From the NCBI GenBank assembly GCA_964017235.1, contig OZ024936.1, positions 46,179,028 to 46,243,027 of the forward strand: DNA of 64,000 nucleotides, written 5' to 3'. The stretch comes from Sabellastarte sp. h YS-2021. Taxonomy: Eukaryota; Annelida; Polychaeta; Sabellida; Sabellidae. Shown one piece after another: positions 1 through 64,000 of the stretch (within the stretch, counting starts at the first letter, position 1; the number at the start of each line of letters is the position of its first letter). The notes beneath the pieces are model-generated. The model was not told the DNA's origin. It was given only the letters and a program-made list of their open reading frames with translations, and ran no database searches. A program made the position numbers and the translations under genes.

Positions 1-74
1 TTCAAGGTAGACTGCGCAATCTCTGTGAAGACAAATCCCTAGGCCGCAAGTCCATACCAGACTTCCTTCGGGGT
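1..74 (+). CDS. candidate internal exon, 3' part, unknown gene
   Basis: An open frame enters from the left edge and ends at a strong splice donor (GTGAGT begins at 75). It reads ...LRNLCEDKSLGRKSIPDFLRG and closes in phase 0. Charged, balanced composition and the donor suggest a real exon. I do not recognise the protein. It may belong to the same transcription unit as the Ulp1-like sequence at 559-912 or the terminal exon candidate at 2681-2832, but no joining evidence is visible. With only 74 bases and no acceptor in view, a chance open frame or transposon-derived sequence remains possible. Confidence 0.3.
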
Positions 75-244
75 GTGAGTCATAATCTGACAGGTGGTCA
101 GCCAAACATTTAAAACGACAGTGAATTTTATTTAATTAACAGTGTAAAAATGATACATGCGGAAAATGTGGCACAATAAATGTTTGTATTTGTAGTTATA
201 TTGTTGTATTATTTGGATGTTTAATCATCGAAAATGTATGAAAA

Positions 245-350
245 ATTTAGATTTGTCCGAAACGTCCGCCCTTGAAATGGCCTGGCCAGAATGTCCTAGG
301 CTGAAATGTCCATGGCCAAAACGTCCGTGGCCGAAACATCCTACATTTGG
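245..350. repeat. short imperfect direct repeats, GGCC-AAACGTCC type
   Basis: About five imperfect copies of a 15-18 base unit of the kind GGCCGAAACGTCC follow one another. They produce spurious proline/tryptophan-rich frames on both strands. No transposon ends are evident. The rest of 75-558 shows nothing firm beyond a possible short coding-like stretch at about 363-459 that ends at an AAG-GTAAAC donor-like site. Confidence 0.4.
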
Positions 351-558
351 GAAAATTAGACGAAATGGTGTACTTGCCACAAGAACGGCTAACAGTGTAC
401 CACCCACTGCCATTCAAGTCATTCCTGCAGCAACACCCAAGACACTCTGCAGACAAAGGTAAACCTCCACTATATCACTAAATACCATTTAAAGACAATT
501 GAAAGAAAGGTGTGGCTGACAGATTTACATATGAGGGGAGTTTCTGAGCTACACACAG

Positions 559-912
559 ATGTCCAATGCACACATAGATGGGCTTAAGGATCCAATCCTT
601 CAGATCAGTCACACCTGGAAGAATCCCACCAGTGATTTTGTACAGATCTTCAACAAGAATGCTTGCCATTGGGTTACTCTCAGTTCAATAGGGATACCAG
701 AGGGATCAGTAGCAGTTTATGATTCATTACATGGCACAACATTCTCCACAAGTTTCAAGCGAGATATAGCTTACTTTTGCCGTCCTTCTGGTGACAGGCT
801 CCTGCTCCACACCATGAATGTACAGAGGCAAAGGGATTCCTTCAGCTGTGAGATACATGCTGCTGCATTTGCCACATCTTTAGTCCACGGACAAGATCAA
901 TGTGAACTCTGA
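559..912 (+). pseudogene. Ulp1/SENP-like (C48) cysteine peptidase relic
   Basis: The frame has the landmarks of Ulp1-type peptidases of the kind often found in mollusc and cnidarian transposon-derived proteins: His in CHWVTLSSIG, Asp in VAVYDSLHG about 20 residues later, and a Gln-rich stretch leading to Cys in RQRDSFSCEIHAAAFATSL. The order His-Asp-Gln-Cys matches the clan CE catalytic layout. The usual Gly after the catalytic Cys is Glu here. Coding-like sequence extends upstream to about 510 in another frame, so this is a broken copy or the edge of an exon. An AATAAA-type signal lies near 1168. I cannot tell whether it is a captured transposon peptidase or a decayed host paralogue. Confidence 0.5.
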
Positions 913-2680
913 TACTATGGTGCAGGCAAACATCTGAGGGATAGTCTATGTAAGGACAACTGATGCCACAAGTGGATGGCTATTTCTAAAAATCGAAAAG
1001 GTATCAAAACAGCCAAAAGTTTTGAAACTGCAAGTAACATAGTCACTATCACTGACAAGGACATAAACACTGATTGAGGGCATGGACACGGGCAAGGACA
1101 GGTGAAGTTCTTACTTGTGAATACCTTTTTATTTATATTTTTGTATTCTCATATATATAGTTTTGTTCAAAATAAAAATTGCCTGGAGTAATGAATAGTT
1201 TCTACTTTTATTTATTTATTTATTTATTTACTTACCCATTTATTTACCCAATTTATTTATTTATTTGTGAAGTGATAAATTTTTAAATATTCTTCGCAAG
1301 GGTTGACTTATATTTATTATCCATCAGCTAACTATGTTTAATGTATTTGAGGGAGATTTGTTCTATTTCACAACAACCTACTACATTTTATTTTATAAAA
1401 GGCATTTGTGTTTCTACATGCTTGTCTGAACAATTTCATTTGAATTTAAATAGACATATTCAGATAACCACTCTGACTATGTTTGTGCAAGGCTGTACCT
1501 GTATATTAGAACACATTACATTGATTTCATGTCACTTTTTATATGTTATTTTATTTATCTCATATTTGATCTCATATTTACCTTATTTTTATTTTACATT
1601 ACTTGTTATTGAAGCTATGTTTTTGTTATTTTAAATATATCATCTGCAAAACTGTTGAGACTTTTATTTATGCCTCATATTTTGTATTTGAAACAAATTT
1701 AATGTACAGTATAGCTTCAAAATTACATTAACAAAAAAAACAACCCAATAATAATTTGAATAACTCTTATTTTTATTTGATGTTAGCAAATTTAAAAGAA
1801 GAAAAATTGTACGTAAGAAAAAGTTATGGGATAGAATGAGGCCCAATTGAGATTTTTTGCCTTATATATCCAGCTTTTAATTCTTTTTAAATTGAGATAA
1901 GTGTCTGAATGACTGAAAGTATTTTTTTTTCTCTTTGTCCTCACTTCCATAGTACGCCGTCATCATATAATTTATTTCATTAAAATTATAAAGACGAGTT
2001 AACAATGTACATTACACGACAGTACGACTAGAGAAGCACTTAGAGAATGCAGTCCTCCGCTATGCAGCTTATTTTACCCCTACTTATTCCTATTTTTGTT
2101 CACACTACCATAATAATTTTGTGTCATAGTAATTTTGCTAGGATTCTGTAACGTGCTTTGGTATATTATAGACACTTTTTGTTGGAACATCCTGTATTTT
2201 TTGCCAAGCAACCTAACAATTTATTCTGGAGGTATACACACATAGACGGAAAAGTGCCCTCATTGCCCATGGCAAAGATAGTAAAACGGCAGAAGCTGGA
2301 GATAAAAAATTACTTTAATTCATTTTGTTTTAACATATCTTTTATCAGCATAATTATTTTATATATGTATTTACACAGAGAGTCTTGGTCTGTATGAGAT
2401 TTAATTTTTATAGGGAACCAGAAGCTAACAGCAAGTTATTATATTTCTTGTGCCCCACACTCTGAATGTTTTGTATCCACATTCTTTACCCCAGAATCAA
2501 TATTAGGGTGCTACTTCCTGTTCAGTGGATGGGACATATCGGGACAGACCCTCAGCATTGCCCCTTGGGAGTTGAACCTACACATTATATTCCTCAGGGA
2601 AATATGGATTGATTTTATTTATTATTTATCCAAAACCTGGTTAACCATAAGGGAAGTTTATCTCTTAAATTTTATCACAG
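913..2680. other. AT-rich DNA without a supported gene
   Basis: Mostly AT-rich non-coding sequence. It contains a (TTTA)n tract at about 1205-1265. A short coding-looking stretch near 2176-2310 (LLEHPVFFAKQPNNLFWR...) has a plausible acceptor but no matching donor and is not called. A frame is also open from about 2414 into the exon candidate at 2681. Confidence 0.5.
1205..1265. repeat. (TTTA)n microsatellite
   Basis: Runs of TTTA interrupted by TTAC/CCA variants. It lies just after the AATAAA signal that follows the peptidase relic. Confidence 0.8.
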
Positions 2681-2832
2681 GTGAAGACCAAATATATCCG
2701 ATTCTGAAGGATAAATTAACAGATCAATGGGCAATTTTTCAGCAGAAGTACGGACATGTGACTTCTTCTTCATCAACACGTACTACTCAGTCATCGATGT
2801 TCCTGACTTCCCAACAACACCTACCACAGTAA
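2681..2832 (+). CDS. candidate terminal coding exon, unknown gene
   Basis: A pyrimidine-containing acceptor (TTTTATCACAG) is followed by an open frame, GEDQIYPILKDKLTDQWAIFQQ, then a Ser/Thr-rich tail ending in TSQQHLPQ and a TAA at 2830-2832. The first part looks like a helical protein segment and the tail like a disordered C-terminus. The frame is also open upstream to about 2414, where TTTTTATAG could be an alternative acceptor, so the exon start is uncertain. I do not recognise the family and see no clear poly(A) signal close by. Confidence 0.3.
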
Positions 2833-5000
2833 TCTTAAGTTCGGTGTTTGTCGCCTCCCATGTTATCATCTGCTCTCTTAAGCCTCTCTTACATCCCATT
2901 GGCTGATTTGCAACGGTCACTTAAGCTACACTTGCGATTTCATAACAGAATATCAAGGTCGCACAGACCCCGTTATAAAAATTGGCGTGCACATTTTCTC
3001 TGCGTGCATGCAGTATGGCTATGGACGCATTCATTCTCAAGAGTAACTTACGAGAGATTTGCGCATGTGCATTCTCCTTGCTAGTGTTGCAAGGTCTTCC
3101 CATTTACTTGCAGGGTTTGCATGTGCCGTATAATGCACTCATGTATACCTTGCATCTATATTAACCCACTATAGGGCCTGTAGCTAGTCGCAGTCTCTTC
3201 TTTGATGTTCAAGTAGTGAAACTCTTGTTGGGAGAATGCAGCTTCTTTGCACGTGCAAATCTCTACTACCCGACTACCAGGCTACTCTCATACTTTTCAA
3301 CAATATTTGCAGCACACTCATGTGTGTATACACGTACAATCGGATGCAAGAGAAGCTTTATTTGTTTCACAAAAAACTCATTTAAACCTATATGGCATCT
3401 TCACCTGTTACCCCACTCTTTTCAACGCATTTCCTTAATTGTAAAATTTCTTGATGATTTCTAAATTGTCTAAGAACACTTGTTTTTAAACGTTACTGCC
3501 TCTTGCCACCCTGGAACATCTTGGGTAAAGCTTTAAATTATTTCAGTTTTTCTTTTTAGTTGGGGGGGGGGTCATTTCAATGATATTTTCATAGTTTGTA
3601 GAGGATTATATTTAGTTTCCAGTTTATGGTTGGTGTGAAGCCCAACTTGTGAATAAGTCAGTTTAAAGCATACATATAACCCACGTAAGGGAAGGGGTTG
3701 CCAAGATTCACCAAGCCCTTACTAAAATTACAAAGGCATGTAATTTTATATTTATAGAATGGTAGAAGCAACAAAAACCCAATATCAACAACACTGGAAA
3801 TTCAAAATTTGCATAAATTATGCATTAGAGTAGAATATTTCTGCATATTTATATTTGCTTTATTTTCTGTTCATCCAAACATTAAAATGACAGTGTGGAC
3901 ACTGATCTATTGTAAACTAATATTATGCTTTATGTTACAAGGGGAACTGGGGGGCCACAGTGGGCTTGAGCTGGCATTAATGAAAGTAGTTAAGTCCATA
4001 CTTATCTGAGACGTCTGTCTTATTAAAGCCTGGCATAGCTATGTTTGAATTCATATAAATGCAGAACAAACACCAACAACTGAAGTATATATTTGTGCAC
4101 AGGAAGTGTTAAAAATTGTATTTAATGCAGAAAAAGTTTGACTACAGGTATGTTCGAAAACGATCCATTTTGCATTGGGTTCCTTTGTTTTGTCAGGTGG
4201 GATTCAATAAAGGAATTAATTCCCGTCAGCTTTTACTTACAAAGTCTCTTTTGTGTAAACAGATTTTTTTTTGTCCAAGTTTTGTTTGAACAAAGGTTGT
4301 AGTATGATAACAACCTGTAAATGTAGTTGTATCATTTCTAAAGCCTTTCCTCTCCATTCTGTATCTCTAGTCGGGTTGTATATTTGCTCTTACATTACTG
4401 CATCTCTACTACATGTATTTGAAACCTTATTCAGTTTATCTCTATCAATGCATTATTCTTTCTGATCCTCTTCTGTTCTCTTCTGTAGCAAAATCTGTTG
4501 CTAGTGATTTATAGCTGGGCTTCACAGAAAGGACCAGCATTCTGCCTCTGTTTTGTCTGCCATCTATAACTAAGCGATATACTAGGTGAAGCATGGCAAG
4601 GCATTGGATCTTTTATGGATTTATAAAACCCACAGAATTTGGACTGAAGTCTTAAACAAAAATCTCGAAACAAAAGTTTTTACCTTTAGCCCGAAGTATG
4701 GAGTCAATCCATGCTTAAATCAAACTGAGCTTATTGATAATGTGTTTTGTGTGACCAATCTGTACTTTCTGGGTTTTTTAAGTGATCATTTCTATGCCCC
4801 CAAAAATCTCAAAAATCAGAAGTATTATCTGTGAAGTCTGTAAGCCTATACTTTATTACTTGACGTAACCATGCATGCATGTCATGGCATTTATCATCCT
4901 CACGCGGGATTGCTTTTCCTCGAAAACAATCTTTTTTCGAGAGGAAAAAGTCTCGCGAGAGAATGGGCATTTATTTGTGCTGGAGATAATAACACTCTAT
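2833..5000. other. intergenic or intronic AT-rich DNA
   Basis: No coding frame or named repeat supported. A G-run lies near 3561. Near 4900-4970 there is a small palindrome-rich patch (CGCGGG, TTTTTTCGAGAGG, CTCGCGAG) that may be the edge of an unrecognised element. Confidence 0.4.
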
Positions 5001-5062
5001 AGTGACTGACATTCCCCTATATCAAAAAGAGAGTTCCACGGATGTCAGCTTATCAATGTCCC
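5001..5062 (+). repeat. 62-bp direct repeat, copy 1
   Basis: Starts AGTGACTGACATTCCCC and ends TCAATGTCCC. It is nearly identical to 6873-6934. Copy 2 abuts the right end of the MITE at 5860-6873; copy 1 lies about 800 bp before its left end. Confidence 0.8.
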
Positions 5063-5980
5063 AATATATACTTGACACAACACTTTCGTATGTTGTTTAT
5101 AAAACTGTTTATTATTTCTTACAGATTTTGTGAAAAAAACAACAAAAAACAATTACATAAACACTAGAATGTAGGTCTAGTTCTGAAACCAAACCTGAGT
5201 GAACTTTTATTAGGAAAACACACACAGCCAAAAGTGTTTTATTGCATGATATTAAATTGAAAGATAAACATGTTGTCGGATAATTTTCGAGATATTTCAA
5301 TTTGTTTTTAAGAACCATTATCTGTTGTATGAGAAACACACATAACTTTTACCAACTTCCTTTATTGTCATGGTGTGTTTTGGTTAAACATATTTTTATC
5401 TTTTTTTTCTATAAGTGATATAGAATTTGTTATTCACAATTATCTTAAGGTTGTCAGGTGCACATATTAACTAAATTCTGGGCCATCTTTTTTCGAAGGA
5501 ACTGTGTTATCGGAGGTAGTTAGAACTGACCAAAATGGTGCATTCATCTTAAATATAGCCGTTCATTAGTTTCATCTTTTCCCGACTAATTTCAATAATT
5601 CTTTTACCAATATCCTCAGTAGGCTTTTTTCCCCACAATTTTACTACAATAAACGGTTTAATACAGAAATATGACTGTAAGTTGTTGGATTTATATTTAT
5701 TATTGACTGCTCAACCGCCAATTATTGTCACTATCAAGGGAAACAAATTCTTTGATCTGTGTTCCATAATATATTTACACTCGGTGCAATAGTATACCTT
5801 ACTACAGGAGTTATATTGCCATTTGATCCTTCCTGAGTGGACAAATAATACCCAGCCTATACTGCTCAGCCAGTGAATTTCGTCACCCCAGTGAATAAAT
5901 GGAATAGCTGCTTTCAGCAACAAGGTATACATGTATGCCGAAAGTTCACAGGAAAAACTCTTTAATATTGCCATAAAATG

Positions 5981-6828
5981 CAGGGCCTGTATTCACGAAA
6001 GGTCTTAGACTTAGCCAGGTCTTAGGCTTAAATCCAGTCTTAATTTGTTTATTTGTTTATTTGGGGTTTAACGTCGCTTTCAACACTGTACAGGTCATAT
6101 CACGACGGGTAGTTGGAAGGGCAGAGGAAACCAGTACATAGAGTTCGCTAGGGTTGTGTACTGTAAACTGCCGACCAACGGCAAGCAACTACCAGCTTTC
6201 CCACTTACGGCCATGACAGGGATCGATCCCCGGCCGCAGAGGTGGGAGGCGAGAGTGTTACCACTCTGCCACCGTGGCCCCCTCTAAATCCAGTCTTAAA
6301 GTTAAGACTTTTGTCTCAGCTAAGTTTTGTTTTAAAACAGTATTCACAAAGGGTGACTTAGCTAAGTCCAAGATTATCAAATAACCACAGTGGTTTTCTG
6401 TGTCATGTGACCTTTCTTTTCTATTCAAACTATACTATTGGTGACATATATCCTTCATTTAATGCATTTTATCTAAGGAAAAGTGCTGTTTTGAAATGGA
6501 AAAAAACTTGTTACCACATATAAACTTCCCAAAGACTGCTTTAGTGAGGTGTTCTGTATAATTATACTTTATTTACAGCCATTTCAAATTTTGAAGTGGA
6601 GAAAAGTTTATGGCGGCCATATTTAAGTCCTCTTTACAAAATTTAAGCCCACTACCAACCAGTCTTAAAGTTGAGCCCTTGGCTAAGCCTAAGACCGGTC
6701 TTAAATTCTTTGTGAATATCACTAAGCCTAAGACAAAAGTCTTAGCAGTTTTGGGGCAGAAACTTGAGACAAAAGTCTCAACTTTAAGCCTAAGCCCTGG
6801 CTAAGACCTTTCGTGAATACGGGCCCTG
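5981..6828. mobile_element. inner MITE, CAGGGCC-GTATTCACGAAAGG termini
   Basis: Ends CAGGGCCTGTATTCACGAAA and the inverted CTTTCGTGAATACGGGCCCTG. Subterminal DNA has many short direct and inverted copies of CTTAG-type motifs (TCTTAGACTTAGCC, TTAAGACTTTTGTCTC). The ends resemble those of 12422-12861 (CAGGGGCAGTATTCAC), suggesting one broad family. CAGGG ends are hAT-like, but I see no convincing 8-bp target duplication. Confidence 0.65.
6044..6284 (-). mobile_element. tRNA-derived SINE, family 1, 15-bp TSD
   Basis: On the minus strand it begins GGGGCCACGGTGGCAGAGTG, with an A-box-like TGGCAGAGTGG and a B-box-like GGGGATCGATCCC, and ends in an AAATAAACAAAT tail. A perfect 15-bp duplication (TAAATCCAGTCTTAA) flanks it at 6029-6043 and 6285-6299. 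It inserted into the inner MITE. Same family: 15931-16159, 30434-30621, 35630-35860 and 56919-57152. It is not a functional tRNA gene, because the sequence does not fold as a full cloverleaf and carries a tail. Confidence 0.9.
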
Positions 6829-6872
6829 GTGACGAACTTCGCTGGAGTGACGAAATTCACTGGCTGGGCAGT

Positions 6873-6934
6873 AGTGACTGACATTCCCCTATATCAAAAA
6901 GAGAGTTCCACGGATGACAGCTGATCAATGTCCC
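6873..6934 (+). repeat. 62-bp direct repeat, copy 2
   Basis: Matches 5001-5062 with a few changes. It starts at the right edge of the outer MITE. Confidence 0.8.
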
Positions 6935-8149
6935 TGGGATTCCTGATGGTTGGGATAGCACCTAATGGCTAACCAATATACGCTGTTGCCTCATTCATTA
7001 ACTACCCACTATGTATAATGTGTGTTGAAATCAAATCATCAAACGGAAGACAAATATTTCAGCTATAATTGTAGAAGTCTTAGATTTGCATAAACTGGTA
7101 ACTATTCTCTGTTGCACTGGGTGAGCTCATTATAGAAGTGAAGCCAAGGTGATGGAAAGATGCATCTGAACAAGCTAGGCCTTCGTGAATTTCATCAATA
7201 TCTGGAGGATTAAATTCAAACAGAAATAAAGACTTTTTATTTTAGCTTTGTAGAGAGAAAACACTTCTAAGTCATTTAAAATCATAATCAAAAAGACTCT
7301 CTAAACCGCCATTTCATATTTTCAACTTGTTTTTATCTCCTTTTCGAGTATATTGGTACATTAATTCATTTAATTTGAAGGATTAAGAGACTACACATAG
7401 ATGGAGTAGGTTGGGATTTAATAATTCAAAATCTGACTCCCAACCTTACGTTTCATTTGTCCAGCTTTCTTTATTTTTTCATCATAAATAACTTTTCTCA
7501 ACAGACCACACAGTTATGAAAAAGGCTACTTAGTATAGAGAACACATGGCCACTCATTCCAAAACAAAGCAATATAATTTGAGGGTCAAAATAAAAATGT
7601 TATTTGATCATATTCAAATAGCATGAAAGTGGCTATTCAATGGGATATTACACTGTCGCATATTGGTTCATACAATATGGCTATAAAATACTATTTGTCT
7701 TTCCTTATTGAAATGTATACTCAAACCACTATTTGACCCATTCCAACTACACAAGTATAGCCCAAACCCTCTACTGATTGACCACTAATTTCATTAGTTA
7801 TCACAATCACTATGTGTCTGCTTCCACCTGGGATCGAATCTAGATTGTATGTGTTCCTATAGGCGAGTGTTTTACCTATATGAGAGGACTCGGTGGTTAT
7901 TGCTTTTGCAAATGGTACGTTGACCCTCAACTCTTTATGTATATGTTTGAATCCAGTTCATGACAATTTATGGGAAGTACAGTTGGCATTTCCTAATATG
8001 GTCATAGCAGTTAAAATGGTTATAAATGTCACCTTTCTATATCTTCCACTGGGCATAATGAAAAGACATGACTTCACCAGAAGAAAATCTGTAAAAAAAT
8101 TGCCCTGCATATAAAACCCCAATATGCCAGTTACAGTTTATCTCCTATC
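6935..8149. other. non-coding, no feature recognised
   Basis: AT-rich DNA without supported exons, repeats or RNA genes. Confidence 0.4.
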
Positions 8150-9917
8150 CTCCCCCAGTGCTTTCCACCTTCTCTACTGTTACTGAGGATCAAGTAACTA
8201 AAATCATAATGAAATCTCCAAGTAAATCGTGTTCCCTTGACCCTTGGCCCACTTTTCTTGTTCTCAATTATTTGGATATTCTCATTACTCCCATTACTTC
8301 AATAATTAATGCTTCCCTTGAACAAGGGAAGTACCCTAATTTCTTCAAGCAGGCCCATGTTACCCCCATCCTCAAAAAATCATCCTTAGACAAAGAAATT
8401 CTTAAAAACTATAGGCCTGTCTCCAATCTGAACTTCATCTCAAAGATACTTGAAAGGGTAGTGGCAGTCCAGTTACAAACTCACCTTGACGAAGCTGGCC
8501 TTATGACTGCCTTTCAATCAGCATATAGAAAACATCATTCAACTGAAAGTGCTCTCCTTAATGTCCACAATGACATTCTCCTCAATATGGCCAAAGGGTC
8601 TGTCACAGCCCTCACCCTCTTGGATCTGTCAGCCGCATTTGATACCATTGACCACACCATTCTCCTAGACAGACTTAATGTTCACTACGGTATCAGTGAA
8701 CTAGCACTTGGCTGGTTCAAATCATACCTGTCAGAAAGGACACACTCGGTCAAGGTAGGTAACACACTGTCCCATCCTGCTGCCCTCCAGTATGGGGTCC
8801 CCCAGGGCTCCGTCCTTGGTCCAATTCTGTTTTCCCTCTACACTAACCCAATTAGTTCAATCATTCACTCTCACAGCAGTATAAACCACCATTTCTACGC
8901 TGATGACACTCAGCTATACATAACACTAACACCAACAAACTTCTCTCACTCTATACAAAAACTAAAAAACTGTCTAAGCGACATTCAAAATTTCATGTCT
9001 GCAAACAAATTAAAACTCAATCCTGAGAAAACTGAGTTTATCCTGATAGGCTCCAAAAACAACCGTAAATAACTCCTTCCTCACTTTCCGATCAATATTC
9101 TCGGCAATCAGGTCTCACCAGCACAAAGTGTTAGGAACCTCGGAGTGGTGTTCGACTCCAATTTTTCATTCTCAGACCATGTGTTACAGGTCATAAAGTC
9201 CACCAGAGTTCATGCGAGAGACCTCTATAGAATCCGTCCCCTCTTAGACCTTAACACATCAGTTCTTCTAGCAAATGCTTTGGTGAGCAGCAGACTGGAC
9301 TACTGCAATTCCTTATTCTTATCACTTACAGATTTTGAGTTAAGAAGATTGCAGTTAGTCCAAAACTCACTCTGTAGGGTTGTCACCCGGTCCTCCAAAT
9401 ACTGTCACATTACCCCTCAATTAAAAAAACTGCATTGGCTCCCTATCAAATACAGGATACAATTTAAAATTGGTCTCATCACATGCAAAACTCTAAACCA
9501 GGGTGAACCAGTTTACCTTAGAGAATTAATTCATCCCTACACTTCTTCCAGGAACACAAGGCGAAGTACCCCCAAACTCACACTCCCACTTTCGACCGTA
9601 AGGTTCATAAATCAGTCAAACATTTCTCCAATTCTTTCAGTCACTATGCCCCAGTTCTCTGGAATTCCTTCCCCTTCCAAATAAGAAATAGCCCCTCTGT
9701 CACATCTTTCAGGAAACACCTCAAAACCCACCTCTTTAATTCTAGTTTTCCAACTTAGTTTCCTTCCCTCTTGGTCACACCCACAACTCTGGATTACTGA
9801 CCTTGAACGCCCCTTGACTTTCTTTATGATAATGATTTTGTTAAGTTAGCGCACTGAGTTCCCCTTTGTGGGGAAGATATTGCACCTGCAAAGCAGTAGA
9901 TTAGATTAGATTAGATT
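8150..9917 (+). mobile_element. 5'-truncated non-LTR retrotransposon (LINE, CR1/Jockey-group type)
   Basis: Reverse transcriptase and C-terminal domain are followed by a 3' UTR ending GGGGAAGATATTGCACC and a (TTAGA)n-type tail at about 9899-9917. The endonuclease half is missing, as is typical of 5' truncation during target-primed reverse transcription. A 3'-UTR copy on the opposite strand lies at 62720-62810. Left edge is approximate and no target duplication was found. Confidence 0.85.
8158..9684 (+). pseudogene. LINE reverse transcriptase, near-intact
   Basis: Residues run in the order expected for a non-LTR reverse transcriptase: YRPVSNLNFISKILERVV (about residue 80), FQSAYRKHHSTESALL, LLDLSAAFDTIDH (motif A with catalytic Asp), YGVPQGSVLGPILFSLYT (motif B), and FYADDTQLYI (motif C, catalytic DD). 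The thumb and C-terminal domain follows with NLGVVFDSNFSFSDHV, RLDYCNSLF and LHWLPIKYRIQFK. One in-frame TAA at 9070-9072 separates two segments in the same frame, and a frame change near 9597 precedes the expected ending LWNS...FRKHLKTHLF, which reads to about 9760. So it is inactive but only lightly damaged. Clade (CR1, L2 or Rex1-like) not resolved. Confidence 0.85.
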
Positions 9918-12421
9918 CTGGGGCTGGTCACTAATTGGTATGGGGACTACAGGGTGTTGTAGCGGGTACTTTATGATACTTTAATGAGCTTTAGGAGTCA
10001 TTTGTCTTCTGGCACTAAATCGGGGGAAAATATGGGGGCCTCTATATCTGATCCATCTGTGAGTGAACTGGATGTACTTACATCCTACATAGGTGCCAAT
10101 CAAGGGACAATTCTGGATATATTCGGGTTTATACAAGTCTGAGAGCACTAAGTGGATAAAACTGTAGACTAAATTTAGTGTACCAAGCTCGCAGACTCAA
10201 AACTTGCTTTAAAAAATAACTGTCCTGGTCTTTCACCCAAATTGTCCTTGCAAGTGTAACTGCATCACAGCTTTTTTACTTTTTGGGTTAAGTCAGTAAG
10301 GTGAAGTTTTAGCTGTTAGTTCAACATGACAAAATACTATATTTTAATTAACCATCCACTGTGTGCTATGCTTGACCTGAATACCACATAAAGACCATGA
10401 AATAACTAATTTTAATATATTTTTTTTATCAAATTTAATGAAAGAAATCTTCCGCTTTTTTTCTAAATTTCACCATAATAATAAAGCCAATATAGAATTT
10501 CATGAGATAAAATAGCTTGACGGATGTTCATATGAAATTAAAACTGATACAATATCAGAAGCCATTTAAGACCACTTATACCTAGATATCAAATAACCAA
10601 GACATTTTTTCTTTTGGCGTGAAAAGGAAATCATACGTTTTTACGTGTGACACTGATCCCATTCATTATTACAACTTCACTTTATCGCTGAAACACTTAG
10701 TAAGGGTAAAGTAGGGTATGCTACTTTGGGACAGTTATGATATATATCAACCTACAAATGTAGAGCTAACCTCAATTTAATATTTGTTGAATATCTTAAA
10801 TGTATATCTGAAATGAAAAAAAATAATAATAATAAAATTCCAATGCTGTTAAACATTATATTTACTTAGGCTTGTTCTTTTCCATTCAAACTTAATGTCA
10901 CAGATTAGATACTGTGAATTTAAATGATATGATGTTTCTTAAAAGTTTCCGCCTTTTCATATAATGTGTCAGCTCTGAACAAATCTTTGTCATGTCAATA
11001 TTTATGGTTTGTCGATTTTAAACATGTTAGAAAGGACCATTTAAATTGTTAAAACTTGCAGAAATATAATGAAAAAATAGGTGTGTGTGGTACTTGAATG
11101 AAATGACTTAAGTAAATAAGCATTAAACAATAATTCCAATTTCGTATTTTATCATAGCTTCCATCTGCTTAAAAAGTATGTTCTAAAGCATTATCTTAAC
11201 ATCGGCTGACAAACATAACTTAACGCTACCATATCTTGAAATTAACTCATGTTTAAGATCAAATTAAATTATGAAATAATGGTTGCCTTAAATAACTTCT
11301 TCTGCACTTGATGCTCCATGATTTGTAGAACATTATCCTTTTTTTCATATGTAGGTTTCCCCCCCCCCCCCCCCCCCCCCCCAAAAAAAAACAGTAAAGC
11401 ATATTGTTAAAAAAATCTCACAAGACCCAAAGTGTTCAATGGAACTGTCTTTAATTTACTTTCATTGTATTTTTTCATAATGTGTGTTAACTTTTTTCTA
11501 ACGAAATAATTTGACTGCTGAGGGTTAACACAGTGCTTATCATAAATAAATAATAGTGTTTCTCTTTTCTTTCTTATTTTCCAACTGATTTGGACATCAT
11601 GAAAATTTTGGTACCAAATACTATCGTAATATATGTATGCAAGTGGGTTTAATATTTGTTTATTACTTACTACCTAACAGATATCATTCAAGATGTTAAA
11701 ATTGGTATAAATATCAGTTAGCATCTCACATCACGCTGAAAATGTGTAGATGTGACCTTAGAAGAAGTTAAAATAAATAAAAAGTCAAACTTCGTCCTTT
11801 TGCCTTCACAACCCATTGGTAATACGTCAGTAATGGGAAGATTATTGACATTTTTTGCATGGAAAATTGAGAAATTGTATTTTTAATGTATTTTTATCAA
11901 CTACAAGCTTACCTATTGGAACTCAATACTGCTTCGAAAGGTCACCCCCGAAGTAGCCAAATGTCTAAAAGACATGTTTTAGTGTACTCCATCCTTGCTC
12001 ACTATATCGAACCTCTATCATAGACATGCTTGAATTTTATTGGTTATGTCCTCTTTTGATTTTGGGCATTATCCATAACTTTATAAGTATAAATATAACT
12101 GGAAATAAGCAATGTGAAAGGTCAAGGTTTGGGGCTTTAGGTCCTCTTACTACAGCTAGGGCCACATTTTCCACATGTCCTAAGCATTCTCAGACAATAA
12201 GCAGAGGGGATAATGGGGTGTCTCCTGAGTACTAATGGGTAATCGTTTATTGTGACACAAAGGTTTGCCCATTGGAAGCCAATGCTGAACTCAACCACGA
12301 GGGACCAGCAGGAAAATGGTGGAGAACTCTAGAACATGCTTATGTGTGATCTTTGTTACTTGAGCATGTGCTCAAGGTACTTGGTGCTCACCTAAAATAT
12401 ATAACTGATTACCCATTGATG
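9918..12421. other. AT-rich non-coding DNA
   Basis: No supported gene. It includes the homopolymer tract at 11359-11391. Nothing else recognised. Confidence 0.4.
11359..11391. repeat. poly-C (24) followed by poly-A (9)
   Basis: An uninterrupted run of about 24 C followed by about 9 A. Its true length may be misassembled or polymorphic. Confidence 0.9.
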
Positions 12422-12861
12422 CAGGGGCAGTATTCACTAACATTCATATCTTAGTCTTAGTCCTAACTTTAGGATTTTTATCATAAAAATATGCTAGGAA
12501 ATTTGTCCTAGTGGAAATGGTATTCACAAAGCATCATAGTCTTATCTTAGTCCTAACTATTGTCATAATGTTAGGAATGCTTGTTCAGAACTCCTCTCAA
12601 CTGTGCTTAATTCTTCCATTGTGACACAAAAAGCAGACGAGAATGTTTACATCACGTGATGAAATCTCAGTGGTTATAATTTGGTTATACAAACTCTTGC
12701 GAGATTTGCAACATTGGACTAAGATAGGATTAGGAAAATTGTCCTAGCTAGGACCTGCTTTGTGAATACCAATTTGGGACCAATCTTAAATAAGGCTAAT
12801 GCAATAAATTTTATGACTAAGATAGGACTAAGATAAGGAATGGTAGTGAATACCACCCCTG
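12422..12861. mobile_element. MITE, CAGGGGCAGTATTCACTA termini
   Basis: Left end CAGGGGCAGTATTCACTA and inverted right end TAGTGAATACCACCCCTG, with about 40 bp of imperfect inverted terminal repeat rich in CTTAGTCCTA motifs. Short internal inverted copies of ATCTTAGTCCTAAC recur. Related to the inner MITE at 5981-6828. Confidence 0.65.
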
Positions 12862-12941
12862 GTTTTTATGGTCATCTGCTATATGCCCAGTTTTCCAGGA
12901 AAAACATAAGGAAACAGTTGTACATGTAATAGAGAGAAAAC

Positions 12942-13090
12942 GGTCCTCAGTGGTATAGTGGTTAGCAAGTTTGGCATCTAATCACAGGCTGTCAACTCTT
13001 TGGGTTCGAGTCCCACAAGTGAAAATACTCAGGACCTGTCCCAATATGACCCCGGCTGTTAAACAGGACGTAAAATCCCAACTTTGACTT
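12942..13090 (+). mobile_element. tRNA-derived SINE, family 2 (Asp/Glu-like head), 12-bp TSD
   Basis: The head TCCTCAGTGGTATAGTGG with a GGGTTCGAGTCCC B box resembles the tRNA-Asp/Glu group. It is followed by a body shared with family 1 (CCCAATATGACCCCGGCTG, then a GACGT-AAA tail). A perfect TAGAGAGAAAAC duplication flanks it at 12930-12941 and 13091-13102. Degraded relatives lie at 50200-50330 and 50350-50490. Confidence 0.85.
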
Positions 13091-13102
13091 TAGAGAGAAA
13101 AC

Positions 13103-15930
13103 AACTAGAACTTACAACAGTAGGAGATCAAACTAGTTAAGTGAGCTGGAATTAGATAGGTGAAAACAAGCTACTTGGAGAGTACAGATCAATGTTTGCT
13201 GACGGATACAGTGTTACAGGAAGGTCTACTTGTTATGGTATTTATTTGCGGTTTATCATCAAGGGTTATTTATTTATTTATTCATTAATAATATGTTGTA
13301 TAACTAGACAAGCTTAGGCAATTTAGCTTGTGTTGGCTATCACAGATACCAATAACCTAAATACGGTAGACATGTAAACATGGAAATGTAATAAACAATC
13401 GTTAGTAACGCTTTTGAAAAAGAACAGCCAAGATAGCGAAAAACCAGTAAACTTTTTAGAATGATTGATCAATTAAAATGATAAGGAAAAATCCTCAACT
13501 AGGACTTGGGCTAGTGGCATCTGTAAGGGGTAGGTTGTCATGGATATTGATGATAAGCCCCTCTCAGTCTATCATATTTTACCAGAGGAGGTATTGCCCC
13601 TTTTCCTGGTTTTCTTCTCCTTGGGTTTCTCAGGATATGAGCTTTGCATAAGTTGTTGAGCTACATCCACTGGTACCAAATCCGTAAGGCCAACATTCTC
13701 TGTTTAACTTAAATCTTTCAAAGGCAAATTTGCTGAATTAGTGGAATGGTTGTTTAAAAGGCTGTTTGGGCTTGCCCTTGAACTGACCCGAGCATTTACC
13801 CTTGCCCAAAAAGATTGCCCATCGGCTGAGACGATTTCTTTAAAAGAATTATCTCGCCCTCTGTAAAGTGGGCTTGTAGAGGTTTACAGGCATCAAGGGG
13901 TTGTTTTGTAGCTGCTCCCTGCAAATGGTATCAAGGTCGGTGGGGGAAAGCATTTGCTAGCTCAGCTTCCTGCCTCATAAGCCAATTGTTTTCCATGAGG
14001 TGTGGATTCTCCTGGACCATTCCAGTGTCATGATCCTGTTTATCATACATTGGTACCACTGGTAGTAGCAGAGTTTATACTGGAGATACCTTGCTCTACA
14101 GATTGGAAGGTTGGCTGAACTTCTGCCTCAATTTTCTCCATTTTGATGTTAAAGTTTGACACAAGTCTCCGGGAAAACCACCTGGAAGCCCCCGAGAGCT
14201 TTTCTTGATATAGTATTCTAAAATTTCATTTGGGTATAAGAAATCAAGGGATATACTAACCAAACTGATGAATTTCCATTATAAAGAAACATTTCTTTAC
14301 AAAGGAGGAAGCCAAACTAAAAATGGATGAGAACCAATCAGAATCGAGCATGTATATGCGAGTAAAAATACATGCATCTTGCAAGCCCAGGAGGCAACCT
14401 CATAATATAGTACTGAGTTTACATTTGTTTATTAAAATTTACTCTCATGAATGTCAAAAGTAAAATAATGTAACCCAAGTTGACGGTCAGGGGCAGTGGA
14501 TTTTATGTTGAGCAATTTGTATCCGTTCTGTATCTCAAAACTCATCCGAATCTACCCTTCATGGCAACTTGTTAAATATATTGTGCCTTAAAGCAAACAT
14601 GGAACATGTGTTGATCATTATTATCCTGCATTATAAGTACAGATTTAAGCCAAAGGGATGTTCAACTTACTGTTTAATGAAGAAGTGGAATTTTCATGAA
14701 GGTGTAGTCAGATTTTCACAAGGAATTAACTACTGTCCAATCCAAACTCATTAGCTAAAACAGCTTAAGCGAAGATATAGTAAAAATTGAAGCCTTTACA
14801 ATTTCACACACCTTGTACTGACATTCTAAATAAGTAGTTTATCAGAATGAGCAAACCCATGCCTGCAGATTGTGTTGAAAAAAACTGAAGATAACTGTAG
14901 GTTTTTAATTTAGATCTGGATTGATCAGGATCATTGATCCGGATTTGGATCAACTTTGAGTAGGGGTAGGATCCAGCTTCATATAAGGAGGGGGTTCATG
15001 TGTCCGGGGCATGCCCACTGCTCCAGCTTCAGTAGGCTTTTAAGCCTGATTTAACATCAGCAACATTAGATTATTATAGGAGGTTGTGAAATATTATTAT
15101 TAGAATTTTAGATGAATATGGATCTACTGCACTGTCAAACCCCCTTTATATTTTTCAGGGGGCAGGGGTTCAAACCCCCTCTAGATCCGCTTGTGTTGTG
15201 GTTGGTCAAGTCTCGGGTAGACATCCCCATTGTGTGCTAATGTGACCCTGATAAGATATACAGTTTTGGAGCTGTGCACATGTGCAAATAAACAGACATG
15301 ATTATAACACCCTTGACCCTTTCCTTTTTGGGGTGAGGATATCAATGATAAAGCATGCTTTTGACAAAAAAATTAAATGTTTTGCCATGTAATACTAATA
15401 TTTCATGCACTTGACTGGTTTGACTGACTGACTCAACAGATAGCAGGCATGATATTTCACGAAATAATATCATTACATGAAAACTGTTTACCCATATTAG
15501 CTTACAACTGAATATAAAAATGCCAAGTTAAAGTGTTGGCATGGTATTTCATAATATATAATAGTTAAGAGCTATACAGAGTACAAGGACACATTATGAA
15601 TATAGATGAGACTTTTCACAAGATAGTTGTAACTTGTCTAAAATTTCACCAACAATAAGTCGAACTTCTTCAACGTTGCTGTTTGATTGAAAAGAACCTG
15701 AGTGGAATTTAGCATTTTATTTAAAATCTATTCTAGTTTTTGCAAAAATACATTTTCATATTAAGGTGAGAGTGGCATTTGTATAATATCTCCAACAAAA
15801 CTTCACACTCAGGGTTTTTCCTACCTCAACTTCCTTGTCCTTCTCGAATCAGTATATTATGAGCCCCCTGTTGTGCAGGATGAGACTGGCTTCTACCGAG
15901 TCAAAAATTCCTTCCTCTATCTCTCTGGGT
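13103..15930. other. non-coding with a decayed coding-like patch
   Basis: Between about 13500 and 14200 the minus strand has fragments with coding-like composition (for example QLMQSSYPEKPKEKKTRKRG) broken by stops. This looks like a decayed transposon or gene of unknown type. The remainder shows nothing. Confidence 0.3.
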
Positions 15931-16159
15931 TTTATTTATTTGGGGTTGTACGTCGCTTTCAACACTGTACAGGTCATATCACGACGGGTAGTTGGAAGGG
16001 CAGAGGAAACCAGTACATACAGTTCATCAGGGTTCTGTACTGTAAACTGCCGACCAACAGCAAGCAACTACCAGCTTTCCCACTTGAGGCCGTGCTGGGA
16101 ACCGAACCCCAGCCTCAGAGGTGGGAGGCGATAGTGTTACCACTCTGCCACTGTGGCCC
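15931..16159 (-). mobile_element. tRNA-derived SINE, family 1, 14-bp TSD
   Basis: Same family as 6044-6284. A perfect CTATCTCTCTGGGT duplication is at 15917-15930 and 16160-16173. It is full length from the tRNA-like head (near 16159) to a TTTATTTATTT-complement tail. Confidence 0.9.
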
Positions 16160-16173
16160 CTATCTCTCTGGGT

Positions 16174-17059
16174 GAACAATGAAGTATTAATTAATCCCCT
16201 TTACTTTGGCCCCCTTCTTACCTTCCTCTTCTCAGAAAGTTTCTCCAAGCTCAAATTTGCATCTTCAGTCTGTGTTTCCTGTAGTATCTGCTGCAGCTCC
16301 TCATCCCTGCCTTCCTCAACCACTGCCTTAATCCTTTTAATTAACCCTGGGGATTTCACATAAATTCTGCACACTTTGTGTTTCTATGTAAAACAGGTTA
16401 CTGCCTAAATTATCAGGTTCAGACATCACTATACTTGACTCATTATTCAAGAAATTCATATACCATTACTCTCTTATCCAGAATTTTAGCCCTTTGTACT
16501 TACTGCACCAGTGGTGTTGCTAATTAAGATTACTTTGCTTACCTTTGATTGGTCTTCAGGTTCTGGTTTTGCTTTGCTCAGTATCAGTTTATCTACTATG
16601 TCATTTACTTTACAGTCAAATTCTACTTTACCATGATAAAGCTTCTTGTCACTTAATATCCATTTATCAACTGTATTGTAGATTGTGATTTTATGTTTGG
16701 GTTTTTAAACTTCCTGTGTTAAATTTCTTTTTATGGATGCATTGCGTACATGCCTTTTATTTTATCTTGATAAAGGCTGATAGTTTATAACTATGTCTGA
16801 CCCTTTCATGATCCTAATAACTTGTACTTAATTGCTGGGCTGTTTTGTTTATGTCTTCTTAAAATAATATCCATTATTTATTGATACATACATAATCTCT
16901 TTGACTCTTCACTATTCCCCCTTTAGATATTCATGTCTGTTTCTCTTTATTTCAATCTTTATAAATGATACCAGATATGTTTACTGGCTGTTGAAACAGG
17001 ACATGATACCCCAGCTTTGATCACTTATTTTAGGTTTCTATAGGCTTGTTCTAGTGGTA
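16174..17059. other. non-coding, possible LINE 3' flank
   Basis: No exon or repeat recognised. The antisense LINE begins at about 17060, and its 3' UTR may extend into this stretch. Confidence 0.3.
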
Positions 17060-19985
17060 CTTATTTTTTGCCATGCCCAGCTTTGCAGTTTTAGTTTAGT
17101 TCCTCCAGTTCCAGTTGGAACACTGGGCAACAACAGATCTCCATTTGATTCTGTCAGCAGCTATAGTCTTGGACTCTTCCCAACTTATCCCCATGTCTCG
17201 CAAGTCTTGTTGTATTGTTCTTCTCCAGATGGTGACTGGTCTGCCCCTTTCTCTTTTACCTCCAGTAGGTGTCCACTTCAGTGATGCTTTGGTAGTTTTT
17301 CTTCTGGCATTCTTACCGTGTGACCCAGCATTTTCAAACAATGTTCTTTCACAATTTCACTCAGCTTCCATTGTCCTGATCTTTAACACATATGATCATT
17401 TGTAACATGATTTTGCCACGATATTTTGAGTAGCTTCCATAGACATCTGTGATGGAATACATCGAGCTTGTGTGCTACGTTTTTGTTAGTCTTCCATGTC
17501 TTGCTGGTGTAAATAGCCACTGGTATGACAAGACAGTTGTACAAGCTCAGTTTGCTCTTCATAGAGATGTGATTTGATATCCAAATGGAACTAAAATGCA
17601 GATGCTGCTTTACTTAGTTGGCATGACATGTTTTGTTCAGTGGCACCCTTGTTTGAGATGCTGCTTCCGAGGTAGGTAAAATTTTCTATTTCTTCTGCTT
17701 CCTGTTAGTTTAGTTTAAGAGCCATTGGTTGCTGCTCTCTCACTGACATTACCTTGGTCTTTTCTGTACTGATCCCCAAACCTATTTTTGCTGCTGTACT
17801 TGCCAGATTATCAGTCATTGATTGTAGAGATTTAGCAGTTTCACCCAATAAGGCTAAATCATCTGCAAAATCCAAATCAGTAAGACATCTGGTGTCCCAA
17901 GGAATTCCATGTTGGGGTCAGATGTGGCCTGACGCATGACAAAGTCAATGGTGAGGAGAAACAACAACAGTGAAATAATAAAGCCCTGTTGTACTCCAGT
18001 CATGATGTTAAAATAATCTGTGTGGCCAGAGTTTGTTCTTAAACAACAGTTGGAATTCAAGTACAGGTTTTTGAATATGTTGAAGTACTTTTCTGGTATG
18101 CCATAGATCTTTGCTATTTTCCATACTGATTCTTGATGAATGCTGTCAAATGCTTTCTTAAAATACTTCTGATTGAACTCACAGCTTTGTTCAATGATGT
18201 TTCTTAGCGTTAATATTTGCTCACTGCATGATCTTCCACTGCGGAATCCGGCTTGGTCTTCTTACAGTTTTTATCAAGGTCGTCTTTAAGTCTGTTCAGA
18301 AGTATTGAACAGAGAACTTTCCAAGGGACTGAAAGCAGTGTAATCCCTCGCCTGTTGTTGCAGTTGCTTAGATCTCCCTTTTTGGTAGCCTGACAATCCT
18401 TTTTTCCTTACCTTTTTTCCATTCATCTGGTACAGTTTCAGCATTCCAAACGATTTTGAATAGATTGCAGAGCTCTTGTGCCATATCCTGTCCTCCATTC
18501 TTCAGTAACACTGGTGTGATGTTATCAATTCCTGGGGCCTTATTGTTTTTCAGTGTCTTGATAGCTTTTAAGACCTCTGTAATTCTTATTTCATCACTGT
18601 TGACTTCTAGTGGATGCATAACTTCATAGCTATTAAAGTTCAGAATGATGGTAGGTCTGGTTGGTGTAGTACCTCTCTAAAATGTACTATCCATCTTTGA
18701 TTTGGTTCTTCTTCCAAGCTGAGAACTTTACCCAGCTTGTCGTTGATTGGTACTTTGTTGCTACTGTTGACCCCAGTTAGTTCTTTGACAATTTTGAATA
18801 GCGTCTTAGTATCATTTTTCTTAGCATCCTCTTCTGCTTCTGTTGTTCTTCTCAATAAAGGCTTTTTTGTCTTTCTTGCAACTCTTCTTCACTTTCTTGT
18901 CTAGGTTTGCATACTGTTGGTTAAGTTCTTCTTTATTCCCTTCCACTGATCGGTCACGCTTGCATTTTTTGGCTTTCCTTTCAACAATCAGTTTCCATGT
19001 GTCTTGGGTGATCCACTGTTCTTTCCTTTTTCCCCTTCTCTTACCAGTGACTTCTTCAGCTGTCTCATTCACACAGGTTTTCATTCAATCCCACTCCTCT
19101 TCTACATCCTGTGAATGTTCCAGCGCTTCAAATTGATTTCTTAGTTTTAGCTTGAATTTCATAGCTGTTACTGCATCTCTTAGGTTTTCTACAGCAAGGG
19201 GGTGTTCTGCTTGTTTGGCTGACATATGTTTTAGCTTTAGATGGAGTTTTCTCGTCAGCATATAGTGGTCTGACCACATATCACCACCTCTTCTTACTCT
19301 CACATCTTGCAGGGATTACTTCCATCTCGTAGAAATGCATATGTAGTAAATTTTGTTTAATGTCATGCCATCTGGGGATCTCCATGTTTTCTTGTGAATG
19401 AGTTTGTGCTGGAAGAATGTGTTGCTGATGGTCAGGCCATTCACAGTGCAGAATGATATGAGCCATTCACCATTATTGTTGTAAGCTGTAGATGTACCAT
19501 GTGGGCCTAGTATTGTTTCACACCCTTGTCTGAGTGCTCCAAACTGGGCATGAAGTCCCCCATCAGGATCTTGGTGTCATAGCTAGGGGTGTTGTTTATA
19601 ACATCTTGCAGCTTGCTGTAAAACTTGTCCTTCTCTTCATCTTCAGATGCCTCAGTGGGTGCATATGCTTTGGATGATTGTCACCTTTGCAAGGTTGTTG
19701 TTAAATCTGGTTGTTATGATGCGATGGTTTACTGGTTGCCAACCTATCAGAGGTCTTTGTACCTCTTCACTTAGTATTATACCAACTCCATGTGTGTGCA
19801 TATGTGAATGTCCAGAGTATAAGATGGTTTTTTTTCCTCCTTTCGATAGTTGTCTGCTTCCTGTCCATCTCATTTCTGAGATACCCAGCATCCTTGGGTC
19901 GTAATTCTCCATTTCCCTAATAACTTGGTCGATCTTTCCACATTCTCACATTCCAAGTGGTGATCTTGGAGGTGGATTTGGTAGA
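17060..19985 (-). mobile_element. decayed LINE, APE endonuclease plus reverse transcriptase (RTE/BovB-like, provisional)
   Basis: Reading on the minus strand from 19912: an APE-type endonuclease (LGISEMRWTGSRQ, HTHGVGIILS, WQPVNHRIITTRFN), a charged linker (19303-18640: RKEQWITQDTWKLI, TKTLFKIVKELTG), the reverse transcriptase start (KTLKNNKAPGIDNI, about 18560), GVQQGFIISLLLFLLTID (motif B, about 17990), a damaged motif C near 17860, and a C-terminal end RKTTKASLKWTPTG...KRERGRPVTIWRR (about 17300). Many stops and frame changes divide it into short frames. Order and the GRP-x-WRR ending match the LINE group often annotated as craniofacial-development-protein-2-like. Clade provisional. Confidence 0.8.
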
Positions 19986-19992
19986 GAGAATC

Positions 19993-20190
19993 AATCTAAT
20001 CTAATCTAATGTGGACTTTTATAGCGCTTAATCTCCATCACTGATGGACTCTAAGGGGCATCTAAACATAAAGCAAGGCAGTTAGCGTTAATCAAGGGAC
20101 ATAGCCAGGTCGTACCAAGGAGACACAGATGTGACGGGAGAGGCTATGGTGGGTAGGCTTTTGCAAACAGGTAAGTTTCAAGTTCTTCAG
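19993..20190 (-). mobile_element. 3' tail of another LINE or SINE, (TTAGA)n end
   Basis: On the minus strand it ends in a (TTAGA)n-type tail preceded by CGCTATAAAAGTCCACA. The tail is shared with the LINE at 8150-9917 but the 3' UTR differs, so it is a second family using the same tail. It abuts the 5' side of the antisense LINE. Confidence 0.5.
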
Positions 20191-20595
20191 TTTTTTTTAA
20201 AAAGTATGTAATAATCCAAAGCATCTCTTAGTACATAAATATAATTAAGATTCTTGCGCATTTATACTTTAATTGGTAATACACCAAATCCATACACAGC
20301 AAATAACAAACTTAAGATCATACTTCGGATCTGTATGTAACAAAAAAAGCTTTAGTACTTATCACCAACCACTTATAGAAGAAATTTGGCAGGTATCAAT
20401 AACTTTGATGCTGTAAAGTATAAATACATTTGGAAGAGACAAGAGTTGCAAGGTTTGATAAGCCCAATAAGTATTTTAATGAATACATGAACACACCTAA
20501 TAACACATAAAAGAACATGTCACTCACAATTGCATATATTTCGCCTATTTTACCTGTGCCAATTATTACTGCTGAAGATCCAAAATAACATATCC
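20191..20595. other. non-coding, nothing recognised
   Basis: AT-rich DNA without a supported feature. Confidence 0.3.
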
Positions 20596-20945
20596 ACATC
20601 TGTGGATTCAGGGCAAGCAGTTGTTCTTACATTGTTTGATCTCTTGGCAGCTTTTGACACCATAGATCACTGAATTTTATATGGTTGTCTAAAAGGCAGG
20701 TTTGTTGTGGATGCTGCTATATGGGTGTGGATAAATTCCAATCTCACAAAATGCAAACAAAACATCAAATAAGGGGACAGTTTTTCTGAGACTTCTGAGA
20801 CTTTCTCCCTTTTGGTGTCTCCCAAGTCTTGGGTCCCTCCTTTTCACTCTCTATGCCAGTTCTCTCAGTCAGGTTATTTCACGGTTCAATATTACTTACT
20901 GTATGTATGCTTGTGACATACAGATATATTTTGTAACAGACTCGA
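20596..20945 (+). mobile_element. LINE reverse transcriptase fragment
   Basis: Translation contains GQAVVLTLFDLLAAFDTIDH (motif A of CR1/Jockey-group enzymes) and, after damage, FGVSQVLGPSFSLYASSLSQ (motif B). It is an old fragment related to the LINE at 8150-9917. The following 20946-21125 shows nothing. Confidence 0.6.
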
Positions 20946-21125
20946 AATTTCTCTAGAAAATTTTTTTCTAAAGAAAATTTAAATCAGTTTTGGGTTATAT
21001 AAATGTGTCTATTCTATTCTATTATGGTGTCACAGCATTCATAGCTTTTGCATTCATAGTGCCATGTATAACCCATTGTGAATGTCATAGATTCCTGTGT
21101 GTAGTTGTATATACACACCTGTAGC

Positions 21126-21190
21126 AATACTGAGGGCCAGTCTCAATATTACCCTCGCTGTCAAATGTTAAACATTAAATTTAACTTTTC
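21126..21190 (+). mobile_element. SINE family 2 tail fragment
   Basis: Resembles the body and 3' end of the 12942-13090 SINE (CTGAGGGCCAGTCTCAATAT, TGTCAAATGTTAAAC). The tRNA-like head is not recognisable. Confidence 0.4.
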
Positions 21191-21589
21191 ATCAAAAGTG
21201 GTATTTGCCTTGAAATCTATTTTAACCATTAAGGGCTTAAAAAATTCTTTTATTTTGCCTCCTATACATGATTAACATTTACATGCCCAGTCATTCCATA
21301 TTCACGTTGTCCCTCACATAATGTCTCTGTTCCTGGTCATTCCACAACTCTGGCTATTTCAACATGGCCAATAAGTGTATTCAAAGTACATTAATCTTAA
21401 TTACACTTGACACTATTCATACAGTAGACAATACTTAAATAATAATAAATAATAATAGAAACTTTTTCATAGCACAAAATTCTAATACACTAGAATCCAA
21501 AACTCCTAAAACTGAGCAAAATTGTAACCCAGTTAGCACTCCACTAGAGGAGGATGACTATGATGGTGGTAATGCTTGTCTACTCAGGT

Positions 21590-21885
21590 AATTCTTGAGT
21601 TGGTTTATAAAGTTTGAAATGGTCTGTTTGAATCTGACATTAAGTGGGAGTTTTGCACCATTCATCCACTACTGAACAGAGAAAAGGACACTCAGTCACC
21701 TTTCCAGTACTGGAGGTAAAATTCCTACCTTCAATTTTTAAATATATCTGGGTGTCATCAGCATACAGATGGCCTGTGACATAAAAACTTGAAATAACTT
21801 GACTAAGTGGAGTAGTACAGAGAATGAAAAGGAGGCTAGAACAGAACCCTCTGGGGCTCCAAAACAGAGAAACTCAGAAAAAGTG
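21590..21885 (-). mobile_element. LINE reverse transcriptase fragment
   Basis: On the minus strand FGAPEGSVLASFSFSVLL (motif B, normally GxPQGSVLGP) is followed by a motif-C-like ICMLMTPRYI after a frame change. An old copy of the same LINE group as 8150-9917. It ends where the GIY-YIG segment begins. Confidence 0.5.
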
Positions 21886-21889
21886 TGGA

Positions 21890-22005
21890 ATATAACAAAG
21901 TTACTAAAGTGCCCAAACACATCACATGTGAGTTAAGTGACATAATTTACCTGATCACATGTAAAAAGGGTAAAAAATACTATGTGGGAGAGACAGGTCA
22001 CCCGT
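21890..22005 (+). pseudogene. Penelope-like GIY-YIG endonuclease fragment
   Basis: DIIYLITCKKGKKYYVGETG is the CxxxxVIYLI...C..C...YVGETG signature of the GIY-YIG domain found at the C-terminus of endonuclease-bearing Penelope-like retroelements. It points tail-to-tail at the reverse transcriptase on the opposite strand (22010-23130). In an intact element both would lie on one strand, so this is a rearranged copy or a second copy. Confidence 0.7.
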
Positions 22006-22009
22006 TCAG

Positions 22010-23130
22010 TTATATATTTATAGGGTTGTATATAGTTCCCCTTTTACTGCCAATTTTAACTGTAGTTTCTATAAAATTGATTGATTTATTACTAAATTCA
22101 TGTGTGAATTTAATTTACTCATGGATGCTATTGAGGTATTTGAAGAATTTTTCTAATTCTTCTGTACCATGGGTCCAGATCATGAATATGTCATCAATGA
22201 ACCTTAACCATATTAGGGTTCTTTAAAACATTGGTCTCAAACCTATCCATGAATAGATTTGCATAATTGGGGGATAATGTGGTCCCCATGGCTGTTCCTC
22301 CAACCTGGAGATAGTGCTCCTCGTTGAAGGTGAAGTTGCTACTGTGTAGGACTAATTTCAACAACTGCAGGATGTATGGGGTGATTGGATTCTTAATTCT
22401 GTCTTTTTCAGTTGGGTTGCTACAACCAGAATCCCCTCATGATTTGGAATATTGGTGTAGAGGAATGACACATCTAGTGTTACCAAAAATGACCTTTGAG
22501 GGATTTGGCCTATTTGCTTTAGTCTACTGATAAAATGCTGGGTGTCCCTGACATAAGATTTTGTTTGTTTGTTTGTGGGACATAATCTTTGATGAGAGCA
22601 TCAACAAATTTACTAATGTTACATGTTGGGTGGCCAATGGAACTGCATATTGAACTCCCAGGGATGTTCTTTTTATGTATTTTAGGTAATAGGTAGAATC
22701 TCCCTGCTTTAGGTAATTAAAGTTTTTCTCATTGATTAACTTGAGAGTTTTTATTTCAGTGAGTACATTACATATTCTTTTGGAAATATCTAATGTAGGG
22801 TCTTCCTTTAGTTTGGTGTAGAATTCTTGGTCACTCAATTGCCTATATTCTTTGCGTTAGTAGTCAGTGGTTTTCATGACTACTACTGCTGATCCCTTAT
22901 CTGCCTTTTTAATGACTATATTTGGGTTTTGGGCAAGTTCAGAGATCCCTAATCTCTCTTGTGTACTGAGGTTATTTTGATTAGCCTGGGGAAGCTTGGC
23001 CTTCAGAAGGTTCATTTTGAAAGACCTCTTGAATACCTCCAAAGTTTTGTTTGGGGGGTTATGTTTCCATGTAGATTTTTTCCTGAATTTTGATTGAATT
23101 TTTTTATAGGGGTCACTCATTGCATCTGCT
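22010..23130 (-). pseudogene. Penelope-like element reverse transcriptase
   Basis: On the minus strand: LGISELAQNPNIVIKKADKG (about 22950) then SAVVVMKTTDY, the PLE N-terminal hallmark usually read as IVIKPADKGGAVVV; FINEKNF-like spacer and YYLKYIKRTS; GGTAMGTTLSPNYANLFMD (about 22270); and RFIDDIFMIWTHGTEEL with catalytic DD near 22190. The enzyme is split by several stops and frame changes, but its catalytic motifs are preserved. The family is Penelope-like, closest to GIY-YIG-bearing groups judged by the adjacent fragment. Confidence 0.75.
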
Positions 23131-23599
23131 TGATAATTTACTTTGGCATTTCATTCATGAAGTCAATAATACTTTATGACATATTAACTTCACTATTCTG
23201 TGTGGAGTCTGTAAAGAATTGCAGAAGTTCTAATCTCCTATGAAATTATTTAAAATCGTCCCAAAATTTTTATTTATCTGCGTACCCTGGACTGGGGCAA
23301 AATGTCAACCCTTTTTTCAGGCCCTGACTTGGTGTTCATTCAACTGAATTTTTAGGTAGGTTGATAACATTCCACCTATATAGCTTTGAAATTTGGTGTT
23401 GGTAGGGAGAATACCAGGTGTGGCATTCGTAGAAGCCAGTTCAATCTGTTCTTTAGTAGCCATTTTTAAATTTGCATTAACAGAAGTATATTAGTTATAA
23501 GGTATTTTATTGAGAGTGTAAATGCACCGCTTTATGCAGTGTTAATAAGTGTCTAAAGTTAATAAGAGTTCTTATGCTATGGAATATTAACAAATTAGA

Positions 23600-24425
23600 G
23601 TGCATTGCTATTAGGTAAGAAAAGTGTTAATTTTAACATTTTCTTTAGTTGGGCCATGAACTTCTGCAGGTCTGGCTCCTTATCACGCCTTCTTCTGTGC
23701 GGGACCATCTTCCTTCTTTTTGGGTTGTTGGTCTTGATTGGGCTTGTGGAAATCATACTGTCTTTTGGCTTTAAATTTCAGAGTGTAAGTGGGTGCCATT
23801 TTGTTGCACTTAGTGTGGAGTGAATCCTTAATTTCCTTTTGCTGTGTGGGTAATAATATTCCTTCCAGCAGTGTGAAATCTTTGGCTATATTATCCTTCA
23901 TCTGTGAGTACTTGGCGGAGAGATCATTTAGAATAACCTTGGCAAGTCTTTGTTTACACTCATTGATGATGTTGGACCAAGCATTTTGGACTGAATCACT
24001 TCTGCTTTTATTGACATTAAATTTGAACTCTACACTTGGTGGGTAGAGGTTTTTTCAAAAGTTCACTATGCATCTTACTAATTTGGCTAGCAAGTGCAAC
24101 CTTTTTCCTGTGGCTATTCTTCAGTCTCGGGTATATTGGTTTAGCTTCAGAAGGATAGTCACTTCTTCCAGGGCCTGGTTCAGTACAGGTGCCTGGCTGT
24201 GGCTCTCCCCTGATGCGCTTATTCCCTCTCTGCCTTTTTGGTTGAGAGGGCCACTAACAGGTTGAATGTTTCATCAGACAGTCTTTCAGTAGGGAAGGGA
24301 ATATTTGATCCTCTTGCCTCCAAGTTGTTTGACTGTAAGTCTACCTTGAAGAGGGCAGTGAGCAGGGTGCTTTGACTAACACTTTCTGAGACCACACTCA
24401 TATTGTACAAACAAAAAGACAACAA
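23600..24425 (-). other. probable 5' region of the Penelope-like element
   Basis: Minus-strand frames with coding composition, including a Lys/Gln-rich segment (KRQYDFHKPNQDQQPKKK) and a second starting near 24382. They lie directly upstream of the PLE reverse transcriptase and are probably its N-terminal part, but no conserved motif confirms it. Intervening DNA at 23131-23599 is broken, and 24426-24887 shows nothing certain. Confidence 0.4.
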
Positions 24426-24887
24426 AAATGAGAAGTGTCATTAAGTCACAGCTGTAAGTCACTTTTTATATAACTCAAATGTGTTGTTTGCCTGATACTG
24501 TATGTGATTTGTATTCACTACTGTATTTTGACAGTAGAATTAATCTGTCTTATCAGAGGCTGGAGAATGTGTGTAACCTGACGCCCTACTTTTTTGAAAG
24601 TGCAAATGCACCGCTAAATTGCAACGGTGCTGGGAGCACCATATGCACCAATTTTATGCTAGGTGTAAAAGTGTGATTTCTGCACTTTATCCATATTTCA
24701 ATTGTCAGGAGGGTTTATTTTTTTATTTTTTTAAGAATAATTTCAAACTTTGTAGGTAAATAAAGTAGAATGTAGTTTATTATTATCTTTACTAAAAATT
24801 TGGTCACTTCCAGTTACTGTGGTCACCTATTTATACCCAGACATGAAGTGTATTATCCCTAGTGCATGTTATTTACACTCTTTGCAG

Positions 24888-25155
24888 ATTGGTCTGTGGC
24901 TGTGTGGGTGTGAGACCTAAGACGTTCAGTAACCCAGATGAAGTCATAAGCTTCTCAGATGGGATATCCATAGCAACCTTTCAAAAGAATTTACAGATAT
25001 TTGTGGATACCCTTAGAAGTGAAATAGTGATTGCAAAACCAATCCTAAGCTCACCACCTGAGCCTAGCTCTCAAATTGGACCTTTGCAAATCCAGTCAAG
25101 TTCAAATAAAGGAAATGAGACTAGACTTCCACACAGTGAAGCCGAGAACCAATAA
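24888..25155 (+). CDS. terminal coding exon of an unrecognised gene
   Basis: The acceptor ACTCTTTGCAG ends at 24887. The exon continues a codon from upstream (one base) and reads LVCGCVGVRPKTFSNPDEVI, then SFSDGISIATFQKNLQIFVD, a short helix-like segment, and a Ser/Pro/Gln-rich tail ending SEAENQ and TAA. AATAAA follows at 25265, about 110 bases past the stop, as expected for a last exon. The start of the first DCX exon lies about 1.2 kb further on in the same orientation. I do not recognise the family. Upstream exons are not identified and may lie left of the transposon cluster at 17-24 kb. Confidence 0.6.
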
Positions 25156-25264
25156 CTCAGAGAGATGTGCTCATGGAAGCCAACTAGACCTTCCTTGTTT
25201 GTGCCTCAAACCGTTAAAGCCGTGTTCAAAGTACCTGAATTGAGTCAACCAGGACCATCAACTA

Positions 25265-25270
25265 AATAAA
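25265..25270 (+). terminator. poly(A) signal AATAAA
   Basis: Canonical hexamer about 110 bases after the stop of the exon ending at 25155. Confidence 0.5.
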
Positions 25271-26239
25271 TTAGACAATCCATCAGAACTCTCTTTTATA
25301 TATACACTGGCTTCTATTAGAGTATACCATATTCCTTTGCACTATATTTACATTTTTATTTATAGTCTTGCTTGTAATACCATAACAACATTTCATTGTG
25401 TATTAGTTAAAAACACATGTAATCTGTTTTAGCAGATCAACACATCATAAAAATTAATAATGTGTGGAATTAATAAACAGTAAATTATTATAATTATGTT
25501 GTTTTTATTCTTTATTGTAGTTTTACTGATAGTGTTTAATAAGCAGTACAGTTATTACAGTACAGTAGAATTGAAAGCTATGTTAAAACCCAAATAAATA
25601 GATAACCCTATTAAAGTTTACATGCTCAATATTTACATTGTACATAGGTCGATTTTATATTTAATAATTGTATAAAATCAACATTTGATTAGAATTTTTA
25701 AAGATTCCAGTGAATGGCTCGTTAATTCTATGCAATTTATACCTTTGAAAAATTGGATCATCTTCTTAAAATATATGTTATACACATACAGATTAGCATC
25801 TGAATGTTGTGAATCCTCCCAGGTCTTGGAATATAATAAAATTGAAATTGTTGATGCAGCACGATTATTTTCCATCCAGCTATCACCTTATTACACTTAA
25901 ATCATCTGTAAGACCAAAAAAAATTATTCATTTATAGTATATGCACTAAATTCTGAGTCGAAGTCAGGTTTTTATAAAACATTAAACAGTCGGGGTTCTC
26001 GAAAGCAAGGACCTCACAAGATATATATGTCTAGACTTGCATGAATAATGCAGCTAATAATTAGATACCTGTAAATACATTTTGAATATGCTGTGCCACA
26101 ATTAATGATGCGACATGTTTACTTGTTTGTCCAAATTTGGTCATTTGCAGATGTAACCTCATTTCGTTACATTTTGTTTACACTTTTCCGTTTTTCTTGA
26201 ATTTCGTTTTAGTATATTCCTTAAAATTTTCGGCATCAT
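25271..26239. other. intergenic, probable promoter side of the DCX gene
   Basis: AT-rich spacer between two + strand genes. No repeat recognised; a second AATAAA-like hexamer occurs near 25592. Confidence 0.4.
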
Positions 26240-26252
26240 GGTGCCTAGCAAC
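26240..26252 (+). promoter_or_regulatory. X-box-like (RFX) site upstream of the DCX gene
   Basis: GGTGCCTAGCAAC has a perfect RGYAAC half-site and one mismatch in the GTNRCC half, with 1-base spacing. It lies about 100 bp before the ATG at 26353, a typical position for X-boxes in ciliary gene promoters. The family link to cilia makes it plausible; function is inferred. Confidence 0.45.
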
Positions 26253-26352
26253 GAGGTCAAAGATTACCGGAAGCAAAGAAATTGTGTCACTCAATGTAAA
26301 CTTTTCGTTTATTTCTTTTTGGAAAAAATATTAATTAACAACACCTGGAATA

Positions 26353-26618
26353 ATGGCAGCAGACACAGAAAAAGCTAAGAAAATTAGAATGTATAGAAAT
26401 GGGGATGACAAGTTTTGCGGAAAACAAATAGTGCTTAATAAACGGAGGATAAAAACCTTTGATGCATTTTTATCCACTGTGACTTCTGAAGTAAAATATA
26501 AGGAAGCAGCTCGTTCAATTCGAACTCCAAATCATGGAACAAGAGTTGTAAACTTGGATGATCTACAAGAAGAAAATGCTTATGTTGTTTGTGGAGCTGG
26601 TCCATTTCGGCGGATAAG
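26353..26618 (+). CDS. dcdc2-like: DCDC2-family doublecortin protein, exon 1 (first DCX domain)
   Basis: Starts ATG GCA GCA and encodes most of a doublecortin (tubulin-binding) domain: KKIRMYRNGDDKFCGKQIVL corresponds to the YRNGDPFxxGxxxVV strand, RRIKTFDAFLSTVTSEV to the FDxFLxxVT helix, and IRTPNHGTRVVNLDDLQEEN to the RxLYTPxxGxxVxxLDxLQ segment, ending YVVCGAGPFRRI where relatives have YVAxGxExFKKL. The exon ends AAG at a donor (GTGAAT from 26619), leaving two bases of a codon. The next exon must supply one base. DCX proteins of this family bind microtubules, and vertebrate DCDC2 sits on ciliary axonemes. The divergent FRRI end suggests a fast-evolving paralogue (DCDC2, 2B or 2C not resolved). 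Confidence 0.85.
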
Positions 26619-26642
26619 GTGAATCCACCGTTCCATGATGCG

Positions 26643-26971
26643 ATAGTGGCATTCTACCAGTAAACGCCCATGCTGAAGTTAACATATTGAATTTAAATTA
26701 TATTGACAACTTTATATTTTATTCTTCTACCAACAGATTGTCAAATGATGCACACTACAATTAATAACTGAGGTGCATGTTGTCACATTTGTTTCAAAGC
26801 TTTTTATTTGAATAATTTATCTCTAATATCAGCCGTTTTCACTGCAAACCGGAAATACCAGTGAACGCCCATTTAGTAAAGAAATAGAAGCATTTGTCCT
26901 TGACCTCCAACAAAGAAATATAAGGTGGGCGTTTACTGGTAGGCGGGCGTTTACTGGTAGAATGCCACTAT
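26643..26971. mobile_element. MITE, ATAGTGGCATTCTACCAG termini
   Basis: Left ATAGTGGCATTCTACCAGTA and inverted right TACTGGTAGAATGCCACTAT, both followed by the AAACGCCCA motif, which is repeated inside. It starts only 24 bases past the exon-1 donor. No coding capacity. Confidence 0.75.
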
Positions 26972-26998
26972 ATTCAACGTTTGGTTTTAAAATTGATG

Positions 26999-27518
26999 TA
27001 TCCCAGATAGCATTCCGCCGTCGGACCGACGTTGACCCAACGTCAGCACATCCGTCGGTCCGCCGTCGGCTGCCGACGTCGGGCCAACGGCTTTTTGACC
27101 GTCGGGCCAACGTTGGCCCAACGTCGGCAAACCACCAGTAAAAATTATATTGTATGCATAGCATGAGCCAATCAGATACTGTTCACCAACAACTTTTTTG
27201 GTGTAAATTTATAATAAGAATATCATTTTTATGTGTAAAATTGTTAAATGGTTAGCTAAAATTTGTGGGCTGACTGAAATATGACTTTTAGATATACCAT
27301 AATTAATAATTTTTTTCTAAGTTTCCCCAAATCCCCTATTATTGCTCGCCGCCATCTTGAATAAAAATCCACCGTTGGCCCAAAGTCAGCCCAACGTCGG
27401 CAAAATATAGAGAAATCTAACATGAATAGTGGTTGGCAAGCCACCGTCGGCCCAACGTCGGCAAAATCTGCCGACCTTGCGACCAACAGCCAACGTCGGT
27501 CCGCTGTTATCTGGGATA
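26999..27518. mobile_element. MITE, TATCCCAGATA termini with GC-rich internal repeats
   Basis: Left TATCCCAGATAGCATTCCGC and inverted right GCGGACC...TATCTGGGATA. Multiple imperfect copies of GCCCAACGTCGGC and its complement form GC-rich blocks near both ends, with an AT-rich centre. Open frames through it are compositional artefacts. Confidence 0.75.
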
Positions 27519-27721
27519 CTGCTCAGCCAGTGAATTTCGTCACCGGCATTTCATGACAATATTAAATCATATTACACTTAATTTCCAATGCTCAATTACA
27601 TATTAATATTACAAGTTGTGGTTACATTTGTTTAAACACAAGTATTGCTGGTTTTTGAGGGTTTAATTGCAGGTGACGAAATTCACTGGCTGACGAAATT
27701 CACTAGCTCAGCACTACAGTA
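27517..27721. mobile_element. MITE, TACTGCTCAGCCAGTG termini
   Basis: Same ends as the outer MITE at 5860-6873 (TACTGCTCAGCCAGTG then AATTTCGTCACC). It shares its first TA with the end of the preceding MITE, consistent with a TA target. The right end holds a tandemly repeated ACGAAATTCACT motif. Confidence 0.7.
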
Positions 27722-27747
27722 CGGTATATGAGTATCTTGTGACCACG

Positions 27748-28367
27748 GCAGCTCGTGACCAACAACTCGTACCCACAACTCGTACACAAAATTTTCTTTT
27801 TAAATATTGCAGGAAATTAACCCCACCGACTTCTGTCTGCTCACGTTTTTTTCCAATTTGCATATTTTATTTTAAAATATTGAAGTAATTTATTAAACTC
27901 CACGAACTTCTGTCTCCTCACATATTATTTTTCTAATTTGCCTATTTTATTTTAAAATATTGTAGGAAATTCCACGGACTTCTGTTTCCTCACGTTTTTT
28001 TTCTAATTTGCATAGTTTATTTTATAATAGTTCTAGCTAGGAAGCCCTCTGGGAATTCCATGACCTCACATTTTCTAATTTGCATATTTTATTTCATAAT
28101 ATTGCTAGGCAACCCCCACAGAAGTACGATAATTTGAAGTATTTGATCTCTAACTGAACTGACATTCTTACATAAAATACTCGCTCTTCAAGCAGCGTTT
28201 GTATTTATTAAATATAAAATATTGTTAGAAAACCCCACGTAATGGGTGATCTCATATTTCTTCATAAATAATATGAGCTGCATATACAAGTACTCAGTAT
28301 TTGATATTCAAGCAGAAATAATATTTGTGTACAAGTTGTGGGTACGAGTTGTTGGTCACGAGTTGCA
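27748..28367. mobile_element. MITE with about 43-bp inverted ends and internal direct repeats
   Basis: Left GCAGCTCGTGACCAACAACT mirrors right AGTTGTTGGTCACGAGTTGC, and the match continues inward (CGTACCCACAACTCGTACAC). Three to four internal repeats of about 90-95 bp carry CTTCTGTCTCCTCAC and TTTGCATATTTTATTTTA. No coding frame. Confidence 0.75.
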
Positions 28368-29317
28368 TGTAAAATTGTAAATCTACAGTGCATGGGTTAA
28401 TTAGCATGAAGTGGGTCGATTCATTAAATGGGTCGACTTTTCAAGAATTTCTGCCGAAATAAAAGAATATGCTATATTACTGTGTCATGAAATTTTTGGA
28501 AAAGCTTCACAGTACATAGCTACATTACCAAAGATCAGATTTGGATGTTTTCATGTCTGTTAAATTTAGGGCGTGGCTGCACTACGATAAAACCGTTCCA
28601 TAGAAAATAGGCTACAGTACGGATTGCTGCACTCTAGCACTTTGTCTTGAGTGCGGTTTCAGTAACAATTGTTTTCATTGGTTAATTAAATTAATCACAT
28701 TTGCAGCCGAAAAGTAGACTGGGTGGCTGGATCTTCTGTTTGTAAAATATGGTTAGAAATCTCATTGTGGCTTAATATTTCCTTAAGTCCTTTAATTTAA
28801 GTTATAAACCGTCTATTTGTTTTTCAAATATGATAACATTAAATGCAGCGGCATACTTTCACATTTAAGACTGTCCTGTCTTGTTCAATAGCAGCCGTGT
28901 TATACATATTTTATTTTGGCCATATCTTTCAAATGATATCCAATGGAATTATTAGTTTCATGCATGACAAATGATTAATCCTTGTTTGTTTTATCTATCT
29001 AACTCTGATTTTATTTGAGGTGGTTGAGCATCAGTGCCTGATATCCATCATGAACAAATATGTATCGTGGCCTAGATTCTTGTTTAAATTTTTTGGTTTG
29101 AATATCTGTGTGGTTTATTGGACACTAATTATCTAAAGACTTTTACAACTCATTTATTTATATTTATGACCTTGGCAATTGAGAAAATATGTCAAATATC
29201 ACGACCCAGCGTCTTACTAGTAATCCATTGGTAGCTCATTAAGTAGTTAGATAATAGATATATAGTAGCATTTCATCTTACAAGTTTCACAGCAGTTTCA
29301 GACTGTTTTGCTAAACT
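28368..29317. other. intron 1 DNA, nothing recognised
   Basis: AT-rich. No exon meeting phase and splice-site requirements was found. Confidence 0.4.
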
Positions 29318-29760
29318 AGAAATGTCAAAACATTTTTATCCCACAGCCTTTCAAAGACTGTGCACGTATTATTTTCACATTATTAGACATTCGGCTAGGC
29401 GGATTGATTGGGAATGTGTGAGAGAAAAATCTTGTCTTTCTCAGAAACTGTTAAGTCTAGGAAGTTTGTATTTGGTAATGACATTGGATGGGGGTGTAGC
29501 CGTGCAATGTCATGGTTTGAACATTTTGAACTTGATTTGACCTTTGACCTTGCCATAGTGACCTTGAGTTTTAAAATCTTGTCCAGGCTATATCTCAAAA
29601 ACCGTAAGGTGTAGGGTGGTGATACTTGGTAGGGACATTGAAGAGGGTTTTTGAGCTCTGACATTGCTGTAGTGACTTTGACTTTGAAAATCTTGTCCCA
29701 GAAAACAGTCAGGTGTAGGAAGTTGATATGTAGTAGGGACCTTGGTTGGGGGTTCTCCTT
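29318..29760 (+). mobile_element. repeat family with DR1 motifs, copy 1
   Basis: Starts with a degraded hairpin (TTTTATCCCACAGCC) and carries about two units of roughly 100 bp: ATTTGACCTTTGACCTTG, GTGACCTTGAGTTTTAAAAT, CTATATCTCAAAAACCGTAA, GGTGTAGG. It contains a perfect DR1 (TGACCTTTGACCT) at 29538-29550. Same family: 47637-48560 and 59374-59755. Hairpin start plus internal tandem units resembles the rolling-circle-like elements at 31, 33 and 41 kb, but a proper 3' end is not seen. Confidence 0.5.
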
Positions 29761-30419
29761 TAACAGCTGTACTTCAATTTAGAAATTTTATGGCTCCATA
29801 AATTTTAGTTTACTTATTAATGCTGTCATATTATTATTTTATTGCCTTGTTTTGATACTTTGTCTTTACATAATTATTTACTCTCTTACATGTTATATTC
29901 TGCACCTTTATGTAACTTACACTCTCTATTCTGAAAGTCAGACCTGACCTTTGTACTGTTTCAGATCTTCATGGTGTTCAATGCAAATTTCTATGGACTG
30001 CATGGTACAGCAACTCTGATGTTATATTTTGTTGAACACCTTAATTATAACCACATAAACTTTTATAAATAGAACTTTCACTCTTTGGTTTTAATTGGTT
30101 TGAATGGACTTTAAGCTCTGTGGAGACTGACTGAAGAGAATTTTAAAATCATGCTGACAGACTTTAAAATCCTGTCAAACAAGTTTTCAAATGTTATCAA
30201 ATGAATAAAATATAAATTTAATTTACACTTTCTTTATCATTTACAACAGTTTGTCTACATTCATTATAGCTAAAATAATCGTGTATATGTTGAATGTGAA
30301 ATTTTGAAAATAGAAACTCCAGTTTGAAGTTACGTGAGAAACTCCCATTAAACACTTTCAAATTGTGACAAATTAACAAATCACAAATTGTTCTTCACCC
30401 AATGATTTGTAGTGTAATT
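29761..30419. other. intron DNA, nothing firm
   Basis: The sequence near 29800-30040 resembles 48640-48960 (shared CTTTGTACTGTTTC and ATGGTGTT blocks), probably continuing flanks of the DR1 repeat family. Confidence 0.35.
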
Positions 30420-30433
30420 TATTGACCACATAG

Positions 30434-30621
30434 AGTTCTCGCCTCCAACCTCTGAGGCCGCCGGTTCGAATCTCGGGCCGGGCGCTTCATGTTGGAAAGT
30501 TGGTAGTTACTTGCCGATGCCCGGTGGTTTACAGTGCGGTACGCACTGGTTTCCTCCACCTGTAAACTACCCATCGCAATATGACCCTGGCTGTTGAACG
30601 CGACATAAAACAACAAATAAA
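30434..30621 (+). mobile_element. tRNA-derived SINE, family 1, 14-bp TSD
   Basis: Starts inside the tRNA-like head (AGTTCTCGCCTCCAACCTC), keeps a B box (CCGGTTCGAATCTCG) and ends ACATAAAACAACAAATAAA. A perfect TATTGACCACATAG duplication is at 30420-30433 and 30622-30635. Confidence 0.88.
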
Positions 30622-30930
30622 TATTGACCACATAGTATGTACAGCTTTCCTTCATCCCCCACAATTACCCATGATGACCTATACAAGGTTTTGAAGGTGG
30701 CTCATAACCAAAATTAGTTAATCAGTACCCAAAAAGAAAACTTGTTCAAGAATAGATAGGTGGTGAAAGAGTACTCAGTTACCAAAAGTAGTACTCCAAG
30801 TACTTATGGCAGTACTATACTTCAGAGTACACCACACCAATGTGTTTTAATTTGAAAAAGGCATCTACTAATTTGTGAAATATAAAATTCACTTATTTAG
30901 CACTAGCATCCATAGTCTAATAAATTTATT

Positions 30931-32690
30931 AAGCCTCCCTCGCGGGACGCTTGTTTGTATATGGAAGAAGCGACTCCGCCATATCCGCATTTTTTTCCGC
31001 AATAGCTTTGCGGCCATAAGGCAGATTCTCTTCATATTTGGCAGGTGTATGCAGTAGCCCTGGAAAAAATTTCTGAATATGATGTCATGACATTTCAACC
31101 AATCAAGTCACATGACCAAAAACATGTGATCCATTATAAAATGGCCGACTTATTAATGATTTACTAAATATCACAATTTTTCTTAACGCTGAAAAAATGC
31201 ATTGATCTCGGAAACGGGGCGAGGTTTTTGACCCACAGGGTATCCGGAAAGTCTACTGGCGACTTTTTGCAAAAATCATTTTCCCGCCACTTTTGGTGGC
31301 CATCTTGAATTTCTGCGTTAAATGCCAAAACATGTTTATCTTGATAACGGAGCGAGATAGAGCGATTTTGACAAAATGTTTTACCCTCAGGGTGTCTGCA
31401 GAGTCTACTGGCGACTTTTCGCAAAAATTGTTTTCCCGCCACTTTTGGCAGCCATCTTGAATTTCTGCGTTAAACACAAAAACCCGCTTTCAGAAATGGA
31501 GCGAGATGGAGCGATTTCGACGAAATTTTTGACCCCTAGGGTATCTGCAGAGTCTACTGGCAATTTTTGCAAAACTTATTTTCCCGCCACTTTTGGCGGC
31601 AATCTTGAGTTTCTGTGTTGAATGCAAAAACGCGTTTATCTCGGAAACAGAGCGAGATAGAGCGATTTTTTACCCACAGGGTATCCGCAAAGTCTACTGG
31701 CAACTTTTTGCAAAAATCATTTTCCCGCCACTTTTGGCACCATCTTGAATTTCTGCGTTTATCTCGATAGCGGAGCGAGATAGAGCGATTTCGATGAAAT
31801 TTTTTACCCACACAGTATCTGCGGAGTCTACTGGTGACTTTTTGCAAAAATCGTTTTCTCACCACTTTTGGCGGCCATCTTGAATTTCTGCGTTAAACGC
31901 AAAAAACCATTTATCTCAGAAATGGAGTGAGATAGAGCGATTTCAACGAAATTTTTGACCCACAGGGTAGCTGCAGAGTCTACTGGCAACTTTTCGCAAA
32001 AATCGTTTTCCTGCCACTTTTGGCGGCCATCTTGAATTTCTACATTAAGCGCAAAAACCCGTTTATTTCGGAAATGGAGCGATTTCGATGAAATTTTTGA
32101 CCCACAGGGTAGCTGCAGAGTCTACTGCTGACTTTTCCCAAAAATCATTTTCCTGCCACTTTTGGCAGCCATCTTGAATTTCTGCGTTAAACCCAAAAAC
32201 CCATTTATCTTGGAAACGGAGCGAGATACAGCGATTTCGACAAAAGTTTTTACCCGTAGGGTATCTACAGAGTCTACTGGCGATTTTCCGAAAAATCGTT
32301 TTCCTGCCACTTTTAGAGGCCACTGTTTTTGACACGCAGGATATCTGCAGAGTCTATTGGCAACATTTCGGAAAATTCAAAGTGGCGGCCTTCTTGAATT
32401 TCTGCGTTAAACACAAACACGTGTTTATCTCGGAAAGGAGCAAGATAAAGCGATTTCGACGAAATTTTTGACCCACAGGGTATCTGACTTTTGGCGGCCA
32501 TCTTGAATTTCTGCGTTAAACGCAAAAACCTGTTTGTCTCGGAAATCAAAGCGAGATAGAGCGATTTCCACAAAATTTTTGACCCACAGGTTATCTGCAG
32601 AGTCTAGTGGCAATTTTTCCCAAAAATCGTTTTCTTGCCACTTTTGGTGGCCATTTTGAATTTCTGCATAAAACCCCCAAAAAAATAAAT
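30931..32690 (+). mobile_element. rolling-circle-like (Helentron/HINE-type) element with internal tandem array, copy A
   Basis: Begins with a degenerate GCCTCCCtcgcGGGACGC hairpin, then a 5' block (CTTGTTTGTATATGG, CTCCGCC, ATTTGGCAGG) shared with 41209 onward. The core array at 31190-32670 has about nine units of 134-152 bp containing GAGATAGAGCGATTTCGACG, GACCCACAGGGTATC, TTTCCCGCCACTTTTGGCGG and CATCTTGAATTTCTGCG. Long minus-strand frames are produced by the repeats and are not genes. No helicase. The 3' end is not identified. Confidence 0.6.
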
Positions 32691-32975
32691 AAATAAGCAA
32701 ACCAGATTCATCTAGGAAACCTTGCATTTTGTCAAAAATGGAAAAACATATTAAACACAGGAAGACAGTCCTTTCTACAAACTGATTAATACTCAATGGG
32801 ACAAAAACAATTTCTTTTTCTCTTGCGAAGCAATACTCTAGTTTAACTTCAGTATATTCAGTATAAATTTTTATGTGACAGGTACCAAGAATTAGAGAAT
32901 AACATCCCACCAAAGCATACCTCACCACGAGCCAATGTACTTCAAGTGAGTATAGAACTATGTCTTTGCTTATTG

Positions 32976-34015
32976 TATCCACCAGAGGCATCCGGTGGAT
33001 ACTTTGGTTTAGCGTTTGCTACATCGCCGCCGTCACGCGTAGAGAGATTTTCGACGTTAACGCTCTAAGAGGAAAACTACACCAGCTAGGTTCACCAAAT
33101 TTGCAGGATATCTTCATTGGGGGGTAAGCTTCTCTGGGACTGAAAATAGCCTCATTGTGAAAAACAAGATGGCTGCCGCGGGCATTTCTTTCAAAATAAT
33201 CTACATTTTTCTACTGTCTGTTTCTCATAGGTAGAAGGTTGAATCTCTTCATAGGTGATATGTATAACAGATATGCATGTCCTCTACAACCTTGCACACA
33301 TTTGACCTTGAAGCTCTTAATTCAAGGTCATCCACGGACTGCCGAAGTAACCCACATAACAGACTTTAAAAGTGCATGCCTATATCTCCTTTATTATTGG
33401 TCCTAGAGGTTTGCAATGTGCAACCAACTTATAGGAAATAATGTGCTGTGAATCTTCTGATGTTGTCAGATTTGACCTTGGACCCCTCCTTCAAGGTCAA
33501 ACGAGGATAGCCAAAGTTAAAAGTGCTTATAACTCGCTTATTATCGGTCCTAGAGGTTTGGGTTGGTAAACCAACATATAGGAAATCATGGGCTGGATTC
33601 TTCTGATATGGACGGATTTGACCTTGGGCCCCTCCTTCAAGGTCAAACGAGGATAGCCAAAGTTAAAAGTGCTTATAACTCACTTATTATTGGTCCTAGA
33701 GGTTTGGGATGATAAACCAACCTATAGGAAATCATGGGCTGGGAATCTTTTGGTGTGGTCGGATTTGAGCTTGGACCCCTCCTTCAAGGTCAAACGAGGA
33801 GAGCCAAGGTTAAAAGTGCTTATAACTCACTTATTATTGATCCTAGAGGTTTACAATGCAAAACCAACTCATACAAAATCTTGGGCTAGGAATCTTCTGA
33901 TGTTAGATTTGACCTTTGGCCCCTCCTTCAAGGTCCAACGATGGTTCACTGGCTTTGGTGAGTTGTTTTTCCGGTGGATACAAATTTGCATCGGTTCTCC
34001 GATGCGTAGGTCTAG
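32976..34015 (+). mobile_element. rolling-circle-like non-autonomous element, hairpin plus CTAG end
   Basis: The 5' end carries a TATCCACC...GGTGGATA hairpin (32976-33001). The 3' end has subterminal CCGGTGGATA (33971-33980), a perfect hairpin GCATCGGttctCCGATGC (33988-34005), then six bases and CTAG (34012-34015) followed by T. Hairpin-then-CTRR is the Helitron/Helentron 3' signature. The middle holds about four units of roughly 145 bp with TTTGACCTTGG, CCCCTCCTTCAAGGTCAAAC, AAAAGTGCTTATAACTC and GGTCCTAGAGGTTTG. No replicase or helicase is encoded. Confidence 0.7.
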
Positions 34016-35629
34016 TTTTTTATTGCTGTGGTGTTGTAAGCATACAATTTGTTAACATATGGTTATGACTTGTAATGTATAATTTGTTTAATTTTTATGA
34101 TCATCTCCTGGATTTCAGAAATTTGCAGTTTGGAAATTTATATTTTTGTGATCAACACTTCATCTTGATTTGTATTACTTGTTATTAATATCAACTTGTA
34201 ATCCTTGTATAGTGGTGATTTTTTTTATCTTTTTCTGTTTGGTAAACTTTGATTGTACAAGAAAGTAATGGATTTTTTATTGAAAATTGATTCGCATGCC
34301 ATGTTCACGTTATTTTTTAACTGGTTTGTGTAAGCCAGTCATGACAGCTTATATATAAATATTTTTGCAAGATTGAGTCTTTTCATATAATTTGAAAAAG
34401 TTACTGAATAGATATCAACAGGGATTTTAATAAAACAGAAAAAGAAAAGGGCCAGAAAATTCGAAACTTAGGCTTTAATATTAACTTAGAAAATAACTCC
34501 ACTAGATGAAAAAAAGGTCACCAAATAAATTAATTTTACTCTATAGACTTTATGATGGTGGAACCTTCAATACCCATAAATTTGGGTTCATTACATCACC
34601 ATAAGTTACACCTAGGCTACAAAAGTGCAGTCTTTTCTAATGGTGGCATTTTAAAACTGGTTTCATTTACACCTTGCATTTGACTTGCATTCTTTTACTG
34701 AATCCATTAATGCAGAGTTTACTGCATACACAGTTTTAATGAAGTATTTTCCTTGAAACACTGTTGTATAATAATGTAAAATGGTGTGATCTTAAAATTA
34801 CTGTTTAAATATTACAAAATTGCCATAAACATGAGTATGAATAATGTTACCTCTGTGTTTATGAGAAGTCAAGTTTTGACTTTTTTGCAAACGTCATGGA
34901 ATATGGTACAAAGAGTAATATTTGTTCTACCAAGACAGTGCTGGTAGTGTGTGTACAAAGCCAGCTTAGTTATGTTGATGAATACAATATTAGTTCTGTT
35001 TCATGTCAAGATATTAGAGAACTTGATAAACACACAGAGCCCATTGAAACCTCACAACAAGGAATAGCACTTTGCCCAAAGCTCAAGCAATGGCAAAATA
35101 TCAAATATGTGTAGAGTAAATCTATACAACTGGGTCTCCCATTAAGTGGAGCTAAGCAGTATATTGAATAAACAAATCAATGTAGTAATCAGTCAATTGA
35201 AATAAACTCAGTCATTCATGGGAATAGAATGGCCAAGTTGGATCCACACTGACTCCATATATTTATCACAAATAACATTCAAGTATTGAGAAGCAATTAT
35301 GTCACTAAACATGTCCCAGCTTTGTTTCCTTAATCAGTGTGTTAACGTTTGTGCCAAATATATGATCAGCGAGTGTCCAAATTCCAAGTTTGTTTGTAAT
35401 AAATGTCAATTATTAATATTAAGAAAAAATTATATTGCTAAATGGGCTCAACTTAGTTTTATTGTGTTGAAAATTTTGACAGCATTTGTTTAATTTACAT
35501 GTCCGCCCTTAATATTTTTCAACCAGTTCAATGTTCAAATGATTTTTTTAATCGTGTTGGAATTTATACCAAATTTAATTTACATAGTCTTACCCCAGGA
35601 ATTTAAGAGTAGTGATTGACTCCAGTATG
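34016..35629. other. intron DNA, nothing recognised
   Basis: AT-rich without supported exons. Short frames at 34896-35114 and 35299-35493 lack splice sites and similarity that I recognise. Confidence 0.4.
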
Positions 35630-35860
35630 TTTATTTAGTTATTTAGGGTTTAACATCGCTTTCAACACTGTATAGGTCATATCATGACGGGTAGTTTTAT
35701 GGGCAGAGGAAACCAGTAGATACAGTTGCTCAAGGTTCTTTACTGTAAACTGCCAACCATTGTTAAGAAACTGCCATCTTTCCCACATAGGGTTCGGGTT
35801 TGAACCATTGACTTCAGAGGTGGGAGGTGAGTGTGTTACCACTGTGCCACTGTGGCCCCT
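35630..35860 (-). mobile_element. tRNA-derived SINE, family 1, 14-bp TSD
   Basis: Full-length family-1 copy, more diverged than the others. A perfect TTGACTCCAGTATG duplication is at 35616-35629 and 35861-35874. It inserted just before or within an old LINE remnant. Confidence 0.9.
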
Positions 35861-35874
35861 TTGACTCCAGTATG

Positions 35875-36345
35875 GGTCTTTCTGATCATGTGAGCTAAGT
35901 CACTAGGTTGACTTGAATCCTTATTAGGGATCTATATAGGACTCACCACTTATTCTACGTCAGCATGGCATGCATGCTCTTGTAAACAGGCAACTGGACT
36001 ATTGCAATTTACTTATTGCTTCAGGAGGCTGCAGCATGTTCAGAATTGTTTTTGCTGGGTATATATGGTGACTATCATGCTTTCCCACAATACACCACCA
36101 TTGAAACTGACTCAGCCAAACCTTAAGTTCCTTCATGCCCCCCTGTATTGACCGTAAAGTTCATAAAGATCACAAACAATCTACAAAACCTTTTATAAAT
36201 TATTTAGCCATTGTACACCCACCTTCTGAACTTTCTCCCTCGTTATGTAAGAATCAGTTCCTCAGTAACATCTTTTTGGAAGCCTAATGATGTATTGTCT
36301 CCCACCACTTGCTTTGCCTATCTGCCAACTTGGCTCCTCTATTTC
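35875..36345 (+). mobile_element. LINE C-terminal domain remnant
   Basis: Contains fragments equal to the end of CR1/Jockey-group proteins: ALVNRQLDYCN (compare RLDYCNSL), LQHVQNCF, and a region like DRKVHK...KPFINYLAI. Heavily broken; related to 8150-9917. Confidence 0.55.
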
Positions 36346-37792
36346 ATTTATCTGCCTACCACTTGATTATAAATGTGACAAAACTAGTCTTGTATAAAAT
36401 GACATAATAAATATAATAATTATACTTCTAGGATGGGATGATTCATCCTTACATCATTGTTTTTTTACAAGCCTTATATATGTGTATTGTCACTCATACA
36501 GGGTTAACATTTAAATGCACTTAATTTCCAGTAAAGAGTAAATTGTCTCATTTACATATGAGGGTGAATATGAGTGTGTAAATTATATTTAGTGACCTCA
36601 TTGCATGCGTTATTATCGTGTCTTGGTCCTTCCTTGTAGTTGCCTAGCAATAAGGTAGAAATATGAGTAGTCAATCAATATATCACATTGGAGATGGGTG
36701 TCCTGTAGTCTTTCCAATAAGTTCATGCTTATAATTCAGGGAACTAGGATAATCTCCTACTACAAATTTTAACTTTTGGTGTTTTTAAAACACGGTAGCT
36801 AGATCTCAAACTACAATAAAAGCTAAACTGCCCTGCTTCCTATTATCACTGTGCACCAATTACTGCTGCACAGAATTCAATTAGATGTAACTGCTAACAG
36901 TACCCTCCAAATGTAGTGTGAGACCAAACTGTTCCTACAAAGGACAGAACAAGTGCACACAAAAGACTTTGAAGATATGTGACTGCTACTGAAATATGAA
37001 TATTTTATTTATTGGTTGATGTAATTGGTTCCCAGCTTTAAAGGTAGTAATGTGAGAACAATATCTTTTTCCTGACGTATGTTTTATTACTTTAAGGTCA
37101 CCTTTATACAACACACAGTTGTAGTTTTAGTACTTTAAGGTCACCTTTTATACAACACACTGTTGAATCCCAGTGTTGAATTGTCAAACCTCAAGGAACA
37201 AGAGAAATAATTCTTTTCTAACAGTTATTCCAAATAATAGGGTAAATTTCAATGGAAAAGGCTCATCTCAGGTTTAGATGTTTCCTTTTACTCTACAAGG
37301 AATTGTAAGACCTATATAAAGGGGTTTGAATTGTATTAATCTTATGCTGATCACTCTGACAGAACAGAGTATGCGGTTTCAAATTGGAAAAAAGAAAAGC
37401 CTCACAGAATTTCTACTTGACTTACTTTGGTATCATAAATTTGGCATACCTTCAACTCAGGATCCTTATTTGTTATTGTTTTATGCTTATTAATGTCAAT
37501 TGATTTCTTCTATTTAAATTATGCATGGACTCAGACACCAGTTATAAATATTATTACTTTGATCAAAACAAATGCTTAATAGTTCGAAACTCAGTATCTG
37601 CACTTGGAAATTCCCAAATATATTTTATTTTTTTCAACTCTTTGGCTGCCATCACCTGAACCCGGTATGGTTTGTAACATTCCTGGAAATATGCATGTGT
37701 TGCCAAGGACAACCCAGCTGTCAATTAGTTTCCTGGATTGTATTTAGTGCCAAGTTCTGATAACAAGCAGTGTGAGTGCTGATACCCCTTTC
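36346..37792. other. intron DNA with a short duplication and an X-box-like site
   Basis: Two adjacent copies of a roughly 50-bp unit (TACTTTAAGGTCACCTTT, ATACAACACAC) lie at about 37088-37162. GTTGCCTAGCAAT at 36639-36651 is one base from an RFX X-box. No exon is supported. Confidence 0.4.
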
Positions 37793-38191
37793 ACACTATA
37801 GGCGATATAACCCACATGGCACATAATAGGCATTAAACAAAAAAAAAAAAACCTGCCCTTTAATTAGCGCCTGACATCTGTATACAAACTTGTGAGACAG
37901 TAGCCCACTGTTCCATTCCTTGAGTATCCCATGGAAGTTTTGAAATTTTCAAAATTCCGCCTCTGAAGCCCTAACCATCATTGAGACACAACCTCCAGTT
38001 ACGTCTACCCAATTCAGACACCAAACCAAGAACAAGTCAAAACCTTCAAAGGTTGTAGCAATGCCATAGACACCACCATGACACCACAGCTAGTATCCAC
38101 ACCATGGGTGCATTACATTCAGGAAGATTTGAGGGGTCCTGTGAGGCAGTTATGACCGCATGGTGTAATGCCAACAGTGTGAAAGGGGCAT
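37793..38191. mobile_element. MITE, (A)TACCCCTTTCACACT termini
   Basis: Left TACCCCTTTCACACTATAGG and inverted right CCAACAGTGTGAAAGGGGCA, followed inward by matching CACATGG/CGCATGG segments. No coding frame. Confidence 0.65.
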
Positions 38192-38795
38192 AAGATCAGA
38201 ATACAAAGGGAAAACACTTCAAAACAGAAGAATAAAACTTTCTTAATATTTTCAGAAGTAGTTTCAAGACTCAAGAGCAGCAGTAAAAATAATTAAATTA
38301 CACCTGAGATATATTCTTTTGGGACCTTGTAAACAATCCATTATTTTCTAATATTGGACACTCACTTAGCCATTTACCTATACTTAATCGATCAGAAGAA
38401 AAATACGCATGAGAAATATAATAGACATCCAAAATTAAGAGCCCAAGCTATCATAAGAGTGGCTTTGCCTTGAGGTTTATGATCACTATTGTTTATAACT
38501 TCAAACCATGGTAACAGTCTTCGTATATCATGGTTTAGAGGGTTTTATTCCTGTAGTAATAACCAAATTCCTAATGATATATAACTACTTAATTGAAAGG
38601 GCCAAACATATTATAGTAACTTATCTGACTTTCCTCCACAGAGCTTTATGAAATTTTTATTTGGGCTAAGGATACGACCAAAGGATTAATTCTTTACATA
38701 AAGATCTGAATCATATTCCGGCAGCAAAAAAAAATCTATAATTTTCAGAAATGTGGAGAGCTGCACTGTGGGACTGCTTACTCTTTTCGGGGATC
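38192..38795. other. intron DNA, nothing recognised
   Basis: No supported features. Confidence 0.35.
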
Positions 38796-39142
38796 ATAAA
38801 AAACCCCACCATAAAAAACACCACCATTAAAAACCCAACCTTTTGGGCCAACCCATAAAAAACCCCACCCTCAAAATTTTAGGGGGTATAAAAAACCTTT
38901 ATGAGATGCCAAATGGATGTTTGTGACCCACCAGGTGTTGAAATCTGGAGTTCCACCCCTCACAGAAATTGTTGGTCCTGGGATCACCTTCAACTGTGGC
39001 ACTGCGCATGTTCCACACTTGATCAATTTTGTTAGACTGGGTTTTTTTACGCCCCCAGAAATTTTGAGGGTGGGGTTTTTTATGGATTTTCCAAAATCAG
39101 TGGGGTTTTCAATGGTGGTGTTTTTATGGTGTTTTTTTTTAT
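38796..39142. mobile_element. foldback/MITE with AAAAACCCCACC repeats
   Basis: Arms of about 95 bp consist of repeated ATAAAAAACCCCACC and its complement GGTGGGGTTTTTTAT, around a unique centre of about 150 bp. Matching open frames on both strands are artefacts of the inverted repeat. Confidence 0.7.
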
Positions 39143-40865
39143 GTAAATCAGTATTTTCAACTGATTGGCAAATACTGGATCTTACTACCTCTGCCAAAAA
39201 GGGTTATGTAATTGGTGGCATGTAGGTGTCTTTTTGTTTGCAGAATAACTCCAAAAGTTGTGGATGTATTTTGATGACATTATCAGGTCATGGGTCTCAG
39301 GACCAACCGACATAAAATAATATTTGTGCATTACCTTTGGAATTATAGACAGCACAGACAGAGAAATTTACGAAAACATAACCTTTTCTGGTAGTATATT
39401 ACTCAAATAAATTAAACAAGTAGTTCTACTCTGTGGGCTTCGATAGGAGAATATGTGGTAACCTAAGTGCTCAGAAAATATCCTGCTGGGAGGTGTGTAT
39501 CAGGTGACAATAACAGTGACATGCAGAGACAGCCCAGTTATTAGACAGACCCTTGCTGCTTCTTCAATCCATAGCCTGTCAAAGCTCAGTTGTTTACAAA
39601 TAACACTAGTCACTAGGGAATGGATACATTGATATTTCATTGTCAGTCAATATAAGAAATGATCATATTTATGTTTCATTATCGATTGATAGTCAGCTTC
39701 CAGGATTTCAATATCGATATTAAAAGTGTCAGTTTCAACTTTGAATATCATTTTCAATAACTCACCAGCCAGTATGTGGAAAACATTGAAGTTTTATTGA
39801 AGTGTATTGATAATTTGATGCAATGCTTTTATAAGGATTACATTATTGTTATTTAATTATTAATATTATTTGAAACATCTTCATTCTATAAATGAGGTGG
39901 TCGTAGGAGTCATGTAGTGTAGTTTGTAGCGTGAAATATACCTAGTGAACTCTGACCTTTGGCCATATATTATAGCCAGGTTTAAGCCAGTGAAAGGCTA
40001 CTATCAATTATTCTTTGTTCTCAGTATGTGGGTACTAATTAAATGAACTATCACACACAGTTCAGTTTACTTCCCAAAAGGTGATTATCTATAGCAGCCC
40101 ATGTGTGCTCAAAGCTTTCAACTACCTGAATCTCTGCTTTTGGAATGTCAATCTTAAACTGTCCTCAGACTCAAGCAACACATTTGGAACTCTTTTTGAA
40201 CATCTTGTTCAAATATTTCTATTGTTTTTGTAAGGGTGAGAATTGGTGATATGAATTAAACTACAAATTACTATTTTTATATAAACTGTAAAACTATAAA
40301 AAATATGAAGTATTCTGTTATTTATTCAAAGGCTATTTACTTAATTATTTCGTCAGAACAGAGGCTAAAAGTGACCGCGGTACAAATTACTTGATTTAGC
40401 ACTTAGAAGTCTTGCATAAGCCAACACAAAGCCGTTTCTTTTGATGATGGAGACAATATAATTGGGACAGGTGTATGTTTGCTCGTGTCAGGTAAAAAAG
40501 CTAATACTAGATATTTAAGGCTTGGTCATCACTTGGTAAAAATATATCACATACATGATACATGGTGGCCAGTGACTACTGTTCCTATGACAATAATTTC
40601 TGATCTCACATCTTTCAGGTTGTCAGTTAGTCAGTTAGCATGACAGGATAGTGCACTGCAGATAGATATTTTAGATTTTGGATATGTCCTATTGTCTTGG
40701 TGCATGAGAGCTTTCAGATGATTTTCAATTTACTCATGATACATGAAAATTTATTTAAATTAATGAGAAGTAAATCAAAGTTTTGGTGAAAAGTCTGTTG
40801 AAAAACATTTGCTTTTATTAGTAGTAGTTGTATGTAAGAAAATAGGAAATATAAAAAATTTTGAG
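39143..40865. other. intron DNA, nothing recognised
   Basis: AT-rich, no supported features. Confidence 0.35.
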
Positions 40866-40966
40866 TCAAAATGTCAGAATACGATGTATTGAAATTACCA
40901 CCAATTTATGAGAGTAGGGAATCAGTAAAACAAAAAGGCTTTAAAAAATATTTTGGTGGTTTGAAG
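40866..40966 (+). CDS. dcdc2-like: candidate DCX-gene linker exon
   Basis: Reads MSEYDVLKLPPIYESRES then VKQKGFKKYFGGLK and ends at a strong donor (AAG then GTAAGA from 40967) in phase 0, exactly the phase needed to join 50529. The resulting GGLK-IEPVKHSRR junction fits the basic linker between the two DCX domains in this family. The 5' boundary is uncertain: acceptors at 40864-40865 or 40876-40877 are weak and would need a one-base carry-in, whereas exon 1 leaves two bases. Either another small exon intervenes, or this is an alternative first exon using the ATG at 40871. Confidence 0.45.
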
Positions 40967-41599
40967 GTAAGAAAATACAATACTGTAATTTTTTTTGTAC
41001 AACTATAGATAAATTATTTGTTTTTCAAGGTAGATTATATACTTTTGTAATAAATGAAAACTAAAGATATTTCTGTCTCAATGTGTAAATCATGTAATAA
41101 CGTTTTTAATTCCTAAAAAAAAAATAAAAACTGATTTCAAGAGTCAAATATTCTTGTCTGGAAATGATATTTCTCCAATGAAAGTTTACTGTAAATAATC
41201 CCATAGTTAAGCGTCCCGCAAGGGACGCTTGTTTGTGTATGGGAGAGCTTCAGGCTCCGCCGGCTCCGCATTTTGTTTTCCTTATAACTCTGTAACCGTT
41301 AGGCGGATTCTTTTCAAATTTGGCAGGTTTAGGCAGTAGCCTTGGGGAATTTTTTTGAATATGCTGCAGTGACATTTCAACCAATCAGAGAGGTCACATG
41401 ACCAAAAATGTCTTTTTTCGGTGGGGAAGCTTGTCCGGATGATAACTTGAAAGGAATTTTATCAATTCACCTGAAACTTGGCAAATACATTCATTCTATT
41501 AAAATCTGGAAATCATTAGATTTTGGCATTGATTGGTCAAGAAATGGCCGAGTAATTAATGATTAATTAATCATTACGAATTTTCCAAATAAGGAAAAC

Positions 41600-42360
41600 A
41601 CAAAAATGTTTATATCTCGAAAACCGTGCTAGATAGAGCGATTTCGGCGAAATTTTTGACCCGCAGGGTATCTCTGCGGAGTACTTTTCCCAATTTTCAA
41701 AAAATTTTTGTCTCGCCCAAAATGGCGGCCATTTTGAATTTTCGAAATTTTCGCAAAAATTGCAAAAGACAAAAATGCTTATATCTCAAAAACCGTGCTA
41801 GATAGAGCAATTTCGACAAAATTTTTGACCCGCAGGATATCTCTGCGGAGTACTTTTCCCAATTTTCAAAAAATTTTGGTCTCGCCAAAAATGGCGGCCA
41901 TTTTGAATTTTCGAAATTTTCGCAAAAATTGCAAAACACAAAAATGCTTATATCTCGAAAACCCTGCTAGATAGAGCGATTTCGACGAAATTTTTGACCC
42001 AGAGGGTATCTCTGCAGAGTAGTTATCCCAATTTTGAAAAAAATTTTGTCTCGCCAAAAATGGCGGCCATTTTGAATTTTCGAATTTTTCGCAAAAATTG
42101 CAAAACATAAAAATGCTTATATCTCGAAAACCGTGCTAGATAGAGCGATTTCGACGAAATTTTTGACCCACAGGGTATCTGCAGAGTAGCCATGCCAATT
42201 TTCAAAAAAATTTTGTCTCGCCAAAAATGGCGGCCATTTTGAATTTTCGAATTTTTGCGCAAAAATTGCAAAACACAAAAATGCTAATATTTCGAAAACC
42301 ATGCTACATAGAGCGATTTCCACGAAATTTTTTATCTTCAGGGTATCTCTGCAGAGCAGC
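41600..42360 (+). repeat. about 169-bp tandem array, four to five units
   Basis: Units carry ATATCTCGAAAACCGTGCTA, GATAGAGCGATTTCGACG, GACCCGCAGGGTATCTCTGC, AAAATGGCGGCCATTTTG and TCGCAAAAATTGC. It is clearly homologous to the array at 31190-32670. A partial unit recurs at 44460-44730 past the 133-bp array. Minus-strand frames such as SKWPPFLAR are repeat artefacts. Confidence 0.85.
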
Positions 42361-42361
42361 T

Positions 42362-44372
42362 ATCCCAAAGAGCTTTCACTTGGTGAAGTTTCAGACCCAT
42401 AGCTAATTACTCACCTACTCAAAATGAGTAAATGCGAATTATCTCTAAAAGTATTGCAGATAGCCAATTTTTCTCAAATAACTCATTCACCTACTTTTGG
42501 GAGAGCTTTCACTCTGTGAAGTTTCAGACCCATAGCTAATTACTCACCTACTCAAAATGAGTAAATGCGAATTATCTCTAAAAGTATTGCAGATAGCCAA
42601 TTTTTCTCAAATAACTCATTCACCTACTTTTGGCAGAGCTTTCACTTGGTGAAGTTTCAGACCCATAGCTAATTACTCACCTACTGAAAATGAGTAAATG
42701 CGAATTATCTCTAAAAGTATTGCAGATAGCCAATTTTTCTCAAATAACTCATTCACCTACTTTTGGGAGAGCTTTCACTCTGTGAAGTTTCAGACCCATA
42801 GCTAATTACTCACCTACTCAAAATGAGTAAATGCGAATTATCTCTAAAAGTATTGCAGATAGCCAATTTTTCTCAAATAACTCATTCACCTACTTTTGTG
42901 AGAGCTTTCACTTGGTGAAGTTTCAGACCCATAGCTAATTACTCACCTACTCAAAATGAGTAAATGCGAATTATCTCTAAAAGTATTGCAGATAGCCAAT
43001 TTTTCTCAAATTAATCATTCACCTACTTTTGGGAGAGCTTTCACTTGGTGAAGTTTCAGACCCATAGCTAATTACTCACCTACTCAAAATGAGTAAATGC
43101 GAATTATCTCTAAAAGTATTGCAGATAGCCAATTTTTCTCAAATAACTCATTCACCTACTTTTGTGAGAGCTTTCACTTGGTGAAGTTTCAGACCCATAG
43201 CTAATTACTCACCTACTCAAAATGAGTAAATGCGAATTATCTCTAAAAGTATTGCAGATAGCCAATTTTTCTCAAATTAATCATTCACCTACTTTTGGGA
43301 GAGCTTTCACTTGGTGAAGTTTCAGACCCATAGCTAATTACTCACCTACTCAAAATGAGTAAATGCGAATTATCTCTAAAAGTATTGCAGATAGCCAATT
43401 TTTCTCAAATAACTCATTCACCTACTTTTGGGAGAGCTTTCACTCTGTGAAGTTTCAGACCCATAGCTAATTACTCACCTACTCAAAATGAGTAAATGCG
43501 AATTATCTCTAAAAGTATTGCAGATAGCCAATTTTTCTCAAATAACTCATTCACCTACTTTTGGGAGAGCTTTCACTTGTTGAAGTTTCAGACCCATAGC
43601 TAATTACTCACCTACTGAAAATGAGTAAATGTGAATTATCTCTAAAAGTATTGCAGATAGCCAATTTTTCTCAAATAACTCATTCATCTACTTTTGGGAG
43701 AGCTTTCACTTGGTGAAGTTTCAGACCCATAGCTAATTACTCACCTACTCAAAATGAGTAAATGCGAATTATCTCTAAAAGTATTGCAGATAGCCAATTT
43801 TTCTCAAATAACTCATTCACCTACTTTTGGGAGAGCTTTCACTTGGTGAAGTTTCAGACCCATAGCTAATTACTCACCTGCTCAAAATGAGTAAATGCGA
43901 ATTATCTCTAAAAGTATTGCAGATAGCCAATTTTTCTCAAATTAATCATTTACCTACTTTTGGGAGAGCTTTCACTTGGTGAAGTTTCAGACCCATAGCT
44001 AATTACTCACCTACTGAAAATGAGTAAATGCGAATTATCTCTAAAAGTATTGCAGATAGCCAATTTTTCTCAAATAACTCATTCACCTACTTTTGGGAGA
44101 GCTTTCACTTGGTGAAGTTTCAGACCCATAGCTAATTACTCACCTACTCAAAATGAGTAAATGCGAATTATCTCTAAAAGTATTGCAGATACCCAATTTT
44201 TCTCAAATAACTCATTCACCTACTTTTGGGAGAGCTTTCACTTGGTGAAGTTTCAGACCCATAGCTAATTATTCACCTCAAAATGAGTAAATGTGAATTA
44301 TCTCTTAATAGTATTGCAGATAGCCAATTTTTCTCAAATAACTCATTCACCTACTTTTGGCAGAGCTTTCAC
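42362..44372 (+). repeat. 133-bp tandem array, about 15 near-identical units
   Basis: Unit landmarks: GAGAGCTTTCACTTGGTGAA, TTTCAGACCCATAGC, ACTCACCTACTCAAAATGAG, GCGAATTATCTCTAAAAG and CTCAAATAACTCATTCACC. Measured spacing of TCAGACCC is 133 bp. Units differ by a few bases only, with recurring variants (TTGGTGAAG or TCTGTGAAG; AATAACTC or AATTAATC) hinting at a higher-order pattern. The last unit is more diverged. Confidence 0.95.
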
Positions 44373-44876
44373 ACACGAAAATGAAAAATTGTGAATATCT
44401 CTGAAAAGCTATTTCTTTTGCTTTAATGCTCGGCGGGAGATACATACCGCGGCAGTGGTTTTGACAAAAATTTTTGTCTCCCCAAAATTGGTGGCCATTT
44501 TGAATTTTCAAAGTTTTTGCAAAACACAAAAATGCTTATATCTCGAGAACCGTGCTATATGGATCGAACTCAACAAAATTTTAGACCTGCTGGGTATCTC
44601 TGCAGAGTAGCCATGCCAATTTTCAAAATATTTTTGTCTCGCCAAATATAGCGGACATTTTTAATTTTTTTATTTTTTGCAAAACACAAAAATGCTTATA
44701 TCTTGAAAACCGTGCTAGATAGAGCAGACTGCGCTGACTTTGGTTGCCACAACAGTATAAGGCTAGAAACGAAGCATTTTCTTAATACTTTAGCACTCAC
44801 CTTTATATCCTTTTCGGGACGCTTTGTTTTTGCTATGCAAAAACATTATCTTTTTTTTTTGCGAGCGATCCTCTAG

Positions 44877-45624
44877 TTGTATATTGTGTTATGCCTTATG
44901 TCAGTTATAATATTCATATATTCTTGTACTTAAAAATTTATTTGCTCATGGAAATGATTGTAAATCTCTGCTCCAAACAAATGATACGTTCTTCTACTGT
45001 TAAGCTACTAACTTGCACTTCAGAGTAACAACCATTTGAAGTTTTACCCAGTTTTTTCTGTTCTTTTCCAGTTAGTTACAAAGATATGGGATATTATTAT
45101 AGGGTAACCTTGCTTACTTTAACGAACACTGCCAATAGATTAAATCAAGGCTTTTTTTATAACTTTATAAGATTTAGTGACTATTGTAGGCGTCAGCTTT
45201 TAATTCAGATCTTCCACAGGTAGGTTTGTGAGTTTGTGATTGTCGTATTGACATGAGATTGGAGAAGTGACTGTATTAACATCACTCACTGAAGATAGAT
45301 AGTTGAATATTCCTCTCTTCATTTGGATCAACAATCACTCAGTAAATTACTCATGTAAAATCTTGCCTGGGCTAAAATTTTACTAGTTTCACAAAAACAT
45401 ATCGTCCAGAATATCCTAAACACATTTTTATTGTCATCTCCCATTTTAAACGGTATGCCATGTTAAGAGTAAATACCAGTATTGAAAACACTTTTAAAAT
45501 GTAAATTTGAGTCATGCAAAATTACTTCTTAAAATCTCATGCCTAATTTTGATAGCCCAGGGTAAAGGCGCAATGTACTAGTCATGTCTTTGGAGTGGAG
45601 GAGTGTTGGACATCATCTGTAATA
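44877..45624. other. intron DNA, nothing recognised
   Basis: No supported features. Confidence 0.35.
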
Positions 45625-45808
45625 CAGTGTAACCTCAATCATCCAACCTTCTATCATCCGAATATTCAATTTTGTGAACTTTTTCTACTCTCCCATATTT
45701 GAATTTCCCTAATTTGTTTTGTACTAAAATGACAATTCTTTTATGAACCTTCTATTTTCCAAACTAATATGTCACTCACAATCTGTTCAGATAATAGAGG
45801 TTTTGCTG
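45625..45808. mobile_element. pogo/Tc1-mariner-type MITE
   Basis: Flanking TA at 45623-45624 and 45809-45810. Inverted ends CAGTGTAACCTC and GAGGTTTTGCTG, with ATCATCC/GATAATA inside, resemble pogo-group ends. It has no transposase. Confidence 0.55.
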
Positions 45809-46268
45809 TAAATTTTAAAATTATTAACCATGTATAACTCTGTCAAAATGTAGCTCTTACAGCATTAATACAATATACACATGGATATCTGCTGTTTGCT
45901 TATATCGTTCCCTTTATTTCCTTCTTGTAGGGTATCTCTTTGTGTTATTTATTAATCGTCTATTGCTTTAAAGGATAACAAGTACAATGTATCTCCAGTA
46001 TCCCAAAAACTTATAATGCACTCACATCTGAAAAAGTGCAGCATTTTCTGAGGTTAGAACCTCAGAATTGGTTCCACTTCCGACTACCCTTCAATTTGAC
46101 TTGCACAGGTTTTTAAGTTATACAAAGGATGACAATTACTTAATCATTTGCAGAGATTAAATGCTATGAAAGTCATAGTAGAATAAGAATTAACGTCAGA
46201 AATCTATACCCTGAAAATGAGTATTCATAGAAAACTAGTAAAAGCTGTAACTCCCATAATATACTGTT

Positions 46269-46495
46269 AGAGTAAGAAATCTAAAATTCGCCACATATCT
46301 GAAATTCGCCACATGTGAAAATACTAATGAAATAAATGAATCGTGGTGAGATTTGTTGAATGTATAGTAAATTATGGCTTTTTGAACTGAAAAATACCAA
46401 TTTTTAGACAAAAACATCATTTTCTTCATAAAATTAACTAAGGTTTTAGAGGTGGCGAATTTTAGATTCCTGGCGAATTTTAGATTTCTTACTCT
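46269..46495. mobile_element. 227-bp MITE, AGAGTAAGAAATCTAAAATT termini, copy 1
   Basis: Inverted ends AGAGTAAGAAATCTAAAATT and AATTTTAGATTTCTTACTCT, each with a second AATTCGCCA/TGGCGAATT motif inside. Two further copies of exactly the same length are at 59838-60064 and 62025-62251. Flanks here read TT...AATT. Confidence 0.9.
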
Positions 46496-47636
46496 AATTC
46501 ATATGATGAATCATCAGCTTTGATGATTATTCTATACAAACTACAATTTGCATTTTTGTGTGGCTTCTGTTTCTTTCATTATCTGATTTTAAAATCAGGC
46601 TTTTGTATGAATGTTTGAGGTATAAATTTCATCTTGTATTGAACTTTATTGCAGTTATGGGGAAAGCTGAAAACTGTATAAATATATTTATCTGTGTGAT
46701 ATGTCTTTTATATGTAACACTTCTAATTAATGTCAATATTGTTTTATGTTATATCTCATTTGTCCTAACTTTTAACAATTTTGTAACAGTTATTTTACAT
46801 ATTTTGATTAATCTAGGCAGAACAGCATAAAACTACAGAGGTATTTTATAAACATTTTTAGCAAATTTACTTGTTTACTTGTGTGTGATGTCTTTTATAC
46901 TGTTATTATATTTCAATGGCCACACTTTTCTCTTTGCACTATGCCTCTTTGTTATAGAGGACTTAAATGTAAATCAACAAAATGTTTACGTATGTTGTAA
47001 TGTATAAGTATAAAGTGATTAAAGTCAGTCCAAAAAGTGTTAAGTTTATAACCCTTTGCAGGTAACTCTAACCAATCTGTATAGTGCTTAATCTGCACTA
47101 AATGGGATTCTAAGTCACAACAATCAATAACAATATCCAATTTTAAAACTCAGTGAAGCAGGTTGAATGACGAGCCTATGGAGGATACTCAAGAAATATT
47201 CAATTCTTCAAACTGTTCGATAACAACAATTAATTTGGGAATCATATTCTTATTGTGAGTATTTTCTTTGAAGAGAGAAATTAGAAGAAAAAAAAATACT
47301 GAAAGAATAAGATAATTAAATTAGGAATTTTTCAAAATTGCCATTAAAAAAAGTTTTTTTTCCAACCAAAATAATGCATTCATCTTTCTCAACAACTGGC
47401 ATTGAAAGCTTATTTCTTTTTATATGGTAAGTGGTGTTTATCGGTCCTATACAAATACTTTTTTTTTTAATTCGAACAATAAGCAAGGAAATACTGTTCA
47501 GTTTACTTTTGATATTCTGTACATATACTGACAATACTTAGTGATCCTCAAAATATGAAAAAAAATGGAGAATTTGTCAATATATAAATCATATCTATAT
47601 CTATGTCAGTGTGCAAAGACAAGGTGTGTCACAGCG
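46496..47636. other. intron DNA, nothing recognised
   Basis: AT-rich. Hydrophobic frames here are compositional. No exon supported. Confidence 0.35.
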
Positions 47637-48560
47637 GTTTTTACCCCACAGTCCTTCAGGGCTGTCGGGGTATTGTTTTCACTCATGGTGTCCAGATGGG
47701 CGGGTGGGCGGCAGGAAAAAGTTTGTCCGGGCTGTATCTCAGAAGCCGTAAGGTGTTAAGGAAGTTGATACCTCACAGGTAGGGACATTCAGGGTTAGGG
47801 GGTGTAGGTGTGCAATGTCATGATATGACCTTGATTTGACCTTTGACCTTGCCGCAGTAGTGGGTGGACGATTAGACGTGTGCTCGATTAATCGTCGGTG
47901 ACAGTGCACAATCACTGTCAGTTACAATGTTTTCTAATGATCGAATTTTTAGCTTAAATCTTACCTTTCTTTATTTTTCTCAATATCCACATATCTTTTA
48001 TATATTTTACGTATTTTTACTAATAAATTAACAGATTTGTCATGGATTTCGAGTTTGTTTATCTCTAACTGCCACAGGAAGTGGGTATTTTTAGTAGATT
48101 CTAAATGTCGGAACACTGTTATTCTTACCGGATTGACCTATACGTTATCCTGGAAGTGTTTCTTAAATAATAACTAAAAATGGAGTAAAATAATCGATTA
48201 GAGGTCGATCATCGTTCGGAAAAATGGACGAATTCATAATCGACCATGAAAGTTGGAGGCGAGTCCCAACACTACACTGCAGTGACCTTGAGTTTAAAAA
48301 TCTTGTCAGGGCTATATCTCAAAACCTGTAAGATGTAAGAAGTTGATACTGGGTAGGGACATTGGTTAGGGGATGTACTCATGGTGTGCAGCATCATGGT
48401 GTGATCTTGATTTGACCTTTGACCTTGTCATAGTGACCATGAGTTTTAAAATCTTGTTCAGGCTATTGGTTAAGAGGTGTAGGTGTGCATCATGGTGTGA
48501 CCTCTAACTTTGGCTCTGCCAAAGTGTGTTCACCTGCCATATTTGAGACATATTTCTCTT
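47637..48560 (+). mobile_element. repeat family with DR1 motifs, copy 2
   Basis: Starts with a hairpin-like ACCCCACAGTCCTTCAGGGC then TGTCGGGGTATTG, then units with CTGTATCTCAGAAGCCGTAA and ATTTGACCTTTGACCTTG. Perfect DR1 motifs are at 47837-47849 and 48413-48425. It is interrupted by a small element at 47858-48274. The hairpin start and internal units parallel the rolling-circle-like elements. Confidence 0.55.
47858..48274. mobile_element. hAT-type MITE inserted in the DR1 repeat
   Basis: Ends TAGTGGGTGGACGA and the inverted GAGTCCCAACACTA, with flanking octamers TGCCGCAG (47850-47857) and CACTGCAG (48275-48282) agreeing at five of eight. Removing it restores a continuous DR1-repeat unit. 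TAGTGTTGGGAC-type ends with an 8-bp duplication fit hAT. Confidence 0.55.
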
Positions 48561-50199
48561 ATGAGAGAGATATATGGATTGATGCAACGAATTAGTATGT
48601 GCACTTTCACATAATTATGCTATTTCCATTGAGAGCTATTCTCCAATTAATAAATTTTACAGCTTCATAACTTTTAATTTACTGATTAATGCTGTCATGT
48701 TGCTATTGAATTGTATTGTTTTAATACTTTATCTTTATATATATTGTCTTTCTTTTAGATGTTATTTTCTGTACTTAAACATTATTTGTATCCAGATCTT
48801 TGTACTGTTTCACTGCTTCTGTATCTCATGGTGTTGAAAACAATGTCCCCAGGCTGTGGGGTATGGGCATCTCTGATGCTATTTTCCAACTTTATCATTG
48901 GATAGGTGTGGTGCAGGTGCCTGCCTGTTGGAGTTAAGTGCAGAACCTTGACCAACCAGTATGAATTACTTTCTTTCATCCCATCAGCTGCCTACTGTGA
49001 TAATAATCTATACAATATGTCATTAAACACAAATTAATGGATCAACATAGCCAACAATGATGAAAAATCCAGGCCGTGGTTTTGCTTGTGTTCTGTTCAT
49101 TTTCCTCATTCCATATAATTATGTAACCTTGCATGTTTATCTGTGTCAGTTTAACCTAAGAGACTAAGACACATACTCCAGACAAAAGTGAGTCGGCTAA
49201 AAATACTTTCTTCATTCTGCTGCTTCTATTATCTATTATGCATGAGATTATGCTGATTGCAATACACATGTACTTCTTCTCTATATCAATTCCTTTCAGT
49301 AAAAAACTGAGTTTTTCCTGCTCAAGAATTGCAAAAGCCATAAATTTCTGGACAACTCAGTCTGTCTAAAAGCATGTAATTCTTGCTTATCTAACAAAAA
49401 TAACACTCTTCTAATTTCTGAATTTCTTGATTAATTTTCCTTTCCTGAAGCTAGTAGAAATTAAACGATCAGTTTATATTAAAGCAATAGATAATGATCC
49501 TTTGAATATTCAATCAATGCCTGGGCTATTTGTCTGTTTTACTACATTGTTAATGTTTTTCATGCATGCTAATGTTGATTTCTGTTACAATGACAGTTTC
49601 TGTTACATAGTTCAAAGCAGGTTCAATGTGATATTTTTAAAATTAAAACATTTTGCTGGTGTATAGGTGGTAGTGAGGTGTAAATTAAAAAAAAATAATT
49701 TAAATTATTAATATAGTGTAAAATTTGTGGAGGTGATTAGGAGGTTCGTGTTTAATTTTGGAAGGGTATGAATTTTTATGGAAAAACCATATGGTGCATG
49801 AAAAAAATCTTTTAAACTGTTACTTTTAATTTTACTTTTTGTCATTACATTAGTCATAATGAGACCTTTCTATACCTTTGATTTCTGCACAAAAAGGTAC
49901 ATGGTTTAATGACAATTATTTCTCTAGCCCAAGCTTGTTTTATGACACTATTTTTGATCCGTTTTTGATAAAAATTACCAGATTATGAATCTGTGATATA
50001 TAGTATAGCCTTGGGATTGTAGATATTTCTTCAGTTGTCCAGCCAAAACTTTCTTTGTATTTTGCAATTAATTTTTCATTCAGTGTGAGTTAAAGATATT
50101 AAATAGTTATATTTTGACCAGTGTGTAATTTGTATGTTATTATCTACAGTCATTTAATTTCATATCACTGGCCTTTAAGGAGCCTTTATGGCAGAAAAA
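48561..50199. other. intron DNA, nothing firm
   Basis: 48640-48960 resembles 29800-30040, probably the flank of the DR1 repeat family. Otherwise no features. Confidence 0.35.
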
Positions 50200-50330
50200 A
50201 AGGGTCAAAGTTAGGGTTTTACCTCCCCATTCAACAGCCAGGGTTATATTGAGACAGGTCAGCATGATTACTACTTATGGGAATCATTAGAGCACTCAGG
50301 TACCACAGCCAGTGATTAGATGCCCTAGAT
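50200..50330 (-). mobile_element. SINE family 2, degraded copy
   Basis: GGTCAAAGTTAGGGTTTTAC, CAACAGCCAGGGTTATATTG and GAGACAGGTC match the complement of the 12942-13090 SINE body. The head region near 50300-50330 is weak. Confidence 0.6.
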
Positions 50331-50349
50331 ATTAAAAAGTTTGAGATAT

Positions 50350-50490
50350 AAACACTTGGCTGACTCACGATGAGTCTCAGGTAAGGTTTCGGGTTCAAAT
50401 CCAGCTTGTGGTATCATGTAAAAAAGTTCACTGAGGATCTGTTGTCACATGACTTCAGCTGTTAGAAGAGGTGTAAAATCTCTGACCTTT
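50350..50490 (+). mobile_element. SINE family 2, degraded copy
   Basis: Contains a B-box-like GGGTTCAAATCC and a tail CAGCTGTTAGAAGAGGTGTA then AAATCTCTGACC. It forms a head-to-head inverted pair with 50200-50330 and ends about 40 bp before the exon at 50529. Confidence 0.55.
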
Positions 50491-50528
50491 AGTACTGTAC
50501 GAGTCAAGATTACCATTTTCTGTTGCAG

Positions 50529-50611
50529 ATAGAACCTGTGAAACACAGCAGAAGGTACAACAATGTTTCTGGGCGGTTCAGGAAAGTGGAAACTCGAGTC
50601 ACCACAATATT
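50529..50611 (+). CDS. dcdc2-like: DCDC2-family protein, linker and start of DCX domain 2
   Basis: Acceptor TTTTCTGTTGCAG ends at 50528, donor GTAAGA begins at 50612. Reads IEPVKHSRRYNNVSGRFRKV then ETRVTTI plus two bases. This follows the conserved linker of DCDC2 proteins, which in the human protein (from memory) reads VKPVIHSRINVSARFRKP followed by a TIFL strand. Entry phase is 0; exit leaves TT, and the next exon supplies T to give Phe, completing TTIF-VYANN. The 83-base length and phase match both neighbours, which is the strongest support. Confidence 0.87.
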
Positions 50612-51865
50612 GTAAGATACTCAAGTATATTGAAATATACTTGTTTTGTTTTGTGTGTTTAAAGCAGTGGACATGATAATGTTGGTTTCCAAGCATAAAC
50701 TAAGTATTGAGATAACTCACAAGTCATAACCACTATCTCTTCAACTATACAGTTTTGCCGTTTGACTTTTATTTTTTCAGTGATTCAAGTTCTGATCAGG
50801 GTTGGTACCAGAATATTTGTACTAAAGTACTAATCTGGCTACCTTCCATTTGTATGTAACCACAACCATTTTCCTCGCTTAATTTGACTATTTTGACATA
50901 AGTTAAATTTATTCTGTTAAATTGCAGAAAAATATTGGACATTATTTTATCATATTCTGTCAATAATATATTACATGTAGCTATTTTCTCAAAAATAAAA
51001 ATTTTCAAAACACCCATCAGTGTTCATATTTAAACATCAGTTGTGTATCCTGTACGCACATTGATAACTTATTTCATGGTGTTTACTTAATCAAACGCAC
51101 CTGGTTTTCATAGAATTGCTGCTTCTGGGAACTCAGGATAAAATTTCGTTGATAAAAAATACATTAAGACCTACTACTCTAGAAAGATACTGGTCTGTGT
51201 GAATAGTTACGAGTCTCGTGCCAGTGAAGGGTGGGGTGGGTATTAATTTCACACACCTGGTAAAATGGGCTATTGCGACAAATTTATTTTAAAAAAAAGA
51301 CAAAAAACATCAAATGTCTGTTAAAAGAATGGAAGTATGTGAAAGATAAGTATTATATAAACAAGCCAGACTGAAAATGAGGTGTCAATTTTGTTATTTA
51401 CGGAAGTAAACAATATTTTAGCGGTTTTACTGGTGGCTAGTCATAACTTTGTACTGAGTTTCTAAACACAGTCGGCCTGTATTTTGGAATAACCAGGGAA
51501 CCCTGTCACAACTCAAGTAAAAACACAGCTACAACTTTCCAATCAAATTTTCAAAAATTGCTTTGTTTTAAAAATTTGATTTCAATTTTGAAAATACTAA
51601 TAAAGGTATTTTGGTTTCATTATTCCTTTTTAATTCAATGGTTTACAAGCTGATTTTACCAGAACACAGCTGATATGTTGTAGCTGCCAATTTCAAGAAA
51701 GTACAGCCTTAAGTAGATCATCAAAGACAAATAATCAATTCTGGCTTGAATGTCGGTCAGAAAAATACATGATCGGTGATTCTTAATATTAAACCTAGAC
51801 ATAGAGTAGTACAGTACGTCCTGCATCTTGTACATTCTGCCTCAGTGTTTTGTCTTTGTTTTCAG
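50612..51865. other. intron DNA, nothing recognised
   Basis: No repeats or exons recognised. Confidence 0.35.
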
Positions 51866-51991
51866 TGTATATGCCAACAACCACCCCGAGCAGGCATACA
51901 GGCTGGTACTGACATGCAGGATGATGCAGAGCATGAGACAAATACAGGACCTGATCACTGAAAAAACTGGACTCATCAGGCCCTGTTGCAT
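51866..51991 (+). CDS. dcdc2-like: DCDC2-family protein, first half of DCX domain 2
   Basis: Acceptor TTGTCTTTGTTTTCAG ends at 51865. After one carried base it reads VYANNHPEQAYRLVLTCRMM, then QSMRQIQDLITEKTGLIRPC and C plus two bases. It aligns along its length with the first half of DCX domain 2 in DCDC2 (the pattern ANGD...ASRLLIPRKTLNQW...MVTEKITL). The donor GTGAGT starts at 51992, and the two carried bases AT plus A from 58026 give Ile before VYTMDY. The usual Asn-Gly-Asp turn is replaced by NNHPE, and the Arg-Thr segment by CRMM, so the domain is divergent. The last 18 coding bases also form part of the first unit of the minisatellite that follows. Confidence 0.9.
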
Positions 51992-52285
51992 GTGAGTGTC
52001 AACTAAGTACATATGTTTATGTAGGAGACATCAGGCCCTGTAACATGTTAGTGTCAACTAAGTACATATGTTTATGTAGGAGACATCAGGCCCTGTAACA
52101 TGTGAGTGTCAACTAAGTACATATGTTTATGTAGGAGACATCAGGCCCTGTAACATGTTAGTGTCAACTAAGTACATATGTTTATGTAGGAGACATCAGG
52201 GCCTGTAACATATGAGTGTCAACTTGGTACATATGTTTATGTAGCAGACATCAGGCCCTGTAACATATGAGTGTGAACTAAGTAC
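51974..52285 (+). repeat. 55-bp minisatellite, left part, overlapping exon end and donor
   Basis: Units begin CATCAGGCCCTGT, pass through CATGTGAGTGTCAACTAAGT and end CATATGTTTATGTAGGAGA; period measured as 55 bp. Unit 1 starts inside the coding exon (18 bases) and includes the real donor. Later units carry CATGTGAGTG, CATGTTAGTG or CATATGAGTG at the donor position. The array is cut by the DIRS-like element and resumes at about 56723. Confidence 0.95.
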
Positions 52286-52309
52286 ATCATTTTTATTGCA
52301 TTAATACAT

Positions 52310-52482
52310 CCTATCCAATGGACAATTGCTTTACCGGTCGGCGCGACCGGTCCCGCCAAACGCCAGAAAAAGACGTCCTGTATATACTACCGGCAGGACC
52401 GGTCACAGAGTGTGCATTCGCCAGGTGGCGCATCGTACTTCATTTCCTGTTTACCTCTTGATGTCATAGCATCTTTTTCGTT
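52310..52482 (+). repeat. DIRS-type element left inverted terminal repeat
   Basis: Begins CCTATCCAATGG and includes the self-complementary ACCGGTCGGCGCGACCGGT. It is mirrored at 56508-56680. Confidence 0.9.
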
Positions 52483-52604
52483 TGGCGCGAAAGAGTGTGC
52501 AGAAGTTTTTCTTCAGAGATACGTTTTTGAAGTTTTACAACGAACTCTTCCAAGTTTCATGTTTTTTATTAGTACGGAGTAATTCTACTACCTTAATGAT
52601 CATT

Positions 52605-54562
52605 ATGTCGTCTCCTGGACAGAAGCGAGGTTCTTGCGGGCACGTTATGGCCCTTTTCGACAACCATAAGAAATGCGCGCGTTGTCGTGACAAGAGGGTG
52701 GGAGACGACCCCTGTGTCAAGAAGCTGGATTGCCAGATCTGTAAGTCTTTTACACCTGCGCAGATCCACCAGTTAGCAACTCTGACCTACAAGGAAAGGA
52801 AAGAACGCTCTGAGCAGAAGAAGACTGAAGGTAATGCAAGCACGACCCCCACTCTAGTGGACCCTTCAGAAGTTACACTGTTGGGATGGGTTAGCTGTGA
52901 CAAGTCTCCCTCTGTTGATTCTACTCCAAAGAAGAAGAAGCGTTCTGATGGCTCCCCAAGGTCTAGTAAACGGAAACATAGCAGCAAACCTACTTCAGAC
53001 GACCTCAAGTCCCTTGATGACAAGTGGAGTGAGAGATTTTCACGTCTAGAAGCTATGCTGGTAAACCAATCTTTTGCTGTTCCGGTGAGACCGGTGACCT
53101 CTACCTCTGTGGTGCCCAGAGAACACCCTTTCTTTGATCCGGGTGCTTCTTCTAGTGTTATGTCTTCTGAGGGCACTGGTGACGTTGCTACGCAGTTGAT
53201 GGCTACCCAACCTCCGCTGGGGGTTCCCGGTACAGAAGCTGGGAGAGCTGGAGTTGAGAGTGCTACCCACCCTGTTCAGGGCCCCGGTACCTCTGAAGTT
53301 TTAGCCACCCAACCTTTACTGGTTCCCGGTGCAGGGACGGCCACCCAGCCTGCACAGGCTCCTGGTGCGGGTCCTGAGGTTCTGCCTGCCGGTGCTGAAA
53401 CTACGCTGCATAACCTGTCGCCTCCCATTGGCCAGAACTCTGAGGTTGCTAGGGAATATGATAGTGAGGCTGAGTTGGATGGGGAACCGGCATCACCGGC
53501 TAGTATTCACTGCCAGGGTGATTTACCGGACACAGCTACAGATCAGGACCTCTCTGAAGATGCCAATTACAGGGAAACTATTAGAGGGGTGAGAAGTTTC
53601 ATGAACTGGCATCACATCCCAGATTATGACAACTCAGCTGCTTCTATAGATGATAACCCCTTTGCCAGTTCCAGAGAGAAGACTACCGGTAAAGTGTCAG
53701 TTAAATTGCCGGTTGATGAATGGCTCTGCAAAAAACTGGAGAAACTGAATGTAACTATTGCTGAAGGTTATCCTTCTAGAAATTCTGAAACCAGTGGACT
53801 GCTACGTGACCAGTTTGTAAAGACTCCTCGCTTTTCAAAGTGGTATCACCGTATGATATGTAAGCAATTAAGAAGGGAGACGCGTCTACCCAGGCTGTAT
53901 CACACTGGTCTCCGGAGCCTGCAAAGCTGAACAGTGTGTTCTCTAGGGTCGCAAGACGAAGTTTACCTTCTGCTCCAGCTTCCCGTACGTTCAGCCAGGA
54001 TACCCTTAGAAGGTGGGAGAAGGTGTTCAGGGAGCAATCCGTGATGTGTAATCACGCTGCTGGTTTATCTAGATGCCTTACTAAAGTGCAGGATTCAATG
54101 GTTACCCAGCTGAAGTCTCTCCGGTCAGATTCATCAAAGGGCAAGAGTGCTGAAAGAATGCAGCAGGCTGTTGAAGAGCTTGAATATCTGGTGACCTTTA
54201 ACAGGTCAATTTCCCAAGCTATGCAGCGCACCATGCAGGATCTCTCAGAGGGAGTGTTCATCAGCATGGCCAACCTCACTCTGGCACGTCGGGATAGCTA
54301 TCTGGAGTTTATACGTGGTGGAGTGAAACCTGATACCTTAACTGCATTACGCACTTCTCCAGTACATCTACTCTCATTATTCCCAGACAGCTTACTGGTC
54401 AAGGCAGAAGATGATATTTCACGTAGTGAGGAGAGGCGTTCTATGGGTAACACACAGAGGAAACCCGGATGTTTTCATCCGTACGTTCCCTCCAATACTA
54501 GACCTTCACACCAGCCGGACCAGAAGCCCACTACACCGGCTTGGAAACAAATCAGAGACTGA
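52605..54562 (+). pseudogene. gag-like region of the DIRS-type element
   Basis: The likely start is ATG at 52605. The N-terminal Cys/His-rich motif (CGHVMALFDNHKKCARCRDK, then CVKKLDCQICKSF) is the usual DIRS gag signature. A basic stretch with KKKKR and SKRKHSS follows, then a Pro/Ala-rich segment with about five degenerate ATQP...PG repeats (around 53190-53400), then an acidic segment and a helical C-terminal part. No capsid fold can be claimed from sequence alone. Part of a broken fossil. Confidence 0.75.
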
Positions 54563-54870
54563 TAAACTGGTCAGAAAGGTGGAGGTAAAGCCTCAAACTT
54601 CAATCAAAAGCCGGCCAAAGGGTTTAAGAAGCATAAATGACAATTATTGTGTCTCAAATGTGGTTGGATTGAAGGACTCTGTAATTGTATCCGACAAGAT
54701 GGATGGTTTGAACCCACCACCAGTGACTTTAAATGTAGACTCTCATGTTGCAAATGCTCATATTGTTACCGGGTTGCTGCAAAGGAAAGGCATAAATCCA
54801 CAATCCAACCAAGCAGTCCTTCCTTTTAGAGGCACTGTCTCAGCTGATAAACAAGAATGCAGTCGAACCG

Positions 54871-55440
54871 GTGGAAAATCAAAACTCACTGGGGTTTTAC
54901 AACCGGCTATTTTTAGTACCCAAACCCAACGACCGGTGGAGACCGATCCTAGACCTGAGCACCTTGAACACCTTTTTAAACACAGGGACGTTCAAGATGG
55001 AAACCCCAGAGACAATAAGAACCTCCCTCCAAGTAGGGGAGTGGGTCACATCCATAGATTTCAAAGATGCATACTTCCATATACCCATTCACAGTCAGTC
55101 CAGGAAGTACATGCGCTTTCACCTCCAGGGTCGGTCCTACCAGTTCAAAGCCCTACCCTTTGGTCTATCCACAGCTCCCATGGAGTTCACAGTGGTGGCC
55201 AAAGAAGTCAAACTCATGGCACTTCAGAAGGGTATAAGGATCCACCAGTACCTAGACGACTGGCTGGTGAGAACCTCTATCCACCACACCTGTCTCCAGC
55301 ATACTCAAACCCTAGTCACACTTTGTCAGGAATTAGGGTGGCTGGTGAACAAGGAAAAGTCAGAGCTGGTTCCCAAACAGGTCTTCAACTTTGTAGGTTA
55401 CCAGTTCGACCTGAAAGAGGGCAAGGTCAGACCAACAGAA
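54871..55440 (+). pseudogene. reverse transcriptase region of the DIRS-type element
   Basis: Recognised by FLVPKPNDRWRPILDLSTLN, VTSIDFKDAYFHIPI (motif A), FKALPFGLSTAP (motif B), HQYLDDWLVR (motif C) and NFVGYQFDL. The LPFGLSTAP and YLDD forms are typical of DIRS and Ngaro enzymes. Part of a broken fossil. Confidence 0.85.
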
Positions 55441-55489
55441 GAACGTTGGAACGTTTGTACCCCTCACCCAGCTTCCTATCCAAGAACCA

Positions 55490-55985
55490 GCTGGCTAAGG
55501 AAGGTCCAGATAGTGTGGCTCCAGTGGTCATCCCAGCCCTGGCACCATCTCTGGATAGGTCACTCAAGGGTGACAGGTCCCTATGTCCAGTTAGAGCCCT
55601 GCGCTACTACTTGGACAGGACTGCAGACCTCAGGCAGAATAAGGAGTTAGTCTTTGTCTCCTTCAAGAAGGGGTTTGATAAAGACATCTCACCTGCCACC
55701 ATCTCCTCATGGATCAAACAGACTGTGGTTCTGTGTTATGAGCTCTCTGATCAGGAGGCCCTCACCTTACATCAGGTTAAAGCCCATGATGTTAGGGCCT
55801 TTGCTGCCTCTAAGGCTTTCCAATCAGGGATTTCCTTAGATCAGATCTTGTCAGCCTGCCACTGGAAATCTCACAACATCTTCACCCAATTCTATTTGAA
55901 GGATGTTGCCTGGGCTGACTCGGAGCTTTTCCACCTGGGACCTGTAGTGGCTGCCCAGCAGGTGCACCACCAGGCCCAGAATTGA
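55490..55985 (+). pseudogene. tyrosine recombinase region of the DIRS-type element
   Basis: Shows CPVRALRYYLDRT, the HQVKAHDVRAFAAS segment with the His-x-x-Arg box, and HNIFTQFYLKDV containing the putative nucleophile Tyr. Integration by such enzymes normally makes no target duplication, consistent with none being seen here. Part of a broken fossil. Confidence 0.8.
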
Positions 55986-56507
55986 GGGGATGTTTGTATA
56001 TATGTAGATATGTACATATTGTAAATATGTTAGATATGTACATATTGTAAATATGTTAGATATGTACATAGTGTAAATATGTTGAATGTACATATATTTT
56101 CAAAAAAAAAAACCAAAAAAAAAACTGTGACTTGCTTCCCTTGGGAAGTTTATTTCTTCTGGGACTGAACTCAGCCCCACTCTCTCTCTATTTTTCCCTT
56201 CTCAAACCTACTCTGGAAGGGAAGAAAAACATCGGTAGACTCCCGGTTAACCGGTGAGTTGGTGGCCGACCTTGACCGGTCAGGGTTCTCTGACCCTAGG
56301 TCAAATGGGCCTGTACTATTTTGTTTTTGTTATGAGTTCACAGAAGTCCCTAGCTGCTTACCCGCCGACCAAGCGGTAGTTATTCAGCAATTGTCCATTG
56401 GATAGGATGTATTAATGCAATAAAATTGCAAATTTAATCCAATGGGCAGGCAACGCCCACCCAACCGGCCCCGCTATCAGCTTACTAGGGGTCTTACTAG
56501 GATTAGA

Positions 56508-56680
56508 CACGAAAAAGATGCTATGACGTCAAGAGGTAAACAGGAAATGAAGTACGATGCGCCACCTGGCGAATGCACACTCTGTGACCGGTCCTGCCGG
56601 TAGTATATACAGGACGTCTTTTTCTGGCGTTTGGTGGGACCGGTCGCGCCGACCGGTAAAGCAATTGTCCATTGGATAGG
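56508..56680 (-). repeat. DIRS-type element right inverted terminal repeat
   Basis: Inverse complement of 52310-52482 with about two differences, ending GTCCATTGGATAGG. About 40 bp of AT-rich sequence follow before the minisatellite resumes. Confidence 0.9.
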
Positions 56681-56722
56681 GTATTAACTTATAAAAATTT
56701 AATTTACTTATTAAACTTGCAA

Positions 56723-56918
56723 GTTTATGTATGAGACATCGTGCCCTGTAACATATGAGTGTCAACTAAGTACATATGTTTATGTAGGAGACATCAGGCT
56801 CTATAACATGTGAGTGTCAACTAAGTACATATGTTTATGTAGGAGACATCAGGCTCTGTAACATGTGAGTGTCAATTTAGTACATATGTTTATGTAGGAG
56901 ACATCAGGCCTAGTCTCT
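56723..56918 (+). repeat. 55-bp minisatellite, right part
   Basis: Three to four further units of the array that starts at 51974, several with an intact CATGTGAGTG. It is interrupted by the SINE at 56919. Confidence 0.93.
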
Positions 56919-57152
56919 GGGGCCACGGTGGCTGACTGGTAACACTCTCCCGTCCTACCTCTGAGATCAGAGTTTGGTTCCCGGCCCAACCTCAAGTGGG
57001 AAAGTTAGTAGTTGCTTGCCGATGGCTGGCAGTTTACAATACAGAACCTTGACCAACTGTATGTGCTGGTTTCCTCTGTCCATAAAACTACCCGTCGTGA
57101 TATGACCTATATAATGTGTTGAAAGCGACGTTAAAACCCAAATAAATAATTA
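56919..57152 (+). mobile_element. tRNA-derived SINE, family 1, in the minisatellite
   Basis: Head GGGGCCACGGTGGCTGACTG, a degraded B box, body GTTGCTTGCCGATGG and CTACCCGTCGTGATATGACC, tail GACGTTAAAACCCAAATAAA. A clear target duplication is not seen because both flanks are repeat units. Confidence 0.9.
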
Positions 57153-57159
57153 AATCAAA

Positions 57160-57897
57160 CCCTGTCATGTGTGAGTATAAACAGAGTACAAAAGTTTCAA
57201 TAGGAGACACAAGCCTGTCACATGTGAGTGTAAACATAGTGCAAAAGTTTCAATAGGAGACACAAGGCTGTCACATGTGAGTGTAAACATAGTGCAAAAG
57301 TTTCAATAGGAGACACAAGGCTGTCACATGTGAGTGTAAACATAGTGCAAAAGTTTCAATAGGAGACACAAGCCTGTCACATGTGAGTGTAAACATAGTG
57401 CAAAAGTTTCAATAGGAGACACAAGGCTGTCACATGTGAGTGTAAACATAGTGCAAAAGTTTCAATAGGAGACACAAGGCTGTCACATGTGAGTGTAAGC
57501 ATAGTGCAAAAGTTTCAATAGGAGACACAAGCCTGTCACATGTGAGTGTAAACATAGTGCAAAAGTTTCAATAGGAGACACAAGGCTGTCACATGTGAGT
57601 GTAAACATAGTGCAAAAGTTTCAATAGGAGACACAAGCCTGTCACGTGTGAGTGTAAACATAGTACAAAAGTTTCAATAGGAGACACAAGCCTGTCACGT
57701 GTGAGTGTAAACATAGTACATTTATACAGTCCTACCTGAATTGCTAACATTAATACATACATTTGTATTGGAAACATCATTCACTGTCACAAATGAGTGT
57801 AAACTTTGTACAGATGTTAATACAGGAGACATCAGACCCTGTGTAAGTGTAAACTTTGTACATACATTTCTATCGGAGACATCAGACACTGTCAGTT
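57160..57897 (+). repeat. 53-bp variant of the same minisatellite
   Basis: About ten homogeneous units (CATGTGAGTGTAAACATAGT, GCAAAAGTTTCAATAGGAGA, CACAAGGCTGT), spacing measured as 53 bp, followed by three diverged units to 57897. It aligns unit-for-unit with the 55-bp form and keeps GTGAGT in most copies. The array stops about 130 bp before the acceptor at 58025. Confidence 0.93.
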
Positions 57898-58025
57898 TCA
57901 CCATATCCTTGACAAACATAACAAAATACCAGATTTCATTCATTTCAAAACCCTGCAGACTAATTTTGATCTTTGTCAATGTTCAGAACACATGTATTTA
58001 AATGCCAGGTATGTAATTGTTTCAG

Positions 58026-58175
58026 AGTATACACAATGGACTATGAACAAGTCAGTCACCCACAGCAGTTTGAAAATGGGACGTATTATGTGGCTGTTGG
58101 CAAAGATCAGCATCTGTGCAAGATTTGTTATGGCATCCAGAGACCAGACTTCAAAACTTCACCAAAACTGAGAAG
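58026..58175 (+). CDS. dcdc2-like: DCDC2-family protein, second half of DCX domain 2
   Basis: Acceptor TAATTGTTTCAG ends at 58025. The first base completes Ile, then VYTMDYEQVSHPQQFENGTY, YVAVGKDQHLCKICYG, and IQRPDFKTSPKLR plus two bases. This matches RLYTLEG...ELENGQFYVAVGRDKFKKLPY of DCDC2 family members; ENGxxYVAVGxD is the clearest family mark in the window. The donor GTATTT at 58176 is weak for its +4 to +6 positions but is the only one in phase with the next exon. Usual Lys-Lys after the glycine-aspartate is replaced by HLCK. Confidence 0.92.
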
Positions 58176-59373
58176 GTATTTGTAAAACTACATCTCATGG
58201 TCTCTCCAGTTCTGCAATTAGCAGTTATAATTATTGGGGTTGGTGAGGGCGGGGTGGGGGGTCATGTTCATTACATATTAACTGTTTTAGTACCATGTCT
58301 CAAATGCAACTATTGTTGCCTGCCACCATCGGGGGGGGGGGGGGGGGGGGGGGATTATATGGTACACCAGCAGTGACTGACATGCTGCAGTATAAAATAT
58401 CAAACTATAGTAAACTGTGGTTAATAGTAGGGAAGAATAAGTCTCAAATTTTCCATTTCGCCTTACAGGAGCTCTATACTGGTATTTCCCCAGTCCAGTG
58501 GGCCCAGTCTCAGGAAATGAATTTTTTTTTTTTTTTCGTATTTTACAGATAAGGTCTCAAAATTGGGATAATGTCTATTTGCACAAATTCCTGGGTCCAT
58601 AGTCACTAAGATTCTTAATGTTTGATTCCTCTTATTGTCACAATATTCTAATGAAAACAACCGGTTTCTGAGAAAAATTCTTAGAAATTTTACCAGTCTT
58701 ATAATAACAGAGAAAGCGCGGGGCATTAGTATATTAAATGGTGATAAACATGAAAATATTATTGATGGAAAAATTTAGTTTTATTACACTTTTGATAATT
58801 TCTTATTCTTAAAAATTTTTCATATTCCAGCATTTTTTTTTTCGTAGAAAATCCCATTTTCTACAAGTCTTACAGTTCTTAGAATGAAATTATACTAATG
58901 ATAAAGATATTGGTGAATTTGGGCCTTTGGCCAACAGACATACCATTGAAAAGGTTATTAGAGTTTGTTGTATGCAGTAATATGCCACCATTCTTGATAC
59001 AATCCTCACTCAGTTGCCCAGTAATCATTGTCAAGTGCCTGTAAATCTCTTCCCATGGCATCATATTCTGACCCCTCTTACCAGTACATGTAAAGTTTAT
59101 TTCTAATTACATATGCAGCAGCACTTTGTTACGCCTCATTATGTATGGAAAGCTCACATATTTTGTTTAACAAGCTGTTGGGATTTTATTCTTGCATAGA
59201 AAGAATATTTTGAGTGTCTTTATACATAAAATGTGTTGGTGTATAAATCATTGGTGTTTCTAGCAAGAAGGAATGTGTAAACAGATTGATGCATGGTGTG
59301 CCGTATATGATTGTGTATCTTCAATATTATGAAAATCAATGGCTATATTAGTTTATTCATCAATGAATCAGTT
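58176..59373. other. intron DNA with poly-G tract
   Basis: Includes 23 G at 58331-58353 and a poly-T tract near 58524. No other features. Confidence 0.4.
58331..58353. repeat. poly-G tract (23)
   Basis: Uninterrupted homopolymer. Its length is likely polymorphic or a sequencing approximation. Confidence 0.9.
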
Positions 59374-59755
59374 TTTACCCCATAGCCCGTAAAGGCGGTC
59401 AGGGTTTTGTTTTTTCTCATGGTTCCCAGGTGGGTGACAGAGAAAAAAGATTTCCTGGGCTGTATCTCAGAAACCGTAAGGTGTAGGAAGTTAAGACTTG
59501 GTACAAACATTAGCTAGGGGGTGTAAGTGTGCAATGTCATAGCAAGACCTTGATTTGACCTTTGACCTTGCCATAGTGACCTTGAGTTTGGTTGGGGGTT
59601 GTAGGTGTGCAACGTCATGGTGTGACCTTGATTTGACCTTTGACCTTGCCGTTGTGACCTTGACCTATAAAATATTGTTCGGCTTATATCACAGCAACTG
59701 CAAGGTGTAGGAAGTTAATACTTGGTAGGGACATTGATTTTGGGTTGAAGTAATC
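59374..59755 (+). mobile_element. repeat family with DR1 motifs, copy 3
   Basis: Begins TTTTTACCCCATAGCCCGTA like the start of 47637 onward, then CTGTATCTCAGAAACCGTAA and GGTGTAGGAAGTTAA. Perfect DR1 motifs at 59556-59568 and 59634-59646. Confidence 0.55.
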
Positions 59756-59837
59756 CAACACTCTGTTCTTTATATATATATACATATATCTTTGTTGGTC
59801 AAAAAATATTGCACATACCAAAAGGAGAAATCAAATT

Positions 59838-60064
59838 AGAGTAAGAAATCTAAAATTCGCCACATATCTGAAATTCGCCACATGTGAAAATACTAATAAA
59901 ATAAATGAATTCTGGTGAGATTTGTTGACTGTATAGTAAATTAAGACTTTTTGAACTGAAAAATACTAATTTTTAGACAAAAACATCATTTTCTTCATAA
60001 AATTAACAAAGGTTTTAGAGGTGGCGAATTTTAGATTCCTGGCGAATTTTAGATTTCTTACTCT
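59838..60064. mobile_element. 227-bp MITE, AGAGTAAGAAATCTAAAATT termini, copy 2
   Basis: Same length and ends as 46269-46495, with a few percent difference by eye. Confidence 0.9.
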
Positions 60065-60230
60065 ATGAACTAATAAACTGGATACCAGTAGAAATTTAGG
60101 GCTGCTATCATGGCAATTTTCTGAAAATCGAAGATCGCCTGTTAGAAGTGAGTTGAACTTGAGTAAATGAAGAAAAATATAAATAAAATAACATAGTGTG
60201 TAAATGATAAATATGGTCACCAGGGTTCTT

Positions 60231-61020
60231 TGTTTTTGACGTCAAAACCAGTGTCAAAAACTGGTTTAAACTGTCAAAAACCTCTGCAAGGGTATAAAAC
60301 AGCCAAAACCTCTGAGAGGGTAAAGATGAGTGAACTAATTCACTATATTATGTTTTATTACATTTAAGAAACAACCCATTATTTATTAACAGAGTTATAC
60401 TGCCAGTGATTGGAGTACAGTTATCCCTGCCACAGCACTGGTTTGAGAAATTACCTCTACAAATGTCACAATAATCCCTTTACATGGCCTGAGTAAAACT
60501 GTTAGTGATAAGAGTAAGACCATCTCATTGTCTTTCAATAGTTAGCTCACTGTCACCAATCCATAAGTGAAGAAACCAAAATCATGCCCGAGTAATGCTT
60601 GTCAGTGAAAGATTGTTTCACATAAACATTGTTATAAACTACTGTTCAATTTTGTTTTATATTTTCTTTAATTATGTTAATATACTCAGAAAACAAAGTT
60701 TAGGACAAATTTTTTCACTGGTAGTATTTGTCAATGCATGCAAGTAGCCTTTTTTCTTAATGAAATTAGATGAATAATGACTTAACAGGAAGCATTTTAA
60801 AGCAGCTTTAACATTGTCTCTAACATTTAAAGATGCATAATTGTCTTAGAAACTGAATGTAATGTTTCAATATGTAAAAATATTCAGAAAACTAAGGTTT
60901 GGACCTAAAATCCGGTTTTTGACAATATTCCTTCGGGGGTTTTTTTGACATTTTTGACATCTGGGCATCAAAAACCTGTTTTTGACATGACAGTTTAAAC
61001 CAGTTTAAACCATAGGTTTT
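60231..61020. mobile_element. MITE with GTCAAAAAC / GTTTAAACC inverted ends
   Basis: Left GTGTCAAAAACTGGTTTAAA and right TTTTTGACATGACAGTTTAA then ACCAGTTTAAACC are inverted relatives with several internal TTTTTGACA motifs. The centre is AT-rich and unique. Confidence 0.55.
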
Positions 61021-61021
61021 A

Positions 61022-61705
61022 ACCATGTCTGTCAAGTAGGTGCGCGGAAAAAAGGGGCCCAGTAAAAAAGGGACCTAGAAAAAAGGGGCCCAAGAAAAAA
61101 GGGGCCCTGGAAAAAAGGGGCCTACAGTTTTTAGAAAAGGGGAAAAAAGGGGCCCACTTTTTAAAATTTTTGATAAAACAACATTAGGGATATCAACCAA
61201 CTTTTATTTAGTTTATATAACAAATGAACTTTGATTAAGATACAAGAATGTACAATATTAAACATACAGTACAATAAGCACATAATAAGAACAAAAACGT
61301 GTAACATTTAAGTGAATACAAAATTCACTGTGGATTGCATTTTAAAATTGAAGACCCTTTCAAGTAGCCACCATCAAACAATCTAAGCAATTCAATGCAT
61401 CTACTCATGCACTTCAATGCATGCAATTACAAATTTAAAGCCTTTAAAGTAGGTTAAAACATAATAAAGTTTGAAAAAACAGTGATAAATTTTTATTGCA
61501 TCAAGGAAATTTCTAATAAATCTTTAGGCATAATCATAAACAAAAATTAGAAAAAAATACTGGCCCCTTTTTTTGCCCTTTTCCAAAAACTGTGGGCCCT
61601 TTTTTTCCTGTGCCCCTTTTTTCTTGGGGCCCATTTTTTCTAGGTCCCTTTTTACCTGGGCCCCTTTTTTCCTGGATTTGTCCATCAAATACCTGCCAAC
61701 CCTGA
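61022..61705. mobile_element. foldback element with GGAAAAAAGGGGCCCA repeats
   Basis: Each arm (about 61040-61160 and 61560-61675) holds five to six tandem 16-19 bp units of the type GAAAAAAGGGGCCCA, inverted on the right arm, around an AT-rich centre of about 400 bp. It directly abuts the MITE at 60231-61020. Lysine/glycine-rich minus-strand frames across it are artefacts. Confidence 0.75.
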
Positions 61706-62024
61706 TGGTCAATAGTTGTGTTTAGTACCATTTTATTGCAATGAAATAATATTTTTTGGCTGGCTAAATTGAATAGGTATATATGTGCACCTCATGCAAC
61801 AATGACATAGTATTACATAGGTAATTAAAAACAGCAATTATATATTGGCTTTAGTGTTGATCAGTGACTTGATCAGTTTCAAAAGTGTCAATCTGTAACA
61901 AGGTTAATATATCATTATTTCTTAAAACTTGAGATAAAAAAAATGTGTGATCTTCAAATTTCGCCCACCGAATTACAATTAGAATTACAGTCAATTCGTT
62001 ACAGCATCAGTAGAAATAGTAATT
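61706..62024. other. intron DNA, nothing recognised
   Basis: No supported features. Confidence 0.35.
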
Positions 62025-62251
62025 AGAGTAAGAAATCTGAAATTCGCCACATATCTGAAATTCGCCACATGTCAAAATACTAATAAAATAAATGAATTGT
62101 GGTGAGATTTGTTGACTGTATAGTATATTAAGGCTTTTTGAACTGAAAAATACCAATTTTTGCACAAAAACATCATTTTCTTCATAAAATTAACTAAGGT
62201 TTTAGAGGTGGCGAATTTTAGATTTCTGGCGAATTTTAGATTTCTTACTCT
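62025..62251. mobile_element. 227-bp MITE, copy 3, next to an exon
   Basis: Same length and ends as the copies at 46269 and 59838. Its right end lies 29 bases before the exon at 62281, so the intron branch point may fall inside or at the edge of the element. Confidence 0.9.
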
Positions 62252-62280
62252 GATAGATGTCCCTGATTTCAAATTTTCAG

Positions 62281-62481
62281 AAGAGCAGAGCAAGACCACT
62301 CCATACCACGTAACAGAAAGTCACGTGCTAGTGACAACTCTAACGCCACCTACCAGTCCAACACCTCCAAAGATACGCAGGCCAGCACGCAGAAGTCTAG
62401 AGGGTTTGCACTGGGTGGAGGTGGTGGAGGGAATAGAGGACCCGACGATAGATCACCTGCCAGAAAACCACCACAGCCACA
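62281..62481 (+). CDS. dcdc2-like: DCDC2-family protein, basic low-complexity tail exon
   Basis: Acceptor TTTCAAATTTTCAG ends at 62280, donor GTAAGT begins at 62482, and both boundaries keep the two-base phase of the preceding exons. After completing Arg it reads RAEQDHSIPRNRKSRASDNS, then NATYQSNTSKDTQASTQKS, RGFALGGGGGGNRGPDDR and SPARKPPQP. A basic Ser/Asn/Gly-rich disordered tail after DCX domain 2 is usual in this family. A six-glycine run is present. The coding sequence continues past this exon, and its end is beyond the window. Confidence 0.8.
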
Positions 62482-62719
62482 GTAAGTTAATTTATAGAGT
62501 TGAGCATATGCTGCATATTACCTATAAATAAATAATTTATTATAAATATTGATTTCTAACCTCCTGTTAACTGAACAATATGCGACTCTCCTGATACAGT
62601 TGGCTTATTGAGGTCTTGCTTTATTTGAGGTTTTTGAAATAGACAGTGGATGAAACATTCATTTCAAATACAGTAGTAATTGTAGCCCTTGCTGATGTTA
62701 TCATAAACTGGCCTCCAAA
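62482..62719. other. intron DNA
   Basis: Nothing recognised. Confidence 0.3.
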
Positions 62720-62810
62720 TAATCTAATCTAATCTACTGCTTTGCAATCGCAGTATCTTCCCCACAAAGGGGAACTCAGTGCGCTAGTTTAACAAAAAAT
62801 CATTTATCAT
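62720..62810 (-). mobile_element. 3'-end fragment of the LINE found at 8150-9917
   Basis: On the minus strand it matches the last part of that LINE: GCGCACTGAGTTCCCCTTTG, TGGGGAAGATACTGCG, AAAGCAGTAGATTAGATT. Only the 3' UTR and (TTAGA)n tail are present, a typical severe 5' truncation. Confidence 0.85.
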
Positions 62811-63267
62811 AGGGAGAATGAGCCATTTCTTTCCCTTTGAAAAAAAGTATACAATATGAGCGATTGTATTAATTATTTGTCAAAGAAAAAAAATATTTTG
62901 ATGGTTACTCTGATGCTCCCTTAAATTTTAGTATAATCATTAGAATATCTTAATTTAGGTTGGAGTGGTTAACTGGTGTTCACTGCTTTGAAGTTTTAAA
63001 AACACAAACTGATGTCGACATTTCATGTATTGCAGAAAGACCTGACATTTAACAGAGCCAAAACAAATATTAAACTAAACCAAGTAAAACATATACAAAT
63101 CTACACAAATATAACCATAACACTTTGAATATTCTTAAGCATTTTATAGACTGTATATCTCACCTCTGCTCACCTATGATTGGCCAGCTTCATGGTCACC
63201 TTGGCAACAGTGTGAAAAAACCAAAGTTTTGTCTTGTAAACTTGTTTACTTTAGAAATACATTTTTA
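62811..63267. other. intron DNA
   Basis: No exon or repeat recognised. TTGGCAACAG near 63201 resembles an X-box half. Confidence 0.3.
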
Positions 63268-63890
63268 TTAACCCCAGCCCAAAAAGGCTGGTTTTATAGT
63301 CGTCCCCTGCACCATCCAGGCGGCATAGGTGGCACCGTGGCAGGCCTAAAGCTTGTGGGTGTTCTGCAGCCTAAAACCATGCACGCATTTTCGACGTAAA
63401 TTTACCCCAAGAGGATCTACAGCTGATTAGGTTTTGTGGGGTATCCAGCAATAACTGTTGCCATGGCAACAGATTTTTGAGTCTTAAATTTGGGGATGTT
63501 CCACAGCCTAAACTCATTGACATAATATTATATTCACCAAATTTTCAGGATATGTTCACCCCAAGAGTGTCTAGAGCTGATAAGAATTTTGTGGGTATCT
63601 GGCAACAACTGTTGCCATAGCAACAGTTTGAATATTTTTGGGTTTCAACATTTGTGGGTGTTCCACAGCCTAAACCAATGCATAGATTTTCACCAAATTT
63701 TTAGAATATGTAAACCAGAATAGGATCCAGAGCTGAGGTTTTGGAGGGTATCTGGCAACATCTGTTGCCATGGCAATGCATTAAATACTTTTGCGGTCAA
63801 AAACTTCAGAATTGAAAAAGGGGCGCTATGAAATGGATGTTACTACAGTAACTGTTGCATTTTTGTCTCACACCGGCCAAGGCTGGTTTT
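63268..63890 (+). mobile_element. hairpin-ended repeat element carrying X-box palindromes
   Basis: Begins with a CCAGCCcaaaaaGGCTGG hairpin and ends near ACCGGCCAAGGCTGGTTTTA. The middle has about three imperfect units of 150-165 bp: GGGTGTTCCACAGCCTAAAC, TTTTCACCAAATTTT, GAGCTGATTAGG and CTGTTGCCATGGCAACAG. X-box palindromes at 63457-63470 (GTTGCCATGGCAAC), 63611-63624 (one change) and 63764-63777 (one change). Same architecture as the elements at 31, 33, 41 and 47 kb; no protein encoded. Confidence 0.55.
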
Positions 63891-63906
63891 AGGAGATTAT
63901 GAAATG

Positions 63907-63960
63907 CCTTCTGTGCGCGCGTGCATGCGTGTGTGTGTGCGCATGAATGTGTGCGCCTTT
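63907..63960. repeat. GT/GC-rich simple repeat
   Basis: Alternating purine-pyrimidine tract (GTGCGCGCGTGC, GTGTGTGTGTGCGC), capable of Z-DNA formation in principle. Confidence 0.8.
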
Positions 63961-64000
63961 GAATCTTACATTAACTTTTTTTATGGATTCTGTGTACTTC

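Follow-up and report, generated by a model that had tools for sequence, protein, structure and literature searches.

A minisatellite probably derived from an exon–intron junction carries copies of a splice donor through an intron of a DCDC2-like doublecortin gene

An intron of a doublecortin gene contains a minisatellite whose first unit begins inside the preceding coding exon and whose later units repeat the junction, often with the splice donor GTGAGT intact. The gene lies in a stretch of 64,000 nucleotides (the window; contig positions 46179028–46243027) that is part of a 1.79-Gb eukaryotic genome. On balance we consider it probable, for the explanation as a whole, that the minisatellite was born at this single locus from the exon–intron junction, that the copied donors are passive, that the first donor has been kept, and that mis-spliced RNA is decayed.

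The gene is on the + strand and encodes two tandem doublecortin domains (Pfam DCX, E 5.5e-14 in the 26353 region and 5.8e-9 for exons A and B), the first near 26353–26618 and the second split over exons A and B. The coding exons and the donor are as follows.

26353–26618 (ends approximate), + strand: first doublecortin-domain exon (ORF 26335–26619; Pfam DCX, E 5.5e-14)
50529–50611, + strand: linker exon before the second doublecortin domain (from sequence and frame, with an in-frame join to exon A)
51866–51991, + strand: coding exon A of 126 nt, which supplies the first half of the second doublecortin domain and ends in phase 2
51992–51997, + strand: predicted real splice donor GTGAGT, from the frame with exon B
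58026–58175, + strand: coding exon B, which supplies the other half of the second doublecortin domain

When exons A and B are joined, the DCX match (residues 15–69) spans the exon junction. The second domain matches human DCDC2 domain 2dnf (E 9.2e-5), the only doublecortin chain matched in PDB, and DCDC2-like is used here as a working name. The linker exon joins exon A in frame, the junction reading TTIFVYANN in sequence and translation; its match to a DCDC2 segment is weak (tblastn E 0.13). Since the phases of the first-domain exon and the linker exon disagree, at least one further exon is expected between them. Exon A ends at CAT|GTGAGT (51991/51992), in agreement with the donor originally proposed, and its phase fits the exon starting at 58026.

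The repeats within the intron were resolved by TRF into 55-bp units at 51974–52296 (5.9 copies, 93% matches) and 56723–56909 (3.4 copies), 53-bp units at 57161–57717 (10.5 copies, 97%), and ~50-bp units at 57796–57892 (1.9 copies). Alignment on the donor gives 23 units (A1–A6, B1–B3, C1–C11, and D1–D3), and the following features are distinguished.

51969–51991, + strand: final 23 bases of exon A, which share homology with the first part of the repeat unit (19/23)
51969–52287, + strand: block A, 55-bp units A1–A6, with A6 cut by the retroelement
52288–56722 (ends approximate), + strand: DIRS-like retroelement of ~4.4 kb in the array, with inverted ends, an internal complementary stretch, and a reverse transcriptase ORF
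56723–56909, + strand: block B, 55-bp units B1–B3 and a partial fourth
about 56910–57159, + strand: SINE-like dispersed repeat of ~250 bp between blocks B and C
57160–57717, + strand: block C, 53-bp units C1–C11, with GTGAGT in all eleven
57718–57895, + strand: block D, degenerate ~50-bp units without GTGAGT, with one GTAAGT at 57843

The block limits give a summed array length of ~1.24 kb, the two insertions being left out. Block A breaks off at unit position 44 (...AAGTACAT) and, across the retroelement, block B restarts at position 47 (GTTTATG), which takes up the earlier register to within 2 bases; block B breaks off at ...GGAGACATCAGGC (position 13) and block C restarts at CCCTGT (position 13). 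This resumption of register across both insertions suggests that the 55-, 55-, 53-, and ~50-bp blocks were once continuous, apparently as a single array.

The end of exon A and the array are supported as homologous by the comparison of units A1 and A3, which are identical at 32 of 32 positions in the intronic part and at 19 of 23 in the exonic part. The likeness extends to 51969, upstream of which only 8 of 32 bases match. That unit 1 begins in a DCX coding exon, as originally predicted, is borne out by these figures and by the Pfam DCX match; the 18-base overlap given for it is real, but runs 5 bases further, to 51969, with 2 of these 5 differing. The probability of at least 19 matches in 23 is ~1e-8 under random bases in a single contiguous register, and 2.7e-7 at a per-base match of 0.3, and the best match to the exonic 23 bases elsewhere in the window, on both strands, is 16/23. 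Chance likeness, in which an unrelated intronic satellite adjoins an exon whose end merely resembles the unit, was rejected on the same values; although no more than 23 exonic bases are involved and four of them differ, a coincidence of this size in one contiguous register is very improbable.

The homologous unit appears to be confined to this locus. In a whole-genome DNA search, the 55-bp unit of block A was found at two places and the block C–D sequence at one, all inside the window, and a 35-place pattern, allowing 3 mismatches at most, had 8 forward matches, all in the array, with 0 for the reversed control. No copies of the repeat unit were found at other loci by the pattern search, nor by the DNA search within its limits. 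The DNA search skips common words and scores the best candidates only, such that diverged single copies may escape it; within these limits, the evidence that the minisatellite is restricted to one locus is strong but not complete. Because the unit was found only at the doublecortin locus, the exon overlap is unlikely to represent the landing of a dispersed satellite, and a dispersed-satellite or transposon-borne origin of the unit was rejected. The original prediction had named occurrence of the 55-bp repeat at many unrelated loci as the observation that would speak against it; the genome searches match the window only.

For the direction of copying, exon to array is favoured, as probable rather than proven. 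The exon end, GLIRPCC, aligns without a gap to GLTQAAR and NLRKPAR of other domains in the same genome, and its L is common to 4 of the other 8 aligned domains; units A2–A6 and the B units would encode D at this position. The exon is placed first because its end, which carries this shared L, encodes a doublecortin loop that continues the reading frame of the domain. The loop is variable and lacks one residue relative to human DCDC2, so that the exon end is not proven to be ancestral. Furthermore, the differences between A1 and A3 fall at 4 of 23 exonic positions and at 0 of 32 intronic ones (Fisher p 0.026), a pattern for which a simple recent duplication from the exon is insufficient and which requires subsequent homogenisation whose breakpoint lay close to the donor. 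Among the 12 matches of a DCX family search of the genome, none was usable to polarise the exon end, and a protein search for a paralog with the same intron matched only exons A and B of the doublecortin gene.

The same data bear on the reverse order, in which an intronic repeat or one of its units supplied the exon end by unequal exchange or conversion, moving the donor into the first unit. Such an order would fit the exonic part of A1, which stands apart from the other units of blocks A and B, the nesting of the first 32 bp of the intron within block A, and the variable, shortened doublecortin loop. However, the exon end continues the domain in frame, with the shared L and a P also found in L027, and the genome searches, with best candidates scored, located the unit nowhere else; we regard array-first copying as possible but unlikely.

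The retroelement in the array encodes a reverse transcriptase (RVT_1, E 1.1e-22) and gives a weak tyrosine-recombinase match (Phage_integrase, E 4.3e-4; 20.5 bits, under the curated cut-off of 27.1), and its third ORF (52611–53924) matched no Pfam family. By eye, CCTATCCAATGGACAATTGCT is common to its left end, the reverse complement of its right end, and the reverse complement of 56381–56440. DIRS elements combine a reverse transcriptase, a tyrosine recombinase, inverted ends, and an internal complementary stretch. A 541-bp probe from its 5′ part has at least 39 other copies at 96–98% identity (best 40 of 2469 candidates scored), which indicates that the retroelement is young. The SINE-like repeat has at least 39 other near-full-length copies at 87–90% (best 40 of 11257 first-look candidates scored) and looks older than the DIRS-like retroelement; in 56910–57159, no tRNA was recognised by ARAGORN and no family by Rfam. 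Both elements lie within the interval of the original prediction, where they are unmentioned.

For an origin from the exon, the following course is proposed. A segment of ~50–55 bp across the exon–intron junction of the DCDC2-like gene, consisting of ~23 bp of exon end, the donor, and ~30 bp of intron, would have been duplicated in tandem. The array would then have grown in waves represented by the degenerate ~50-bp block D, the homogeneous 53-bp block C, and the 55-bp blocks A and B beside the exon, and would later have been split by the SINE-like repeat and the young DIRS-like retroelement. We infer this order of growth and insertion events, in which the copied donors would be passive by-products.

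GTGAGT is kept in 14 of 22 downstream units (A2–A6, 1/5; B1–B3, 2/3; C1–C11, 11/11; D1–D3, 0/3), and the whole 9-mer of the real donor, CATGTGAGT, is present in 11 of these 14. The donor has become GTTAGT in A2 and A4 and ATGAGT in A5, A6, and B1. The description of GTGAGT as often intact in later units thus holds for the array overall but fails for 4 of the 5 units nearest the exon. Likewise, the expectation of more than ten decoys is correct for the sequence, but 13 of the 14 now lie at least 4.8 kb past the true donor, because the retroelement has been inserted. The decoys do not reach to about 130 bp from the acceptor, as had been claimed: the last GTGAGT (57701) is 325 nt away and the repeat-borne GTAAGT at 57843 is 183 nt away, and only the end of the array is ~130 bp away. 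Of the 16 occurrences of GTGAGT in the intron region, one is the real donor, 14 belong to downstream units, and the remaining one (56254) lies within the retroelement. Across the whole window the motif is common, with 30 occurrences on the + strand and 31 on the − strand.

The real donor pairs with U1 at −7.5 kcal/mol; 13 of the 14 decoys have this same energy and the remaining one −7.4, and the GTTAGT units have −3.5. By this measure, 21 of the 455 GT sites in 51801–58100 match or exceed the real donor in strength, the real donor being included in the count; the others comprise 13 repeat decoys, six sites within the retroelement, and 58009, which lies shortly upstream of the acceptor. The array therefore supplies most of the strong donor-like sites, but not all of them. 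Only one full-strength decoy lies within 300 nt of the exon start.

52102–52107, + strand: sole full-strength decoy donor near the exon, in unit A3, which would give a 236-nt exon

The next decoy (56810) would give a 4944-nt exon. With the spacing imposed by the retroelement, an extended exon of ordinary length could arise only from 52102 or from the two weak GTTAGT sites. Selection on the array as the cause of donor retention is unsupported, given the loss in block D (0/3) and in the units nearest the exon (1/5) and the simple homogeneity of block C. Nor was selection accepted for the depletion near the exon: the GTTAGT and ATGAGT losses are shared among neighbouring units and probably reflect few events, which makes them weak evidence of selection.

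Read-through past exon A gives ...TGC ATG TGA, in accord with the original prediction of an immediate stop, and any downstream donor adds ATG TGA to the exon. An RNA in which a premature stop is followed by downstream exons is expected to undergo nonsense-mediated decay. The first donor most likely stays in use, since it is the one that closes the 126-nt exon, and transcripts from later donors would meet TGA at once and would probably be degraded by this pathway. Classical work shows that, where equal donors are duplicated, the intron-proximal one can be preferred; this would speak against use of the first donor. For donor choice and RNA decay, we infer that the first donor should dominate and that mis-spliced RNA should be degraded. 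The argument that decay hides weak splicing from selection, made for new introns in Drosophila in one study (PMC2809761), fits a passive array. In our reading, the array is probably tolerated rather than used.

Use of the decoys as alternative 5′ splice sites, mainly 52102, making unproductive transcripts that lower or tune output, is improbable. The equality of 13 of the 14 GTGAGT decoys to the real donor in U1 pairing, the 9-mer shared by 11, the immediate stop that each would add, and the use of downstream repeat units as donors in human IFI6 (PMC4526556) would all be compatible with it, but GTGAGT is lost in 4 of the 5 units nearest the exon and the other decoys are at least 4.8 kb away. 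Also improbable is an array acting as a copy-number-variable brake, in which more intact near-exon donors would yield more immediate-stop, decayed transcripts; if so, repeat number and retroelement spacing would tune the output of the doublecortin gene between individuals. The locus offers a clean natural case of a minisatellite seemingly started at a splice junction, with many identical 9-mer donors in one intron and with units lacking the donor as an internal control. If the exon still ends correctly, the locus would make it possible to measure how, among many equal donors, a single one is selected by its exon context; if the exon end shifts, repeat number would be linked to gene output.

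No publication on this locus was found in a literature search. Among known systems, the human IFI6 gene (also G1P3 or 6-16) has a minisatellite (Turri, Cuin and Porter, 1995, Nucleic Acids Res 23:1854). Two downstream repeat units there act as donors, resulting in three mRNAs (PMC4526556). As in IFI6, the tandem array described here takes in the exon end and its donor, and later units keep the donor sequence (14/22). Whereas the IFI6 unit is reportedly 12 bp long and in frame, the unit here is 53–55 bp long and frame-shifting with an immediate stop, the decoys are candidate donors, and two mobile elements interrupt the array. A similar case is the gain of introns when genic sequence is duplicated in tandem, as in the potato RdRp gene (PMC4974935), in that within-gene duplication copies splice signals; however, in the doublecortin gene an existing intron is lengthened and its donor multiplied, and no new intron is shown. 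READ1, a compound short tandem repeat in intron 2 of human DCDC2 that has been studied as a regulatory element (PMC4789805), likewise lies in an intron of a member of this gene family, but the doublecortin array is tied to an exon junction, a tie not claimed for READ1 in that study, and the resemblance is probably a coincidence. IFI6 is a direct precedent, and the kind of structure is already known, which limits surprise; new here are the gene, the frame-shifting unit, and the splitting by mobile elements.

Downstream repeat units of the minisatellite that lack an intact GTGAGT donor (52047-56760) sort into two shared changes, GTTAGT and ATGAGT. The GTTAGT form is found in A2 and A4, that is, in alternate 55-bp units of block A, which includes the end of the doublecortin-domain coding exon, as if a 110-bp pair had been duplicated. 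The ATGAGT form is found in A5, A6 and B1, the last a unit of block B beyond the DIRS-like retroelement, and the element is flanked by carriers of this form on either side. Toward the 3′ part of the element (56181-56259), a pyrimidine-rich tract is followed ~35-70 bases later by a strong donor-like site, GTGAGT at 56254; judged by eye, this is a possible pseudo-exon.

Other repeats occur in the window. A 133-bp tandem array (42369-44372; 15.1 copies, 97% matches) is immediately preceded by a 169-bp array (41595-42368). Two-copy tandems of an 18-bp unit, ATCTAAAATTCGCCACAT or a closely similar version of it, are present at 46279-46314, 59848-59883 and 62035-62070, and similar sequence lies on the opposite strand near 62209 (62209-62245). 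The 16-bp repeat GGAAAAAAGGGGCCCA is present in tandem at 61046-61122, and ~500 bp further, at 61593-61675, another tandem is built of the reverse complement of this repeat; the inverted pair perhaps represents mobile element ends. Two adjoining long reading frames at 8095-9681 look like non-LTR reverse transcriptase in a by-eye reading of their translation.
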